From: Terribacillus aidingensis
Lineage (GTDB): Bacteria; Bacillota; Bacilli; Bacillales; Amphibacillaceae
Reading direction: 5' to 3'
Length of the DNA: 64,000 nt
Assembly: GCF_040703035.1 (NCBI RefSeq)
Contig: NZ_CP159996.1
Coordinates: 3,196,001-3,260,000, forward strand
Numbering within the stretch: position 1 is the first letter of the stretch; each line of letters begins with the position of its first letter. This document shows positions 1 through 64,000 of the stretch, piece after piece. The notes under the pieces are model-generated. The model had not been told where the DNA came from. It saw only the letters and a program-made list of their open reading frames with translations, and searched no databases. A program made the translations under genes and the position numbers.

Positions 1-120
1 GCTAATATATGTATTTGCTGTTATTGTAACATTATATTCCATAGAGACGTTGAATTAGAGAAGCGTGTTTTGCATTTATGCGAAATAGAATATCTCGTTT
101 CAAGCTAGTTAATAAATAAT

Positions 121-143
121 GCTCAGCAACGTAGTCGCTGAGC
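121..143 (-). terminator. Hairpin downstream of the alcohol dehydrogenase gene
   Basis: A 7-bp perfect stem (GCTCAGC/GCTGAGC) lies just past the stop codon of the leftward dehydrogenase gene and is followed on that strand by an AT-rich tract. It is a probable but modest terminator because the U-run is interrupted. Confidence 0.5.
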
Positions 144-160
144 ACATCTAGGTGACTTTA

Positions 161-1267
161 TTAAGCTTGGTATTCTTTATCAATAATTAGAATTGGTTTG
201 ATAGTAGATCCATTCGCTGAATCCTCAAATGCTTGCTGGATATCATCCATTTCATAGAATTTCACCAATTTATCGAATGGGAATTGACCGTTTTGATAGA
301 ACTTCACTAGTTTTGGAATGATCAATTGCGGTACCGCATCGCCTTCTACAACACCTTTCAGTGTTACAGCTTTTGTCATGATTTCATTGGTAACGTTGAT
401 AGTTAGGTCACGTTTACCAACGGCAACTGTCGCACATTCACCTTTGACACGTAAGCAGCGGATTGCAGCTAGTGTTACTTCTGGAACACCTGTTGTTTCC
501 AAGGAGTAGTGCGCGCCTTTTCCAGTGATTTCTTTGATTTTCTCAGCGGCATCTTCGTTTTTGCTATTGATAATATGTGTTGCGCCAAGCTCTTTCGCTA
601 ATTCCAAACGGCTGTCATGGATATCAACAGCGATGATTGGGTAGCAGCCCGCGATTTTCGCAGCCATCATACCAGATAGACCTACAGCTCCTGTACCGAA
701 TACAACAAAGCTTGTCCCAGCTTCTGGAGCAAGGGAGTTCAAGACAGTACCACTGCCTGTCATTAGACCGCAGCCAAGTGGCCCTAATAGACGAAGGTCA
801 GCCTCTTTATCGATTTTCACAACGTTCTTCTCATCTACTGTGCTGTACGTAGCGAAAGAAGATTGACCGAAGAACTGTGACACTTCTTGTTCCTCTTTAT
901 GAATTGGTGATACACCATATTTGTTTTTACCTGCGAAGTTAAGCTCCATCATGTTTTCACAGCCGCCAGCATTACCTTCCAGACAGTTATCACAATGACC
1001 GCAATAACTGAATCCAAGTACGACATGATCCCCTGGTTCAACAGTAATAACATTGCTGCCTACTCTTTCAACAATCCCTGAACCTTCATGTCCTAGTACA
1101 GCCGGATATGGTACTGGCAGCGAGCCATCAAGTACAGTTGCATCTGTATGACAAACACCCGAAGCAACAATACGCACCAATACCTCATCAGCTTTTGGCT
1201 CATCCAACTGCAGTGTCTGCTTGTTGAAATCGCTCTCTTCAGTAGTTAACATTGCTTGGATTTCCAT
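161..1267 (-). CDS. Zinc-dependent alcohol dehydrogenase (aryl-alcohol dehydrogenase-like)
   Basis: Medium-chain dehydrogenase/reductase of 368 residues, the usual family length. Catalytic zinc ligands are visible in GVCHTD (about residues 37-42) and GHEGSG (about 59-64). The structural-zinc cysteine cluster is CGHCDNCLEGNAGGC (about 89-103), and a Rossmann glycine motif GTGAVG is near residue 190. The family oxidises primary or aromatic alcohols with NAD(P) in the cytoplasm; the substrate cannot be told from sequence. It is divergent from a TetR regulator, which may control it. A close paralogue lies at 56952-58049. The start follows a ribosome site ending in gggg before ATG. Confidence 0.9.
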   Translation of the reverse strand: MEIQAMLTTEESDFNKQTLQLDEPKADEVLVRIVASGVCHTDATVLDGSLPVPYPAVLGHEGSGIVERVGSNVITVEPGDHVVLGFSYCGHCDNCLEGNAGGCENMMELNFAGKNKYGVSPIHKEEQEVSQFFGQSSFATYSTVDEKNVVKIDKEADLRLLGPLGCGLMTGSGTVLNSLAPEAGTSFVVFGTGAVGLSGMMAAKIAGCYPIIAVDIHDSRLELAKELGATHIINSKNEDAAEKIKEITGKGAHYSLETTGVPEVTLAAIRCLRVKGECATVAVGKRDLTINVTNEIMTKAVTLKGVVEGDAVPQLIIPKLVKFYQNGQFPFDKLVKFYEMDDIQQAFEDSANGSTIKPILIIDKEYQA

Positions 1268-1378
1268 CCTAATTCCCCCAGTTATACATTTTTCAATTAT
1301 ATTAAAGAGATTTATAATATAATTAACCTAAGTATAAAGAATCAGTTCAAAAGGTTTCAATCACTGAAAAATTGAAAA

Positions 1379-1424
1379 TGTATGGGTTTTCAACTGTGAA
1401 GATAGTACTGTATAGTTTTTCAAC
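1379..1424. promoter_or_regulatory. Two direct repeats in the adh-tetR divergent region (candidate TetR operators)
   Basis: TGTATGGGTTTTCAAC (1379-1394) and TGTATAGTTTTTCAAC (1409-1424) match at 14 of 16 positions and are spaced 30 bp start to start, about three helical turns. The first also sits in an inverted repeat, TTGAAAA-N-TTTTCAA. Position between a regulator and its divergent neighbour suggests operator sites. This is inference. Confidence 0.4.
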
Positions 1425-1484
1425 AAAATATTCAAACTGTCTAAAATCATATATCATAGAGAAAGTGTTTAGCGAGGGAAAATC

Positions 1485-2075
1485 ATGCCAAAAACAGACC
1501 GAAGAATTGAGCGCACGAAATCCACCTTAATAGCAACATTTCAGAAGCTTGTCTTAGAAAGAGGCTATTCCAAAGTTAAAGTAAAAGATATCGTAGACGA
1601 AGCCAATTACAATCGCACCACCTTTTACGTCCATTACGACGGCAAAGAGCAATTAGCCAAAGAAATGATCGAACTAGAAATGGGGCGTTTCTGTTATGAA
1701 TTCTGCAAACCAGTTCGTGATAATCCCATCCTCGACCTAACGAAGATGAACCCAAATGAAACGGATGTATTCCAGTATATAAAAGATAACAGCCATTACT
1801 ATGACTTGCTTGTTATTCAGGATCCGATACCAGGGATTCGCGAGGCTTTGTTAGAGGTGCTTAAAGATATCTTCCAGAATCGATTTTCCTTTATTGGAGA
1901 TAAAGCATCTGAGATTAATGCAGATTATTTCACTCATTATAGAGCGTATGGTATTTATGGCTGGATATTGGAGTGGATTAGGGCTGGATATGATGCAACG
2001 CCTTCTGAGATGGCTAGGAGGATTATAAATTTGTTGCATTATCATTCTTCTTTGATGAGAGAGGTTAATAATTAA
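1485..2075 (+). CDS. TetR/AcrR-family transcriptional regulator
   Basis: A 196-residue protein with an N-terminal TetR helix-turn-helix: residues about 8-55 include the characteristic run RGYSKVKVKDIVDEANYNRTT and then FYVHYDGKEQL. The C-terminal two thirds is a helical ligand-binding/dimerisation domain of the type seen in TetR C-terminal group 14 proteins. It begins with ATG after a good ribosome site (gaggg, 8 nt upstream) and is transcribed away from the alcohol dehydrogenase gene. It most likely represses itself and/or that gene. The ligand is unknown. Confidence 0.88.
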   Translation: MPKTDRRIERTKSTLIATFQKLVLERGYSKVKVKDIVDEANYNRTTFYVHYDGKEQLAKEMIELEMGRFCYEFCKPVRDNPILDLTKMNPNETDVFQYIKDNSHYYDLLVIQDPIPGIREALLEVLKDIFQNRFSFIGDKASEINADYFTHYRAYGIYGWILEWIRAGYDATPSEMARRIINLLHYHSSLMREVNN

Positions 2076-2097
2076 GGTTAATAATTAATATAAGACT

Positions 2098-2142
2098 TTA
2101 TCCTGAGAAGATATAGAGAGCTATCTCTCAGGATAATTTTTA
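2098..2142 (+). terminator. Rho-independent terminator of the TetR gene
   Basis: A long stem (TTATCCTGAGA... pairing with ...CTCAGGATAA) is followed directly by TTTTT. It lies 23 bp after the TetR stop codon and just outside the left end of the island. Confidence 0.85.
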
Positions 2143-2156
2143 CAAGCTTCACCTTA

Positions 2157-2172
2157 TTATGATACGGTTCCC
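2157..2172. repeat. Left attachment-site repeat (att copy distal to rlmH)
   Basis: TTATGATACGGTTCCC matches the rlmH 3' end at 15 of 16 positions and has the same orientation. The single difference (C for T) is synonymous in the rlmH frame (Pro codon CCG for CCA). Confidence 0.7.
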
Positions 2173-2183
2173 GTGGTGCATCT

Positions 2184-2225
2184 AAATGAGGTTTTGTTTA
2201 ATATTTATTAAATAACCTCATTTTT
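2184..2225. terminator. Hairpin just inside the left island end
   Basis: AAATGAGGTT and AACCTCATTT form a 10-bp stem around an AT-only loop, followed by a T-rich run on the plus strand. It may end transcription at the island edge. The arm ATGAGGTTT is also present, inverted, next to the right att copy (13639-13647), so it could alternatively belong to the element's terminal repeats. Confidence 0.45.
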
Positions 2226-2755
2226 CTTCTGCATAAGAATTCCTTCTCCTCATGAATATAATTCAAGTAATTAAGCATTTTGTCGATTAATTCTCTACAA
2301 TTGCAATTCTTCAACTTAACCGACCTATAAGTATTAAAGTGCTTATTTGGTTTATCTGGGTATTGTTTTCCATCAATTAAAATTGAATCGGTTAGATAAG
2401 AAAAGTCAAACCACACATATTGTTATCAAGTAATTTATGGGCTATTTTTACTACAAACTCTTTTTCACTTTCAATAAATAATCAGAATTGAACTTCTTGA
2501 ATTTGTATTCCTACAATAATGGGACTGTCTAACTTTTGACCAATTACATATTTGGCTTCAGTAATACCCGAACCCCGTATAAAACCGGAATCTGTAAAAA
2601 CCTCTTGGTTTCTATCCTTTTTCTAATTATTCCCTGAAACTAAAACCACATCACCAATTTCATTTTGGATTCTACTATGCAATTCTGTTGCTAAAATCTC
2701 ATGGTTAAGCTTTAAATAAAAATGTGCATACACCAATTTTCACTTCTAATCGAAG
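2198..2755 (-). pseudogene. Decayed gene of unknown family at the left island end
   Basis: On the minus strand, consecutive stretches of coding-like sequence continue one another across frame changes and stops. Read from high to low coordinates they contain LNHEILATELHSRIQNEIGD, then GFIRGSGITEAKYVIGQKLD, then SEKEFVVKIAHKLLDNN, then the 72-codon open frame at 2198-2416 containing YLTDSILIDGKQYPDKPNK. At least two stops and a frame change interrupt it. I do not recognise the family. The 72-codon piece is better read as the tail of a dead gene than as a small gene. Confidence 0.5.
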
Positions 2756-2875
2756 CCCTGAGAAGTGGACTGACGTTGTCGGCAACCATGGAATGATGAC
2801 GGCGATATTAGACCGACTAAAGAACCAGCAAAAGATTTTTAAGGACTAAAAGTGTTCAATTGGGGTTGACGGCTA
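2750..2875 (+). pseudogene. IS21-family remnant (IstB-like ATPase C-terminus and right end)
   Basis: A plus-strand reading gives PEKWTDVVGNHGMMTAILDR, followed by a short tail and a stop at about 2850. This matches the C-terminal part of IstB helper ATPases (E-W-x-D/E-x-x-G-D/N-x-x-x-x-x-A-I-L-D-R-L). The segment normally following LDR is missing, so the copy carries an internal deletion. The DNA right after it, tgttcaattggggttgacgg, ending in CA, resembles IS21-type terminal sequence. No istA is left. Confidence 0.6.
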
Positions 2876-2886
2876 CATAGCTCTCT

Positions 2887-5800
2887 CTATTTATACTTCC
2901 TTTTAATTTTCGGTACAATCTCCGGTAATGCTTTCATGAGCTCCATATTATGTTCCAATAGGTTACTAGTTTTTGGGTTATTAATCGAATCATGATCAAT
3001 ATTACTTGTTAATTCATCGATATAAGGAATTTCCTTTGGATTCGCTGTTGAATAGGCTTCTACCGATTTTTCAAAAATTATTTCATTAAGTCCCCACTCT
3101 CGGGACACTTTGTAAATTTCACCTTTTAATTTGTTCCGCTTCCATTCTTCATATGCTTCATCAAAGTTAACATCACTCGCTACATTTCCAGGTTCTAATT
3201 CCTCTTCAACAAATTGCTTCAGTAGCTCTGCTTGATCAAAATCACCCATATTACTTAATTCTTCAATATGTTGATAAATAATACGTAATGTTTCTGCGTC
3301 CACTGTTTGTTTTCCGTTTGTCGAAGTGGCTTTGTCCCCGATTAATTGAATTATATAATACGCATCTATTTTTTGTGTACCAGCTAGCTTTGCTTCACCT
3401 AAAGGTAATACAGGTAATTCTTCTGGATCGTCGTCCGGATTATCATCTCTCGTTACGTTACGATATGCACCGACATAACGCATCCACTCATGTTCTGTTA
3501 TACCGAATGCTTCATCTACCCAAGCAAATTCATAATATTGCTGAATCGTATTTAGTTGACCGTTTGCCTTTTTAAAAGCTTTTACAAAGATTTCCTTTGC
3601 CTCTTCATCTTTTTCTAAGGCTTGCCATGCCGTTGGATCTTGTAATATCTGTATCACTTCTTGTGAGTATTTTACAAATTCATCTACTGCTACGGGATAG
3701 GGTTCTACAATTGCTTTACTACTCTTTCCGCCACTTCCATATAAAATTAATGCATCATTTACTGCTTCTTCCGTTATTCTTGGGTACTGGAAGTTGACAA
3801 TCGTACCAAATTCCTTTTCTTTCCCATAGATACGGTTTGTGCGTGAATAGGCTTGAATTAATCCTTGTAGTGCAAGTGAACGATCCACATATAATGCGTT
3901 AATAAATTTAGAATCATAACCTGTTAGTAACTGATCTGCAACAATAACAAGGTCAATGTTTTTCGGATTTCGACCACTTCCACCTCGTGTTGCTCGTTCA
4001 ACGACATCTTCATAATATGCATCGTCACCCCTTCGCTTATCACCGTAAGCATATTCAATTCCAGTGAAAGCTGCATAATCTTTAAACATCGTTTTAATTA
4101 ATTCTGGATCGGTAGGTTCTTTATCTGCATCTGTTCCAAAACTAAATGTCATCGCCACGTTAATAGCAATATCATCACGTTCCGCTAATTGCTTTTTAAA
4201 CTCTTCATAGTAAGCAATTACTCGATGTTTGAATGCGACAGTTAAAATGGCATTGAAAACCTTATGTCGTGATTGATCTTCCCAGTTGTTTAATATTTCC
4301 TCAACTACTCTCGGGATATGTGTCTCATCATGATAAAACAATAATTTACGTTTTTTTGCTTCCTTTTCTACTTCTAACTCGGAGAGTTCATATACTTGTC
4401 GTTCCAGTTTTCTCTTTGGGGTGTCAGGTTGTTCAGCTAATTTATATTCAACAATTTGCTCTCGTAATGTATCGTAACTTTCAAACTCTCCGGTATTTAT
4501 GTAGTCAACATGAAATCCTAATACGTTTTTATCTGCAATTGCTTCATCTATCGTATATTGATGCAATAGTGGTCCGAAAAGCTTTTCTGTTGTATCGATG
4601 AGTTCACTCTTCTCATTGATCATTCCTTTAATCTTATTCTCATCAAATAAGGGTGTCCCAGTAAACCCATAAAACAAACCATTTTTCCGGAAGTAATTTT
4701 TAATGGTTACCATCATATCACCCATTGTCGTTCTGTGAGCTTCATCAATAATAAAGACGATTTTATTATTTGCTAAACTTTCGTCCTTCGCTTCAATTAA
4801 ATCTTTCACAAGATTATTTAATTTAAACGTTGTCGTTACAACGATACCTGTACTAGGAGATGACAAGAGTTTACGTAATTGAAATGTGTGTGCTGTATCA
4901 TCAACTGTTACTGATTCGTATTGTGCATATGCTTTAAAATTATCACTCGTACGACTGTCGAGTTCCTTTCGATCCACTAAGAAAACAACGTTATCAAATC
5001 CTGCTCTAGTTGATAAAAATAGAGCTGTTTTAAAACTCGTGATCGTTTTACCTGAACCTGTTGTATGCCAAACAAATCCACCATGAGGAATTTTATCTTC
5101 ATTATCCCACCCTAAGGCAGCACCTTCGACAGCTTGTAAGGCATGTACTTGATAAGAGCGCAATAGCATATGCTTGCAATTTTCCGCTTCTCTTGCTTCA
5201 TCAATGACTAAATAATCACCAACCATTTGGTGTGCCATCGGAATCATTAAGAAGTGACCAATGACATCTTCCCAATGATTAATTGGTTGATTATGCTTAT
5301 TCGCCCAATGAAAAACAAAACTTGGATTAAATGCTTGAATTGACTTTGGTGTTGCAAAGTAACGAGTAGCTACTTCTGATGTCATCACCATCATTTGTGA
5401 AAATGCCATAAAATTATTCACATATTCACCATCTGCATAATAACGTTTAAACTGATTAAATGCTTCTTCTAACGATTTATCTGTACGCTTTTGCTCAATA
5501 TTAATAAGTGGTAGACCATTAATGAGTAAAACAATATCAAAACGATTTCCATTCGGTGTTTCTACTTCTCTCGCGATATTATAACTTGAATCTCCACCAC
5601 GTACTTGTGCCTTTTTTAAGATGGTCAAAGTAATTTGTTCGCGTGTTACGTCTGGATGAGCATCTCGATAAATGCCATCAATTTTCCCAGTTGATTGTTC
5701 CATTGCTAAAATCTTTGCCGCTTCATAACTATTATCAATTTGCGATACTTTTGCCATCACTTGTGCAAATTCATTGTCTGTTAAAGGAACACTTTCCAAG

Positions 5801-5976
5801 GCATCCGCATTCATTCGGTTCAGTTCTCCACGCCAATGATTTACTAAATCTTGTACAGTAACCTTTTGTTTATTTCCATTAAGAAAATCTGGTGCTTTCC
5901 ATTTATATTGTTGTAGTTTTGCAGCGAACTTATCTTGAAAAGCTTTCTCTGCCGCGTTTTTTCGCCCATTACTCAT
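2887..5976 (-). CDS. hsdR: Type I restriction enzyme R subunit (HsdR)
   Basis: At 1029 residues it has the expected length. The N-terminal nuclease domain carries a PD-(D/E)xK-type core (FDIVLLINGLPLINIEQKR, about 148-166). The helicase part has Walker A TTGSGKT (about 305), DEAH in IIDEAHRT (about 410), and FYGFTGTP downstream. A C-terminal helical domain binds the methylase core. HsdR translocates DNA using ATP and cuts when HsdM-HsdS meets an unmethylated site. It is the last gene of a leftward hsdM-hsdS-hsdR operon, 15 bp after hsdS, with ribosome site gagaggaag before ATG. It appears intact. Confidence 0.95.
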   Translation of the reverse strand: MSNGRKNAAEKAFQDKFAAKLQQYKWKAPDFLNGNKQKVTVQDLVNHWRGELNRMNADALESVPLTDNEFAQVMAKVSQIDNSYEAAKILAMEQSTGKIDGIYRDAHPDVTREQITLTILKKAQVRGGDSSYNIAREVETPNGNRFDIVLLINGLPLINIEQKRTDKSLEEAFNQFKRYYADGEYVNNFMAFSQMMVMTSEVATRYFATPKSIQAFNPSFVFHWANKHNQPINHWEDVIGHFLMIPMAHQMVGDYLVIDEAREAENCKHMLLRSYQVHALQAVEGAALGWDNEDKIPHGGFVWHTTGSGKTITSFKTALFLSTRAGFDNVVFLVDRKELDSRTSDNFKAYAQYESVTVDDTAHTFQLRKLLSSPSTGIVVTTTFKLNNLVKDLIEAKDESLANNKIVFIIDEAHRTTMGDMMVTIKNYFRKNGLFYGFTGTPLFDENKIKGMINEKSELIDTTEKLFGPLLHQYTIDEAIADKNVLGFHVDYINTGEFESYDTLREQIVEYKLAEQPDTPKRKLERQVYELSELEVEKEAKKRKLLFYHDETHIPRVVEEILNNWEDQSRHKVFNAILTVAFKHRVIAYYEEFKKQLAERDDIAINVAMTFSFGTDADKEPTDPELIKTMFKDYAAFTGIEYAYGDKRRGDDAYYEDVVERATRGGSGRNPKNIDLVIVADQLLTGYDSKFINALYVDRSLALQGLIQAYSRTNRIYGKEKEFGTIVNFQYPRITEEAVNDALILYGSGGKSSKAIVEPYPVAVDEFVKYSQEVIQILQDPTAWQALEKDEEAKEIFVKAFKKANGQLNTIQQYYEFAWVDEAFGITEHEWMRYVGAYRNVTRDDNPDDDPEELPVLPLGEAKLAGTQKIDAYYIIQLIGDKATSTNGKQTVDAETLRIIYQHIEELSNMGDFDQAELLKQFVEEELEPGNVASDVNFDEAYEEWKRNKLKGEIYKVSREWGLNEIIFEKSVEAYSTANPKEIPYIDELTSNIDHDSINNPKTSNLLEHNMELMKALPEIVPKIKRKYK

Positions 5977-5991
5977 TGAATAGCTTCCTCT

Positions 5992-7188
5992 CTACACAAA
6001 CATTTCTTCTAAATAAGCCTCTTTCATTTTCTTTAGTTTTTCTAGCTTTTTTTCTTCTGTTTTAATTTGATCATCTAAGTTTGTAAAGAACAACGATAAC
6101 ATTTCTAGCTCTTTTATATTGTTTGAAATAAGTATTTCTATGTTTGACATTACATTATTCATAAGCTTTGGATTTCCAATCTTAGAAACATGTTTCCATG
6201 CCTTTAAATCAAGTATTTCAGCGACAGCTTTACAAGCATATCCTTCTTTAGAAATAAGGACACCATTAACATTTGTACTATAGAATTTACCTTCTCTGTA
6301 ATTAACTGTACCCGCATTAGCCCCATCAGTAGTCCAGGTAATAGCTGTGTCAAATAAATAATCAGAATAATAACCCAATAGACCATTATTTTGGGTTTGT
6401 GAGGAATATACCGGATAATGTGAAATCTTACTCTGTTTTTTTTCGATTTTTGTTGTTGAAAGTACATTACCTCTTGTCACTTGAAATATATCCCCTACTC
6501 TTCGTCTTACCCATTTCTCTTCAAATCCCTCAAATCTTCTTTTCGGTAGGGTTTCGCCTTCTTGTGGTAACATTTCGGTTAAATAGGCAGACTTTAATGC
6601 TTTTACTTTAGCAATCATTCTTTCTTGATTTGCAATTCTTTCATCTAAAATCTTAAAAAATTTACCGATTTTTTGTTGTTCAATTAAATATGGAAACTTT
6701 ATAGGCGAAGCATTTGCAGGTTTTAAAGTGAAGTGTTTAATTGTCCCACCTGAAGATGCAACATCCATATACTTTTGCATTCTTGGACTCATAAAATAAA
6801 TACTCATAAAAGAGCCATCTAACAACTTTGAGGTCGATGTCTTTATATATAGAATAGCCCCACCCTGCACATACACTGGTGATTCGTCTTCTTTGTGATA
6901 CACAACTCCAACTTTCCCACCACTGGTAAATAAAACATCTCCCTTTTGTGGCGCACCAGTTTTTAACACGAATCCTTCATAGGTCTCTTTAGAAATAAAT
7001 AGTTCACCTTGTAACTTTTCATTTGCTAAATCACTGGATCTTAGATAGGGAATGCCTTTTTCTTCCCATAATTTATTTGAGATCCTCGCGCTATCTTTTA
7101 CTTCTGCTAGTTCTCCTAACTTACGCAGTTCCCAATCATTCGTAAACCCTTCGAACCTTCTCTTTGGAAATGAATTCTTTTGTTCCAT
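5992..7188 (-). CDS. hsdS: Type I restriction-modification specificity subunit (HsdS)
   Basis: A 398-residue protein with two target-recognition domains. Each half begins with a related segment, FPKRRFEGFTNDWELRKLGE near residue 8 and LPKRRFEGFEEKWVRRRVGD near 213. Each recognition domain is followed by a coiled-coil spacer (about 165-200 and 370-395). HsdS sets the bipartite DNA target and bridges two HsdM subunits. Its ATG overlaps the hsdM stop as TAATG (7186-7190), indicating translational coupling. The target sequence cannot be predicted by eye. Confidence 0.93.
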   Translation of the reverse strand: MEQKNSFPKRRFEGFTNDWELRKLGELAEVKDSARISNKLWEEKGIPYLRSSDLANEKLQGELFISKETYEGFVLKTGAPQKGDVLFTSGGKVGVVYHKEDESPVYVQGGAILYIKTSTSKLLDGSFMSIYFMSPRMQKYMDVASSGGTIKHFTLKPANASPIKFPYLIEQQKIGKFFKILDERIANQERMIAKVKALKSAYLTEMLPQEGETLPKRRFEGFEEKWVRRRVGDIFQVTRGNVLSTTKIEKKQSKISHYPVYSSQTQNNGLLGYYSDYLFDTAITWTTDGANAGTVNYREGKFYSTNVNGVLISKEGYACKAVAEILDLKAWKHVSKIGNPKLMNNVMSNIEILISNNIKELEMLSLFFTNLDDQIKTEEKKLEKLKKMKEAYLEEMFV

Positions 7189-9749
7189 TACTCAGTCACC
7201 ACCAGTTCTTCAAGCATTGCTTCAAATTGTGCTTCTAGTGATTTACTTTCTTCTTCAATGGTTTCTAACGTATCAGCATATCTTTCCTTTAATTCTTTCA
7301 ATATATCCAGCTCATTTTTAAGAGGTGCTTCTACAAGTTTTATTATGTCTCCTGTTAATTGACCAAACCACTTTTTATATATCAGTTGATCGATTTCTTC
7401 ATTCGTTAAGTTTTCAATTCTTTCTTCAACTTGTTCAGTTAATTCCTTTTCTTTTTCTCTAATTGCTTTGTTTAAAGATACTCTTTCATCCAATAGTTTT
7501 CTTACCTTGTCTAATAAAACATATTCACCCGTATCTTTAGCAACTTTCTTTAATTCTGCTTTTACTGCTGATAAAGTAAAGTCGTCTTCTCTAGCATTTA
7601 AAGCATCTCCTAAGATTTGCGCTTCTTCACTTTCTTCTACTTTTGCCGCTTCAACGAGTTCATTTATTTCATCATTAATAGCTGCTAAAGCTTCTTTTTG
7701 TGTTTCCACATCACGTAGTTCTTCTGTATAGAGTTCCTTTAATATAAGTTCATTCAGTACAATTGCTCCAACCCAACCTTCTTGTTCTGTTCGCTTTGTT
7801 TTACCAGAACCTTTTGTAACCATATTCGCTTCGCGTGTTTTTCCGACTGTGTAAAAGTCACTAATAGCAATTTTCTCTGTATCTTGGGATAGTATATTTT
7901 CCCATAACTCCGCAATAATTTGATAACCATCATACATATTAACGTGATTAAATTGTTTTAATAGCTCTTTAATTTCCGATAACATTTCTTCTTTTAACGG
8001 TTCAATATCGTTCACGTCAGCCACTGTTTTTAACTTTTCCCAATATGTATCCATATAGGACTCTGTTACTTCTTTTATTGCCTTAATTTTATTTTGTACG
8101 TCTACATGTGTTAGCACTTCTTCTCTTAAATCTTTTACTGATTGTGTTAATTCCACATAGCCTGGACGTACTTCAGTAAGCGCATTAAATAAAACATCTT
8201 TCGTCATCTCGTTTAGCACAGTTAGTTTTTTAATCTGGCTTAACGGAATACCGCCATACAAATGTGCATCTACATCATGGGCAATATCTTCTTCGACCAC
8301 TTCAATATAACGTGGGATATTTATGTTATATTCATTTTCTATGATGTCTTTTTTTGTTGCAAGATAACTATACCCTGGTTCACTCGTCCGTTCGATATAT
8401 GTATCAACAATTTTAGCGATATCCTTCTCTTGTAAGACGTGTTGCTTTCCTTCTTTTACAAACGATTTAGAAGCATCAATCATAAGAACAGGGTCATCTA
8501 ACTTTCGGTTCTTTTTCAAAATCAACACCGTTACAGGAATGCCTGTATTGGTAAACAGTTTATCTGGCAAGCCAATGACTGTATCAATATAGTTTTTCTC
8601 TAATAGTCGTTTACGAATTTCCCCTTCTGCCCCTCCACGGAATAATACACCATGTGGAAGTACAATTGCCATCGTACCTTCTTGACCTAAATGGAATATG
8701 CCGTGTAATAAAAAGGCATAATCACCTTTAGAATCTGGTGGTAACACTCCTGCAACTTCAAATCGCGGGTCTGTTACTTTTAAGTCTTCTTGATTCCAAT
8801 TTTTAACTGAGTATGGTGGGTTCATCACGACCGCATCAAACTGAACACCCTCGTTTGGGCGTTCTGGATTCTCAGGCCAATCTTGTCCTAGTGTATCGCC
8901 ATTTTTCACCGTCATTTTTTCTGGTCGAACCCCATGTAATAATAGATTCATTCGTGTTAAGTTATATGTAGCCGTATTTTTTTCTTGCCCATAATAATGG
9001 AGATCTTTTCGGTTATCTTCTGTTAAATATCGACTAACCGTTAAAAGTAATGAACCCGAACCAACAGTAGGGTCATAAATCGATTTTACTTCCGTCGTTT
9101 TGGCAACAATTTGTGCCATGACTTCACTTACTTGACGTGGCGTATAGAACTCTCCAGCTTTTTTTCCCGATTCCATCGCAAACTGCCCGATTAAGTATTC
9201 GTAAGCATCTCCTAACACATCACCTTTTTGAAGTGCAACCATATTTAGATCGGCGAATAATTCAATTAATTTACGGATATTTTTACTTCGAGCATTCAAG
9301 TTGCTTCCTAAAGCAGTGTCAGTAAGATCAATCGTAGAACTAGAAAAAAGTCCTTTAAAATCATCGATATCTCCAGTTGTAGCAACAGTACGTTCAAAAC
9401 TTTGTAAGCTCTCTGTTACCTTCTCTAATTCAAATGTGCCTTCACGAATATCTTTTAACCACGTCTGATATAAGTGTTTAGGTAAAACATAATAACCAAG
9501 GACATTTTGAATCATATTGATGAGATTGTCCCCATAACTTGCATAGGCCTCTTCATAAGCTTGGACAATTTCTTCCTCATTCCCTTTAGCACCGCTTGTT
9601 TTGACAAATGTTTCAAGTGTTTTATCACTAAGGAACTTATAGAACATTAATCCTAGCATATAATCTTTATAACGACTCGCATCCATAGAACCACGAAGGT
9701 CATTAGCACCGTCCCATAGTCTACTTTTAATATCATCTGATGTAATCAT
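7188..9749 (-). CDS. hsdM: Type I DNA adenine methyltransferase M subunit (HsdM) with long C-terminal extension
   Basis: At 853 residues it is clearly longer than the usual 500-550. It has an N-terminal HsdM helical domain, SAM-binding motif I DPTVGSGS (about 226) and catalytic NPPYS (about 308). The segment GLPDKLFTNTGIPVTVLILKK is typical of N6-methylase family proteins. From about residue 540 onward the chain is charged and predicted helical, probably coiled coil, rich in Glu/Lys. HsdM methylates adenine in the HsdS-defined site and is needed for restriction. First gene of the hsd operon, with ribosome site gagggag before ATG. Confidence 0.93.
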   Translation of the reverse strand: MITSDDIKSRLWDGANDLRGSMDASRYKDYMLGLMFYKFLSDKTLETFVKTSGAKGNEEEIVQAYEEAYASYGDNLINMIQNVLGYYVLPKHLYQTWLKDIREGTFELEKVTESLQSFERTVATTGDIDDFKGLFSSSTIDLTDTALGSNLNARSKNIRKLIELFADLNMVALQKGDVLGDAYEYLIGQFAMESGKKAGEFYTPRQVSEVMAQIVAKTTEVKSIYDPTVGSGSLLLTVSRYLTEDNRKDLHYYGQEKNTATYNLTRMNLLLHGVRPEKMTVKNGDTLGQDWPENPERPNEGVQFDAVVMNPPYSVKNWNQEDLKVTDPRFEVAGVLPPDSKGDYAFLLHGIFHLGQEGTMAIVLPHGVLFRGGAEGEIRKRLLEKNYIDTVIGLPDKLFTNTGIPVTVLILKKNRKLDDPVLMIDASKSFVKEGKQHVLQEKDIAKIVDTYIERTSEPGYSYLATKKDIIENEYNINIPRYIEVVEEDIAHDVDAHLYGGIPLSQIKKLTVLNEMTKDVLFNALTEVRPGYVELTQSVKDLREEVLTHVDVQNKIKAIKEVTESYMDTYWEKLKTVADVNDIEPLKEEMLSEIKELLKQFNHVNMYDGYQIIAELWENILSQDTEKIAISDFYTVGKTREANMVTKGSGKTKRTEQEGWVGAIVLNELILKELYTEELRDVETQKEALAAINDEINELVEAAKVEESEEAQILGDALNAREDDFTLSAVKAELKKVAKDTGEYVLLDKVRKLLDERVSLNKAIREKEKELTEQVEERIENLTNEEIDQLIYKKWFGQLTGDIIKLVEAPLKNELDILKELKERYADTLETIEEESKSLEAQFEAMLEELVVTE

Positions 9750-10250
9750 GTTCTTTCTCCCTCAATTATATTTATTTTTCAATCAGACCACTCGATAAGG
9801 AAGCCTTCGACAACTTTTATGCAATACTTTTTAATGTGGTATACCATCTCAACGCATCCGTATCGTCATGCTTCAAAAAAGTTACTCGCTTTTGTAAATA
9901 ATCGGTGGTTATGGTTTTTCTTGATTTATAAACTAAGACTTTTAACCCGATTTATAATTGATAATTATATCTTAGGCTATCATGTAAACGTGATGATTTC
10001 ATTTAAATGTTTTTCATCTCTTAGCTATTATTGAAATAGCTTCATTCATTTGTAACAATCATTTTTTATAATCCAGCTACGATATTCATGTTAACAGTTC
10101 AAAATCAATCACCTGTTTTTTTTCTTTTTTAGAAGGTTTACTAGGTCATTTGACTTTTTAGAGACTTGGGCACAAGAACCTTGTCTCACCTAGTCAAATA
10201 CATACTTGTCGGTCCATTTTCGTGTCCCTGCGTCCCTATAGGATAATAGT
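9750..10250. other. Intergenic stretch inside the island without a gene
   Basis: I see no convincing gene in these 500 bp. It must contain the hsdM promoter, but I could not pick a clear -35/-10 pair. The only structured feature is the inverted repeat at 10148-10199. Confidence 0.5.
10148..10199. repeat. 52-bp interrupted inverted repeat
   Basis: ATTTGACT and AGTCAAAT close an imperfect hairpin whose interior pairs AGAGAC region bases with GTCTC and CAAG with CTTG. It lies between the frameshifted gene and hsdM, both leftward. It could be a terminator or an inserted repeat. Confidence 0.4.
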
Positions 10251-10776
10251 TTAATCTACTTTTAAAAATCCTGTTTTCACTTCTTCCTCAATCACTTCTG
10301 TTAAACTGTTTCGTGTTATTTTCAAGCTTTTATTTGCTGTTAACCTAACTACTTTAGGAAAGCCGTCTTCATTTCCATCATATTAATAACACTCGAGTAA
10401 TTCCCTTTATCACGAGTTGAGTGTGGAATTGGACCAAATAGAATAAGTCTATTTTCTGGTCTATGACTAATCGTTTAAAATTAATTTTTTTATATTCATT
10501 AAATCCTAAATGCAGTTTCACTCTATCTTTGTCAATTCCTTGATTTTTAAATATCTGATAGATAACGTGTTCTTTAACATTACTCTCTCCAAAAATATGT
10601 ATATTTCCGTTTGGATAAGTAAAGCTGTTTTCTTGTTCTCGTAGCAAATCAATTAAATTATACTCATTTAAAGTTATTCTTAACGTTCTTTCGTCAGTAG
10701 CTTGTATAATTTTTCGAGTTAAAATAGATGAGGCTTCAGCAGCGATGTCAAATAGCAACTCTTGATCTACTTGCAT
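10251..10776 (-). pseudogene. Frameshifted partner gene of the methylase-specificity fusion (unknown family)
   Basis: The open frame from 10776 runs 132 codons (MQVDQELLFDIAAEASSILT...). Coding-like sequence continues past it in other frames. Near 10455-10470 the reading moves to a frame giving RPENRLILFGPIPHSTRDKG, and near 10368-10385 to another giving EDGFPKVVRLTANKSLKITR, ending at a stop at 10251. Two single-base-type shifts thus break a protein of about 170 residues. It starts just downstream of the fusion gene at 10778 and was surely its partner. The family is not one I can name. Sequencing or assembly indels are an alternative. Confidence 0.6.
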
Positions 10777-10777
10777 C

Positions 10778-12445
10778 CTACCTCACCTCCATAATTTTAT
10801 TCTTTTCTTCTTCAATTCGCTTAATTCTCTCCAAAGTAACTTTTTGTTCTCTCTTCAATAAATCATATGCTTTTCCAATTTTGTTTTGTTCCTCTTCTGT
10901 CAGCACTGGAATCATAATTTTTTCTAAATCTCTAATACTTAAAGTCTTCATCACGGTTCCTTTTTCGTATTTCTGTAGTTCTCTCATACCTAATTCACTT
11001 TGCAAATAAGCTTCAAGGTACTTTGTATTGATTTTATTTTCATCAATCTCTAAAAAGTATAAGTTACCGTTAACTAATATTTGTTTTTCTTTTTGTTCAA
11101 TAGATGCCACTTTAAATGGAGACATTTTAGATATAATTAATGAATCATTTTTTATTACATGTTTTTCTAATGATGGATCAATTTTCTTTATAAATGGCAA
11201 CTTCTTATTCACTATACCATTTGTAAAACTGTTCAAAGCTAAATATTGGTATGGTGTAGGTGTTTCCGACTCTATTTCCTTTAAATTATTATTAGAAATC
11301 ATTGCACCACGATTAATTGTTTTGACAACATCTTTTAATTGTACTGTATTTTCATAAGGTAAATCTGGAATTAAATAGCGTTTTGAAGATAATATAAAAT
11401 CTTCATTTTCTATAACTTCAAATTTGCAAGTTTTACTTAATGGTCCAATAACCTCAATTGCTTTAATGATTTCTTTAATATCGTCATCTTTTAAAACTGT
11501 TTTATGTCGTGTTTTAGTGCCCATTTTTGTCGCATCGACAAATGAAACACTCGAATTATTTTTACTTAAAACAAGCAAACTTACTGGTATGCCTGAATAA
11601 TCCAATAACCCCCCCGGGAGATCTATGACTGCTTCAATTAAACCATCTTTTAATAATTGTTTTCGAATTAGGGCATCACGATTATTAACCATTGGAGCTT
11701 CATTCATTACAACTACTACTTTTTCAAAGTTTGAATGTAAAACCGCATCTAATACGAATAACCAAGTACTATCATAATTAGGAATTAATTCTTCGTATGC
11801 TGTCCCACTAATTTTTTTATTAAGTACTTCATCATATATATCTTTTGACACCCTAAGTCCGAGTGGTCCATTTATAAATACCTTGTTTGCTCCGAATACA
11901 CTGATATCAGTTTTGAGTGCATTACCTAAAATAATATTTGATGTATCTTTATTCAGCATGTCTAGTAATAGTTTCGAATGAATATACGCCTGTGGATTAA
12001 TTTCTACACCCATTAGTGCTACATCTTTTTCCATCGACAATTGCGCCAATGTAAAACCTAATCCTGAGCAAATATCAAGTACTGAATCTTTATTATGAAT
12101 ATCAAGTAGTCGATCTACTAATTTTATAATACTGATAGGCGTTTTTTGTATAGTGTTCTCACTATTATCAAATATTAATGTTTGTTCTACAATCTCTAGC
12201 CATTCCTTCTCTGATAGTATTGATATCTGTTTAAATTTTTCTATTAGATTACTATTATCCTCATAAAAATCTTTTAAGGCCCATTTTACTTTTTCATCTT
12301 CAATATTCGTGAGTATCTCCTCGAATCCCATTTTTCGCAACTTTTGACTTAAATATAAAGCAATAAACTGTGAGTAAGGTTCCTGTTTGCCATCTCCTCT
12401 TGTTTCACTAACTACTCTTAATAAATCATTGATTCTGTTCTCCAA
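10778..12445 (-). CDS. N6-methylase-like protein fused to a specificity (TRD) domain, catalytic motif altered
   Basis: About 555 residues. The N-terminal part resembles HsdM: motif I is DICSGLG (about 124), and LPGGLLDYSGIPVSLLVLSK is the usual family segment. At the NPP(Y/F) position it reads INGPLG (about 191), so adenine methylation is doubtful. From about residue 370 it resembles one HsdS target-recognition domain, ending in a coiled coil (KREQKVTLERIKRIEEEKNK). The open frame runs up to 12478, but GGAGG at 12454-12458 favours a TTG start at 12445 or GTG at 12448. It may bind DNA without modifying it. Three palindromic repeats overlap its promoter. Confidence 0.75.
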   Translation of the reverse strand: MENRINDLLRVVSETRGDGKQEPYSQFIALYLSQKLRKMGFEEILTNIEDEKVKWALKDFYEDNSNLIEKFKQISILSEKEWLEIVEQTLIFDNSENTIQKTPISIIKLVDRLLDIHNKDSVLDICSGLGFTLAQLSMEKDVALMGVEINPQAYIHSKLLLDMLNKDTSNIILGNALKTDISVFGANKVFINGPLGLRVSKDIYDEVLNKKISGTAYEELIPNYDSTWLFVLDAVLHSNFEKVVVVMNEAPMVNNRDALIRKQLLKDGLIEAVIDLPGGLLDYSGIPVSLLVLSKNNSSVSFVDATKMGTKTRHKTVLKDDDIKEIIKAIEVIGPLSKTCKFEVIENEDFILSSKRYLIPDLPYENTVQLKDVVKTINRGAMISNNNLKEIESETPTPYQYLALNSFTNGIVNKKLPFIKKIDPSLEKHVIKNDSLIISKMSPFKVASIEQKEKQILVNGNLYFLEIDENKINTKYLEAYLQSELGMRELQKYEKGTVMKTLSIRDLEKIMIPVLTEEEQNKIGKAYDLLKREQKVTLERIKRIEEEKNKIMEVR

Positions 12446-12459
12446 CACAAACACCTCCA

Positions 12460-12536
12460 TGGTTTTTATATACCACATTTAATCTTGGTTTAAATATACC
12501 ATTTATATCTTTTTTGTCAATGGTTTATATATACCA
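12460..12536. promoter_or_regulatory. Three copies of a 16-bp near-palindrome (operator array)
   Basis: TGGTTTTTATATACCA (12460-12475), TGGTTTAAATATACCA (12486-12501) and TGGTTTATATATACCA (12521-12536) share TGGTTTNNATATACCA, with TGGT/ACCA half-sites. They flank and overlap the promoter of the fusion gene. That arrangement fits repression by a dimeric regulator. No regulator gene is evident in the island, so either the fusion protein, its partner or an outside factor would bind. Confidence 0.65.
12493..12520 (-). promoter_or_regulatory. Sigma-A promoter of the methylase-specificity fusion
   Basis: On the minus strand, TTGACA (12520-12515) and TATATT (12498-12493) are separated by 16 bp. The gene starts about 48 bp downstream. 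The -10 lies inside one palindromic repeat, and another borders the -35. Confidence 0.7.
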
Positions 12537-12674
12537 GGTTAAGATATCGATATTTTTTAAGATATTTATTGTTCTAAAACTTTGTTACATAAATTTAAAA
12601 ATGATCACCAATTTTAAGCGATAACAGAAAATTATATAAGTTTAACATGATGCAATTACATGTTCTAAAGAAAT

Positions 12675-12706
12675 GAGGCTATTCCCTTTAAGATGGGAAT
12701 AGCCTC
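12675..12706. terminator. 12-bp perfect hairpin next to the recombinase remnant
   Basis: GAGGCTATTCCC and GGGAATAGCCTC pair perfectly around an 8-nt loop. On the minus strand it is followed by atttcttt. It could be a terminator or part of the recombinase-element debris. Confidence 0.5.
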
Positions 12707-12708
12707 TC

Positions 12709-13188
12709 ATGCCAGATTACGAATTCAATTAAAGCTTACGATGCAGAAGATGCTGTACTCAACTGTTTAATAGAATTCTTAAAAGATAGGGTTTGCTTTA
12801 ATCAGACTATAGAAAATATTAATAAACACACGTTTAAATTAAATGTACAACTAAAACTACAGATAGATAGCATTGAAATAGAGCTTAAAGAAGTTAATTT
12901 CATATACGGAAGCAGTTGAAAAAAACCTCTTTCCAGTTTCCACTCTTCAGGAACGAGTACAGAAAGTATCTAAACGGAAGAGCAACTTAGAACAAAAGAA
13001 AAATGAACTCTGCAATAATCTAAGTTCATCAAATTAGAAAGTCATCCCACTAGATGTTATAAGACACTTATTAGAAAAATTTTTGCAAGTATACCAACAA
13101 TCACCTAGAGATAAAAATAAACAACTCTTTCAACTTTTACTAGCTAATATAACTCTTGAAATCCGCTTCTTGCACTCGCATCGTTGAT
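12709..13188 (+). pseudogene. C-terminal remnant of a large serine recombinase
   Basis: The plus strand reads SCQITNSIKAYDAEDAVLNC and then a helical coiled-coil segment (IEFLKDRVCFNQTIENINKH...). After a stop and a frame change it continues with VEKNLFPVSTLQERVQKVSK and, past another stop, with VIPLDVIRHLLEKFLQVYQQ, ending at 13188. This is the order found at the end of large serine recombinases: the end of the zinc ribbon, the coiled-coil motif, then the C-terminal helices. The catalytic and DNA-binding N-terminal domains are absent. It could be a Ccr-type or other integrase relic. Confidence 0.65.
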
Positions 13189-13207
13189 AAAGTACCATCT
13201 TATGTAT

Positions 13208-13615
13208 TTAATTTAAAAAACTCTTAAGCGCTGAAATTTTATCTTCTATTTTTTTTTGATTATCACTTATCCCACTTTGACTCAAAGGTTCCTTCTGCTT
13301 GATTAGTTCAAGTTCTCGTTTTTTCCTTGAAACTTTATCGTCATTGCTCTCAATTAGACTAAATCTCAACGTTATGCTTGAATCTTCAATTTGTTCTTTA
13401 TAAAATCCAAAGTATTTTGGATTCTTATATAGTTCAAACAAATGTGCTGCACACCTAACTAAAACAAAAACTGATTCGCCTATGTATAGTGCCTTAATTT
13501 TGTTGTTCTTTTCCACACTAATTTCATATACTCCAGAACCAATCGCCTTTATTAAATTTCCCTGAAAAAATTCAATGTTAATATTCATATTTGTTTCTTT
13601 CAAACTTAAGACCAC
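13208..13615 (-). CDS. GIY-YIG-like small protein
   Basis: 135 residues from a GTG at 13615, or 126 from the ATG at 13588. GSGVYEISVEKNNKIKALYIGES contains a GVY...YIG pair with the spacing of GIY-YIG nuclease folds, followed by an Arg (VRCAAH) and a later Glu-rich, lysine-rich helix (KKRELELIKQKEPLSQSG). The family cuts DNA or acts in repair and mobile elements. Whether this copy is catalytic cannot be decided by eye. It sits between the recombinase remnant and rlmH, thus inside the island, and is the gene nearest the att site. Confidence 0.6.
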   Translation of the reverse strand: MVLSLKETNMNINIEFFQGNLIKAIGSGVYEISVEKNNKIKALYIGESVFVLVRCAAHLFELYKNPKYFGFYKEQIEDSSITLRFSLIESNDDKVSRKKRELELIKQKEPLSQSGISDNQKKIEDKISALKSFLN

Positions 13616-13638
13616 CTGTCATATTTTTTATTACCCTT

Positions 13639-13667
13639 AAACCTCATCTACTTATGATATGGTTCCC
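13639..13667. repeat. Right attachment site at the rlmH 3' end
   Basis: TTATGATATGGTTCCC (13652-13667) encodes the last residues of RlmH (EPYHK) on the minus strand and is repeated at 2157-2172. The adjoining AAACCTCAT (13639-13647) recurs inverted at the left end (2186-2194). Confidence 0.7.
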
Positions 13668-14127
13668 CCTTAATAATCCGAAAAGCCCGATAAACCTGCT
13701 CCACCAACACCAGCTTCATCAACTGATGCGGAAATGTCATCTTCGAAAACGACAGCGCATAATCACTCCGTTGCATGACTTCCTCACTCAATCCCAGAGA
13801 TCCACCAATCACAAACACAATCTTGCTCTTTCCATAAGTCGCCAGGCTGTCAATTTTCGACGCGAGTTGTTCGGATGTGATCATTTGGCCTTTTATTTCC
13901 AGGGAAATGACGTAGTCGTCGGGGCCGATTTTCGACAGGATGCGGTCGCCTTCTTTTTGTTTGACGATTTGCATGTCTGCTTCGCTCAGGTTTTCGGGGG
14001 CTTTTTCGTCTGGTACTTCGACTAGGTCGACTTTGGCGTAGGCGCCGAGGCGTTTTGTGTATTCCTCGATGCCTTGCTTGAGGTATTTTTCCTTTAGTTT
14101 GCCGACGCTGATGATGGTGATTTTCAT
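13648..14127 (-). CDS. rlmH: 23S rRNA (pseudouridine1915-N3)-methyltransferase RlmH
   Basis: A 159-residue SPOUT methyltransferase of standard length. It begins [20 protein letters not shown] and shows the SAM-binding knot segment [13 protein letters not shown] (about 104-116). It ends with the conserved [13 protein letters not shown]. It methylates Psi1915 in helix 69 of 23S rRNA in assembled 70S ribosomes. It is the orfX gene of staphylococci, whose 3' end is the SCC integration site. Here the reading frame is intact despite the insertion. The ATG follows a good ribosome site. Confidence 0.96.
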
Positions 14128-14260
14128 TTGATTGCCTTCTTTCCGTCCAATTTGTCTCTATCTGTCATTATATAGCTGATTGGCGGAGTTTACACAGTGT
14201 TTTATGAAGAATGATGGAGTAGAATTCGTGTATGTTGAGGGTTGGTCTTTCCATTTCAGA

Positions 14261-14437
14261 CTATTTCTTCCGATAGTTATTCACTTCTCTACTATATACG
14301 ACCATGCTTAAGACAAATAAGATAGTGGAAAGCCAGGTCACAATGCCGCTCCATTCTCCATTCAAGAGCGTTACATTGATAATATTACTAATGTGCATAA
14401 CGGCTATGATAATAATCAGAGTCGTGAGCGTTCTCAT
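14261..14437 (-). CDS. Small membrane protein of unknown function
   Basis: 58 residues from the ATG at 14437, chosen because AGGAGG lies 9 nt upstream; an upstream in-frame start at 14461 has no such site. Two hydrophobic segments (LTTLIIIIAVMHISNII and IVTWLSTILFVLSMVVY) separated by a short polar loop predict a two-pass membrane protein with a basic C-terminus (NNYRKK). I do not recognise a family. Confidence 0.6.
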   Translation of the reverse strand: MRTLTTLIIIIAVMHISNIINVTLLNGEWSGIVTWLSTILFVLSMVVYSREVNNYRKK

Positions 14438-14541
14438 ATGTTTAAACCTCCTGCATATCACAATTTAAATCAGTGAGAGTTTTTATCAAAATAGAGTTTC
14501 TTTTAATTACGTATACCCTACGCTTAAGTTCCATCAAAAAT

Positions 14542-14569
14542 AGCCCCTCCTGCTCGCACAGAAGAAGCT
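14542..14569. terminator. Hairpin of the AGCCCCTTCTGCT...CAGAA family
   Basis: AGCCCCTCCTGCTCGCACAG, then aagaagct, forms an imperfect hairpin and resembles the elements at 28703-28732 and 32889-32917. It lies between two leftward membrane-protein genes. Confidence 0.45.
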
Positions 14570-14598
14570 GTTCTTATTCTCTCTTTTATAACCTCTTC

Positions 14599-14967
14599 TT
14601 AAAGCATAAATATAATAATCACAGAGGTAAGTATAGAGCTAGTACCAACTATAAAAGTGCTTTGTGTAATATGAGCAGCTAAATTAGCTTTGAAAGATTG
14701 CATATTAGGATCATTTTTTATTTGGCTATCCGCTTGTTCTGCAGACCTCGATTTCCGGACCATGCGTTCACCGATAATTTTGAAGCCTTGGATCAATGGT
14801 GTCAGGAATCCTGTATGTAGGATGAGTGCTATTGCGGCGATTATGATTAGGATGAGGCCGATTAAGAATGCAATATTAGATACATCTGCTAGCGAAAATG
14901 GAGCGGCAACTGTTGCGATGTACCAGCCGAGGAGGGTTAAGAAGAATAGAGAGACTTTCCACTTCAT
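14599..14967 (-). CDS. DUF3899-like membrane protein, last gene of the dpp-type operon
   Basis: 122 residues from the ATG at 14967 (AAAGGAG 8 nt upstream). Three hydrophobic segments: near residues 5-20, 30-50 (NIAFLIGLILIIIAAIALIL) and at the very C-terminus (IVGTSSILTSVIIIF). A basic cytoplasmic stretch (GERMVRKSRSAEQ) lies between the last two. Overall form fits the DUF3899 family, which has no assigned function. It follows the peptide-binding lipoprotein gene in the same direction, with a hairpin between them, so it is probably expressed at a reduced level with the transporter. Confidence 0.6.
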   Translation of the reverse strand: MKWKVSLFFLTLLGWYIATVAAPFSLADVSNIAFLIGLILIIIAAIALILHTGFLTPLIQGFKIIGERMVRKSRSAEQADSQIKNDPNMQSFKANLAAHITQSTFIVGTSSILTSVIIIFML

Positions 14968-14992
14968 TTTACGTGCTCCTTTCCTATGTAAC

Positions 14993-15025
14993 GGAAAGCG
15001 AGATCTGTCAGAGATCCCGCTTTCC
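14993..15025 (-). terminator. Hairpin between the binding-protein gene and the DUF3899-like gene
   Basis: GGAAAGCG...CGCTTTCC forms a strong stem extended by GATC/GATC. It has no U-run, so it looks more like an mRNA-stability or partial-termination element than a full stop. Confidence 0.5.
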
Positions 15026-15039
15026 ATCATTTCAGTGTG

Positions 15040-16641
15040 TTACTCAGATACTTTTTCTGCCCATTTCAGGTAAGGGTAACGGTTTACCGGATAGACAATG
15101 TTTTCGAAGTTCTGGGAAGTCAGGTAGTTGTTTGTATAATGGTAGATTGGGTTGAATGGCAGATCTTCCATTAATACTGCTTCTGCTTGGTGCAATAATT
15201 CGTAACGTTTGTCTGGGTCTTGTTCTACTTTGGCATCGGCCATAAGCTGGTCGTACTCTTCATTCACCCAGTTTGTACGGTTGTTCGGGCTGTCACCTAG
15301 ATAGTAATCGAGGATGACAACTGGATCTACAAGGACGCCAATCCAGCCCATGCGAGCCATTTGGAAGTTACCTTGCTGTGTTGTATCCAGGTATGTTTTC
15401 CACTCTTGGTTTTCAAGCTTCACATCTACGCCAAGATTGTCTTTGTACATGGCTTGTACTGCTTCCGCAATTTTCTTGTTGTTTTCTGCTGTATTATAAG
15501 AGATGGATACTTCCGGAAGCTCTGTCCAGCCTTCTTCTTCCATACCTTCTTCTAGAAGTTTTTTCGCTTCTGCTGCGTCTTCTTCAAAGTATTCGCCGCC
15601 AGCTTCACGGAAGTCGCCTTCTGGCGTTTCCACACCTGGTGGTACAAATGCATATGCTGGTGTTTCACCTGATTTGGTCACGTTTTGTGTCAGTGTTTCG
15701 CGATCCACTGCAAGCGTGAATGCTCTTCTGATTTTTTCATTCGTGAATGGTTCTTTTTCTACATTGAACATGTACATGTACGTACCGAAGTATGGTACTT
15801 CGCTATATTCTTCTGATTCCTTCTCTTGCTCAATCACATCAGATGGCAATGTTTGAATCAGATCCAGCTCACCTGTCTTGAACATTTGATAGTAAGTTGT
15901 TGCATCGTTGACGATTTTGTAGGTTACTTTGTCGAGTTTTACAACACTGTTATCCCAATAGTTTTCATTCTTCTCGATAACAACTTCACTGTCATGCGCC
16001 CATTTTGTCAGCTTGAATGGTCCGTTACTAACATACGTATCTGCTTCTGCAGACCATGCACTGTTCTCTTCCACAAGCTCCTGCTTTACCGGATAGAATG
16101 TCCACATTGTTAGTAGTTCGTCAAAGTAGCCAAGCGGTGCGCCTAGTTCTACTACAAGTGTCTTATCATCTTGTGCTGTGATACCAACGTCTTCTACCGC
16201 GCCATCACCTTTGTTATAAGCTTCTGCACCTTTGATATAGTACATGTAGAACGCAAAGGAGCTACCTGTGTCCGGATTCAAAACACGTTTCCAGCCGTAC
16301 TCGAAATCTTGTGCTGTTACATTGCTGCCATCGGACCATTTTGCATCGTCACGAAGTGTGAATGTATACGTTTTTCCATCTTCGGAGACATCTACATTTT
16401 CAGCAGCTCCTAGTACTGGATTTCCGCTTTCATCTTTTGTATAAAGACCTTCAAATACGTGGTCTAGAACCCAGCCTGACGTCGTATCTGTTGCAAGTGC
16501 CGGATCCAAATCTGGCGGCTCACTCATTGCATTGACTGTGATTTCCTGCGGAATGTCTGCTGCGCTTCCTCCTGAGCTGCCATTACTGCAGCCTGCAGCA
16601 ACGATTACAAGTATGAGCATACCTACTAGCCATTTTTTCAT
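15040..16641 (-). CDS. dppE: Peptide ABC transporter substrate-binding lipoprotein (DppE/OppA type)
   Basis: 533 residues from the ATG at 16641, which has GGGGG 7-11 nt upstream; the frame extends six codons further to a TTG. The lipoprotein signal peptide ends in the lipobox VAAGC at about residue 19, so the mature protein is anchored to the outer face of the membrane. The SBP_bac_5 fold is evident, for example in DPALATDTTSGWVLDHVFEG and WSDGSNVTAQDFEYGWKRVL. It captures peptides for the DppB/C/D/F transporter encoded immediately upstream. Oppa-type and Dpp-type substrates cannot be separated by eye; the dpp name rests on the dppA neighbour. Confidence 0.88.
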   Translation of the reverse strand: MKKWLVGMLILVIVAAGCSNGSSGGSAADIPQEITVNAMSEPPDLDPALATDTTSGWVLDHVFEGLYTKDESGNPVLGAAENVDVSEDGKTYTFTLRDDAKWSDGSNVTAQDFEYGWKRVLNPDTGSSFAFYMYYIKGAEAYNKGDGAVEDVGITAQDDKTLVVELGAPLGYFDELLTMWTFYPVKQELVEENSAWSAEADTYVSNGPFKLTKWAHDSEVVIEKNENYWDNSVVKLDKVTYKIVNDATTYYQMFKTGELDLIQTLPSDVIEQEKESEEYSEVPYFGTYMYMFNVEKEPFTNEKIRRAFTLAVDRETLTQNVTKSGETPAYAFVPPGVETPEGDFREAGGEYFEEDAAEAKKLLEEGMEEEGWTELPEVSISYNTAENNKKIAEAVQAMYKDNLGVDVKLENQEWKTYLDTTQQGNFQMARMGWIGVLVDPVVILDYYLGDSPNNRTNWVNEEYDQLMADAKVEQDPDKRYELLHQAEAVLMEDLPFNPIYHYTNNYLTSQNFENIVYPVNRYPYLKWAEKVSE

Positions 16642-16655
16642 AACATCTTCCCCCT

Positions 16656-17618
16656 TCAAATTTGATTATTGTAAAGATGGCACGCTGTCCAGTGCTTTTC
16701 TTTCACTTCGCGCCACTCTGGCACTTCCTTGGCACATACATCCATCGCAAATGGACATCGTGTCCGGAAACGACAGCCGCTTGGCGGGTCGACTGGACTT
16801 GGCGGATCGCCGTCCAACACAATTCGCTCACGTCTTTCAGCTTCGGGATTTGCGATAGGAATAGCAGATAATAGCGCTTTTGTATAAGGATGAAGCGGAT
16901 CGTGAAACAGCTCGTCGCTGTCGGATAGCTCCATCATCTTCCCTAAGTACATGACACCAATGCGGTCACTGATGTGCTTGACCATGCCTAAATCATGGGC
17001 AATGAATAAGTATGTCAGATCCTCTTGCTCCTTTAGGTCTTCCAGCAGATTGATGACCTGCGCCTGGATCGAAACATCCAGTGCTGATATCGGTTCATCG
17101 GCTACGATGAATTTCGGTTCGACCGCCAGCGCCCGGGCAATCCCGATCCGCTGCCGCTGCCCGCCGCTGAATTCATGCGGGTAGCGTTTGGCATGCTCTG
17201 GCTGCAGTCCAACTCTTTCTAATAGCTCATACACACGATCCTGCCGGTTTTTCCCTGTCGCTAATTTATGTGCATCAATCCCTTCAGCAATAATGTCGCC
17301 AACCCGCATCCGTGGATTCAACGAGGCGTGAGGGTCTTGGAAGATGACTTGAATTTCCCGGTTTATCTGTCGCTTTTGCTTCTTATTTAATTGACTCAAA
17401 TCCAGGTCATTGTAGACGATCTTGCCTGAGGTTGGGTCTTCTAAGCCGACTATCGTTTTACCAAGCGTTGATTTACCGCTGCCGCTTTCTCCTACCAGGC
17501 CGAATGTTTCGCCGCGTTTTATCTCAATGGAGATATCATCGACAGATTTAACGGTCTTTTCTTTGCCTATCGGGAAGTATTTCTTCATTTGCTCGATCTG
17601 GATGATCGTTTCTGTCAT
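16656..17618 (-). CDS. dppF: Oligopeptide ABC transporter ATP-binding protein (DppF/OppF)
   Basis: 320-residue ATPase. Walker A is GESGSGKST (about 39-47), the Q-loop lies in QVIFQDP, the signature is FSGGQRQRIG, and Walker B is FIVADEPIS. The C-terminal oligopeptide-transporter extension contains a cysteine set (CRFRTRCPF...CAKEVP...CH) known to hold an iron-sulfur cluster in some homologues. It powers uptake together with the DppD subunit. The ATG overlaps the upstream dppD stop as ATGA, so translation is coupled. Confidence 0.93.
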   Translation of the reverse strand: MTETIIQIEQMKKYFPIGKEKTVKSVDDISIEIKRGETFGLVGESGSGKSTLGKTIVGLEDPTSGKIVYNDLDLSQLNKKQKRQINREIQVIFQDPHASLNPRMRVGDIIAEGIDAHKLATGKNRQDRVYELLERVGLQPEHAKRYPHEFSGGQRQRIGIARALAVEPKFIVADEPISALDVSIQAQVINLLEDLKEQEDLTYLFIAHDLGMVKHISDRIGVMYLGKMMELSDSDELFHDPLHPYTKALLSAIPIANPEAERRERIVLDGDPPSPVDPPSGCRFRTRCPFAMDVCAKEVPEWREVKEKHWTACHLYNNQI

Positions 17619-18637
17619 GATAACTGCCTCCCTGCTGCAACCAATTCTTTAAGAGCTGGTGATCTGGAATCGTTCAGCCAGCATTTCGCTTCATGTCCGC
17701 TATCGATTGAAAAAGCAGGAGGCATTTCTGCTACACATACGTCCATCGCATATTTACACCGTGGCGCAAATGGGCAGCCCTTTGGAGGGGAAAATAAATC
17801 CGGCGGTGCGCCTTCGATCGGTACTAAGCGCTTTTTATCCGCAGCATCTATATCCGGAATCGACTCCAGCAGTCCCCATGTGTATGGATGCTTTGGATTA
17901 TGGAATAATTCATTTACCGAAGCTGTTTCGACAATCATGCCGCCGTACATGACAGCAACCCGTTCCGCTGTCTCTGCAACAACTCCAAGATCATGGGTAA
18001 TCAATATAATAGAAGTATCCATTTCGTCTTTTAGATTCTTCATCAAATCCAGTACCTGTGCTTGAATGGTTACATCCAATGCTGTCGTCGGTTCATCCGC
18101 AAGAAGAACCTTCGGATGACAAGCCAGCGCGATGGCAATCATGATCCGCTGGCGCATCCCGCCGCTGAATTCATGCGGATACTGCTCATAGCGTTCGGCT
18201 GGGTTTGAAATGCCGACACGCCGGATCATGTCAATCGCACGTTCCTTCGCTTCCTGTCCCTTGATGTTTTGATGAGCCGTAATACTTTCTGCGATTTGTT
18301 TACCGACCTTCATCGTAGGGTTCAAGGAAGTCATCGGATCCTGAAAGACCATACTTATCTGTGAGCCTTTCACCTTTTGCATATCACGTTTGGATAGCTT
18401 TAAGAGATCCTGCCCTTCTAAAAGCACTTCTCCGTTCTTTATTTTGCCTGGCGGAGTTGGGATCAGGCCCATGATGGATTGCACGGTAACACTTTTCCCG
18501 CTGCCGCTTTCACCGACTATGGCTAGGATTTCTCCCTTATCAACATGAAAGGAAACATCCCGGACAGCTTGTACTTCTCCTCCATATGTCTTAAAACTGA
18601 CTTCCAAATTGTTCACTTCCAGTAAGCGTTCCAACAT
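17615..18637 (-). CDS. dppD: Oligopeptide ABC transporter ATP-binding protein (DppD/OppD)
   Basis: 340-residue ATPase with Walker A GESGSGKSV (about 39), signature FSGGMRQRI, Walker B LLADEPTTA, and the family C-terminal cysteine motif (GCPFAPRCKYAMDVC). It pairs with the following DppF ATPase under the two permeases. The GGAGG ribosome site lies directly before the start, and the 3' end overlaps dppF by 4 nt. Confidence 0.93.
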   Translation of the reverse strand: MLERLLEVNNLEVSFKTYGGEVQAVRDVSFHVDKGEILAIVGESGSGKSVTVQSIMGLIPTPPGKIKNGEVLLEGQDLLKLSKRDMQKVKGSQISMVFQDPMTSLNPTMKVGKQIAESITAHQNIKGQEAKERAIDMIRRVGISNPAERYEQYPHEFSGGMRQRIMIAIALACHPKVLLADEPTTALDVTIQAQVLDLMKNLKDEMDTSIILITHDLGVVAETAERVAVMYGGMIVETASVNELFHNPKHPYTWGLLESIPDIDAADKKRLVPIEGAPPDLFSPPKGCPFAPRCKYAMDVCVAEMPPAFSIDSGHEAKCWLNDSRSPALKELVAAGRQLS

Positions 18638-18645
18638 CCCACCTC

Positions 18646-19590
18646 CTATTTAGTTGCTTTCGGATCAAGTGCATCCTGTAGGCCGTCGCCGAATGCGTTA
18701 AACGCAAACATGGTGAGGGCAATCATGAATCCTGGGAAGAAGAGTCGCCACCACTGCCCGCTGAGAATGACGCCTAAGGAATCGTTCGCCATCGTTCCCC
18801 AGCTTGCAAATGGAGCCTGAACTCCTAATCCTAAGAAGCTTAAAAATGATTCTGCAAAGATCGAGGAAGGTATCGTAAAGGTTAGGTTCACGATAATGAT
18901 ACCTGCTGTATTTGGAATCAAATGCCGCCAAATGATCTTGGGGTGGGAGGTCCCCATCTTTTGGGCAGCCAGCACATATTCCTGTGACTTCAGCTGGAGT
19001 ATCTGACCGCGTATAATCCTGGCCATCCCTACCCAGCCGGTAACCGACAGTGCAATGATGATGGATGTGATACCTGGCTCCATGATTACCATCAGCAGGA
19101 TGACAATCAGCAGATAAGGAATACCGTACAGAATCTCCACGATTCGCATTAAAATACTATCAATCCGGTCACCGAACTTACTTCGTCCGGCCATGTAACC
19201 AGAGATTCCTCCGATTGTTACCCCGAGGATGATATCGATTGCTGCGGCAATGAGTCCGATCGTTAACGAAACCCGGGCGCCATACCAGGTTCTCGACCAG
19301 ACATCCCGTCCTAAGTCATCGGTTCCGAACCAATGCTCACTGTTTGGTGCCACGTTGGTGTTGACCAGATCCTGTTTTGCCGGATCGAATGGAACCATAT
19401 GCGGACCAGCTATTGCCAGAAATCCAATCACTAGCAGCAGGGTGAACCCAAGCACTGCCATCTTGTTTTTTAGAACAGAAAGGATTGTTTCCTTCCACAC
19501 GCTCATGCTCGGGCGCTGGATAGGGGCATGTCCCCTTTTTTCTGGTGATAAGGGGCGAAAAAGGGAATCATCCACGCGTTTAGCTTCCAT
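18646..19590 (-). CDS. dppC: Oligopeptide ABC transporter permease (DppC/OppC)
   Basis: 314 residues from the ATG at 19590, one base after the dppB stop; an in-frame GTG further up is less likely. N-terminal OppC_N segment (SVLKNKMAVLGFTLLLVIGF) followed by the binding-protein-dependent transport domain. About six membrane segments and the cytoplasmic EAA-type loop (VLAAQKMGTSHPKIIWRHLI, near residue 205). It forms the translocation path with DppB. Confidence 0.92.
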   Translation of the reverse strand: MEAKRVDDSLFRPLSPEKRGHAPIQRPSMSVWKETILSVLKNKMAVLGFTLLLVIGFLAIAGPHMVPFDPAKQDLVNTNVAPNSEHWFGTDDLGRDVWSRTWYGARVSLTIGLIAAAIDIILGVTIGGISGYMAGRSKFGDRIDSILMRIVEILYGIPYLLIVILLMVIMEPGITSIIIALSVTGWVGMARIIRGQILQLKSQEYVLAAQKMGTSHPKIIWRHLIPNTAGIIIVNLTFTIPSSIFAESFLSFLGLGVQAPFASWGTMANDSLGVILSGQWWRLFFPGFMIALTMFAFNAFGDGLQDALDPKATK

Positions 19591-19591
19591 C

Positions 19592-20518
19592 TTACTCCCC
19601 TCCACTCGTTAGTTTTATTCTTGGGTCGATATAGCGGTAAGATAAATCGATGATGAATAATGTCACGACCAGCAATACACTGAAGAAAATCGTTGTTCCC
19701 ATGATGACTGGATAGTCCCGGTTGAAAATACTATCTACGAAGTAACGGCCGATGCCAGGAATTGCGAATATTTTCTCAATAACGAATGTTCCGGTAATTA
19801 AGGACACAAATAAAGGACCTATGAAAGAAATAACCGGCAGGATAGCATTTCGAATGCCATGCCTGATGACTAGCTGCGTTTTTGATAATCCTTTGGCGTC
19901 TGCTGTCTTGATATAGTTCTGGTTTGTCACTTCAAGCATGCTGGAACGCATAAAGCGCGCGATAACAGCAAGCGGTGTAGCAGCTAATGCTAACGTTGGT
20001 AAGATGGAATGCTGCCATGTTCCCCATGAAGCAACAGGCAACATGCCCCACTCTACGGCAAAATACTTGATTAACAGCGGAGCCAGGATAAAGCTCGGAA
20101 CAGATATGCCGATTATCGCGATGAACATCGATGCATAATCGAGCACTTTGTTATGATTCAAAGCTGCTACGATCCCTAACAGCAATCCTAGAGCCAAGGC
20201 GATGACCAATGCCTGTAAGCCTAGTAAGGCGGATGCTGGTGCACCATCGGCGATGATGGAATTGACTGATCTTGTTTCGGATTGAATGGAGAATCCTAAA
20301 TCGAATGTCACCAAATCCCTCATATACAGCACATACTGCACGGCTATTGGCTCATCCAGGTTGTATTTCGCCCTGATATTTTGCAATACTTCTTCCGGAA
20401 GCACGTCAGCGTCTGAAGCAAATGGATCACCTGGAATGAACTTCATGATCAAAAATGTCAAACTTGCAATGACCCAGATTGTCAGCAGCATGATAAGCAA
20501 TCGTTTTACAATATACAC
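19592..20518 (-). CDS. dppB: Oligopeptide ABC transporter permease (DppB/OppB)
   Basis: 308 residues with a GTG start preceded by GGAGG at 7 nt. The N-terminus MYIVKRLLIMLLTIWVIASL is typical of DppB/OppB, and the EAA-type loop is NYIKTADAKGLSKTQLVIRH (near 200). Six membrane segments are apparent. It starts 34 bp after the D-aminopeptidase gene, so the order dppA-dppB-dppC-dppD-dppF-dppE resembles the B. subtilis dpp operon, though with the second ATPase inside the run. Confidence 0.92.
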   Translation of the reverse strand: MYIVKRLLIMLLTIWVIASLTFLIMKFIPGDPFASDADVLPEEVLQNIRAKYNLDEPIAVQYVLYMRDLVTFDLGFSIQSETRSVNSIIADGAPASALLGLQALVIALALGLLLGIVAALNHNKVLDYASMFIAIIGISVPSFILAPLLIKYFAVEWGMLPVASWGTWQHSILPTLALAATPLAVIARFMRSSMLEVTNQNYIKTADAKGLSKTQLVIRHGIRNAILPVISFIGPLFVSLITGTFVIEKIFAIPGIGRYFVDSIFNRDYPVIMGTTIFFSVLLVVTLFIIDLSYRYIDPRIKLTSGGE

Positions 20519-20552
20519 GGATTCACCTCCACTATTTTTCTACCTGTCACAC

Positions 20553-21401
20553 TTATGCATTCACACTGCCAAGCACGCCATTTGTCGCTGTCATCGCTAT
20601 AATCACACAGCCCCACATATGCTTGTAAGCTGTGACAATATCATCACACGTAAAGCGGATGCTTCGCGGACCAGTCAGTTCCACGGTAGGAAGTGTTGTT
20701 GTCATCATGGCCTGCTGCGGTCCTTTGAACTCGATGTTAAAGGTGACAGGCCCTTCTACTGTTTGCGGCTTAAAGCTCTTGATGTCTTTAACCGCCAGTT
20801 CTGCTTTTTTGCGGATCTCTTTGCGGGCAACTTCTGGGTGAAGCAGCTCGGCTGCAAATCGGTCAACAGCTCGTTTTGTCACTGCACCTTTTACATCAGG
20901 CAATGTTTCTTGCACCTCTTTTACATACGCATCATCACCGCTGATGAAAATAGCTGGTACGTTAAAGCCGCCTGCTACTAGCGTGTTCATTTCCGTCTCG
21001 CCGACAACTCTGTCATTGATCTTCATTTCATTCACACAAATACCTGCCAGTGTATGGCTAATGACTGTACGTTCTGATCCAGCTTCACGTCCATGATGTC
21101 CAACGAACATAATGCCATCGAAGGTGTCATCCAAGCCTTCCAGCTGGCACATGACGCGGTTATTACCAGACACCAGCCTTGCACGCGGATCCAGCTCTTC
21201 TACCAGTATGTTGGACATATTGCCATGCCCATCGGCGATGACAACCTCTTTTGCTCCGCCATTATAGGCTCCTTCAATCGCAGCATTCACATCTGCTGTC
21301 ATCAGCTTTCTGAAACGCTGGTATTCGGAATTCGTTTTTAACTGCTGATTGGTTGCAACACCTGAGATACCTTCCATATCTGCCGAAATAAATATTTTCA
21401 T
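20553..21401 (-). CDS. dppA: D-aminopeptidase DppA (peptidase M55)
   Basis: 282 residues from the ATG at 21401, the second of two adjacent ATGs and better spaced from AGGTGGG. Expected zinc ligands are visible: Asp8 and Glu10 in SADMEG, His in DGHGNMS (about 60), His in VGHHGREA (about 104) and Glu in CVNEMKIN (about 133). DppA of B. subtilis is a self-compartmentalised zinc D-aminopeptidase releasing N-terminal D-residues such as D-Ala. Its place ahead of a peptide transporter suggests use of peptidoglycan-derived peptides. Confidence 0.93.
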   Translation of the reverse strand: MKIFISADMEGISGVATNQQLKTNSEYQRFRKLMTADVNAAIEGAYNGGAKEVVIADGHGNMSNILVEELDPRARLVSGNNRVMCQLEGLDDTFDGIMFVGHHGREAGSERTVISHTLAGICVNEMKINDRVVGETEMNTLVAGGFNVPAIFISGDDAYVKEVQETLPDVKGAVTKRAVDRFAAELLHPEVARKEIRKKAELAVKDIKSFKPQTVEGPVTFNIEFKGPQQAMMTTTLPTVELTGPRSIRFTCDDIVTAYKHMWGCVIIAMTATNGVLGSVNA

Positions 21402-21464
21402 CATGACCCACCTTTGAATGATAATTATAAATTTTCTAACTAATTAACTTAAAAAAAAGCGTGC

Positions 21465-22523
21465 TCAGAAAGGAAACGTTGATTGTTCATCGACACTCTT
21501 CACAAAGGCTTTTACTAGATCCTTTGTTGCGATCAAGTCGCCCACGTCTACAAGTTCAATGCTGGAATGTGTATAACGGGAAGGAATCGATAATACACCT
21601 GTCGGAATGCCTTTGTTGGCGTATGTGACTGCACCGCCGTCTGTCCCAATCCCAGTGAATACTTCCAGCTGATAGGGGATGTCCTGCTCCTTAGCTAGCT
21701 GGACTAGCAGCTTCTTCATCGTGTTTGGCACAATCAAACTAGCATCCATTACTTTAATGCCTGTCCCTTTCCCTAAGCTGAGGGTCTGATCCATTGTTTG
21801 CTCAAACGTATCACTCACTGCCGTTGTATCGATTGCGATAGCGACGTCTGCATCAATATGTTCGGAGGCTGTTTTTGCCCCTCTCAATCCGACTTCTTCC
21901 TGAACTGTGAACAAGCAAATGAGCTCGCCTGCGAAATCCTGCTCTATTTCTTCTAAAACTTGCAGGATCACAGCACACCCTGCCCGATCATCCAGTGACT
22001 TGGCGCGGATTTTAGGTTTTTCAGAAGTCCCGAGAATCTGCAGTTCAGAACCCCAAGTGACAGGAGTTCCTACCTCTATGCCCATTTCCACTGCTTCTTG
22101 ATAAGAGCTTGCACCAACATCTATGTATAGCTGACTATGCTTTCTCACCTTTTGCGCGTCATCAAATTTAGCAAAGTGTGCCGAAAGCGTTCCGATTACG
22201 CCATTGATATGCCCTTCCTCGCCTAGCACCTTTACCGGCTGGGCAATAAGATTGCGGTCATCGTTGCCGCCCAGCTTTTCAAAGCGAAGAAATCCGTTTG
22301 CTTCTATCTTTTTCACAATAAAGCCGACTTCATCCATATGAGCTGTTAACAGAATGGCTGGTCCTGGCTTCGCCCCTTTTTTCTTGGCGATGACATTGCC
22401 AATAGGATCTATTATCACTTCATCTGTCTTACTGGTTAGATAATCCTTTAGAAAATAACTAACCTCCTGCTCGTAGCCGCTTGGGCCCTGCAGGCTGGTC
22501 AGCTTCTTTACTAATTCAATCAA
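21465..22523 (-). CDS. M42-family metallo-aminopeptidase
   Basis: 352 residues with a TTG start preceded by AAGGAG. Metal-binding and catalytic elements of the M42 (glutamyl aminopeptidase/PepA, YsdC, FrvX) family are visible: LLTAHMDEVGF (His and Asp, about 66-76), SLDDRAGCA (about 180), FTVQEEVGLRGA (Glu-Glu, about 215), AIDTT (about 236) and a late YTHSSIE (about 322). These enzymes form dodecamers and trim short peptides from the N-terminus in the cytoplasm. It lies between lrp and dppA in the leftward peptide operon. Confidence 0.92.
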   Translation of the reverse strand: MIELVKKLTSLQGPSGYEQEVSYFLKDYLTSKTDEVIIDPIGNVIAKKKGAKPGPAILLTAHMDEVGFIVKKIEANGFLRFEKLGGNDDRNLIAQPVKVLGEEGHINGVIGTLSAHFAKFDDAQKVRKHSQLYIDVGASSYQEAVEMGIEVGTPVTWGSELQILGTSEKPKIRAKSLDDRAGCAVILQVLEEIEQDFAGELICLFTVQEEVGLRGAKTASEHIDADVAIAIDTTAVSDTFEQTMDQTLSLGKGTGIKVMDASLIVPNTMKKLLVQLAKEQDIPYQLEVFTGIGTDGGAVTYANKGIPTGVLSIPSRYTHSSIELVDVGDLIATKDLVKAFVKSVDEQSTFPF

Positions 22524-22538
22524 GCGAGCAGCTCCTTC

Positions 22539-22985
22539 CTAGAGATATTCGAATGTATTCTTGTAGTTTTCCAATTGAATGATCGTATTGATCTCCGTGA
22601 TTCCTTCGATGCCGTCAAGCTTGAGCATACAGTCCTTTATGTCCTCCTGGCTCCGGACATTGATTTGAATCAGCAGCTGATAGCTACCGCTAGTCATCGT
22701 GATATAGCGAACTTCTTTTATCCTGCTGAGTGCTTCCCTTACCTTTGTGATCGTTCCTTGCTTTGTTTTTATTTGAATAATCGCTCCAGCTTTCAAACCA
22801 AGTGCGATTGGATTCACTACGCCTACTACTTCAATGATGTTGTGCTGTACTAAGTTTTTATAACGAAGTCTGATTGTTTTCTCCGTCACTTTTAATTCAC
22901 TTGCTATTTCTGAAAATGCTAAGCGGCCATCCTTGGATAACATTCGGATAATACCGCGGTCCAGCTCATCGATTTGATACTCCAC
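22539..22985 (-). CDS. Lrp/AsnC-family transcriptional regulator
   Basis: 148 residues with a GTG start after aggaaga. The N-terminal winged helix-turn-helix (LDRGIIRMLSKDGRLAFSEI through KTIRLRYKNL) is followed by a RAM/ligand-binding domain (GVVNPIALGLKAGAIIQIKT). Family members sense amino acids and control amino-acid or peptide metabolism. It is the first gene of the leftward peptide operon and divergent from the amidohydrolase operon, so it is well placed to control both, including itself. Confidence 0.88.
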   Translation of the reverse strand: MEYQIDELDRGIIRMLSKDGRLAFSEIASELKVTEKTIRLRYKNLVQHNIIEVVGVVNPIALGLKAGAIIQIKTKQGTITKVREALSRIKEVRYITMTSGSYQLLIQINVRSQEDIKDCMLKLDGIEGITEINTIIQLENYKNTFEYL

Positions 22986-23173
22986 TAATCTTCCTACTTT
23001 CGGACTTTTCTACTATTATACTCCCCTTTTTGATACATAACCTTACATTGAAGAACATTTACAATATTCAATTATTGATTTACTATCGTAATTAGGAATT
23101 AGGTATAGAGGGTATTATATTGGATAAGTTTTCAGAAATCAATGATAATTTAGATATTTATGGAGGTTATTGT

Positions 23174-24301
23174 ATGAAGGCCATAACAAATGTATCTGGC
23201 GTAGACGGAACAGGAAACACATTTAGAGATACAACTATTTTAATCAAGGACGGAAAATTCACTTCTATCGACGCATCCAGCATTCCTGAAGGTTATGAAA
23301 TCATTGATGCTAGCGGCACATACTTCACCCCTGGATTAATTGATGTGCACACCCATTTGGGTGTGCATGAAGAAGGCATAGGAAAAGAAGGTCACGATTT
23401 TAATGAAACAAGCGCAGCAGCAACGCCACAGGTGCGCGCAATCGATGGAATAAACCCGCAAGATCGAGGATTTGAGGATGCCAGACGTTCGGGTGTTACG
23501 ACAGTCCAGGTTATGCCTGGAAGTGCCAATGTCATTGGCGGGGAAATGTGTGTGTTAAAAACAACAGGGACAATCGTGGATGATATGGTCATCCGCAATC
23601 CTTCCGGTCTGAAAGCTGCAACAGGAGAAAATCCAAAACGTTTCCACGGTGATAAAGGAAGAATGCCTACGACTAGAATGGGTATCGCGGCCATTCTTCG
23701 CGAGAAATTTATTGAGGCGCAAACCTATCTGGAAGATCGTGAAGCTGGAAAAGCAGCCAGAAACCTAGGCTTAGAGCATATCGTCAAAGTATTAAATAAA
23801 GAAATACCCCTCCGCGTCCATGCCCACCGTGCGGATGATATCGTCACTGTTTTACGCTTGAAAAAGGAATTTGATATTGATTTAACGATTGAGCATTGTA
23901 CCGAAGGACATCAAATCGCACCGTTCATCGCCAAACAAGCTATTCGTGTATCGGTAGGACCGACAATGACACCTCGCTCCAAAATAGAGCTTGCCGATAA
24001 AGGCTGGAACACACTGCTTGCCCTGGCAGAAGAGTCTGTCCCATTCTCCATCACGACCGATCACCCTGTCATTGCGATTGAGCATTTAATGACAAGTGCG
24101 ATTTTAGCTGTTAAATACGGCTTGTCGGAAGAAGAGGCTCTTAAAGCCATTACACTAAATGCGGCGAAACATCTAGGCGTAGATGATAGAGTCGGTTCTG
24201 TTGAAGCTGGCAAGGATGCTGACTTTGTCCTCTGGACCGGCAACCCATTTGATTTGCGAAATAAAGCAGTGCAAACCTATATAAACGGCGAATTAGTATA
24301 A
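23174..24301 (+). CDS. Amidohydrolase-family protein (imidazolonepropionase-like)
   Basis: 375 residues from the ATG at 23174, chosen because GGAGG is 7 nt upstream; an 18-codon upstream extension starting TTG lacks a ribosome site. Metal-binding HTHLG (about 61-65), later His residues in VHAHRADD (about 220) and TIEHCTEG (about 246), and TTDHPV (about 297) fit the amidohydrolase superfamily. Substrate unknown; related enzymes include N-acyl-amino-acid or dipeptide hydrolases. It opens the rightward half of the peptide locus, followed by two peptidase genes. Confidence 0.85.
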   Translation: MKAITNVSGVDGTGNTFRDTTILIKDGKFTSIDASSIPEGYEIIDASGTYFTPGLIDVHTHLGVHEEGIGKEGHDFNETSAAATPQVRAIDGINPQDRGFEDARRSGVTTVQVMPGSANVIGGEMCVLKTTGTIVDDMVIRNPSGLKAATGENPKRFHGDKGRMPTTRMGIAAILREKFIEAQTYLEDREAGKAARNLGLEHIVKVLNKEIPLRVHAHRADDIVTVLRLKKEFDIDLTIEHCTEGHQIAPFIAKQAIRVSVGPTMTPRSKIELADKGWNTLLALAEESVPFSITTDHPVIAIEHLMTSAILAVKYGLSEEEALKAITLNAAKHLGVDDRVGSVEAGKDADFVLWTGNPFDLRNKAVQTYINGELV

Positions 24302-24401
24302 GAATGCACGGCAGGTTTCTTAATAGACCAGGCTTATATGGAGAAACTTGTCCCATATCATGACAAATAAATAGATGTCCCATGACAGGAGGCAGCAAAC
24401 T

Positions 24402-26390
24402 ATGACAGCAAACGGTCTTTCAGCACAAGATTTAGTCGAATTCTCCTTCTTATCGGATCCTCAGTTATCACCAGATGGCAATTGGGTTGTTTTCGTGAAG
24501 CGAGTAATCAACAAGAAAGAAAAATATCAATCAAATCTATTCCTGATGCACGTGGACTCAAAGGAAATCACACAATTTACCCAAGGTGATTTCTCAGATG
24601 TGCAGCCGAGATGGTCACCTGATGGACGATACATATTCTTTGTGTCTAATCGCTCCAAGAAGCAGCAAATATGGAAAATTGCTTTTAACGGTGGTGAAGC
24701 AAGTCAGGTTACCACTTTTAAAAGAGGTGCTTCTCAGCCTGTTTTGTCACCAGACGGAAAGAAGGCTATCGTTACCGTACCGTTAACCGCATCAGACGAT
24801 CTGGAAGACAAGGAAGCTAAAAACGAAAAGACAGAGGAAAAACTAAAGCCATATATCACAACGAACCTGGTGTACAAGTCCGATGCAAAAGGCTTTTCAG
24901 ACGAAACCTTCGATCATCTCGTATTGATAGAGTTGAAAACTGGTACAGTCACCTTACTAACAGATGGGCAATATAACCATCATTCGCCGGCATTTTCTCC
25001 AGATGGCTTGCATGTTGCATATAGTGCCAACCGTTCAGAGGATCCGGAGCAGACATTTTTCTCAGATATCTATCAGTTAGATTTAACTACAAATGATACA
25101 GAAAAACTTACGAACAGCGACAAACGATTCTATACACCAAACTACTCACCTGATGGAACAAAGCTCTCTTTATTGGGTGATGATATGGAATACACAGGAG
25201 CAACGCTCACTAGAGTCTGGACACTGGATCTTGCAACAAAAGAACTCTCCTGTTTAACGAGTGAATGGGATGTGGAGTGTCATGATGTCGCTATCAATGA
25301 TATGGGCACAGGTGCTGCAAGTGCTGGCGCCGTCTGGAGCAAGACAAATGATGCCTTATTCTTCTTAGCAAGTGAACGAGGATCCACTAGCTTATATCAA
25401 GTGACGTTAGATAAAAACATCACCAAAGTTGTTGGCGGGAAACGCCAGGTTTACGCTTTTAGTACTGATAAGAATCAGGAGCGGTTTGTGTACGCTGTCA
25501 GCCAATCAGCCGCTATTCCTGGCGACTTATTTGTGTCAACCTTATCAGGCGATGACGAGCAGCGCTTAACAGCTGTGAACGAGCACTTGCTGCAAACGAA
25601 AACATTATCGGCTCCAGAGGATTTTCGTTTTAAAGCAAATGATGGAACCGAACTGCAAGGCTGGATCATGAAACCAGTTGGCTTCCAAGAAGGCGGAACG
25701 TATCCGCTTGTCTTAGAGATTCATGGCGGCCCGCATGCGATGTACAGTCATGCTTTTATGCACGAGTTTCAAGTTCTTGCTGGCAAAGGCTATGGTGTCC
25801 TGTTCATGAACCCAAGAGGAAGTCATGGCTATGGGCAGCAGTTTGTCGATGCAGTGCGCGGTGATTATGGCGGCATTGACTATGACGACGTGATGGGCGC
25901 TGTAGATTATGCTTTGGAGAATTATGGCTGGATTGATTCTTCCCGTTTAGGTGTTACTGGCGGAAGCTATGGCGGCTTCATGACGAATTGGATCGTCGGC
26001 CATACAAATAAGTTTAAAGCGGCCGTTACACAGCGTTCGATCAGTAACTGGCTCAGCTTCTATGGTGTGAGTGATATCGGCTACTACTTCACCGAATGGG
26101 AACACAAAACAACTGTGATGGAAGACCCCGAGGAGCTGTGGAGAATCTCTCCGCTCCGTTATGTAAAAGATGTGGAAACACCACTGCTTATTTTGCATAG
26201 CGAAAACGATTATCGCTGCCCGATTGAACAAGCCGAACAGCTGTATATCGCATTAAAGCAGCAAAAGAAACCTACACGTTTTGTACGTTTCCCAGAATCA
26301 AATCATGAGCTGTCCCGAAGCGGAGATCCAGGTTTGCGCATTATTCGTCTTACTGAAATAACGAACTGGTTCGATCAGTATTTGAAATAA
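24402..26390 (+). CDS. S9-family serine peptidase (acylaminoacyl-peptidase/prolyl oligopeptidase type)
   Basis: 662 residues from the ATG at 24402 (AGGAGG 9 nt upstream). N-terminal beta-propeller with repeated blade motifs (PQLSPDGNWVVF, PRWSPDGRYIFF, PAFSPDGLHVAY, PNYSPDGTKLSL). C-terminal alpha/beta hydrolase with nucleophile GGSYGG (Ser near 522), Asp in LILHSENDYRCP and His in PESNHELS. It cleaves short peptides in the cytoplasm; YuxL of B. subtilis is a likely relative. Directly followed by the pyroglutamyl peptidase gene. Confidence 0.92.
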   Translation: MTANGLSAQDLVEFSFLSDPQLSPDGNWVVFVKRVINKKEKYQSNLFLMHVDSKEITQFTQGDFSDVQPRWSPDGRYIFFVSNRSKKQQIWKIAFNGGEASQVTTFKRGASQPVLSPDGKKAIVTVPLTASDDLEDKEAKNEKTEEKLKPYITTNLVYKSDAKGFSDETFDHLVLIELKTGTVTLLTDGQYNHHSPAFSPDGLHVAYSANRSEDPEQTFFSDIYQLDLTTNDTEKLTNSDKRFYTPNYSPDGTKLSLLGDDMEYTGATLTRVWTLDLATKELSCLTSEWDVECHDVAINDMGTGAASAGAVWSKTNDALFFLASERGSTSLYQVTLDKNITKVVGGKRQVYAFSTDKNQERFVYAVSQSAAIPGDLFVSTLSGDDEQRLTAVNEHLLQTKTLSAPEDFRFKANDGTELQGWIMKPVGFQEGGTYPLVLEIHGGPHAMYSHAFMHEFQVLAGKGYGVLFMNPRGSHGYGQQFVDAVRGDYGGIDYDDVMGAVDYALENYGWIDSSRLGVTGGSYGGFMTNWIVGHTNKFKAAVTQRSISNWLSFYGVSDIGYYFTEWEHKTTVMEDPEELWRISPLRYVKDVETPLLILHSENDYRCPIEQAEQLYIALKQQKKPTRFVRFPESNHELSRSGDPGLRIIRLTEITNWFDQYLK

Positions 26391-26405
26391 AAAGGAGAAT
26401 TAGAT

Positions 26406-27002
26406 TTGAACATCTTACTCACAGGATTTGAAGCTTTTTTAGGGATGACATCAAATCCTACAGAAGTGATTGTACGCAGCTTGGACGGAGAAACGATAAA
26501 TGGGAAAAGGATAATCGGCAAGGTGCTCCCTGTAGATTTCAAGAAAACGTCCAGCGTTATCATAGAACATATCGACGAATACCAGCCTTCTGCTGTCATT
26601 TCTCTAGGACTGGCAGCTGGCAGAAATAGAATCACCCCAGAAAGAATCGCGATAAACTGCATGGATGGAGAAGCAGACAATGCTGGAAATCAGTATGACG
26701 GGCAAAAGATATTTGAGGATGCACCTGATGCCTACTTCTCGACCTTGTCTATTAAAGATATGGTGGCGAAACTGCTGGAACATAATCTGCCAGCGAAGAT
26801 TTCTAACACTGCTGGCACCTATTTGTGCAATCAAACGATGTACACCGTCAGACATCACATCGAAACAAATAAGCTGGATATGATCTCAGGATTCGTGCAT
26901 ATACCAGCACATCATGAATTGGCATTGAGCAACCCTAAGCTGCCTTCTTGGTCAGTGAAGGATTTGGAAGAAGCGGTGCGAGTTATTATTGGAGCAGTTT
27001 AA
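26406..27002 (+). CDS. pcp: Pyrrolidone-carboxylate peptidase (pyroglutamyl aminopeptidase, C15)
   Basis: 198 residues with a TTG start 6 nt after AAGGAG, 16 bp past the S9 peptidase. The N-terminus MNILLTGFEAFLGMTSNPTE is canonical. Active-site regions: Glu in RITPERIAINCMD (about 80), Cys in NTAGTYLCNQTMY (about 141) and a C-terminal His in SGFVHIPAHHE. It removes N-terminal pyroglutamate from peptides, complementing the other peptidases here. Confidence 0.94.
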   Translation: MNILLTGFEAFLGMTSNPTEVIVRSLDGETINGKRIIGKVLPVDFKKTSSVIIEHIDEYQPSAVISLGLAAGRNRITPERIAINCMDGEADNAGNQYDGQKIFEDAPDAYFSTLSIKDMVAKLLEHNLPAKISNTAGTYLCNQTMYTVRHHIETNKLDMISGFVHIPAHHELALSNPKLPSWSVKDLEEAVRVIIGAV

Positions 27003-27050
27003 AATTCGTTGTAGAACTATAAAGTTTGGACAGAGATGTTATTAACAGAT

Positions 27051-27083
27051 AAAGCTCCTCCTGCTATACAGGAGGGGCTTTTA
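27051..27083 (+). terminator. Terminator after pcp
   Basis: AAAGCTCCTCCTG pairs with CAGGAGGGGCTTT around a 5-nt loop, followed by TTA and a T-containing run. It ends the three-gene peptidase operon. Confidence 0.85.
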
Positions 27084-27214
27084 CTTGTACATATACTCTC
27101 TATTCAACTGCCTCTTTGTTATTATGATATTTTTTAAAATTATCTGTCCATTCACTAGATAATTGTGCTACTATACTCCCATTAATATTTTTTGATTTGA
27201 ATAGGAGTTGCATC

Positions 27215-28579
27215 ATGTCACAAGAACACTGGAAATCCAAATTAGGTTTTATATTGGCAGCTGCTGGTTCTGCCATCGGCTTGGGAGCCATCTGGAAATT
27301 CCCGTATATCGCAGGTACTGGCGGAGGCGGCGCATTCTTTCTAATCTTTTTGCTTTTTACTGTCATACTTGGCGCGCCGCTTTTGATAGGGGAGTTTATC
27401 ATTGGCCGCAGAACAAAGCTTGATGCTGTATCTGCTTATCAAAAGATTGCACCTGGGTCATTCTGGACTGTCATCGGCAGACTGGGTGTCGTTACTTGCT
27501 TTATTTTATTATCCTTTTACAGCGTTGTTGGCGGCTGGATTATTATTTATCTATTTGAAGCAATCCGCGGCAGCCTCAATGGGCTCTCACAGGATGGTTA
27601 TGGCACGTTATTTAATGACATCATCTCTAACCCTGGCCCGACACTCTTCGCTCAGTTTCTTTTTATGCTGATTGCCATCCTTGTGGTTGCTAAAGGGGTG
27701 CAAAAAGGGATTGAAGTAACAAGTAAAATCATGATGCCGGCGCTGTTTCTTTTATTCCTTATCTTAGTCATTCGCTCTGTCAGCCTGGATGGCTCAATGG
27801 AAGGAATTAAGTTCCTGCTGGTTCCTGATTTTTCTAATCTGACATCTGAGTCCGTATTATTCGCACTTGGGCAAGCATTTTTCACCCTATCCGTCGGTGT
27901 ATCCGTCATGGTTACTTATGCTTCCTACTTGCCAAAGACGCAGCATCTACCGCAAGCGACTTTTTCCATCATTATTATTAATATTTTTGTAGCACTTTTA
28001 GCAGGCTTAGCTATCTTCCCTGGAGTATTCTCCTTTGGGCTGGAACCTGATGCTGGCCCGGTACTGATCTTTGCTGTCTTGCCAGCGGTATTCAGCAACA
28101 TGCAATTCGGTACCCTATTCTTCATCATCTTCCTGCTATTATTCTTATTTGCAGCTTTAACCTCTGCCTTCTCTATGCTGGAGATCTTTGTGGCTGCCAC
28201 GACAAAAAAAGACAACACCAAGCGCACAAAACGATCATGGCAGCTCGGCATGTTGATTTTCTTGGTCGGAATTCCGTCCTGTCTGTCATATGGCGTGCTG
28301 TCTGACTTCCTTATATTCGACAAGACAATATTTGACTTGTTCGATTATACAGTCAGCAATATATTAATGCCCTTGGGAGCATTGCTTATTTCACTCTTTG
28401 TCCCGCTAAAAATAAAGAAAAGCGAGCTTTTTGAAGAATTGGCTCTTGGATCGAATGTTGGCAGGAGCTTCTTTAATGTCTGGTATTATTTATTAAAATA
28501 TGTCACGCCAATCGCTATTATTATTGTCTTTTTAGATGTGCTTGGGCTTTGGGATTTTATTTTTGGATTATTTTCATAA
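27215..28579 (+). CDS. Neurotransmitter:sodium symporter (NSS/SNF) family transporter
   Basis: 454 residues from the ATG at 27215 (AGGAG 7 nt upstream). LeuT-fold signature at the N-terminus: [20 protein letters not shown] and [13 protein letters not shown]. About 11-12 membrane segments follow. The family imports amino acids with sodium. Given its neighbours it probably takes up an amino acid or dipeptide related to peptide degradation. Own promoter likely, because a terminator separates it from pcp. Confidence 0.9.
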
Positions 28580-28590
28580 GTGGATAGTTG

Positions 28591-28617
28591 AGAGGACGTA
28601 GGTTTACGTCCTCTTTG
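28591..28617 (+). terminator. Terminator after the NSS transporter gene
   Basis: GAGGACGTA pairs with TACGTCCTC around a short loop, then TTTGTTT. Confidence 0.85.
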
Positions 28618-28702
28618 TTTATGTATCCAATCTCCAAATCTAAGCAGAAACGAAGAAGGCGGGTATGTCTATATGCTTGTTGATTTCACTTCATATGAAA
28701 CA

Positions 28703-28732
28703 GAGCCCCTTCTGCTTTCACAGAAAAGGCTC
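28703..28732. terminator. Hairpin of the AGCCCCTTCTGCT...CAGAA family
   Basis: GAGCCCCTTCTGCTTTCACA, then gaaaaggctc, forms an imperfect stem. It closely matches the element at 32889-32917. It lies between two convergent genes and may act on both strands. Confidence 0.5.
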
Positions 28733-28794
28733 ATAAACTCTGATTATATTGTTTTATCTTTTAGAGGTATCATTCTGAGAGTCTCGTGTCGCTC

Positions 28795-29427
28795 TCAATC
28801 AACTATTTTTGTCCCATGAACTTCTCTAACATTCAGTTCAGAAGTGATAAAGTTAAGGTTTTTACTAGAAATTCCTCCACCAGGAAGGATAATGATCCTG
28901 TCATTTGCATGCTCAATATATTCCTTCAACCTGGCTAGATTATCTTCGACTCTCGTATCTAACGGGCCTCCATGGGTTAGGATTCGGTGTACCCCGTGTT
29001 CCACCAGCCAATCAATCGCTTTAAGCTGATTTTCAGGGCTTATATGGTCAAACGCCATGTGAAAGGTTATCTCCAGTCCTTTTGCTACATCCAATAAAGG
29101 GATCATAGCGTCTTCATCAATCCAGCCAGTATCATTTAAGCAACCCAGTACCACGCCATCTGATCCTAATTCCTTTAAATGGACAAGATCTCGCTTCATC
29201 ATGTCCACTTCCTCTTTACTAAAAACAAAATTTCCGCCTCTTGGTCTAATCATGCTCATAACCTTAATGTCTTTACCATGGCAATAATTGATAGTTACTT
29301 CAGCTACACCGTGACTTACGGTTGTCCCCCCAGCTGCAAGGTTATCGCAAAGTTCAACCCTGTCAGCACCTTTAGCGATAACTTCGGGGACATTCGTAAA
29401 ATTCTCTACACAGACTTCTTTAAGCAT
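28795..29427 (-). CDS. cutC: CutC-family copper homeostasis protein
   Basis: 210 residues from the ATG at 29427 (AAGGTGGG upstream); the frame extends four codons to a GTG. TIM-barrel CutC signature: LKEVCVENFTNVPEVIAKGA, RVELCDNLAAGGTTVSHG, MIRPRGGNFVFS, LTHGG and ILPGGGIS. The family was linked to copper tolerance in E. coli, but its biochemical role is uncertain. Length is slightly short for the family (about 230-250), with the C-terminus ending HGTKIVD. Confidence 0.9.
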   Translation of the reverse strand: MLKEVCVENFTNVPEVIAKGADRVELCDNLAAGGTTVSHGVAEVTINYCHGKDIKVMSMIRPRGGNFVFSKEEVDMMKRDLVHLKELGSDGVVLGCLNDTGWIDEDAMIPLLDVAKGLEITFHMAFDHISPENQLKAIDWLVEHGVHRILTHGGPLDTRVEDNLARLKEYIEHANDRIIILPGGGISSKNLNFITSELNVREVHGTKIVD

Positions 29428-29486
29428 ATGTATACCCACCTTACCTATGATATGGCTTGCTGTGTTTCAATAGTATTATCTCAGCC

Positions 29487-30590
29487 TTATTGGTAATTAA
29501 CAAACGCTGGTGCAGGATCTAGTTCCAGAACCTCTTCCGGTGTCATGACAGGTTCGTCTTTCTTATAAAACACCTTGAATCCTCCATATTGGATAGGCTG
29601 ATTATGTACAAGCTGATGATACCCAGATCGTTTTAAAGCTGCAATGCCGTGGCCATCATTATTCAGCACCACTTCCACGTTTTCTGCGGGATGGATGGCT
29701 TCTTTATTGTTGATGATGATGTCTGCAAATTGGTGGACAATGACAACCTTGTCAGGAAGTCCATTCTCAGATGCTAGATTTGATACATAATCGATAGCTT
29801 CTTGTACATTCTCGCCATCAACATGCCCCAAATCTTCTCCGGGAATTTGCCCCTCTTTCACATGAAATTCCGTATCAATAGCTAAGTGGACATAAGGCAA
29901 TTTCAAATATTTCTCCAATGACTTCACTTGATTCTTAATATTGTCTCGTCCCAATTGAACATCGAGGATCAGCAAAGCATCGTTCTCTTCGGCTAACTTC
30001 GCATATCTTTCAATATCCTCATTAGCTGTCGCATGCATATAAAGCCCATCCTCCCCAGGGTTTCGCTGGGCAACCGTTGCGATTAATTCGATAGCTGGGA
30101 TAGCCGGTCTCTCAGGATCCAGTTCGGAATAAGCCTTGGTTTGGTCCTTCAATTTCTTCATTAATTCCTCTGGGCTGTACTCTCCCAGAATCCCCATGCT
30201 AGTAGAATCAGGATGACCATAATAAGAAACGATTCTATTTTTCTGAAGCGGTCCATCTGTTTCATCTTCCGTACCTTTTTCCAAGGTTTGACCTAAAGGA
30301 ACGCTCCTCTCCGTATCATCCCCATGCGCCTCTGTTTTTGGCATTTCCGCCAGCTGTGTTTCTGTATAATGACTTTCCAGCGGTTGAGCCTCCTCAGAAG
30401 GTTTAATAGCTTGATAGCTAGGCTGAGACGCAGGTTCTGAAGAAGTTGCTGCCTGCTCATCCGAGCTCACCTCTGACTTTTCTTTTGACTTCGGCTCTTG
30501 GTCTTGTGTATTTGCTTCCTGCGAACAGCCTGCTAATAATAAAGCCGGAATGACTGCAAGGCTAGCGCCTGCCATAATTAACTTTTTCAT
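29487..30590 (-). CDS. Lipoprotein of unknown function
   Basis: 367 residues. The signal peptide ends in lipobox LLLAGC (Cys near 22). A low-complexity Glu/Gln/Ser/Pro-rich linker to about residue 115 precedes a folded domain starting IVSYYGHPDSTSMGILGEYS. Segments such as PAIELIATVAQRNPGEDGLY, LLILDVQLGRDNI, VHLAIDTEFHV and KVVIVHQFAD look like successive strands of a TIM-barrel, glycosidase-like fold, but I see no named family. It should sit outside the cell, tethered to the membrane. ATG follows AGGTGGG. Confidence 0.75.
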   Translation of the reverse strand: MKKLIMAGASLAVIPALLLAGCSQEANTQDQEPKSKEKSEVSSDEQAATSSEPASQPSYQAIKPSEEAQPLESHYTETQLAEMPKTEAHGDDTERSVPLGQTLEKGTEDETDGPLQKNRIVSYYGHPDSTSMGILGEYSPEELMKKLKDQTKAYSELDPERPAIPAIELIATVAQRNPGEDGLYMHATANEDIERYAKLAEENDALLILDVQLGRDNIKNQVKSLEKYLKLPYVHLAIDTEFHVKEGQIPGEDLGHVDGENVQEAIDYVSNLASENGLPDKVVIVHQFADIIINNKEAIHPAENVEVVLNNDGHGIAALKRSGYHQLVHNQPIQYGGFKVFYKKDEPVMTPEEVLELDPAPAFVNYQ

Positions 30591-30815
30591 ATTATCCCAC
30601 CTGTGTTAAAAGTATTTCTTTGCTGGAAGAGTGTTTTACATCAAACAATGAAATCTTACATTATATATGTAAAAGTCGAAAGGTGCCTTTTACACTTACC
30701 ACCTTCATAAATTAATAAACACCTTTTAGATCTCTATTAAAAGTCAATATTCTACAAGAGAGCCCTAACCTCATGTGTTACATTAAATATTAGAGATCAC
30801 TAGGAGGTTTTTCTT

Positions 30816-31637
30816 ATGGGACAAGAGGAAAGAACGGTATGCTTCGACCACGATTTAAAAATAGAAGCATATCGTTTTGAAGGAATCATGCAGAAATTCC
30901 CGAACCACTTCCATGAATATTATGTGATTGGTTTTATAGAGAAAGGGCAACGAAGACTATTATGTAAGAAGAAAGAATATGTAATAGGTGCCGGTGATAT
31001 TATATTTTTCAACCCCTTTGACAATCATGCTTGTGAATCAATTGATAACCAAACTCTAGACTATCGCTGCTTGAATATCACACCTGAAATCATGCAAAAA
31101 GTGACAAAAGAGATTACAGGGCAGGATTATCTCCCAAACTTTATTTCTCCTGTTGCCTACCAAAGTGAAAAAGCAAAATTATTACATAATCTCCACCAAA
31201 TGATCATGGACGAAATATCAGATTTTGAGAAAGAAGAAACTTTTTATTTTCTTATTCAACAGCTTATTGAAGAATATACCGAAGCCATTGAAGATGACCC
31301 AAAAGCTATGAAACAAGAAATCGAAAATATCTGTCGCTATCTGGAAGAACATTATGCGGAACATATTGCATTAAAAGATTTAGCAAAAATAGCGAATATG
31401 AACAAATATTCTTTATTACGTTCCTTTACTAGATTTAGAGGTATAACCCCACATCGTTACTTGCAAACAGTTCGTATTAATGAAGCAAAAAAACGATTGG
31501 AACAAGGAGTAAAACCAGTAGATACCGCAATAGAGACAGGTTTTGCAGATCAGAGTCATTTTAGCAATTCCTTTTTAGCTTATATTGGATTAACGCCCGG
31601 TCAATACAGGAATATTTTTATTTCGAATGACAGATAA
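30816..31637 (+). CDS. AraC-family transcriptional regulator with cupin sensor domain
   Basis: 273 residues after a strong AGGAGG. N-terminal AraC-binding cupin (FPNHFHEYYVIGFIEKGQRR, then GAGDIIFFNPFDNHAC) and two C-terminal helix-turn-helix motifs (LKDLAKIANMNKYSLLRSF; DTAIETGFADQSHFSNSF, PGQYR). It lies 53 bp upstream of a proline dehydrogenase-like gene in the same direction and may activate it. Ligand unknown. Confidence 0.9.
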   Translation: MGQEERTVCFDHDLKIEAYRFEGIMQKFPNHFHEYYVIGFIEKGQRRLLCKKKEYVIGAGDIIFFNPFDNHACESIDNQTLDYRCLNITPEIMQKVTKEITGQDYLPNFISPVAYQSEKAKLLHNLHQMIMDEISDFEKEETFYFLIQQLIEEYTEAIEDDPKAMKQEIENICRYLEEHYAEHIALKDLAKIANMNKYSLLRSFTRFRGITPHRYLQTVRINEAKKRLEQGVKPVDTAIETGFADQSHFSNSFLAYIGLTPGQYRNIFISNDR

Positions 31638-31690
31638 TCCGCTATAAAAAAATTAAAAAGTAAACTGAGAAAACAAGGAGTGAATGTTTT

Positions 31691-32650
31691 ATGTCTAGTG
31701 AAGAGATTCGCTTTTCAAAAGCTCTCAAGTCGATTGCTAGAGACCAAGAAATAAAAGCCTATCTTCAAAATTCAGAAGAGCTTTATCCCTTTCTCATTAA
31801 AGGTGCAGACCGTTTTGTAGCTGGAGAAACACGCAGGGAAGGAATGAGCCGTGTCATAAGCCTTTATAATAAAGGCTATCAGGTTTCATTGGAGTTTATC
31901 GGCGAAAACACAACGTCTAAAAAAGAATGTATGATTGCCAAAAATGAATTTATAGAATTAATAAAAGATCTAGGAAATAATCAACTGGCGGCTACCGTAT
32001 CATTAGATCTATCTCATATCGGGATGATGATTTCTGAGAAGATTGCATTTGCTAATTTAGAAGAGTTAGCAAATGAAGCACAAAAGCGTAATATTCAACT
32101 TATGATAAGTATGGAAGAATCGCAAAAAACAGATACGATTTTATCACTATATAAAAGGATATCGAAAATTTTCTCAAATGTTGGGATAACATTACAAGTT
32201 CATTTGAAGCGTTCATACAATGACCTTAATGACCTACTGAAAACGACTGGCAGAATACGTTTAGTAAAGGGAGCTTATCAAGAGCCGGAAGGTATATATA
32301 TACCAAGATCCGAGGAGTTAAATACACGGTATTCAGAATTTGTATCCAAGTGTATCGATAGTAATCATCCATTGTCTATTGCTACACATGATGAAAGTTT
32401 ATTGATGGACCTAAAAGCGAAGGGTTTTCTTTATAGTCCGAATGTTGAAGTAGAGATGCTGGATGGGGTTCAGTCTGACCTTTTAAAATCATTAAAAGAG
32501 GATAATATCCAGGCTAAAGTTTACGTAACATACGGCAGTGAGTGGTATTTGTATTTAGTTCATCGGATTGCTGAGTATCCTCCGAATATATATACTTTTA
32601 TATCAGATATTATTGAACAAAATAATGATAGAGAGAAAAATGCTTACTAA
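31691..32650 (+). CDS. Proline dehydrogenase-family protein
   Basis: 319 residues, usual for the stand-alone Bacillus-type enzyme. PRODH barrel motifs are visible: LAATVSLDLSHIGMM, RIRLVKGAYQEPEG (about 191-204), LSIATHDESLL (about 234-244) and VEMLDGVQSDLLKSL (about 255). The enzyme oxidises proline to pyrroline-5-carboxylate with FAD at the membrane. No P5C dehydrogenase gene is adjacent, which is less usual. ATG follows AAGGAG. Confidence 0.88.
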   Translation: MSSEEIRFSKALKSIARDQEIKAYLQNSEELYPFLIKGADRFVAGETRREGMSRVISLYNKGYQVSLEFIGENTTSKKECMIAKNEFIELIKDLGNNQLAATVSLDLSHIGMMISEKIAFANLEELANEAQKRNIQLMISMEESQKTDTILSLYKRISKIFSNVGITLQVHLKRSYNDLNDLLKTTGRIRLVKGAYQEPEGIYIPRSEELNTRYSEFVSKCIDSNHPLSIATHDESLLMDLKAKGFLYSPNVEVEMLDGVQSDLLKSLKEDNIQAKVYVTYGSEWYLYLVHRIAEYPPNIYTFISDIIEQNNDREKNAY

Positions 32651-32727
32651 ACAAAAACTTTTTTCTATTGTTCCTTTGTATATTAGGAACAACAAAGATC
32701 TGGTGTTCAGAATTATAAGTTGAAGAT

Positions 32728-32885
32728 TCAATGGTTACTCTGCAGTAACACATAGGGTATTTGAATAACTGTCCTGTCTTCCATTGCTTCGATGGTAATT
32801 GTAGAGGGCTCCCTTTTAATCATACAGGCAGCAAAGTCTTTTTCTAAGGTAAAGGCTACATTATATTCCCTGCCGTCAGTCAACA
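32728..32885 (-). pseudogene. Remnant of a Crp/Fnr-family regulator (cNMP-binding domain piece)
   Basis: The minus strand encodes LTDGREYNVAFTLEKDFAAC and then REPSTITIEAMEDRTVIQIP before a stop. This has the pattern of the cNMP-binding barrel in Crp/Fnr regulators (F-x-E-x-D-F, then P-S-x-x-x-I-E-A-x-E-D-x-x-V). The upstream half is replaced by a hairpin element (32889-32917), and no helix-turn-helix domain follows. The open frame to 32967 reads through the hairpin and is not a credible gene. Confidence 0.5.
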
Positions 32886-32888
32886 AAC

Positions 32889-32920
32889 AGCCCCTTCTGC
32901 TCTCACAGAAAGGGCTTTTC
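32889..32920. terminator. Terminator-like hairpin of the AGCCCCTTCTGCT...CAGAA family
   Basis: AGCCCCTTCTGCTCTCACAG, then aaagggctttt, forms a stem followed by TTTTCTCTTTC on the plus strand. It interrupts the Crp/Fnr remnant. Confidence 0.6.
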
Positions 32921-33005
32921 TCTTTCAATAGGATGTGATTTGCTAGTTTTTTATCAGTTTCACTCAATCTTTAAAACAATACCTGTACAGTTATGCAGAG
33001 TGGAC

Positions 33006-33344
33006 TTAATTATGACGATTTTTTTCTCCCCATTCACATAATTGCTCCAAAACAGGTAATAGCGTTTCTGCTTTAGGGGTGAGACTGTACTCCACTTTAG
33101 GAGGAATTTGAGGATATTCTTTTCGTCTGACCATCCCATCTGCTTCCAATTCTTTAAGCTGGGAACTCAACATCTTAAAAGTGATTGGCTCTAGCTTTCT
33201 TTTCATTTCATTAAAACGAACGGGTTGATTTTCTGCCAATAGGTAAAGGATGAGCATTTTCCACTTACCTCCAACAACGGAAAGTGTATAACCAAAAGGC
33301 GTCTCCCGGACATTCCCCTTCTCTTTATAATCGGCCATTCCCAT
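33006..33344 (-). CDS. HxlR-family transcriptional regulator
   Basis: 112 residues from the ATG at 33344 (AAAGGA upstream); a longer frame to 33410 would run into the divergent promoter region. The winged-helix HxlR core is clear: GYTLSVVGGKWKMLILYLL, RFNEMKRKLEPITFKMLSSQ, LKELEADGMVRRKEYPQIPP and KVEYSLTPKAETLLPVLEQL. Divergent from the RidA-type gene with about 105 bp between starts, so it likely controls that gene and itself. Confidence 0.9.
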   Translation of the reverse strand: MGMADYKEKGNVRETPFGYTLSVVGGKWKMLILYLLAENQPVRFNEMKRKLEPITFKMLSSQLKELEADGMVRRKEYPQIPPKVEYSLTPKAETLLPVLEQLCEWGEKNRHN

Positions 33345-33449
33345 ATGAACACTATCCTTTCCGGTAGTATCTATCAAAAAAGTGCGTACTATTTTCCCTT
33401 TTCTATTCATTTTATACTTACCTTAGTTCTAATAAAAGGAGAGAAAAAT

Positions 33450-33833
33450 ATGAAGGATATCAAAACATATAACCATGACCTTTGGGATCATGGTATCAGT
33501 CAAGGCTACAGCGTGAACGGTACGATTTACGTTTCAGGCCAATTTTCACATAATGAGGACGGCACATTCATTGGCGAGGATAATATCGAAGCACAGACGC
33601 GACAAACACTCGAAAACCTTGATCGTGTACTAAAGGAATTTGATGTCACAAAGTCCAACCTTGCTTATGTGGAAGTCTATCTAACTAATCCTCAAGAGCA
33701 TACTGAGTCCGTTATTACCCTTTTCAAGGAATATCTAGATACTCATCGTCCAGCAGGCAGCCTCATCGGCGTCACCTACCTGGCATTTCCGGAGCAGTTG
33801 ATCGAAATCTCTGCTATCGCACACACCGATTAA
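33450..33833 (+). CDS. RidA-family (YjgF/YER057c/UK114) protein
   Basis: 127 residues from the ATG at 33450 (AAAGGAG upstream). It shows NGTIYVSGQF (about 21-30), AQTRQTLENL (about 45-54), VEVYLTNPQEH, and the late PAGSLIGVTYLAFPEQLIEI. The usual RidA catalytic Arg-Val-x-V context is replaced by SLIGVTYL, so deaminase activity on enamines/imines is doubtful and it may belong to a non-RidA subgroup. Probably trimeric and cytoplasmic. Confidence 0.88.
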   Translation: MKDIKTYNHDLWDHGISQGYSVNGTIYVSGQFSHNEDGTFIGEDNIEAQTRQTLENLDRVLKEFDVTKSNLAYVEVYLTNPQEHTESVITLFKEYLDTHRPAGSLIGVTYLAFPEQLIEISAIAHTD

Positions 33834-33924
33834 ATAAGCTGTATTATATTCTATGAATGTGTTGTGAATTATGTATTACTTTTCATCGAGAAGAGACTGG
33901 AATAAAAGCATTCCAACAAAAAGA

Positions 33925-33978
33925 AAACCCGACCTATGTTACAAATCTGTATGGGCAGATTTGCATTAGATCGGGTTT
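33925..33978 (-). terminator. Terminator of the bgl operon
   Basis: A long stem (AAACCCGAtCTAAT... with ...ATAGGTCGGGTTT and an inner CAAATCTG/CAGATTTG) is followed by TTCTTTTTG on the minus strand, just after licT. Confidence 0.9.
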
Positions 33979-33996
33979 CTGGTTTACTGTTCTTAT

Positions 33997-34845
33997 TTAT
34001 TTCAACTGCTGGTAAGAGGCCAACCGATGAATATGCACTGCCAGATACGCAAGCTCTTCCTTCGGCAGCATTGTACCGTGGACTTGTGAGATGTAGTTCT
34101 CGATCTTGAAGGCGATGTCCATGGCTTGCGGGTACAGATTGGCAATTTGTTCGAACAATAGATTTTCTGGGTCGTCGAGCATGCTGTCGGCGTAGAAGCG
34201 CTCGACGAAGAATTTCACGTGCGTGATGAAGCGGCCGTAATGGATGTTGTCGGTGTCCATTTTGATTTGCAGGGCGTAGCGGACTAGGTTGACGATGCCG
34301 CCGATCATTTTTGCATATTTCATCCCGTCGTTCGATTCCTGCTTTTCGCCTTGGGCATTGATCAAATGGAAGGCAATATTGGCTGCTTCCTCTTTCGGCA
34401 GCTCGATCTGAAACTGCTTGTTAATCAGCTTCAAGGCATACGTGCCAACCTCAAATTCTTCCTGGTAGAAATTCTTGATTTCCCAGAACACTCTATTTGT
34501 GATATTGATATTCTTTTTATAGCGTTCGACCGCGAAATGCAAATGGTCCATTAGCGTGAAATAGATACCTGTGTTAAGCTTTGTGCCGAGCTGCTGTTCG
34601 GCATGCTGGACAATTTGCTGTGTCAGGTCGATAAATGCTTGCGGAATGGAATCCAGCAGGCGCAGGAACTCTTTGGCTTTGGCATTTTCAATCGGCATGA
34701 AAGTCTGGTCAGCTTGGTCCTCTTTGATGATGCTGCCGGCTTTTTGGCCATAGCCGATTCCTTTGCCGAATAGGATATATTCTTGTCTTTCCTCGCCCTC
34801 CACCAGCACGACGCTGGAATTGAGCACTTTTTTGATCTTAATCAT
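33997..34845 (-). CDS. licT: BglG/LicT-family transcription antiterminator
   Basis: 282 residues from the ATG at 34845. N-terminal CAT RNA-binding domain (MIKIKKVLNSSVVLVEGEER, GKGIGYGQKAGSII) followed by two PTS regulation domains with conserved histidines (ITHVKFFVERFY; YLAVHIHRLAS). It binds the RAT hairpin in the bglP leader (38268-38297) when beta-glucosides are present and prevents termination. Third gene of the bglP-bglH-licT operon, 21 bp after bglH. Confidence 0.93.
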   Translation of the reverse strand: MIKIKKVLNSSVVLVEGEERQEYILFGKGIGYGQKAGSIIKEDQADQTFMPIENAKAKEFLRLLDSIPQAFIDLTQQIVQHAEQQLGTKLNTGIYFTLMDHLHFAVERYKKNINITNRVFWEIKNFYQEEFEVGTYALKLINKQFQIELPKEEAANIAFHLINAQGEKQESNDGMKYAKMIGGIVNLVRYALQIKMDTDNIHYGRFITHVKFFVERFYADSMLDDPENLLFEQIANLYPQAMDIAFKIENYISQVHGTMLPKEELAYLAVHIHRLASYQQLK

Positions 34846-34875
34846 CGGCCTCACCTATCCTCTGCGGTGTATCTA

Positions 34876-38183
<3,308 letters not shown>

Positions 38184-38224
38184 CCCTAACCCTCTCTTTC
38201 TCGATGCGACGGGTAGAAAGAAAA

Positions 38225-38297
38225 CAAAAAAGGACCTAATACGGCAAATGAATACATCTTGCCGAATTAGATCCTGCCTGCATTACCAGTCACATGT
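38225..38297 (-). promoter_or_regulatory. LicT-type RAT antiterminator and overlapping terminator in the bglP leader
   Basis: On the minus strand, TGTGACTGGTAATGCAGGCA with flanking GGATC (38268-38297) resembles ribonucleic antiterminator sites. Its 3' part overlaps a strong terminator, GGATCTAATTCGGCAA ... TTGCCGTATTAGGTCC then TTTTTT (38225-38277). This is the classical BglG/SacT antitermination layout. Confidence 0.85.
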
Positions 38298-38322
38298 CTA
38301 ATGGTTTTATTTAACTGACTTC

Positions 38323-38353
38323 AGTATAAAATATAAAAATGTAAGCGTCAACA
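38323..38353 (-). promoter_or_regulatory. bglP promoter with overlapping cre box
   Basis: TTGACG (38351-38346) and TATACT (38328-38323) are 17 bp apart on the minus strand. ATGTAAGCGTCAACA (38339-38353) matches the CcpA cre consensus WTGNAANCGNWNNCW at 14 of 15 positions and covers the -35, predicting glucose repression. Confidence 0.85.
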
Positions 38354-38480
38354 TTTTGTTGTGATAATTATAAATATGTTTTGTTTAACTGGAAAACTCA
38401 AGCACAGCGTTTTCACTCAACTGTAAGGATACCCAAGGTTTTAGTGGGAAATAATAGTAATAATGAGTTAGGAAAAGGAT

Positions 38481-39194
38481 GTGCTTTATTTGGATTTTAT
38501 ACAAAGCCAGCAAACACTTACAACTTTAGAGTGGGTGCTTCGAGCAGTCGTATCATTTGTCTTTTTACTGATTGTCGCTAAAGTTCTTGGTCAGCGGTCT
38601 ATTTCACAGCTTCGGCTTCTTGATTTTGTTATTGCATTAGTTGTTGGAAATATTATTGCCCACCCTTTATCAGATGAAGAGCTTGGCCTCAAAGGATCCA
38701 TCGTTACAACTATTGTATTGGTGCTGTTATATCTGGGCGGAATATTTCTTATCTTGAGATGGCCTTGGTTTCGTAATTTGATCAATCATAAGCCGATCCC
38801 GATTGTGAAAGAAGGAAAGATCCTTTATGAAGGCTTACGGCATGCAAGAATATCGATCGATGTATTATTAGAAGAATTACGGCAAGGCAAAGTGGAGGAT
38901 GTAAAGAAAGTGGCCCTAGCACTTTGGGAGGCTGAAGGAAGAATATCGTTCTTTCTGGACCCTAAATATGAACCGATCACACCAGAGACCATGCAAATAA
39001 ACATGCAGCCTTTTTATCTCCCACGAACGATTATAAAGGACGGGAAAATTGTTTATGAAGAACTGAAAGAAACATCTAAGGATGAAGCGTGGGTTGTGTC
39101 CTATCTAAACAATACGTATCAGACTGAAGTAAAAGATGTATTGCTTGCCACAACTGATAAAAATGAAAATCTAAACGTATTCTTGTATCGCTAG
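38481..39194 (+). CDS. DUF421 (YetF-type) membrane protein
   Basis: 237 residues from a GTG; a TTG at 38490 is equally possible. Three N-terminal membrane segments (about 18-40, 47-65, 70-92) are followed by the YetF cytoplasmic domain, seen twice in part: KPIPIVKEGKILYEGLRHAR and LPRTIIKDGKIVYEELKETS. These proteins are of unclear role, some affecting spore germination. It is divergent from bglP. Confidence 0.85.
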   Translation: MLYLDFIQSQQTLTTLEWVLRAVVSFVFLLIVAKVLGQRSISQLRLLDFVIALVVGNIIAHPLSDEELGLKGSIVTTIVLVLLYLGGIFLILRWPWFRNLINHKPIPIVKEGKILYEGLRHARISIDVLLEELRQGKVEDVKKVALALWEAEGRISFFLDPKYEPITPETMQINMQPFYLPRTIIKDGKIVYEELKETSKDEAWVVSYLNNTYQTEVKDVLLATTDKNENLNVFLYR

Positions 39195-39227
39195 CTTTAA
39201 TGGTCGTATTTTTGACTATATAAAGGC

Positions 39228-39268
39228 AAGAAGCTGCAGTATCTATTAGGATACGGCAGCTTCTTTTA
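39228..39268. terminator. Bidirectional terminator between the DUF421 gene and the permease gene
   Basis: AGAAGCTGCAGTATC pairs with GATACGGCAGCTTCT around a short loop and is flanked by A- and T-rich sequence on both sides. It lies between convergent genes. Confidence 0.85.
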
Positions 39269-39275
39269 GTTCCAT

Positions 39276-40691
39276 TTATTTCTTTTCTTTTCCTTCTTCA
39301 TTTGTGGTCAATTCCTCCGAAAATTCCGTTACCAGGTTTTGAAGAGGCGGACCAAATGCTGCTTTCCTTCGATTGCGGGATTTTACAGCCAAGTAGATGA
39401 GTGTATAGAATACCACCATGACAATTCCTGAAATCAAGCCGGTTTCCTGTCCTGGAACAAAAGGCATACAAAGTAAAACGATAATCATACTTATTAAAGC
39501 AATCCAGGAATTATAGGGAAATCCCGGCATTTGGCAAATGCCATTCGGCGGACAGCCATGCTTTTTGCGGTGGCGGATATGGCTCGCCATAATGACGGCG
39601 TAAGTGAAGATCAATGCAAATCCCCCGGTGCTGATCAACACCAAATATGCCCTTGGAAATAGAAGGCCGAATCCCAGTCCCAGCAGCATGGCGAGTCCGG
39701 AAAACAGAATCCCGCGATAAGGAACATCTCCCTTGTCTCTCAGCCAGCTTGGCGCATGTCTCTCATCGGTCAGGGAGCGAATCATTCTGCCTAGTCCAAA
39801 GATGGCAGCCAGCATCGCCGATAAAATGGCTGAAATAAGAACAATGTTTATTGCAGTCCCTGCCCAGCCTATGCCCCAGCGATTAAGGGAAGCGACCATT
39901 GGACTGGTGTTTTCATTCAGTGATGCAGTTGGAATAAGCGGCAGCAATACAGCAGCATAGAGGACATAAAGACCAACCAGCGAAAAAACTGTATAACGGA
40001 TCGCTTTGGGAATTGTTTCACGTGGATTCTCTGCTTCTGAGGCAGCAAGCCCGATAATTTCAAAACCTGCATAAGCAAAAACGATCAGCAGCATACTTCC
40101 GGCAAGTCCTCGAAGTCCGCCTGCCATCAGTGGTTCATCCGCCAGCGCCCCTGCCCCAACTGGTCCTGATCCCGGAAGCCATCCAAAGATCAACACAACA
40201 GCTGTAACGATAAAGAAGATGATGGCAAATATTTTCACACCAGAAAGCGCACTCTCCAGTTTTCCAAGCTTATCAGCACCCAATAAATTAATAAGCGTCA
40301 CGCCAATAATAACGGATCCCCCGAGCAACGCAATCGAGATATTCGGGAACCACTGCCGGAACAAAATACTAATGGCAGTAGCTTCACTGGACATAGACAA
40401 TATGGTGCCCGTCCAATAAAGCCAGCCAACTACAAACCCTGCCCCCTGCCCCAGGTTCTGGGCTGCAAAGGTGCTGAATGACCCCATAGAAGGATTGGCC
40501 ACCGTCATCTCTGACAGAGCATACAAGATAAAGTAAACCAGCACACCCGCCAAAATATAAGCAATTATAATGGAAGGTCCCGCTGCCCGGATGGCTACCG
40601 ACGAACCAAGGAAAAAGGAACCCCCTATTACGCTCCCCAACGCCATCATCGTTAACTGTGTAGCAGATAAACCTTTACCTTTTTTCTCCAT
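39276..40691 (-). CDS. Amino-acid permease (APC superfamily)
   Basis: 471 residues with twelve probable membrane segments. The first shows the APC signature LTMMALGSVIGGSFFLGSSV. The segment FAYAGFEIIGLAASEAENPR (about 203-222) is typical of amino-acid transporters of the AAT type (GABA/basic amino-acid permease-like). Substrate not deducible. Monocistronic by its surroundings. Confidence 0.9.
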   Translation of the reverse strand: MEKKGKGLSATQLTMMALGSVIGGSFFLGSSVAIRAAGPSIIIAYILAGVLVYFILYALSEMTVANPSMGSFSTFAAQNLGQGAGFVVGWLYWTGTILSMSSEATAISILFRQWFPNISIALLGGSVIIGVTLINLLGADKLGKLESALSGVKIFAIIFFIVTAVVLIFGWLPGSGPVGAGALADEPLMAGGLRGLAGSMLLIVFAYAGFEIIGLAASEAENPRETIPKAIRYTVFSLVGLYVLYAAVLLPLIPTASLNENTSPMVASLNRWGIGWAGTAINIVLISAILSAMLAAIFGLGRMIRSLTDERHAPSWLRDKGDVPYRGILFSGLAMLLGLGFGLLFPRAYLVLISTGGFALIFTYAVIMASHIRHRKKHGCPPNGICQMPGFPYNSWIALISMIIVLLCMPFVPGQETGLISGIVMVVFYTLIYLAVKSRNRRKAAFGPPLQNLVTEFSEELTTNEEGKEKK

Positions 40692-40884
40692 GATTTTCTC
40701 CTCAAAGTCGTGATATGTGTAATTATTATCTGCTGTTATGAGGAAACAATTCTTGAAGAATTGGTGCAGGGAAAATAACGTCCATTATTAATGCCCCAGT
40801 TAATACTTGCGTGAATATCTGAAAATCATCTCCCTAAGATGAAAATCATCACCTTCAATTAACTCGGTAATCTTGTTACCCTAA

Positions 40885-40899
40885 ATGAAAGCGCATTCA
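40885..40899 (+). promoter_or_regulatory. cre box upstream of the rhamnosidase gene
   Basis: ATGAAAGCGCATTCA matches WTGNAANCGNWNNCW at every position, 107 bp before the start codon. It predicts CcpA repression. No clear -35/-10 pair was identified in the rest of the 314-bp gap (40692-41005). Confidence 0.8.
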
Positions 40900-41005
40900 A
40901 AGATGGGAGGGAAAGCGATTCGTAACCTATAGGAAACCATGATTTTGGTGCAAACATGCAGGACAGTTTACGAATTAGCATTTCTAAAAAAGAGGAGGTT
41001 TTATA

Positions 41006-44000
41006 TTGAAAGCTAAAAGATCACCACACATTTCCATATATCTTTTGATCATTTTTACTTTCTTATTAACATCTATCACTCCTAATATTACTAGTGCCAA
41101 AAAAATCAAGGAAGAAACTGAAATTAATAATTTAAAGGTTAATTACCAAGACAATCCTATAGGAGTGGAATCAGATGGCATACGGTTCAGCTGGTCGCTC
41201 TCTTCTAATGTTATAGGACTGAATCAGAAAGCATATCAGATAACCGTCAAAGACGAAAAAGGTAAAAGAGTTTGGGATAGTGGTGTTGTGAAAGATTCGA
41301 AATCGGTTGGTATTTCCTATAACGGTCGGGAGCTTGATTTGGAATCGCGCTATACCTGGTCTGTTGAAGTAACGCTTTCAAATGGAAAAGAAGTAAAATC
41401 GGATTCTGCCTATTTTGAGACAGGGACTGATTTTGGAAATGCAGACTGGATTTATCATAAACAGGAGGCTGAGGACTACTTCAAAGAAAATGTAGGCGCT
41501 TCTCTTAATGCAACCATAGAAGAAGGAGGCTTCACGCTGAATTGGGGCATGAAAAATAAGACAAACGGACTTGTATGGAGCTTTAATGGAACCAATCTTA
41601 TACAGAGCGTAACTAAAGACGGGGTAACCAAACAGATTGGGACTGTAGATCTGAAGGACAGGATTTCATTAAAAGAGTCCTTTGATTTGGAGGTCTCAGC
41701 AAACTCAAAATCCATCAAAACCTACATCAATGGCGCTTTGGTAAATACAATTCCTAAAACCTACGCGATCGAAGGATCATATATTGCCCTGACAGCGAGC
41801 CCTGCATCCAGAAATACTCCAGCACAAAAGGCGAGCTTTAAGGATGTAGCTGTGACTTTGGATAAGAAGGAAGAGCCGATAACAGAGTTCAATGGAGGTA
41901 CGCCAGATGATAAAGGCGCCCTAGTACTGAGCGGTACAACGGCTTACCAAAAGAATTACCAAGGCAAACCTGTACAGTACGAGGATGAATTAACCTCCAT
42001 GCCTATGTTCCGAACAGAGAAGGATTTAAAAGGAAAGATTGATTCGGCCCGTTTATATATCACTTCATTAGGTGCTTATGAAGCTTATATTAATGGGAAA
42101 GAAGTAATGGTTACGAACGGAGATGGTACAAAACTGAACGATACATTTAACCCGGGTTGGACTGACTATCACAGTTACGTTAATTATCAGTCTTATGATG
42201 TTACCGACTATATGAAAGGAAACAGCGTGGCTTTAGGGGTTAAGGTTGGTACTGGCTGGTATGGCGGGCAGGCTGGTAGTAATGGCGGCGGTAATATTTA
42301 CAATGAAATTGGTGACGATTTAGAGAAAGAACTAGCGCTTCTCTCAAAACTTGTTATTACCTATAAGAACGGGAAGCAAGAAGTCATCACTTCCAATCAA
42401 GATGAATGGAAAGTATCCACAGAAGGCCCGATTAAGCTTAATGATTTCTTTATCGGAGAAAACTATGATGCCCGTATGGAGGAAAATGTAGCTGGTTGGG
42501 ATAATACTGGATTTGACGATTCTGACTGGAGTAAAGTAAACGAGTTTGATTATGATGGAGATCTTGTGGCTAGCAGTGAAGGTGCTGCATATATGCTGAA
42601 AGAAAACAAGATACAACCTGCACCAAATAAAGACACATTCATTTTTGATCCGAATGATATTGATTATTCCAACGAAGAATTGAAGCTAGGTGAAGTAAAA
42701 CGCAAAAAAGTTGATCCGACAAAAGATATCAAACTCGCGAAAGGAAAAACGCTCATAGTGAATCTCGGTCAAAATATAGCTGGTGTTCCAGGTATCTCCG
42801 TCTCCGGGGCTGAAGGCACGACGGTCAGTATGCGCGGAGCTGAGATGCTTAATGATGGAAGAGATCACGAAAAGAGCAGTTTTGGGAGTGACGGGCCAAA
42901 AGGAACACTTTATTGGGCAGGTCTTACTCGCGGCAGGGAAAAAGATCAAAACTGGTATACAGACCACTATACCTTGAATGATAAGCGAGTACAGAATTAC
43001 CTTCCAAGTTTCACGTTCCACGGCTTCCAGTATCTCGAAATCACAGCAACTGATGACATCGTTATACATGATGTGTATGGACAGCCAATCACGTCATCGA
43101 CCAATCATACTTTATCGATTAAAACGAATAATGAAAATGTTAATAAATTGTTCCAGAATGCTCTTTGGGGACAAAAAAGTAACTTCTTATCGATACCTAC
43201 CGATACGCCTGGACGGTCAGAGCGTTTAGGCTGGACAGGTGACATACAAGTATTTGGTGATACTGCTCTTTACAATTTTGACTCCGTTGCATTCTTGAAC
43301 AATTACTTGGATATACTCAAGGATTATGCTAAGAACAATGATGGTTATATTGCAGATTATCTGCCGACCATTAACAAGGCTAACGCTACAAACGCAGGCT
43401 GGTCGGATGTTATTATTACGCTGCCATGGGATATTTATATGCACACTGGCGACATTACTGTTTTGGAAGAAACCTACGAGATAATGCAGAAGTACATGAA
43501 AAATGTCATGACTGACGGCATGAAAGCTACTTACGGGGATTGGGTTGCCATGGAAGGGACTGCTCCACAGTTCATGAGTGCCATGTACCAAGCACTGGAT
43601 GCTCAGAGAATGGCGGAGATTGCTACACTGCTTGGTGAAACCAATGATGCTGAAATGTACACGGAAGAATCACAGCGCGTCATTGATTTGGCAACGGAGA
43701 AATACGTGGATGAAAACGATAATCTCCTTTCTGTCAGTGCTGACAACTTCAACCGTGGTTTCTTGATTGAACTATTCAAAGACAATTCCCAGACAAGTAT
43801 CATTTGGGCACTTAAAATGGGAATGTATGACTCCGAAGAGCAAAAACAGAAGTTCATCGAAAATCTCTTGAAAAATATCGCTAATGAAAACCGTTCTGAA
43901 AGATACAATGCCGGTGAAAACACACTCTCTACAGGGTTCCTGGGTGTAAATGAGTTATTACCGGTGCTTACGGAAAATCAACTTTCTCCTAAAGCCTACG

Positions 44001-44599
44001 ATATTTTACTACAAGATAATATGCCTTCCTGGCTGAATCATGTCAAGCTTGGTGGAACTACCACTTGGGAACGTTGGAATGCATATACAAGCGAGTACGG
44101 CTTTGATGATGCTGGTATGAACTCCTTCAACCATTACGCCTATGGCTCCGTAGTCGAGTGGATGGTGGAATATATGGCAGGTATACAAAAGGATGAGCAA
44201 AATCCAGGCTTCAAACACATTATCTTGCAGCCGACCATGGATACAGGTGAAAAGTATAATGACCAAAAACGTATTGATAGCGTAAAATCAGATTTCGACT
44301 CCTATTATGGAAAAGTAGTTTCCAATTGGAAATCTGACGATGGAAAATTGAAGTCTTACGAAGCGGTTGTTCCAGCAAATACTTCCGCGACACTTTATTT
44401 GCCAGTTGACGTTGACTCAATTGCGAAGGATATTCCAGGTGTTACGTACAAAGGAAATGAGGAACGCTCCGGCATTAAAGTAGCAGTATTCGAACTGCAA
44501 GCTGGCGGATATAAGTTCAGTGTGAATAAAGGAAAGCTTAAGGCAGAATTGATGGACGGATATGTAGTAGAAATAGCCAAAGGAAAAAGCGGCAAGTAA
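41006..44599 (+). CDS. Secreted alpha-L-rhamnosidase (GH78)
   Basis: 1197 residues from a TTG preceded by GAGGAGG. A signal peptide (ISIYLLIIFTFLLTSITPNI, ending near SAKK) predicts export. An N-terminal fibronectin-like domain and a jelly-roll concanavalin-like insert (about 150-290) precede the rhamnosidase N domain (about 340-560) and the (alpha/alpha)6 barrel. Catalytic-site residues match GH78: Asp, Glu and Asp in DTPGRSERLGWTGD (about 733-746) and Glu in TTTWERWNAY (about 1021). There is no sortase or SLH anchor. It would release L-rhamnose from plant glycosides or pectin outside the cell. No rhamnose catabolic genes are adjacent. Confidence 0.92.
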   Translation: MKAKRSPHISIYLLIIFTFLLTSITPNITSAKKIKEETEINNLKVNYQDNPIGVESDGIRFSWSLSSNVIGLNQKAYQITVKDEKGKRVWDSGVVKDSKSVGISYNGRELDLESRYTWSVEVTLSNGKEVKSDSAYFETGTDFGNADWIYHKQEAEDYFKENVGASLNATIEEGGFTLNWGMKNKTNGLVWSFNGTNLIQSVTKDGVTKQIGTVDLKDRISLKESFDLEVSANSKSIKTYINGALVNTIPKTYAIEGSYIALTASPASRNTPAQKASFKDVAVTLDKKEEPITEFNGGTPDDKGALVLSGTTAYQKNYQGKPVQYEDELTSMPMFRTEKDLKGKIDSARLYITSLGAYEAYINGKEVMVTNGDGTKLNDTFNPGWTDYHSYVNYQSYDVTDYMKGNSVALGVKVGTGWYGGQAGSNGGGNIYNEIGDDLEKELALLSKLVITYKNGKQEVITSNQDEWKVSTEGPIKLNDFFIGENYDARMEENVAGWDNTGFDDSDWSKVNEFDYDGDLVASSEGAAYMLKENKIQPAPNKDTFIFDPNDIDYSNEELKLGEVKRKKVDPTKDIKLAKGKTLIVNLGQNIAGVPGISVSGAEGTTVSMRGAEMLNDGRDHEKSSFGSDGPKGTLYWAGLTRGREKDQNWYTDHYTLNDKRVQNYLPSFTFHGFQYLEITATDDIVIHDVYGQPITSSTNHTLSIKTNNENVNKLFQNALWGQKSNFLSIPTDTPGRSERLGWTGDIQVFGDTALYNFDSVAFLNNYLDILKDYAKNNDGYIADYLPTINKANATNAGWSDVIITLPWDIYMHTGDITVLEETYEIMQKYMKNVMTDGMKATYGDWVAMEGTAPQFMSAMYQALDAQRMAEIATLLGETNDAEMYTEESQRVIDLATEKYVDENDNLLSVSADNFNRGFLIELFKDNSQTSIIWALKMGMYDSEEQKQKFIENLLKNIANENRSERYNAGENTLSTGFLGVNELLPVLTENQLSPKAYDILLQDNMPSWLNHVKLGGTTTWERWNAYTSEYGFDDAGMNSFNHYAYGSVVEWMVEYMAGIQKDEQNPGFKHIILQPTMDTGEKYNDQKRIDSVKSDFDSYYGKVVSNWKSDDGKLKSYEAVVPANTSATLYLPVDVDSIAKDIPGVTYKGNEERSGIKVAVFELQAGGYKFSVNKGKLKAELMDGYVVEIAKGKSGK

Positions 44600-44673
44600 A
44601 ATGATTTCCTCCCTATGCATACTAAATCCATCGTAAATCGCGGAAACAAAAAGAGAATATGAAAAAATCAAAT

Positions 44674-44714
44674 GCCACATACCCAATCATTTACGTGGGT
44701 ATGTGGCAATTTTG
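44674..44714. terminator. Terminator between the rhamnosidase gene and the convergent oxidoreductase gene
   Basis: GCCACATACCCA pairs perfectly with TGGGTATGTGGC, followed by aatttt on the plus strand. Confidence 0.85.
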
Positions 44715-44731
44715 AATTCGAAGCGTATATT

Positions 44732-45748
44732 TTACTTTAAGTTCTTAACCCCAGTCTCCAGCATTTCCATCTGCAGCACAGTCTGTTCATCCGTAATGGT
44801 CTTATTTTTACCATTTATGACAGCTTCATATAAGTCGTCATAGACCCTGCCATAATCCCCATCTACAGATTTCACTTTTTCTTCGTGGATTGTACCGTCT
44901 TCATCAATGTAAGTCAGTACACCATAATGGTCTAATGTATCGACTCCAAAGTCCTTGTTTTCAGGCATATAAAATTGCTTCAAATGTTCTTCCTGACGAT
45001 CTTTCGTTTGCTTGACAAAGCTTCCCTTTTTGCCATACAGAACAAAGCTTGGTCTTTCTTTCAGTCTGAAGTAACTGGATTTCACCGATACCTTTAGCGT
45101 GCCGTAATATAAATCCAAATCAAAATAATCATTCATTCTTCCTTGTCCCAATAATTGCCGTACATCATAGTGGACATGATCTGGCTTGCCAAAATAGCCG
45201 ATAACCTGATCTAGTGTATGGCAGCCATGTCCATACAAATAGGATTCTGCAGGATCGAAGGAGTGTGCGGACTCAGGTACTTCAGGACGGAAATAGTCAT
45301 AATGCATTTCCACTTCAAGCAATTCCCCTAGTTTACCCTCTTCAATTACCTTTTGAACGGTTAAGAAATCACTGTCAAACCGTCTGTTTTGATATGCCTG
45401 TACAACTAATCCTTTTTGTTTTGCCAGTGCAAATATTTCTTTCGCCTGTTCGGAGGTTTCCATAAATGGCTTTTCGACCAAGCAGTGTTTATTATGTTCC
45501 AATACTTGTTTGGCGTACTCAAAGTGGCTGTCATGTTTTGTACAAATCACAATAAGCTGGATGTCCTTGTCATGCAATAGTTCATCCAAATCAGAAGTGT
45601 AGGTTACTCCTGCAATCTTATCCCAATTATCACGATCTGGATTTCTTCTATATATTGTTTTGACCTTGATGTTCTCTCTTTGCAGAACGAATGGCAGATG
45701 ATATCTGTTTGTGCTTTTCCCGTTTCCGATATAACCGATAGTAAGCAT
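44732..45748 (-). CDS. Gfo/Idh/MocA-family NAD(P)-dependent oxidoreductase
   Basis: 338 residues from the ATG at 45748 (AGGAGG 6 nt upstream; an ATG two codons earlier abuts the ribosome site). N-terminal Rossmann fold (IGYIGNGKSTNRYHLPFVLQ). The catalytic-lysine motif is CLVEKPFMETSEQA (about 95). Family C-terminal domain with YLYGHGCHTLDQVIGYFG. Resembles inositol/sugar dehydrogenases of the IolW/YdgJ type. It follows the PTS genes but is separated from them by a terminator. Confidence 0.88.
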   Translation of the reverse strand: MLTIGYIGNGKSTNRYHLPFVLQRENIKVKTIYRRNPDRDNWDKIAGVTYTSDLDELLHDKDIQLIVICTKHDSHFEYAKQVLEHNKHCLVEKPFMETSEQAKEIFALAKQKGLVVQAYQNRRFDSDFLTVQKVIEEGKLGELLEVEMHYDYFRPEVPESAHSFDPAESYLYGHGCHTLDQVIGYFGKPDHVHYDVRQLLGQGRMNDYFDLDLYYGTLKVSVKSSYFRLKERPSFVLYGKKGSFVKQTKDRQEEHLKQFYMPENKDFGVDTLDHYGVLTYIDEDGTIHEEKVKSVDGDYGRVYDDLYEAVINGKNKTITDEQTVLQMEMLETGVKNLK

Positions 45749-45817
45749 GAGCATCCTCCTAAAATGAATATATGTACTTTTTTATTGATTTGTCCTAGAT
45801 TTCCATATTGTCGTATG

Positions 45818-45868
45818 AAAAAGTACCTCCTAGGATGGATAAGTTCATCATACCAGGAGGTACTTCTC
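45818..45868 (-). terminator. Terminator of the mannose-family PTS operon
   Basis: AAGTACCTCCTGG pairs with CCTAGGAGGTACTT around a long loop, followed by TTTTC on the minus strand, 20 bp after the IID gene. Confidence 0.85.
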
Positions 45869-45888
45869 AATTCATATAGAATTACTTA

Positions 45889-46800
45889 TTACATCAAGCC
45901 GATAGCATGGAAGCCAATACCGATTGCGAACAATCCAAGGATCATGACAATCGGAGAAACTTTCTTTCTAAGCAGCCACATGCAAAGCAGTGTGATCAAT
46001 AGACCTGCCAAACCAGGGATCAAGCTGTCCAAGTTATCTTGTAAAGTCGTTACACTGGTCTCGCTTAACGATCGGCCGGCAGCTTGCTGTTCCAGAGCCG
46101 TCCTGATGCCTTCCGAGCCTTCCGGTAATTCATCCCAATCGATATAAGCACCTTCGTCGAGCTGAACTTCAGATACAGTTGGCGCGAATGCAACGGATAC
46201 CCACCTGTTTACGAGGGACCCTAATATGAACATCCCGAGTATCGAGGCGCCCTTGGTTATATCCTGCAGCAAGCCGCCAGATAAGTCTTCGGTGATTTTG
46301 GAACCAGCTTTGTAGCCAAGTTCCTGTGTATACCAAGTGAATCCCATACGAATGAGGTTCCATAAAACAAAGTAAAGAATTGGGCCGAGAATGTTACCAG
46401 TCAAAGCAAGAGAAGCAGCCAATGCACCAAGAATCGGTTTCACCGTGAACCAGAAGGTTGGATCCCCGATACCTGCCAATGGTCCCATCATTCCGACTTT
46501 AACACCTTGAATAGCCTTATCGTCAACTGGGGCACCATTAGCGCGTTCTTCTTCAAGCGCTAACGTTACTCCGATGATCGGTGAAGCAACATATGGATGT
46601 GTATTGAAAAATTCCAAGTGACGCTGCAATGCTGCAGCACGGTCTTCTTTCGTTTTATATAATCTTTTGATTGCGGGAATCATGGAAAATGCCCAGCCGC
46701 CGTTTTGCATACGCTCGTAGTTCCAGGAGCCTTGAATGAAAGTGGAACGCCACCAAATAGCAACGCGATCTTTTTTGGATAACTTCAATTGTTCAGCCAT
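45889..46800 (-). CDS. manZ: PTS mannose/fructose/sorbose family IID component
   Basis: 303 residues. EIID signatures: WWRSTFIQGSWNYERMQNGG near the N-terminus, then KTKEDRAAALQRHLEFFNTH, GVKVGMMGPLAGIGDPTFW and a C-terminal membrane anchor. With IIC it forms the sugar channel. Last gene of the manX-manY-manZ-type operon, 18 bp after IIC. Confidence 0.94.
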   Translation of the reverse strand: MAEQLKLSKKDRVAIWWRSTFIQGSWNYERMQNGGWAFSMIPAIKRLYKTKEDRAAALQRHLEFFNTHPYVASPIIGVTLALEEERANGAPVDDKAIQGVKVGMMGPLAGIGDPTFWFTVKPILGALAASLALTGNILGPILYFVLWNLIRMGFTWYTQELGYKAGSKITEDLSGGLLQDITKGASILGMFILGSLVNRWVSVAFAPTVSEVQLDEGAYIDWDELPEGSEGIRTALEQQAAGRSLSETSVTTLQDNLDSLIPGLAGLLITLLCMWLLRKKVSPIVMILGLFAIGIGFHAIGLM

Positions 46801-46818
46801 TTTTTCTCCTCCTCCTTT

Positions 46819-47631
46819 TTAATAGTCATCGATGATCTTGCCTAACGGATCGCCAGTGTTTCCGTTTCCGCCGCCACCTGAACCGCCTTGTTTCGTAAGT
46901 GCTAGATAAATAAGTGCAAGTGCTACACCGATACCGCCAAGACCCAAAAGTGTGATGGACGGGATTGTAGCTAATACAAAACCAATCGCGAAGAATGGCC
47001 ATACTTCTCTTGTTGCCATCATGTTGATAACCATTGCATAACCAACCGCTACTACCATTCCTCCGCCGACTGCCAAACCGTCTGTCAGCCATGCTGGCAT
47101 CGCTGTAAGCAAGTCTCTAACCGGCGCTGCGCCAATCGCTACAATCAATGCAGCCGGGATCGCAATACGCAGACCCTGCATGATGATTGCGATGATATGC
47201 CACATATCAATCTTTCGGAAGTTCCCTTCCTTTGCTGCTGCATCCATCAGATGCACAATACCTGTCGCCAGCGTTCGAACGATGATTGTCAAAAGCAAAC
47301 CTGCAACTGCAAGTGGAACTGCAATCGCGATTGCAGAAGTAACACCTTCTTCACCTTGACCACCCAAAACTAAAATAATTGCAGATGCAACCGAGGCCAA
47401 TGCAGCATCCGGTGCTACAGCTGCCCCAATGTTTGCCCAGCCTAAAGCGATCAGCTGAAGGGTTCCGCCCAGTATAAGACATGGAACTACTTCTCCTGTA
47501 ACTAAGCCGATTAACGTACAGGCAATGATTGGCTGGTGGAAGTGGAATTCATCTAAGATTCCTTCGACACCGGCTAAAAATGCCACGATAACAACTAATA
47601 TGATTTGAATCATCGTCAAATCCATGATCAT
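46819..47631 (-). CDS. manY: PTS mannose/fructose/sorbose family IIC component
   Basis: 270 residues, seven or so membrane segments. Signatures include GILDEFHFHQPIIACTLIGL and LGGTLQLIALGWANIGAAVA. The C-terminus is Gly-rich (GGSGGGGNGNTG), common in this subunit. Start may be the ATG at 47631 or at 47625; the ribosome site AGGAGG is 4 and 10 nt away respectively. Confidence 0.94.
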   Translation of the reverse strand: MIMDLTMIQIILVVIVAFLAGVEGILDEFHFHQPIIACTLIGLVTGEVVPCLILGGTLQLIALGWANIGAAVAPDAALASVASAIILVLGGQGEEGVTSAIAIAVPLAVAGLLLTIIVRTLATGIVHLMDAAAKEGNFRKIDMWHIIAIIMQGLRIAIPAALIVAIGAAPVRDLLTAMPAWLTDGLAVGGGMVVAVGYAMVINMMATREVWPFFAIGFVLATIPSITLLGLGGIGVALALIYLALTKQGGSGGGGNGNTGDPLGKIIDDY

Positions 47632-47660
47632 TCATCCTCCTTTTTATCTGATTGTCAGGA

Positions 47661-48632
47661 TTACCTTTGTTTGTTTAACTCTGCTTGAGCCCTTCTCAAA
47701 ATCTCGTCCATATTGCCTTTGGAATCGCCAGGCACTTTACGTACATCGAATTTGAGACCCTTTTCTTTCAGCTTCGCGAACGTATCGATATCGTCCTGGC
47801 TGAAGGCAAGTACCTTATTCGGCTGCACTTTACCAGGTGAGTGGGCCATCGAACCAACATTGATTGTTTCGAGTGGTACGCCGCCTTCTACTGCTCTGAG
47901 CGCATCCTGCGGGTTCTCGAAGAGAAGCAGTGCGCGCTGACCGCCAAAGTGCTGATCATCCTTTGCAAGTTCGATCATCTTATTGACTGGAACAACGTGT
48001 GCTTTTACACCTGATGGAGCAGCCTGCTGGATCAACTTCTTACGAAGATCATCCTTTGCTACCTCATCAGAGACGACGATGATGCGTGTAGGATTTGTAT
48101 TCTTCGTCCAAGCAGTCGCTACCTGACCGTGAAGCAAACGAGTATCGATCCGGGCCAATACGTAATCGAATGTACCAGGGGCACCCGCATTGGATGGTCC
48201 TGCCGCAGCAGCTGCAGCAGGAGCTGCTGGCTCTAATGCTTCCGGTTTCACTTGAACCGCTTCTTTCGCAGTGCTAAGAATTTTCGAAGCAATCTCATGC
48301 GCCGTCTCCATGGAGAAGCGCGATGCAAAAGCTTCAATCAGCATTGCCAGGTTTAAGCCAGCTACAATCGCCCATTTGTCCTCGTTCCCCTCAATCAAGC
48401 TGTTGGCTTGGTTGAAAGGAGTTCCACCCCAAAGATCGACTAAAAATAATACTTGATCCTTGTTGTCGAAAGAGGCGATTGCTTTTTCCATTTTTAACTT
48501 TACATCAGCAGGTCCTTCGCTTGGCATCAATGTAACAGCTTCCACATTTTTCTGTTCTCCGAAGATCATCGTCCCGGATTGCAAGATACCAGTAGCAAAT
48601 TCACCATGCGTGGCAATGATAATCCCTACCAT
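47661..48632 (-). CDS. manX: PTS mannose/fructose/sorbose family IIAB component
   Basis: 323 residues from the ATG at 48632 (GGAGG 7 nt upstream). IIA domain with the phosphohistidine in ATHGEFATG (His about 9), an Ala/Pro-rich linker (EALEPAAPAAAAAAGPSNAG, about 145-165), then IIB with its phosphohistidine in RIDTRLLHGQVATAW (about 182). It passes phosphate from HPr to the incoming sugar. Sugar specificity is not certain: mannose, glucose or fructose type. Confidence 0.94.
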   Translation of the reverse strand: MVGIIIATHGEFATGILQSGTMIFGEQKNVEAVTLMPSEGPADVKLKMEKAIASFDNKDQVLFLVDLWGGTPFNQANSLIEGNEDKWAIVAGLNLAMLIEAFASRFSMETAHEIASKILSTAKEAVQVKPEALEPAAPAAAAAAGPSNAGAPGTFDYVLARIDTRLLHGQVATAWTKNTNPTRIIVVSDEVAKDDLRKKLIQQAAPSGVKAHVVPVNKMIELAKDDQHFGGQRALLLFENPQDALRAVEGGVPLETINVGSMAHSPGKVQPNKVLAFSQDDIDTFAKLKEKGLKFDVRKVPGDSKGNMDEILRRAQAELNKQR

Positions 48633-48721
48633 CTTTTTACCTCCTATTAGCATTATTGTTAAAGCTGGAATACACATGGTTCAGCTCGCCTAAAGCGATC
48701 ACTTATTCGATGGAAAACGAT

Positions 48722-48813
48722 AAAAAAGGCATGAGTAAAAAGCAGATTAATGGAAGATGTAGGTATAGAAGGACCCTTTACTTCGTTTTAATCCATGCTT
48801 TTTTACTCATGCC
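48722..48813 (-). promoter_or_regulatory. Long leader hairpin with U-run upstream of the PTS operon (attenuator-like)
   Basis: On the minus strand GGCATGAGTAAAAAAGCA continuing into TGGATTAA pairs with TTAATCTGCTTTTTACTCAT and GCC around a loop of about 37 nt, and is followed by TTTTTTA. It sits about 90 bp before manX and after the proposed promoter, so it may terminate early transcripts or end the DUF956 transcript. Confidence 0.65.
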
Positions 48814-48866
48814 TGATCGAATCAGTAACACGTAAAAAATAATTGCGATAGCTATTTAATTTTATC

Positions 48867-48881
48867 TTGCAAGCGCTTTAA
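48867..48881 (-). promoter_or_regulatory. cre box in the PTS operon leader
   Basis: TTGCAAGCGCTTTAA on the plus strand matches the cre consensus at 14 of 15 positions. It lies downstream of the proposed promoter, where CcpA could act as a roadblock. Confidence 0.7.
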
Positions 48882-48933
48882 TTATGCATTAAAAAAATAA
48901 AGCACTTGAGTTCTTTAGTGAGCTTCCAAAAAT

Positions 48934-48962
48934 ATTGTAGCACACCATTTTTCCCCTTACAA
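48934..48962 (-). promoter_or_regulatory. Proposed sigma-A promoter of the manXYZ-type operon
   Basis: TTGTAA (48962-48957) and TACAAT (48939-48934) are 17 bp apart on the minus strand, between the DUF956 gene and manX. Confidence 0.65.
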
Positions 48963-49017
48963 GACTATTAAGTCAAAAATTTAGTTCATTCTGACCAGAT
49001 AACAATTTTAGATATTG

Positions 49018-49386
49018 TTACTTTTTAACTTTACTTTTTATCCCACGCTTGATGACATCAAAGAATCCTAATGATTTCACCATATGATTCGGATCGACAT
49101 ATTCACGAATCGCTCGGAAAACTCTTTTTGGATCTTTAGAAGAAAATGTATATGTCCCGTTACGTTTCGTTTTGATGGCATAACGCGGAATCCATTTCCC
49201 TTTCAACAGAACAGAAGCTATCACAAGATCAACTTCTTCCCAAGGAATCTGAATAAACTTACGCGCATCACGATTATTAAAGAATTCAAATCCTTTATCT
49301 CCGATCATGATCTTCCCATATTCCGACATTTTATGTGAGGTTGCATCAACAACTAGATCGACTTTTGTATTGATTGACTGAACCAT
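49018..49386 (-). CDS. DUF956 (ManO-type) protein
   Basis: 122 residues beginning MVQSINTKVDLVVDATSHKM, with GKIMIGDKGFEFFNNRD and IQIPWEEVDLVIASVLLKGK. DUF956 proteins are small GRAM/PH-like proteins found with mannose-family PTS operons in Firmicutes; function unknown, possibly regulatory. It lies upstream of manX in the same direction but is separated from it by 385 bp holding a promoter, cre and hairpin. Confidence 0.9.
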   Translation of the reverse strand: MVQSINTKVDLVVDATSHKMSEYGKIMIGDKGFEFFNNRDARKFIQIPWEEVDLVIASVLLKGKWIPRYAIKTKRNGTYTFSSKDPKRVFRAIREYVDPNHMVKSLGFFDVIKRGIKSKVKK

Positions 49387-49483
49387 TTGATCTCCCCCAA
49401 TTCTTTTACTAATGATAATTATACATGCAATGCTAGTTTATGCAAAAAGTACTTCAAACTATGGTGAAGCAATACAAGGCCAA

Positions 49484-49492
49484 TGCTATAAT
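49484..49492 (+). promoter_or_regulatory. Extended -10 promoter of the penicillin-binding protein gene
   Basis: TGCTATAAT is an extended -10 element; the -35 is weak. Transcription from here would start about 30 bp before the ATG at 49529. Confidence 0.6.
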
Positions 49493-49528
49493 GGAATCTA
49501 TATGGAAAAAAAGGAGACGAAGAACAAT

Positions 49529-51583
49529 ATGACTAAAAAAAGGAAGAAAAGACGTGCACTGCTTCCTTTCCGTCTTAATATTTTATTCGGGATTGTTTTC
49601 CTGCTATTCTCTGCCTTAGTTCTGCAGCTTGGAGTTGTACAAATCATCAATGGCGAAGAACATCAGGCAGTGTTGGAAGAGACAACGAATGATATCGCTG
49701 AGATTTCAGTTCCGCGCGGTATGATATATGACAGTGGAGGAAATGTAATAGTAGGGAATGAACCAGTATATTCGATTACATACACCCCGCCAAAGAACGG
49801 AGACCCTGCTGACAAGCGGCTAGATATCGCCACCAAACTCGCCGGCATCATTAAAATGGAAGATAAATCCACAGAAAAAATCTCTGAGCGTGAATACAAG
49901 GAATATTGGTTCTTATTGAATACAGAAGAAGCGAATAAACGCATAACCGCTTCTGAAAAAGCATCACTAGATGATACGGAAGTGTACGACACAACACTTG
50001 AGCGTATTACAGAGAAAGATTATAAAGAGCTTGAAAATGATGAGAATGCGAAACAGATCATTGCCATCAAGCGTGAGCTGGATAGTGCGACCGAACTTGT
50101 TCCACATGTCATCAAGAACAAGGACGTAAGTGAAAGGGAATATGCGACGATTGCTGAGAATATGGGTGACATGTCCGGTATCAATGTGACAATCGATTGG
50201 ATACGTCATTATCCGTATGACGGTTCTCTTCAAGGTATTCTTGGCAGTATCAAGACTGGTATCCCAGAAGGAGAAAAGGATTATTATCAATCACGTAACT
50301 ATCAATTGAACGACCGGATCGGCACAAGTGGTCTGGAGATGGAATATGAAAGCCTCCTGAAAGGTGACAAAAAACGCGTACGTTATGTAACGGATAATAA
50401 TAACAACATTGTTTCCCAAGAAGTAATTTCTGAAGGACAGCGCGGTCAGGATCTTCAGTTATCTATCAATATGGATTTCCAAAAGGAATTGGATAAGATT
50501 GTACGGGATGAACTGAAGGGTGCTATCAATAGGCATCCGGGATTAAACCGTTACGTGGAAGATGCGATGGCAGTCATGCTCAACCCAAACACCGGCGAAA
50601 TTTATGCTGCCAGCGGACAGCACTATAACCGGGAAAACAATAAGTATGAATCTGCCGATACGAACACTGTCTTTAGCGCGAACGCAGTCGGGTCAACTGT
50701 TAAGGGAGCGACCTTGCTTGCCGGTTATCAAGAGGGCGTCGTGAATATGGGAGATGTATTCATCGATAAAAAAATGAAAATTGCAGGTACAGAGCCCAAA
50801 GGATCTTATAAAGATATGGGTCCCACCTCTGACTTGCAGGCTTTACAGAAATCTTCCAACGTATATATGTTCAATATCGCACTGCGCCTAGGCGGCGAAT
50901 ACCATTACAAATACAACCAAAGTGTGTCATTTGATCCTGATTCTTTCCGGGTATTGCGCAACTATTATAATCAAGTGGGATTAGGTGTGGAAACCGGTAT
51001 AGACTTGCCTTCTGAATCTACCGGTTACGTAGGGAACGCAGGTTTAGCTGGTAACCTGATGGACTTTTCGATAGGTCAGTATGACACGTATACCACCATG
51101 CAATTAGCTCAGTATATCTCAACGATCGCAAATGGGGGATACCGTATTAAGCCTCATTTCGTTAGTGAAATACATGATCCCTCTAATGAAAAAGACAAAT
51201 TAGGTCCGCTAACAGAAACAGTGTCTCCCGAAGTACTGAACAAGATTACTGCAACTGATGAACAAATTGAACAAGTGAAGACTGGCTTTAAGAGGGTCTT
51301 CCAAACAACGGACGGTACTGCTTATCGTCATCTTACGGATAAGGCAAAAAGCTATAATATCGCTGGTAAGACAGGAACTGCACAAACAAGTAAAAATGGT
51401 ACGGACTTGGAAAACTGGACATTGATCGGCTATGCAGATGCAGACAATCCTGAAATCGCATTCGCTATCGTAGTGCCAAACCTAGGCATTATCAGTGGCG
51501 GAAATCAGTATCCAATAACATATAATATTGCCAATCGTGCTCTTACGTACTACTACGAGCATACTGCGCCTGAAGAAGAATAG
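49529..51583 (+). CDS. Class B penicillin-binding protein (PBP2a/PbpA-PbpH type transpeptidase)
   Basis: 684 residues from the ATG at 49529; longer in-frame starts lie upstream of the promoter. Basic N-terminus (TKKRKKRRALLPF), one membrane anchor (about 15-40), a PBP dimerisation domain, then the transpeptidase with STVK (Ser about 389), SSN (in QKSSNVYM, about 450) and KTGTA (about 614). It crosslinks peptidoglycan at the outer membrane face, probably during cell elongation as for PbpA/PbpH. Intact. Confidence 0.92.
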   Translation: MTKKRKKRRALLPFRLNILFGIVFLLFSALVLQLGVVQIINGEEHQAVLEETTNDIAEISVPRGMIYDSGGNVIVGNEPVYSITYTPPKNGDPADKRLDIATKLAGIIKMEDKSTEKISEREYKEYWFLLNTEEANKRITASEKASLDDTEVYDTTLERITEKDYKELENDENAKQIIAIKRELDSATELVPHVIKNKDVSEREYATIAENMGDMSGINVTIDWIRHYPYDGSLQGILGSIKTGIPEGEKDYYQSRNYQLNDRIGTSGLEMEYESLLKGDKKRVRYVTDNNNNIVSQEVISEGQRGQDLQLSINMDFQKELDKIVRDELKGAINRHPGLNRYVEDAMAVMLNPNTGEIYAASGQHYNRENNKYESADTNTVFSANAVGSTVKGATLLAGYQEGVVNMGDVFIDKKMKIAGTEPKGSYKDMGPTSDLQALQKSSNVYMFNIALRLGGEYHYKYNQSVSFDPDSFRVLRNYYNQVGLGVETGIDLPSESTGYVGNAGLAGNLMDFSIGQYDTYTTMQLAQYISTIANGGYRIKPHFVSEIHDPSNEKDKLGPLTETVSPEVLNKITATDEQIEQVKTGFKRVFQTTDGTAYRHLTDKAKSYNIAGKTGTAQTSKNGTDLENWTLIGYADADNPEIAFAIVVPNLGIISGGNQYPITYNIANRALTYYYEHTAPEEE

Positions 51584-51651
51584 AAATCCAATTAAATTAT
51601 ATTAAAGGAATATCCTAGAACTCCAACAAAGTTTAGATATGTATGTAATTA

Positions 51652-51684
51652 GGGCATGTTGTCCGGTATCACCGGATACATGCC
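51652..51684 (+). terminator. Terminator after the penicillin-binding protein gene
   Basis: GGCATGT with TCCGGT pairs with ACCGGA and ACATGCC, followed by TTGAATACTTTT. Confidence 0.7.
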
Positions 51685-51824
51685 TTGAATACTTTTACAA
51701 TCTAAAATAAAAACCGATATGCCCCTCACTTTTCAAGTATAATAAAGCCTATTCAGATAGTGCATATAATATTTGTTGGAAATAATACTATATATATGAC
51801 GAAATCAAAAAACGAGGTTAAAAA

Positions 51825-53270
51825 ATGAGTAAAAGTAGTTTTGCGGATTACCATGTAGGTGAAGAAATAAAAAGAGCACTAGATGTGTTAAAATACGAAA
51901 CTCCAACAGAGGTTCAAAGTGAAGTCATTCCATTAGCATTGGAAAATAAAGATCTTCTCGTAAAAGCTCAAACAGGAAGCGGTAAGACTGCCTCCTTTGG
52001 TATTCCCGTGTCCGATATGGTGGTATGGGAGGAGAAGAAACCACAGGCCTTGGTCCTTACCCCGACTAGGGAGCTTGCGGTTCAAGTCCGTCAAGATATC
52101 ACGAATATCGGCAGATTTAAACGTATTAAAGCAGTAGCTGTTTATGGAAAAGAACCTTTTAAGAAGCAAAAGGATGAATTACAACAAAAAACACATGTAG
52201 TCGTTGGAACGCCTGGAAGGGTCATGGATCATATTGAACGCGAGACCCTAGTCTTGGATCAAATAAAGTATCTTATCATAGATGAAGCTGATGAGATGCT
52301 TAATAGAGGTTTCATTGATGAAGTGGAGGCGATCATTAAAAAGCTGCCTTCTAACCGAGTCACCATGGTTTTTTCTGCTACCTTCCCTAAAGATATTGAA
52401 AATCTTTGCCTTAAATATATGAAAGACCCTGCGCGTATTGAGATTGAATCTACCGGAGTCACAGCTGATACCATTGAACATTTATTAATCGAAGCAAAAG
52501 AAGAAGATAAGATTTCACTTCTCAAAGACGTCACAGTTGTAGAAAATCCAGACAGCTGCCTCATTTTCTGCCGAACGAAAGAACACGTAGATACTGTATA
52601 TAATGAGCTGAATGAAGTTGGTTATCCTTGTGAGAGGCTCCACGGGGGACTAGAACAAGAAGACCGTTTTGCTGTTATGGAAGGCTTCAAAACGGGAAAA
52701 TTCCGATATCTGGTGGCGACCGATGTAGCTGCCCGAGGTATTGATATTGATAATGTGAAACTTGTCATCAACTATGACGTTCCAATGGAAAAAGAAGCTT
52801 ACGTACACCGAACTGGAAGAACCGGCCGTGCTGGGAATAAAGGAAAAGCCATCACGTTCTCGACTCCTTATGAAGGAAAATTCATAAAAGCGATTGAAAG
52901 ATACATCGGCTTTGACATACCTACTACAGAAGCTCCCGATCGTCTAGAGGTTGCTGAGGGAAAAGACGCTTTTGAAGAAAAACTCAGCAGCAAACGCATT
53001 GTAAGAAATAATAAAACAGCCCGAATTAATCAAGATATTATGAAGCTCCATTTCAATGGTGGTAAAAAGAAGAAAATTCGTGCTGTTGATTTTGTTGGAA
53101 CGATCGCAAAAATCCCTGGAGTCTCAGCAGAAGATATCGGCATTATAACTATCCAGGATCAAATGTCATATGTCGATATTCTGAATGGAAAGGGCTCAAT
53201 TGTCTTACAAGCCATGGAAAATACGACTATCAAAGGGAAAAAGTTAAGAGTGAGTAAAGCGATTAAATAG
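51825..53270 (+). CDS. dbpA: DEAD-box RNA helicase DbpA (YxiN type)
   Basis: 481 residues. Helicase motifs: Q-motif region [20 protein letters not shown] (about 46-53), PTRELA, TPGR, DEAD (about 154), SAT, and [10 protein letters not shown] (about 331). The C-terminal DbpA RNA-binding domain ([20 protein letters not shown]) targets hairpin 92 of 23S rRNA in homologues. Role: 50S subunit assembly. Confidence 0.94.
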
Positions 53271-53282
53271 ATTATAGAACGT

Positions 53283-53318
53283 AAATCCCCCTCCTTTTAA
53301 AGATAGAGGGGGATTTTT
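53283..53318 (+). terminator. Terminator after dbpA
   Basis: AAATCCCCCTC pairs with GAGGGGGATTT and is followed by TTTG. Confidence 0.9.
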
Positions 53319-53422
53319 GCTTCCATTAGAATCCAATAACAAAATAAGACGAGTAGCAAGGTTAGCATTCAAGTTTGAGATATTAATTTATTCTACAGTA
53401 CTGCTAAATGAACATTAACAAA

Positions 53423-54709
53423 TCAAGATCGTTGGCGCAGGTCATCGAGCGATTTCACAACTGTATGCGGAATCGGCTTCCATTCAATTTTCTTGAACAA
53501 CGCCACGATGGAGATTGGCAGATAGGTAAACAAAAAGAGCGGGAAAGTGAACAGATAAAAGATTTTCTTCCAGTTTGGACAACGGATTTTACTCCACTCC
53601 ATTATGGTCGTAATAAGCCCAAGTACAAACAGCAATCCATAAATCCACAGAACCCCTAAAGCTCCGCCTATAAGATAGGTCTCAAACAGTCCTTTTCCTT
53701 CTAAGGATACTAGTAAAAGTATCAGTACATTACCGATAAGGCAGAGAATAGAAACAATCACTACAGGCAGCACCGTCATCATCATATCAAAGCATGAAAA
53801 TCTATTGCCTTTTCCACGCAACATACCATAAGATAGCTCTTTACCGTATTTCATGAAGACCTGGTAAAATCCCTTAGCCCAACGCAAACGCTGTTTCCAG
53901 GATTGACTGAATGTTGAAGGCTGTTCGTCATAAAATACTGCGCTGCTGCAATATCCAATCTTTTCACCTTTAATAATCTGAGCGACTGTGAATTCGATGT
54001 CTTCTGTAAGAAGATGATGGACCCAGCCGCCATTTTCTTTAAAAACATCAGCATTCACTAAGAATCCGGTTCCTGAAACGGCACAACTTGTTTTAAGAAA
54101 CATCCTTGGACGGTTAAGGAACTCTGCTTCATACAAAAACCAAAGTGCATATCCAGATGTAATCCAATTTTGATCATAGTTTTTGGAGTTCCTGTAGCTC
54201 GTTATAACCCTGTATCCTTTATTAAAGGTTCTGTTCATCTCAAGAATGTAATTCTCATCAAGAAGATTATCCGCATCAAATACAAAGTATCCATCGTAAT
54301 TTTCAGATGAATAGTCCATTTCAATGATATTAAGTATATGCTTAAGCGCATATCCCTTCCCAACCAGCTTATCATTGAAGCGTTCCGCGACAATCGCTCC
54401 TGCTTCCCGGGCAATGTGGGCTGTATTATCCGTACAGTTGTCAGCAATGACGAAGATATCATATAACTCCTTAGGATAATTCTGGTTTTTTATACTTTCG
54501 ATCAACTGTCCGATAACGAGCTCTTCATTTCGAGCCGGAATTAAGAAAGCGTATTTACGAAGAGGAACTTCTTTCTCACCTGATTCTTTGGTTTTTCTCG
54601 CTTTAAAGGCAACAATTATGTAGACTACTTTATAAACAAATACCAATGTAAATAATAATCCTATGAAGAAAATGAATTGACTTAAAATTTCCAACGTATC
54701 TTTGACCAT
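53423..54709 (-). CDS. Processive family-2 membrane glycosyltransferase
   Basis: 428 residues. An N-terminal membrane segment (about 7-30) precedes a GT-A domain with AFLIPARNEE (about 51), ADNCTDNT (about 87), the DxD in FVFDADNL (about 140), the acceptor-site LTEDIEF (about 232) and QRLRWAKG (about 266). Three or four C-terminal membrane segments follow. These are the D,D,D,Q(R/Q)RW motifs of polymerising synthases (hyaluronan, cellulose, poly-N-acetylglucosamine). No polymer-modifying genes are adjacent, so the product is unknown. The ribosome site is weak (gcgggg). Confidence 0.88.
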   Translation of the reverse strand: MVKDTLEILSQFIFFIGLLFTLVFVYKVVYIIVAFKARKTKESGEKEVPLRKYAFLIPARNEELVIGQLIESIKNQNYPKELYDIFVIADNCTDNTAHIAREAGAIVAERFNDKLVGKGYALKHILNIIEMDYSSENYDGYFVFDADNLLDENYILEMNRTFNKGYRVITSYRNSKNYDQNWITSGYALWFLYEAEFLNRPRMFLKTSCAVSGTGFLVNADVFKENGGWVHHLLTEDIEFTVAQIIKGEKIGYCSSAVFYDEQPSTFSQSWKQRLRWAKGFYQVFMKYGKELSYGMLRGKGNRFSCFDMMMTVLPVVIVSILCLIGNVLILLLVSLEGKGLFETYLIGGALGVLWIYGLLFVLGLITTIMEWSKIRCPNWKKIFYLFTFPLFLFTYLPISIVALFKKIEWKPIPHTVVKSLDDLRQRS

Positions 54710-55208
54710 AATACACCCCGCATCTTAGAATAATAGTCTGATAGTTTATTTCTTCATCCATTTCCATCTGATTTCTTTCATGACTCTAAACAAACTCATG
54801 TTATTTTAGTTTCCAAGGAAATATTCTAAAATAATTAATAGCGCAATCGCAGTATTTCACTTCTTTGTACCCTAATATAAATGTAACAAACATAGATTTT
54901 CTCTCAGCACGTTTCTTGTAAAGATTTGATTAATTAGGCTAACACAAAACGACGCCTTCCATAGGATAGGCGCCGAATCTTATAAGAACCTGTCTAAAAG
55001 CAGGTTTATCTGTTATAGAGATTTATATTTACATTAAAAAAATATAATATTTTCTTAAAGGAATAAATGCCTGATTTACTAAATCTTATTTATAAATTAT
55101 GACAGCCTTCATAAATAATAGCATCCTGCTTTAGATGCCAGCTTATTTGATGGAATCCTGCTGCAAAGCTCATTATTTATATCATTACTTAAAGGAGAAT
55201 TGAGATCA
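54710..55208. other. Gene-free stretch with two adjacent hairpins
   Basis: I find no credible gene in these 500 bp. At 54955-54979 a GC-rich hairpin (CGGCGCCT-N-GGCGTCG) is followed by TTTTGTGTT on the minus strand. Next to it at 54984-55008, AACCTG/CAGGTT forms a second hairpin. Together they may mark a small RNA or leader element. Confidence 0.4.
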
Positions 55209-55430
55209 ATGTACTTTATTTCCGGAATCATTTTTATTGCCATTTCAATTGTAATGTTCTTTTTCGTTGATTTGTTTTCTAGGGCTTTTCCGCATGAAGT
55301 AATGCTATCTGATGAAGATGTGATGCAAGGGTATTATCAAACCGGTTCCCTATGGTTTCCCATTATTGCTGGGATAATCGGCTTATTTTTCATTGTGCTG
55401 CATTTTCTGCTGCATGGAAAAACAAAATGA
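55209..55430 (+). CDS. Small two-pass membrane protein of unknown function
   Basis: 73 residues from the ATG at 55209, preferred over a TTG at 55200 that is too close to GGAG. Two hydrophobic segments (YFISGIIFIAISIVMFFFVD and WFPIIAGIIGLFFIVLHFLL) flank an acidic loop (SDEDVMQGYYQ). No family recognised. A terminator follows 14 bp later. Confidence 0.65.
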   Translation: MYFISGIIFIAISIVMFFFVDLFSRAFPHEVMLSDEDVMQGYYQTGSLWFPIIAGIIGLFFIVLHFLLHGKTK

Positions 55431-55443
55431 TCACGTCTACACT

Positions 55444-55476
55444 AAAAGCCCTCCTAAGAAGGAGAGCTTTTTCTTT
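55444..55476 (+). terminator. Terminator after the 73-residue membrane protein gene
   Basis: AAAAGCCCTCCT pairs with AGGAGAGCTTTT, followed by TCTTTG. Confidence 0.8.
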
Positions 55477-55648
55477 GTATATTTTAGATCATCAGCTCTG
55501 TCTCATTATTCTTTATTTCTGTTCCAGGATATGAAATACTTTAATCTTACTAATATCTCCTTCCAATCCCTAGTTTTCCAATTCAACAATCAACAAAAAA
55601 TGGTAGAATTGTATCTGATAATAATATTTATAAAAGGAGCCTTTCACT

Positions 55649-56701
55649 ATGGGACGCAATCTCCCGAATCACTTCGATATTGCGGCTCTGATGGATAATT
55701 GGTCTGTCAGTATACAGCTTGATAAAAAAGGTACTGCTGCAACTATCCATCAAGAGCTTAGGAAACATATTAACGAGTTTGATGTCGAGACGCTTATCAC
55801 ATATTACCTCTTTGAGAGCCGCTATTATTTGATATTAAAAGACGCTTTAAATAGCGTTGCATCACTTGATAATGCAAAAGCACACCAAGACCACTTCCAT
55901 GATACCCACCGATATTTCTTGCACTTAGCAGAAGGTATTCTTTTCTATGATGAAGGAGATTACCAAAATGCACTTCATTATTTTGAGAAAGCTGAGCGTT
56001 ATATCGAACTCCTGGATGATCCTATAAGTATAGGTGAATTCCACCTTCGAAAAGCCATGACCTACTATTTTCTCGACATTACCAACCTGTCTGTTCTTCA
56101 CACTGCAAGAGCTTCAAAAATATTCAAATCTACTAAAAGACTGGAATTCCTGCTTGCACGGACACACATGCTGCAGGGATTGAATTACATCGATCAGCTC
56201 AACTACGACTCAGCTGAAAAATCTCTTCTCAAAGCTTTAACAATTTTCGAGGAAAAAGAAAATCAAAATTTTATCTCTTCTACAAATCTTAATCTAGGTG
56301 TGCTTTATGTGAAGCGTGGTTTGCCGGCTATGGCAATTCCCTATCTTAATGCAGCATTGCAAGGAAAACAAAAACGAATTGAATTAAAAATCTTATTCTT
56401 ATTAACTGATTGTTATTGGAAAACAAATCAACCCTCTAAAGCGATAGCATGCTATAAAGAAGGATTTCAAGCAAGCATTGAAGAAAATGATATGACAAAG
56501 AAATGGGAATTCGCAATGCTGCATAAAAAATATGAAGACAGGCTGAATTTTGAGATTGTCTGGCAGGAGGGGATAAATTATTTTCAAAGAGTAGAAGATA
56601 ATTATAACGTCAGGCTTTTTTCGAAAGAACTAGCGCAATACTATGCAGATAACAATCAGCATGATCTTGCAATGAAATACTATCTGTTAACTCTTACATA
56701 A
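55649..56701 (+). CDS. Rap-family tetratricopeptide regulator (response-regulator phosphatase type)
   Basis: 350 residues, the family length. The N-terminal three-helix bundle (IAALMDNWSVSIQLDKKGTA onward) is followed by tandem TPR units, such as LAEGILFYDEGDYQNALHYF, LQGLNYIDQLNYDSAEKSLL and LGVLYVKRGLPAMAIPYLNA. Rap proteins dephosphorylate Spo0F or block DNA-binding regulators and are inhibited by imported Phr pentapeptides. A Phr-like gene follows 16 bp downstream. The partner regulator is unknown. Confidence 0.88.
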   Translation: MGRNLPNHFDIAALMDNWSVSIQLDKKGTAATIHQELRKHINEFDVETLITYYLFESRYYLILKDALNSVASLDNAKAHQDHFHDTHRYFLHLAEGILFYDEGDYQNALHYFEKAERYIELLDDPISIGEFHLRKAMTYYFLDITNLSVLHTARASKIFKSTKRLEFLLARTHMLQGLNYIDQLNYDSAEKSLLKALTIFEEKENQNFISSTNLNLGVLYVKRGLPAMAIPYLNAALQGKQKRIELKILFLLTDCYWKTNQPSKAIACYKEGFQASIEENDMTKKWEFAMLHKKYEDRLNFEIVWQEGINYFQRVEDNYNVRLFSKELAQYYADNNQHDLAMKYYLLTLT

Positions 56702-56717
56702 AAAGAGGAGGATTTGT

Positions 56718-56855
56718 TTGAAGAAGGTTATCTTTTCATTGGTACTGATAGGTACTATTGTTATAAGTAGCTTAGTCGGATATGCAAATCATCATAGAAT
56801 TACAGAAAAGCCAACCGATCTTGGCAGTACAGTATTTCTCTTAAAGGATAAATAA
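56718..56855 (+). CDS. Phr-type signalling peptide precursor
   Basis: 45 codons from a TTG preceded by GGAGG at 7 nt. The product has a basic start (KK), a hydrophobic core (VIFSLVLIGTIVISSLVGYA) typical of a secretion signal, and a short polar tail rich in Lys, Asp and His. Position directly behind a Rap gene, size and signal peptide together identify it as a Phr precursor. The mature peptide cannot be assigned with confidence; it would come from the C-terminal 25 residues. Confidence 0.75.
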   Translation: MKKVIFSLVLIGTIVISSLVGYANHHRITEKPTDLGSTVFLLKDK

Positions 56856-56873
56856 ACACTTTACGAATTAAAG

Positions 56874-56906
56874 AACGGACATCATATGATACTGATGTCC
56901 GTTTCT
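56874..56906. terminator. Terminator between the rap-phr pair and the convergent dehydrogenase gene
   Basis: AACGGACATCA pairs perfectly with TGATGTCCGTT, followed by TCTCATTT on the plus strand. Confidence 0.85.
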
Positions 56907-56951
56907 CATTTGAGAACTTCTTTTTCCAGGAGGATACAAGGCTATCATTTC

Positions 56952-58049
56952 TTAGCTGATCTTCAAAACTGGCTTCAATGCAACTCCAGCCTTTGAATCA
57001 GCAAAGGCTTCGTTAATCTGGTCGAAATCATAGAACTTCACCAGTCTGTCGAATGGGAATAATCCCTTCTTGTAATAATCAATGAGTTTTGGAATGAAAA
57101 GTTTCGGTACTGCGTCTCCTTCAATTACACCTATCATGGCTTTGCCTTCGGCCATAATGTCATTATGCACATCGATTTCCATTGTCGGCGTCACCCCCAC
57201 GATAGCACTTACTCCAAGCGGACGAAGTGCATGCAAGGACTGGCGGACAACTGGAGGTACTCCGGTTGTATCAATTGCATAATTTGTACCGCCATTTGTA
57301 ATAGCCTTGATTTCCTTAACTACATCAACCTTTGAACCATTGAATACATCTGTAGCGCCTAATTCCTTCGCCAGCTCCAATCGTCTGTCATGTACATCAA
57401 CAGCGATGATTCGCTCGCAGCCAGCAATTTTGGCAGCCATGATAGCACTCAAACCAACTGCTCCGCAGCCATAAATAGCGATTGTTGAACCGAATTCTGG
57501 TTTCAATTTATTTAGAACAGTACCACTGCCCGTTTGAATTCCACAGCCAAGCGGTCCGAGCAATGCTAGATCAACATCTTTGTCCACTTTCACGACATTA
57601 CGCTCATTCACGATGGCATATGTACCAAAGGAGGATTGTCCGAAAAATGTAGAAACCTCGTGGTCATGCTGATGAAGGCGATGTGTATGATCCTCCATTT
57701 TGCCGTCAAAGTTCAATTCATTGAAACGCACACAAGCTGCTGGGTGTGCAGATAAGCAATTTTCACATTCTCCGCAGGATGCGAACGACAAAACAACATG
57801 ATCACCAGCTTCAAGATTGCGGACACCACTGCCTGTTTTCTCGATAACACCGGACCCTTCATGCCCCAGTACTACCGGAAAAGGTGATAACCCCGCATCC
57901 CTTGCAACTGCATCTGTATGACAAACACCAGAAGCCACGACTTTAATTAATACTTCATTGGCTTTTGGCTCCTGCAAATCCACTTCCTCGATCTTGAAAT
58001 CTTCTCCTTGCGCATGTGTAACTGCAGCTGTGATTTTCACAAATGTCAC
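56952..58049 (-). CDS. Zinc-dependent alcohol dehydrogenase (second paralogue)
   Basis: 365 residues, the same architecture as the dehydrogenase at 161-1267: catalytic zinc site GVCHTDA (about 41-47) and GHEGSG (about 62), structural cysteines CGECENCLSAHPAAC (about 92-106), Rossmann motif GCGAVG (about 193). The two proteins share long runs such as STFFGQSSF-type and LLGPLGCG segments, so they are close paralogues. Divergent from the Gfo/Idh/MocA gene. Substrate unknown. Confidence 0.9.
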   Translation of the reverse strand: MTFVKITAAVTHAQGEDFKIEEVDLQEPKANEVLIKVVASGVCHTDAVARDAGLSPFPVVLGHEGSGVIEKTGSGVRNLEAGDHVVLSFASCGECENCLSAHPAACVRFNELNFDGKMEDHTHRLHQHDHEVSTFFGQSSFGTYAIVNERNVVKVDKDVDLALLGPLGCGIQTGSGTVLNKLKPEFGSTIAIYGCGAVGLSAIMAAKIAGCERIIAVDVHDRRLELAKELGATDVFNGSKVDVVKEIKAITNGGTNYAIDTTGVPPVVRQSLHALRPLGVSAIVGVTPTMEIDVHNDIMAEGKAMIGVIEGDAVPKLFIPKLIDYYKKGLFPFDRLVKFYDFDQINEAFADSKAGVALKPVLKIS

Positions 58050-58202
58050 CCTAACCTCTCATCTAATTTCTTAATAAGGTCCTGAGAAATATGTTCGAAC
58101 GTTACTCTAGTCAAAGATCTCTCTGCTATTTAACGCTGATATGGAGTAATATTGTCTTATAAGTGAAATAGTATACCGCTCTAGAGAGGATGTGGATGCA
58201 AG

Positions 58203-59177
58203 TTGATTAGATTCGGTGTTGTCGGAACAAATTGGATTACCGAGAGATTCATTGCAGCTGGCAGACAGCATAGGGATTTTAAAGTCACAGCTGTTTTTTC
58301 CAGATCGGAAGAAAAAGGACAAGCATTTACTAAGAAACATCAGCTTCAATTCGCCTTTACAGATATAAACGAGATGGCTAAACATGAAGGAATAGACGCC
58401 GTCTACATAGCCAGTCCCAATGCCCTTCATGCGGAGCAAGCCTTATTGTTTATGGAGAATAGCAAGCATGTTCTTTGCGAAAAGCCTTTTGCCTCCAACA
58501 GCACGGAAGTATCACATATGATCAAGAAAGCAAAACAGGAAGGTGTGGTTCTTATGGAAGCAATGAAATCTACATTCATGCCCAACTTCTTAGCAGTCAA
58601 AGAACATCTGCATAAAATTGGTCCTGTTCGATCTTACTTTTCTTCTAGCTGCCGTTACTCTACTTTCTACGACGATTTAAAGAACGGATCGCTGCCAAAC
58701 CTATTCAATCCCGCCTTATCTGGCGGAGCTTTGATGGATCTTGGTGTTTACACTATCGCGCCCCTTGTTGCATTGTTTGGCAGACCCACATCTATCCATA
58801 CTACTGGCACCATTTTGGAATCAGGCGTTGACGGGCAAGGGCATATACTGTTTGAATATGATGAAGTCAAAGCAAGTGTCATGTTTTCCTGCATCACGAA
58901 CTCCTATCTTCCTACGGAAATCATCGGTGAAAAAGGTACGATTGTAGTTCACCATATCTCCAGTCCAAAAGGTGCAGAAATACATTATCCTGACGGAACG
59001 AGTGAAGACATTAGCAGACAGCAGGATTATGACCCGATGTACTACGAAATAGCCGAGTTCATCCAGCTCATCCAAACGAATACGCTGCAGTCTTCGGTCA
59101 ATACATGGGAAAATTCAATTATTACCATGGAAATACTTGATCAGGCGAGAAAACAGATGGGCGTACCAATTAACTAA
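58203..59177 (+). CDS. Gfo/Idh/MocA-family oxidoreductase
   Basis: 324 residues from a TTG start (58203). Rossmann fold at the N-terminus (IRFGVVGTNWITERFIAAGR), cofactor contact AVYIASPNALHAEQAL (about 67), catalytic-lysine motif VLCEKPFASNS (about 89) and the C-terminal domain ALMDLGVYTIAPLVALFG. It resembles scyllo-inositol/sugar dehydrogenases but no sugar cluster adjoins. Not closely similar to the other family member in the window. Confidence 0.88.
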   Translation: MIRFGVVGTNWITERFIAAGRQHRDFKVTAVFSRSEEKGQAFTKKHQLQFAFTDINEMAKHEGIDAVYIASPNALHAEQALLFMENSKHVLCEKPFASNSTEVSHMIKKAKQEGVVLMEAMKSTFMPNFLAVKEHLHKIGPVRSYFSSSCRYSTFYDDLKNGSLPNLFNPALSGGALMDLGVYTIAPLVALFGRPTSIHTTGTILESGVDGQGHILFEYDEVKASVMFSCITNSYLPTEIIGEKGTIVVHHISSPKGAEIHYPDGTSEDISRQQDYDPMYYEIAEFIQLIQTNTLQSSVNTWENSIITMEILDQARKQMGVPIN

Positions 59178-59193
59178 CTTAATTCGGTCTAAC

Positions 59194-59231
59194 TAAAAAA
59201 GACACTTCTCTGCGAGAAGTGTCCTTTTTCT
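59194..59231. terminator. Bidirectional terminator between two convergent genes
   Basis: AAAAAGACACTTCTC pairs with GAGAAGTGTCCTTTTT around a 3-nt loop, with A and T runs on both sides. Confidence 0.9.
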
Positions 59232-59245
59232 ATATAATACAGTTA

Positions 59246-59905
59246 TTATTGATTGCCTTTCTTAACCCACTCCGCAACAGAAACCGTACGTTTCGCTTGG
59301 TGCTTCACAGCTGCTTCCACATCTTCAATCATCTTACCGTCTTGACCCACTGTTACACTCGTACCGTAAGGATTTCCACCAGCTGCGAATAGTACTGGAT
59401 CTGTGTAGCCAGGTGTAGCGATGATTGCGCCCCAGTGCATCATGGATGTGTAAAGGGAAAGCAATGTTGCTTCTTGTCCGCCGTGCGGGTTTTGCGCAGA
59501 TGTCATGGCGCTGACTACTTTGTTGATTGTTTTGCCGGTTGCCCATAGACCGCCTTGAAGATCAAGGAATTGCTTCATTTGGGATGGCATGTTACCGAAA
59601 CGTGTTGGCACGCTGAATATAATTGCATCAGCCCATTCCAAATCAGCAGAAGACGCAACAGGTACGTCTTTTGTTGCTTCTGTTTGTGCTTTCCAAGCTG
59701 GGTTCGCATCAATGACAGATTGTGGTGCAAGTTCCTGCACTTGCAGTACTTTTACTTCTGCGCCTGCTTCTTTTGCTGCTTCTTCAGCCCATTTCGCCAT
59801 TTGATAGTTCGTGCCGCCCATGCTGTAATAAACTACTGCTAATTTAACGTTTTCCATTGTTTCATGCTCCTTTGTTTTTCTGAATAATTTAGATAGAAAG
59901 CTCAT
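59246..59905 (-). CDS. NAD(P)H:quinone oxidoreductase, WrbA-type flavodoxin-fold protein
   Basis: 219 residues from 59905, or 203 from an internal ATG at 59857; both starts have a good ribosome site (GAGGAG and AAAGGAG). The flavodoxin fold starts [20 protein letters not shown] and contains [19 protein letters not shown] and [16 protein letters not shown] flavin loops. WrbA enzymes reduce quinones by two electrons. It is third in a run with a ring-cleaving dioxygenase and a nitroreductase, fitting quinone detoxification. Confidence 0.88.
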
Positions 59906-59926
59906 TTGATTTTCTCCTCTATTGTC

Positions 59927-60862
59927 TTAATCCACTTCTCTTACTTCAAAAGGAAGGACATTATTTTCAATTTTCTCTCTGTGCTGCTCGTACTGCGCTG
60001 GCAGCATCAATTTCTCACCCATTGTTTCCTGCGATTCATCAATCGCAAATCCTGGAGGATCTGTTGCGATTTCGAATAAAATTTCACCGTGCTCCCGGAA
60101 GTAGATGGCATTGAAGTAGTTTCTATCTTGAACGCGTGTGACGCCATAGCCAAGTCCATCCACATACTCACTCCAATCCAGCTGATCCTGATCATCGCTT
60201 GCACGCCATGCAATGTGGTGAACAGTACCGACGCCCATTTGGCTTTTTCCGCTCGTTGTGAGTTTAATATCAATGATATTACCAATATCGCCTATAGCTT
60301 GGTAGCGGACATAATCACCCTCTTCTCCTACTTTCGCCAATCCCATTTGCTCGAGTAGCTCTGCTGTTGCACCAGGAGTCTTAGAGTAAAGTGTCGCCCC
60401 TCCGAATCCTTTGATCGCAACGTCAGGTGTCACACCACCAAACGTCCATGTATTCGTTTCGCCTGCTTCTCTTTCCACGATTTCTAAATGCAGACCATGT
60501 ACATCATCGAATTGTAAGTATTTCTCCCCGAAACGTTCCGCTTTCGTAAACGCAATTTCGAATTTTTCCAGTCTGTTCTCCCAGAAAGTCAATGCACCTT
60601 TTGGAACCACATAAGATGTGACGCCAACTTGACCGTCACCAATTCTCCCTTGATACGCATTCGGCCAAGGGAAGAAGGTGATTATCGTGCCTGGTTTACC
60701 TTCTTCATCTCCAAAGTAAAGATGGTATGTGCCCGGGTCATCGAAGTTCACAGTCTTTTTCACGAGACGAAGTCCTAATACACCAGCATAAAAATCAGTG
60801 TTTTCCTGTGGATGTCCTACAATTGCGGTTATATGGTGAATTCCTTGTGTTTGTTTTGTCAT
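59927..60862 (-). CDS. mhqO: Ring-cleaving (extradiol) dioxygenase, MhqO-type glyoxalase-fold protein
   Basis: 311 residues. Two vicinal-oxygen-chelate halves: GIHHITAIVGHPQENTDFYA at the N-terminus with His9-type metal ligand, and VHHIAWRASDDQDQLDWSEY (about 217) with the second His. The C-terminal ligand Glu lies in REHGEILFEIATDPPGF. Homologues (MhqO, MhqE) degrade catechol and hydroquinone derivatives. It is between the nitroreductase and WrbA genes. Confidence 0.88.
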   Translation of the reverse strand: MTKQTQGIHHITAIVGHPQENTDFYAGVLGLRLVKKTVNFDDPGTYHLYFGDEEGKPGTIITFFPWPNAYQGRIGDGQVGVTSYVVPKGALTFWENRLEKFEIAFTKAERFGEKYLQFDDVHGLHLEIVEREAGETNTWTFGGVTPDVAIKGFGGATLYSKTPGATAELLEQMGLAKVGEEGDYVRYQAIGDIGNIIDIKLTTSGKSQMGVGTVHHIAWRASDDQDQLDWSEYVDGLGYGVTRVQDRNYFNAIYFREHGEILFEIATDPPGFAIDESQETMGEKLMLPAQYEQHREKIENNVLPFEVREVD

Positions 60863-60883
60863 GTCTATTCACTCCCTATTTTT

Positions 60884-61504
60884 TTATTGATAACTAACAA
60901 ATTCACTAGTCGGTCTGCGATATCCTCTTGGCTTTCTGCTTTCTGTTTTTTCTTTGCCGATGGTAATCATCAGCACGGCTTCATATTGATCAGGTATGTT
61001 TAGTTCCTCTTTAACTTTGACAGCGTCAAAGCCGATCATCGGACAAGTGTCCCAGCCTTTTTCCTTAGCCGCCAGCATGAACAGCATAGCGGAAAGGGAC
61101 GCATTCCGGATTGCTTCGTCCCGGTGAAATTCCTGCCCTCGTTCTTCATAGAAAGAAACAGTATCTGTCACCATAAGGTCATATTCTTGTTTATTGATGA
61201 CACCTAATAAATTCAAGCCTTGATAAATGTCGGCTGCTTGCTCGAAGGCTTGTTTATCGCCTAGTACAAGTATCACTGCCGAAGAACTCTCAACCTTGTA
61301 CTGTCCATTTGCTGCATCTTTCATTTTTTGTTTCTTTTCAGGATCTAAAACAACCACGTAATTCGTGTGCTGCAAGTTGAACGCTGATGGACCTAGCTTC
61401 ACCACATTGAAGATCTCATCAAGTTCTTTTTTTGTAATCGGTTTGTCCGGGAGAAAGTTGCTTGCCGATCTCCGCTTATTTACTAACTCGATAAAATCTG
61501 CCAT
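60884..61504 (-). CDS. mhqN: Nitroreductase-family protein (MhqN type)
   Basis: 206 residues after GAGGAG. FMN-binding family features: FIELVNKRRSASNF (Arg pair near residue 10), GPSAFNLQHTNYVVV (about 38-52), AIRNASLSAMLFMLAAKEKG and the C-terminal KPRGYRRP. Likely reduces quinones or nitroaromatics with NAD(P)H. First gene of the operon, behind a promoter with three MhqR-like palindromes. Confidence 0.88.
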   Translation of the reverse strand: MADFIELVNKRRSASNFLPDKPITKKELDEIFNVVKLGPSAFNLQHTNYVVVLDPEKKQKMKDAANGQYKVESSSAVILVLGDKQAFEQAADIYQGLNLLGVINKQEYDLMVTDTVSFYEERGQEFHRDEAIRNASLSAMLFMLAAKEKGWDTCPMIGFDAVKVKEELNIPDQYEAVLMITIGKEKTESRKPRGYRRPTSEFVSYQ

Positions 61505-61523
61505 CTCTTCTTCATCTCCTCAT

Positions 61524-61643
61524 TACCTCGAATTCGAGATATATGATTAAAAAAATATAATTTCATTTAATTCGAATTCGAGATATTAGGCTAAAAAAAA
61601 TATGAGCATTCTAGAAGAAGTTTTTTATCTCGAATTCGAGATA
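61524..61643. promoter_or_regulatory. Three MhqR-like operators upstream of mhqN
   Basis: A perfect 18-bp palindrome TATCTCGAATTCGAGATA is at 61626-61643. Diverged copies are at 61524-61541 (one mismatch) and 61568-61585 (two mismatches). The palindrome agrees with the operator I recall for B. subtilis MhqR, the regulator of mhqNOP and related genes. Confidence 0.8.
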
Positions 61644-61673
61644 ATTATATATCAGTTTAATTTATCCTGTCAA
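61644..61673 (-). promoter_or_regulatory. Sigma-A promoter of the mhqN operon
   Basis: TTGACA (61673-61668) and TATAAT (61649-61644), 18 bp apart on the minus strand. The perfect operator begins immediately downstream of the -10, so bound repressor would block initiation. Confidence 0.85.
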
Positions 61674-61703
61674 CAGGTTATTCCCATTATTTTTTTTAAA
61701 CGC

Positions 61704-61731
61704 AAAAGACCGGCACAATGCACCGGTCTTT
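61704..61731 (-). terminator. Terminator after cstA
   Basis: AAAGACCGGTGC pairs with CCGGTCTTT around a short loop; followed by TTGCGTTT on the minus strand. Confidence 0.8.
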
Positions 61732-61738
61732 CCCCCTT

Positions 61739-63532
61739 TTATACAGACTCTCTTCTTAGCGCTACATCCGGTCGATTCCAGTTCTGCATCCAATTGCGGA
61801 TAGCTGTCACCATGATGACAAGTCCGAGGACAAGCATGATAATCGATAGGATACCGTTAAGCAGGTTGTAGCCAGCTGCTTCTGCATTCAAGTATACATT
61901 CGTTACCATCCAATACCCTGCGTAGTTGACCGTCACGTATAGATACGCGAGCGGGATTAGGCAGGTAAGCATATAGCGGCGTTTATCTGCGATCTTCAGT
62001 ATGATGGTTGCTCCAATAATCAATCCGATGGAAGCCATCAGCTGGTTGGATACACCGAACAATGCCCAAACGGAGCTGATATCTCCGGAGAACAGCAGGT
62101 ATCCCCACAGGAAGCAGGCGAGCGCACTGGCGAAAATATTACCTGGCAGCCAGTCGACACGTTTAAGCGGCTTGTAAAAGACACTGCCGAAATCCTGGAT
62201 CAAGTAGCGCGCGACACGTGTACCGGAATCAATCGCTGTCAGAATGAACAATGCCTCGAACATGATCACAAATTGGAAGAAGAACGATGCCAAATTGTCG
62301 AACCAGGAGATGGATGTGAATATAAACGTCATCCCGACCGCCAATGTAACGGCTCCTCCTGTCCTTCCTTCCAGATCAAGTCCGATGGATTCGCTCAAAC
62401 TCGCCAGGTTCACTGTACTCATATTGAGCGTCTGGAAAACAGCTGGAGTGGAATTGATCGCAAAATAGTCTCCTGGATGAAGAGCTGTTGCTGCAATCAA
62501 GGCCATGATTCCGACTACACACTCTACAAGCATCGCGCCGAAACCGACCGGCTTGATGTCACTCCAGCAATTGATCATTTTAGGTGTCGTACCAGAACCT
62601 ACAAAAGCGTGGAAGCCTGAGATTGCCCCGCAGGCAATTGTAATCGAAATGAACGGCCAGACCGGACCATTCATTACTGGTCCTCCACCACCGACGAACT
62701 CTGTGAATGCCGGCATTTGAATTGCAGGGTTTACAATGAATACCCCTAGGATAAGAGCTAAGAATACTCCAATTTTCAAGAAGCTGCTCAAATAATCACG
62801 CGGTGCCAGCAATAACCACACCGGTAATGCAGCAGCAAAGAATGCGTAAATCGGTAAAAGAATGGATAATGTCTTTACATCTAATGTTAAAAAGTCCCCT
62901 AGTGGCGTATCAACGATAAGCGGTCCGACAAATACGCCAGCCATGATCAGCGCGAAACCGACGATAGTAGCCAGCTTCAAATTACCAGTTTTACGATGAT
63001 ACAAACCGACAGCCATTGCAATCGGAATCGTGATACCAACCGAGAATGTCCCCCACGGATTCTCTTCCAGAGCATGCAATACAACCAAGGATAAGCCCGC
63101 CATCGTAATCGTGATAATGAATAGCATGGCAAGTCCTGTACAGAAACCGGCAACAGGTCCAAGCTCCCGTTTCGCAATTTCCGCAACCGACTCTCCCTTT
63201 TGCCGCATGGATGCAAACAAGACAACCATATCATGGACAGCTCCCCCGATAACTGCACCAATCAATAGCCATAACAAACCTGGCAAGTAGCCGAACTGTG
63301 CTGCCAAAATCGGTCCAACAAGCGGACCTGCCGCAGCAATTGCCGCGAAATGGTGTCCGAATGACACCCATTTGTTTGTCGGCACATAATCCTTGCCATC
63401 CTCCAGCTCATGCGCTGGTGTTTTCTTTGAATCATCCAGCTTGAGCACCTTTACCGCCATGAATGTTCCATATAAGCGGTACACAATCATCAAAATACAA
63501 ATCGACCCGATTACCATTGTAATCGCATTCAT
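61739..63532 (-). CDS. cstA: CstA-family carbon starvation transporter
   Basis: 597 residues from the ATG at 63532 (GAGGGGG upstream); six further codons upstream start less plausibly. CstA signatures: KDYVPTNKWVSFGHHFAAIA, GPLVGPILAAQFGYLPGLLW, and FVGSGTTPKMINCWSDIKPV, with about 16 membrane segments. The family imports peptides or pyruvate when carbon is scarce. A perfect cre lies upstream. Together with the peptide locus it points to a peptide-using lifestyle. Confidence 0.93.
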   Translation of the reverse strand: MNAITMVIGSICILMIVYRLYGTFMAVKVLKLDDSKKTPAHELEDGKDYVPTNKWVSFGHHFAAIAAAGPLVGPILAAQFGYLPGLLWLLIGAVIGGAVHDMVVLFASMRQKGESVAEIAKRELGPVAGFCTGLAMLFIITITMAGLSLVVLHALEENPWGTFSVGITIPIAMAVGLYHRKTGNLKLATIVGFALIMAGVFVGPLIVDTPLGDFLTLDVKTLSILLPIYAFFAAALPVWLLLAPRDYLSSFLKIGVFLALILGVFIVNPAIQMPAFTEFVGGGGPVMNGPVWPFISITIACGAISGFHAFVGSGTTPKMINCWSDIKPVGFGAMLVECVVGIMALIAATALHPGDYFAINSTPAVFQTLNMSTVNLASLSESIGLDLEGRTGGAVTLAVGMTFIFTSISWFDNLASFFFQFVIMFEALFILTAIDSGTRVARYLIQDFGSVFYKPLKRVDWLPGNIFASALACFLWGYLLFSGDISSVWALFGVSNQLMASIGLIIGATIILKIADKRRYMLTCLIPLAYLYVTVNYAGYWMVTNVYLNAEAAGYNLLNGILSIIMLVLGLVIMVTAIRNWMQNWNRPDVALRRESV

Positions 63533-63595
63533 ATTGTTCCGCCCCCTCAAAGCAGAAGTTATCTACTCCTCCACTATACGGGACAATCCAACTAT

Positions 63596-63610
63596 TGATA
63601 GCGTTTACAT
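63596..63610 (-). promoter_or_regulatory. cre box upstream of cstA
   Basis: ATGTAAACGCTATCA on the minus strand matches WTGNAANCGNWNNCW at every position, 64 bp before the start codon, predicting CcpA control. Confidence 0.85.
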
Positions 63611-63772
63611 TACAGAAAGCGTAAATCTTCGGGTGAATTGCAGGATTGGAAGGCTGAAATGCAATAATCCTGCTGTGACACTATCTACTTTATACAGAAT
63701 AAGAACCCAACCTGACATAAAGTACCTTCAACCGAACCAGAAGATGCTATAGTCTGACATCATGGAAAAATG

Positions 63773-63798
63773 GTTTAAACCTCCATACCAAATGGTAT
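63773..63798 (+). promoter_or_regulatory. Possible sigma-B promoter of the DUF2512 gene
   Basis: GTTTAA, 14 bp, then TGGTAT resembles the sigma-B consensus (GTTTAA-N12-14-GGGTAT) with one mismatch in the -10, about 28 bp before the start codon. Confidence 0.45.
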
Positions 63799-63825
63799 AT
63801 AGATGAAAAAGAAGGAGTGATATAA

Positions 63826-64000
63826 ATGAAACATGTGAAAGCACTTTTGATCAAATTCATCATGATTTTAGCTGTTTTATGGATTGTATTCACCCTTATG
63901 TTCGACGCGGAATTCAGTGATACACTGCTGATGAGTGTTGTGTTGACGGTCGCTGCGTATGTAATCGGTGACTTACTGATTCTAAGAAAAGCAGGTGATC
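63826..64000 (+). CDS. DUF2512 (YndM-type) membrane protein, 5' part
   Basis: The first 58 codons are present, cut by the window end. ATG follows GAAGGAG. The N-terminus MKHVKALLIKFIMILAVLWI, a second hydrophobic segment (LLMSVVLTVAAYVIGDLLIL) and the Y-x-I-G-D-L motif fit the DUF2512 family, small four-pass membrane proteins of unknown role, some under general-stress control. Confidence 0.75.
   Translation, partial: MKHVKALLIKFIMILAVLWIVFTLMFDAEFSDTLLMSVVLTVAAYVIGDLLILRKAGD

Follow-up and report, generated by a model that had tools for sequence, protein, structure and literature searches.

In staphylococci, the end of rlmH is the insertion slot of SCC elements, which are best known for carrying methicillin resistance. 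The chromosome of Terribacillus aidingensis carries, in the same slot, an 11.5-kb insert that is flanked by two copies of the rlmH 3' end and contains the relic of a serine recombinase. This raises the question of what kind of element the insert is, and by which recombinase it was moved. We analyzed a stretch of 64,000 nucleotides around this locus (referred to as the window) and compared it with other genomes of the genus and of more distant Bacilli.

Ends of the insert and the insertion site

The following features define the two ends:

2157-2172: left repeat copy, sequence TTATGATACGGTTCCC
2157..2172, minus strand: attL core GGGAACCGTATCATAA, located by the genome core search and end comparison; single copy in the empty site of genome G005
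2169-2170: putative crossover dinucleotide GA, left end
2179..2196, plus strand: left attP arm of class E, CATCTAAATGAGGTTTTG, in the opposite orientation to the right arm
13639..13647, minus strand: class E motif ATGAGGTTT of the right attP arm, at a distance of 16 nt from the putative crossover
13652-13667: right repeat copy, sequence TTATGATATGGTTCCC
13652..13667, minus strand: attR core, the last codons of rlmH, located by core searches and end comparison
13664-13665: putative crossover dinucleotide GA, right end
13648..14127, minus strand: rlmH, host gene and insertion site (Pfam, PF02590)

A first-pass annotation of the sequence had described a 16-bp direct repeat with one mismatch, its right copy being the end of rlmH. 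This description held, as the copies are identical at 15 of 16 bases and GGRGARCCNTAYCATAA, allowing at most one mismatch, occurs at exactly two sites in the 3.58-Mb genome, which are the two cassette ends. With up to three mismatches allowed, the repeat has three matches in the window (the third, at 31990-32005, with three mismatches), whereas 100 shuffled versions averaged 0.46 matches and never reached three. The shuffle counts and the restriction of the core to two genomic sites rule out a chance repeat. Both core copies retain the TATCATAA motif and its essential C, the importance of which is described in a study on the Enterococcus cassette chromosome (ECC; PMC6222049). The left core deviates from other ends by two missing bases, one next to the GA and the other beyond the core. 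The two ends carry inverted arms of one class, ATGAGGTTT; left and right agree over no more than 9 bases, located at offsets of 16 and 15. The insertion site, the core and the inverted orientation of the att arms together identify the insert as an SCC-like cassette.

The first-pass annotation had also proposed such a cassette, and had suggested searching relatives for an empty site with a single att copy and for intact ccr genes at rlmH. The proposal is supported because the site is empty in G005, a genome of the same genus, and because Ccr-related recombinases reside at rlmH in many relatives (across the Bacilli, 34 of 36 strong matches placed on the same contig lie near rlmH, compared with 2 of 14 weak matches). 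The empty site of G005 has a single core, with tetR ~70 bp behind rlmH and adh next; the alignment of the window to this genome runs leftward from position 2172, and the part containing rlmH reaches down to 13639.

The spacing between rlmH and tetR was 11.5 kb in G000, 15.1 kb in G007, 7.4 kb in G003 and 3.6 kb in G006. Neither the window cassette proteins nor the left core were detected in the inserts of the latter three genomes. No tetR or adh resembling those of the window was present within about 18 kb in G001, G002, G004 and G008. In G009, which belongs to the same species, the contig ends after 8.4 kb; this stretch has a different right junction and none of the window cassette proteins were found in it. 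Vertical inheritance of the rlmH-tetR interval is ruled out by these differences among the genus genomes.

Restriction genes and other cargo

Between its ends, the cassette contains the following genes and segments, in addition to the recombinase relic described below:

2197..2886, no strand assigned: left segment, no coherent gene seen
2887..5976, minus strand: hsdR, type I restriction subunit, intact (Pfam, NCBIfam, PADLOC); dN/dS 0.09
5992..7188, minus strand: hsdS, specificity subunit with two target domains (Pfam, PADLOC)
7188..9749, minus strand: hsdM, type I methyltransferase, intact (Pfam, NCBIfam, PADLOC)
10378..10776, minus strand: orf132, frameshifted form of a 175-aa ORF, by comparison with relatives
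10778..12478, minus strand: MS, 566 aa, fusion of an N6-adenine methylase domain with a single HsdS target domain
13208..13615, minus strand: 135-aa ORF, GIY-YIG match below threshold (E 0.006)

As the first-pass annotation had stated, the type I set is intact: hsdR, hsdM and hsdS are all complete by Pfam, and the families were assigned by Pfam, NCBIfam and PADLOC. Its mention of several broken genes likewise applies to orf132, which has two 1-nt deletions relative to its V. senegalensis counterpart, where a 175-aa reading frame is open, and to the region at about 2197-2886. hsdR and hsdM are under purifying selection, and the restriction system is probably working. Beyond a canonical HsdRMS system, the cassette adds the second methylase-specificity fusion MS (dN/dS 0.31–0.38) and a small ORF alongside. 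PADLOC yielded weak hits only for MS and none for orf132 or the GIY-like ORF, and does not support an assignment of these three to a known defence system; Pfam had no match for the 175-aa form of orf132, and its structure, predicted without an alignment, was too poor to use (mean pLDDT 33).

The 135-aa ORF adjoins attR, and a GIY-YIG-like protein in this position could drive homing by cleaving the empty rlmH site. It is also the best-conserved gene between the window host and Alkalicoccobacillus murimartini (98.5% identity, dN/dS 0.16). However, its family match stays below the curated threshold (17 versus 22.6 bits), its predicted structure is too poor as well (mean pLDDT 44, again without an alignment), and homing would require flanking homology, which is poor here. 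The V. senegalensis locus lacks the ORF, whose relatives were found neither in viral contigs nor in PDB sequences and, among the loci searched, only in L210, the rlmH locus of A. murimartini. We thus regard homing as very improbable.

A recombinase relic that does not match the cassette ends

12692..13184, plus strand: three-piece relic of a Ccr-like serine recombinase of class A, covering its C-terminal third

The decayed large serine recombinase placed beside rlmH by the first-pass annotation is indeed present, although not directly beside this gene, from which the 135-aa ORF separates it. In a comparison with 118 recombinases, the 20 best-scoring sequences were the 20 class A members (top score 217 bits; best class E score 22 bits), which rules out that the relic belongs to class E or to Ccr proper. 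The NCBIfam SCCmet_CcrA/B/C scan used a class A relative from L042 as the query in place of the relic; this protein reached 381 bits for CcrB, below the equivalog cut-off of 900. In midpoint-rooted trees, in which class D is unstable and CcrA shifts its position, the relatives of the relic group with CcrB, CcrC and CcrE and separately from other large serine recombinases (SH-aLRT 94–96), which makes them candidate members of a wider Ccr superfamily of rlmH-linked recombinases.

Class E arms characterize one clade among the interior Ccr-like recombinases, and the class A clade has other arms. The class E clade of the tree comprises 14 recombinases, and the GTAAATGAGGTTTT arm is present at 9 of the 11 rlmH ends seen for them; the two deepest branches, G508 and G218, have related but different arms. 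Because the relic is class A and both ends are class E, it does not match the recombinase expected for the ends, contrary to the earlier assumption that it is what remains of a recombinase fitting the cassette. Judged from these class assignments, the cassette is a mosaic.

No functional ccr gene exists inside the cassette, and outside the relic the window genome had no recombinase match at 1e-30 with a class A query or with the CcrB model at 1e-60. None of the 10 genus genomes gave a class A-like match at 1e-30. A class E recombinase matched 39 plasmid records at 1e-30, all with less than 60% identity. Clearly matching arms were present in 7 of 14 recombinase-less cassettes.

The same cassette with the same dead recombinase in another genus

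The rlmH locus of A. murimartini (L210) has the same right arm and shares cassette genes with the window. In addition to the GIY-like ORF, MS (95%), hsdM (93%) and hsdR (94%) are highly similar to their window counterparts. The relic pieces are 90–95% identical at the amino acid level and 550 of 573 aligned nucleotides (96%) are the same; one frame break and one TAG are common to both. A. murimartini has the sequence corresponding to 2157-2237 and that from 2839 on, and lacks ~600 bp in between. No empty site was found by blastn on both strands within 1.5 kb around rlmH in 25 genomes of A. murimartini and its relatives. In V. senegalensis, the same cargo lies behind a class A right end, together with a scrap of a class A recombinase.

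The first-pass annotation had concluded that the cassette became immobile once its recombinase decayed. This is contradicted by the A. murimartini copy, which contains the same dead relic and ends at the putative crossover. Because the same relic with the same lesions sits in both hosts, the cassette moved between genera after its recombinase had died. A scenario in which a class A recombinase encoded by the cassette carried out the insertion and then decayed, leaving the cassette fixed, would account for the presence of a class A relic and for the class A right end, cargo and recombinase scrap in V. senegalensis. However, the window cassette has class E arms at either end, and its movement followed the decay; both argue against this scenario, which we consider unlikely.

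The rlmH genes of the window host and A. murimartini share 74% nucleotide identity (dS 1.07), and dS within the cassette is 0.04 for the GIY-like ORF, 0.06 for MS, 0.15 for hsdM and 0.29 for hsdR. Because dS varies along the cassette, its history was not one clean jump. For hsdS, dS rises to 1.40 through domain exchange: the A. murimartini protein is only 37% identical to that of the window, and the target domains, which have been exchanged, differ among the three hosts.

As an alternative to site-specific recombination, the cassette might have been taken up by natural transformation and integrated by homologous recombination via rlmH and the flanking chromosome. Transfer of staphylococcal SCCmec by natural transformation is reported (PMC9072672), and a Ccr-like helper was not found in the three hosts (no match in the 10 genus genomes at 1e-30 with the class A query; no match at 1e-20 with the CcrB model in V. 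senegalensis; with the same model only a 220-aa ORF of 75 bits in A. murimartini). Yet the host rlmH genes are only 74% identical, blastn detected no homology between the two loci beyond the left end, and the homology stops within two bases of the GA, so that the boundary coincides with the putative crossover. These observations make a spread by homologous recombination improbable.

Proposed mode of movement

We propose, with good though not full confidence, that the insert is a non-autonomous SCC-like cassette with class E ends and without a recombinase of its own, which was moved in trans after the death of the relic. A class E attP would have recombined, presumably at the central GA, with the last codons of rlmH, so that the gene received new last codons from the cassette. 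The class A relic would already have been dead when the cassette crossed genera. Mobilization in trans is inferred, since the three hosts yielded no helper; the helper would most likely be a class E Ccr-like recombinase from another element in the same cell. The specificity of the type I system would change by swaps of HsdS target domains.

In a wider reading, for which the evidence seems to us evenly balanced, the rlmH 3' end of Bacilli would harbor a population of recombinase-less, class-marked and trans-moved defence cassettes that act like non-autonomous transposable units, reshuffled in their arms, cargo and HsdS domains by tandem insertion and fusion. Their helpers would be Ccr-superfamily recombinases of elements in the same slot, and the window cassette would be one such unit after an inter-genus jump.

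Relation to known elements

The window cassette resembles staphylococcal SCC in its insertion at the last codons of rlmH, the TATCATAA core, the inverted arms and the variable cargo. It differs in that its arms are of another class, its own recombinase is absent, the relic belongs to a different subfamily, the host is outside the Staphylococcaceae, and the inter-genus copy shows movement after recombinase loss. The inverted arm at rlmH is TGATGCGGTTTTT in 4 of 5 genomes of the CcrB-bearing genus (L151–L155) and ATGAGGTTT in the window cassette.

SCC-like islands at rlmH outside staphylococci have already been published. ECC is an rlmH island with variable cargo inserted by paired large serine recombinases and identified by ccrABEnt, a gene not found in the window (PMC6222049), and islands 3' of rlmH in other Bacillota carry large serine recombinases, form tandem composites and have ends located via the last bases of rlmH (PMC10061031, PMC10581047). 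The islands in PMC10061031 were selected for polymerase-SSB gene pairs; neither such a pair nor a recombinase was seen in the window cassette, which, like the ccr-less pseudo-SCC mentioned there, keeps its att sites. What is new is a defence cassette that travels without a recombinase. The open-access literature searched yielded neither a recombinase-less, trans-mobilized defence cassette nor a serine recombinase with a host-supplied stop codon.

Across the class Bacilli, this slot recurs together with a recombinase superfamily related to that of SCC, and with cassettes that carry anti-phage systems but lack a recombinase. The A. murimartini copy provides direct evidence that such a cassette can travel after the loss of its enzyme. 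Mobilization in trans thereby becomes testable, as the att sites and the recombinase clades are defined, and the evolution of SCC is linked to the traffic of defence genes.

The cassette and its insertion site

The window genome (G000) consists of a single contig of 3,576,432 bases, of which the window covers 3196001-3260000. The last bases of rlmH (13652-13667) are repeated with one mismatch at 2157-2172, and a genome-wide search for the degenerate core GGRGARCCNTAYCATAA that tolerated a single mismatch found it at exactly these two sites. Between the cores lie hsdR, hsdS, hsdM, a gene for an N6-adenine methylase fused to one HsdS target domain (MS), a small frameshifted ORF, a recombinase relic and a 135-aa ORF (giy) with a sub-threshold GIY-YIG match. 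A 20-nt repeat, TCCATGGTTTTTATATACCA, occurs three times at 12456-12536, spanning the MS start and its upstream region, and is possibly an operator.

Features at the rlmH end of the cassette (window coordinates)
12692-13184, relic of a class A Ccr-like serine recombinase
13208-13615, giy
13648-14127, minus strand, rlmH

rlmH was single in all 10 genomes of the genus that were searched. The first-pass annotation had read the repeat as the trace of an integrated SCC-like cassette and had asked for an empty site. Such a site is present in G005, where tetR and adh come next after rlmH and only one core, GAGCCTTATCATAAATAAGGTGAAGC, is found; the left flank of the window is GAACCGTATCATAATAAGGTGAAGC, and the window aligns with G005 on either side of the insert, which supports insertion. 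G009, from the same species as the window, has a different right junction, and the cassette proteins are absent from the 8.4 kb that remain up to its contig edge. The rlmH-tetR interval of other genomes of the genus is occupied by other genes. Among the subset of ORFs scanned, these were Mza-family proteins and a methylase in G007, a helicase, an MzaB-like protein and a methylase in G003, and a type IV restriction enzyme (1016 bits) and a NUDIX protein in G006. These three genomes show no left core, so the ends of their inserts must be eroded or differently made.

Cassette ends and the recombinase relic

The left ends of many relatives read ...ACGGT GA ACC..., and rlmH reads ...GGGG GA ACC.... 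From these sequences we infer that crossover takes place at GA; a central GA is likewise stated for ccrAB in the available text of PMC10581047. On each side, an inverted, class-specific arm lies ~16 nt from the GA.

Arm motifs
Class A: AGAGGCAAAA
Class B: AGGGTAAAA
Class D: GGTAGC or GGTAA
Class E: AAATGAGGTTTT
At rlmH of the CcrB-bearing genus: TGATGCGGTTTTT (four of five loci: L151, L152, L153 and L155; L154 differs)

Across 31 two-ended cassettes, the longest same-offset arm match averaged 6.7 bases in own pairs versus 4.5 in swapped pairs, and matches of at least 7 bases occurred in 45% of own versus 13% of swapped pairs.

In the window cassette, the arms at either end are of class E. The relic aligns, in two frames and with an internal stop, to residues ~333-495 of a class A recombinase; when 118 recombinases are ranked by their match to it, the 20 class A members take the first 20 places. 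The class E clade comprises 14 recombinases, and GTAAATGAGGTTTT is present in 9 of the 11 whose rlmH end is visible; G508 (arm GTAAGTGAG) and G218 (arm GTAAGTGCG) are its deepest branches. Therefore, the cassette ends and the relic represent two different systems.

Recombinases linked to rlmH

For a class A recombinase that G134 carries next to rlmH, the best-scoring NCBIfam model was CcrB (381 bits, cut-off 900), followed by CcrC. A class A query at 1e-30 matched 72 of 159 genomes of the family; 19 matches reached 56% identity or more, and 18 of these directly adjoin rlmH. The exception is G093, in which a tandem class A pair with class A arm and core (L083:14690-17940) shares a contig with rlmH but is ~2 Mb away from it; either this element has moved or its target site is a different one.

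In a class-wide sample of 398 genomes, the CcrB model matched 75 at 1e-60, and nine genomes, all from one genus, passed its cut-off. Hits of at least 276 bits were obtained in 46 genomes. For 45 of these rlmH was located for the linkage count; in the 46th, G033, a separate family search placed the recombinase beside rlmH. The CcrB-like gene lay within ~30 kb downstream of rlmH in 34 of the 45 genomes, was not linked in two (G402, G210), was on another contig in eight, and was undecidable at a contig end in G384. As a control, rlmH was located in the other 29 genomes, which had lower-scoring hits: 15 hits were on different contigs, two (G455, G535) at most 10 kb downstream of rlmH, and 12 far off on the same contig. 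CcrB-likeness thus accompanies rlmH linkage (34/36 strong versus 2/14 weak same-contig hits). Five of the 29 control genomes (G388, G458, G467, G501, G544) contained a second, weaker rlmH-family match. In the CcrB-bearing genus, CcrB-like recombinases (~495 bits) away from rlmH (L203 in G402, L208 in G454) are reminiscent of the ccrDE island in rimL described in the available text of PMC10581047.

In a 118-row tree, A, A2, B, D, CcrA, CcrB and CcrE formed one group each, the class names having been given beforehand from rlmH-side arms or position. A set of 101 rows (rlmH-linked recombinases except class D, Ccr proteins, and G210, which is not at rlmH) was separated from 12 comparison recombinases and class D with an SH-aLRT of 96. 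Of the 13 comparison rows, 11 are >100 kb from rlmH, G263 is on a separate contig from rlmH, and L082, a very divergent recombinase, comes from inside an rlmH island. A 60-row mixture-model tree without four long or odd rows retained a 37-row clade (A, B, C, E, CcrB, CcrC, CcrE and other rlmH-linked recombinases; support 94), with CcrA and A2, the class A partner, now falling outside. Both trees were midpoint-rooted and obtained by quick searches. Many class A elements encode an additional, divergent large serine recombinase, either in tandem or at a distance of many kb (e.g., L042:3899-5371 and L047:4151-5719, rlmH orientation). One tree placed it near CcrA, the other outside.

We also examined the 37 recombinase ORFs with a minimum length of 400 aa that are directed toward rlmH and terminate no more than 700 bp away. 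In 36 of them the frame enters the host rlmH antisense (e.g., L042:2035-3831 and L047:2226-4076, rlmH orientation), so that the stop codon comes from the host; the exception, L157, carries a stop of its own. Where the other end of the element was recognised, in seven cases, the predicted circular form ends at a different codon: 5-14 codons past the GA versus 19-71 when integrated in five elements (classes A, B, D) and, reversed, 19 versus 3 in the other two. Thus, the recombinase C-terminus would change upon integration. In three class B elements the rlmH end is altered, with the match stopping at residue 157 and no CATAA core, and a second rlmH, 61-65% identical to that of the window, is located 3.8-4.6 kb downstream, as if replacing the gene they damage.

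Second rlmH copies (rlmH orientation)
L099:5629-6105
L100:4799-5275
L108:4813-5289

Cassettes without a recombinase

Two sets of loci were assembled without regard to recombinases: the window with 20 loci from the 30 best rlmH matches, and 39 more, chosen mostly by strand and excluding genomes already fetched, many of them for a recombinase beside rlmH. Both ends were recognised within 20 kb, a limit biased toward small cassettes, in 14 cassettes, and none of these contained an intact Ccr-like gene. Three (window, L040, L239) retained broken recombinase pieces and 11 no trace. L042, L047, L048, L241 and L250, which do carry a full-length Ccr-like gene, were left uncounted because a second end could not be recognised in them within this limit. 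The cassette's own arms matched over at least 5 bases at one offset in seven (window, L040, L043, L214, L218, L227, L247) and showed no such match in the remaining seven, four of which (L221, L236, L239, L251) resemble fusions between two classes. Cargo in some of the small cassettes included PDC-M01/Septu-like and Olokun-like genes (L043), PD-Lambda-5 (L116) and a STAND-like ATPase just below the Pfam cut-off (L114). In L167, a class E cassette with recombinase is followed by a tandem 2.5-kb class E unit in which no recombinase was seen; by eye, it contains transporter-like and LysR-like ORFs, which are not defence genes.

Cargo and movement between genera

A scan of genome contigs for MS relatives, which depends on short exact patterns, recovered two loci, in Alkalicoccobacillus murimartini DSM 19154 (L210) and Virgibacillus senegalensis SK-1 (L211). 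Versus both, dN/dS of hsdR and hsdM was 0.09-0.22. The central region of hsdS is conserved in both comparisons; target domain 1 is divergent and domain 2 nearly identical versus V. senegalensis, and both target domains are divergent and the C-terminal segment conserved versus A. murimartini. These sequence patterns indicate that the type I restriction system is probably active and changing its specificity. The MS module may be decaying, given its dN/dS of 0.31-0.38, the frameshifted ORF downstream of it in the window, and the ACG in place of its ATG in A. murimartini.

SCC-like islands at rlmH have been published outside staphylococci, as ECC in enterococci (PMC6222049) and in several Bacillota (PMC10061031), according to the available text of both, alongside the ccrDE island in rimL mentioned above, so the general reading has precedents. 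The listings of our literature searches included no recombinase-less defence cassette shown moving between genera.

In V. senegalensis, 9.8 kb of cargo (12669 to 2877) is 91% identical to the window at the nucleotide level, versus 75% for rlmH. This cargo has a class A right end, which suggests a transfer of the cargo between class A and class E frames, in one direction or the other. A. murimartini carries the window cassette behind rlmH, but ~600 bp of the left segment are missing and hsdS is divergent. The left homology extends to CACCACGG and then ends; L210 goes on with AGAGGCTTATAATAAATAG, plausibly an older rlmH ending. Between the window and A. murimartini, dS was 1.07 for rlmH versus 0.04-0.29 for giy, MS, hsdM and hsdR. 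Over 573 aligned nt, the two relics agree at 96% of positions and share a frame break and an in-frame TAG, with one extra two-base deletion in L210. As it is very unlikely that the same lesions arose independently, we conclude that the cassette moved without an enzyme of its own.
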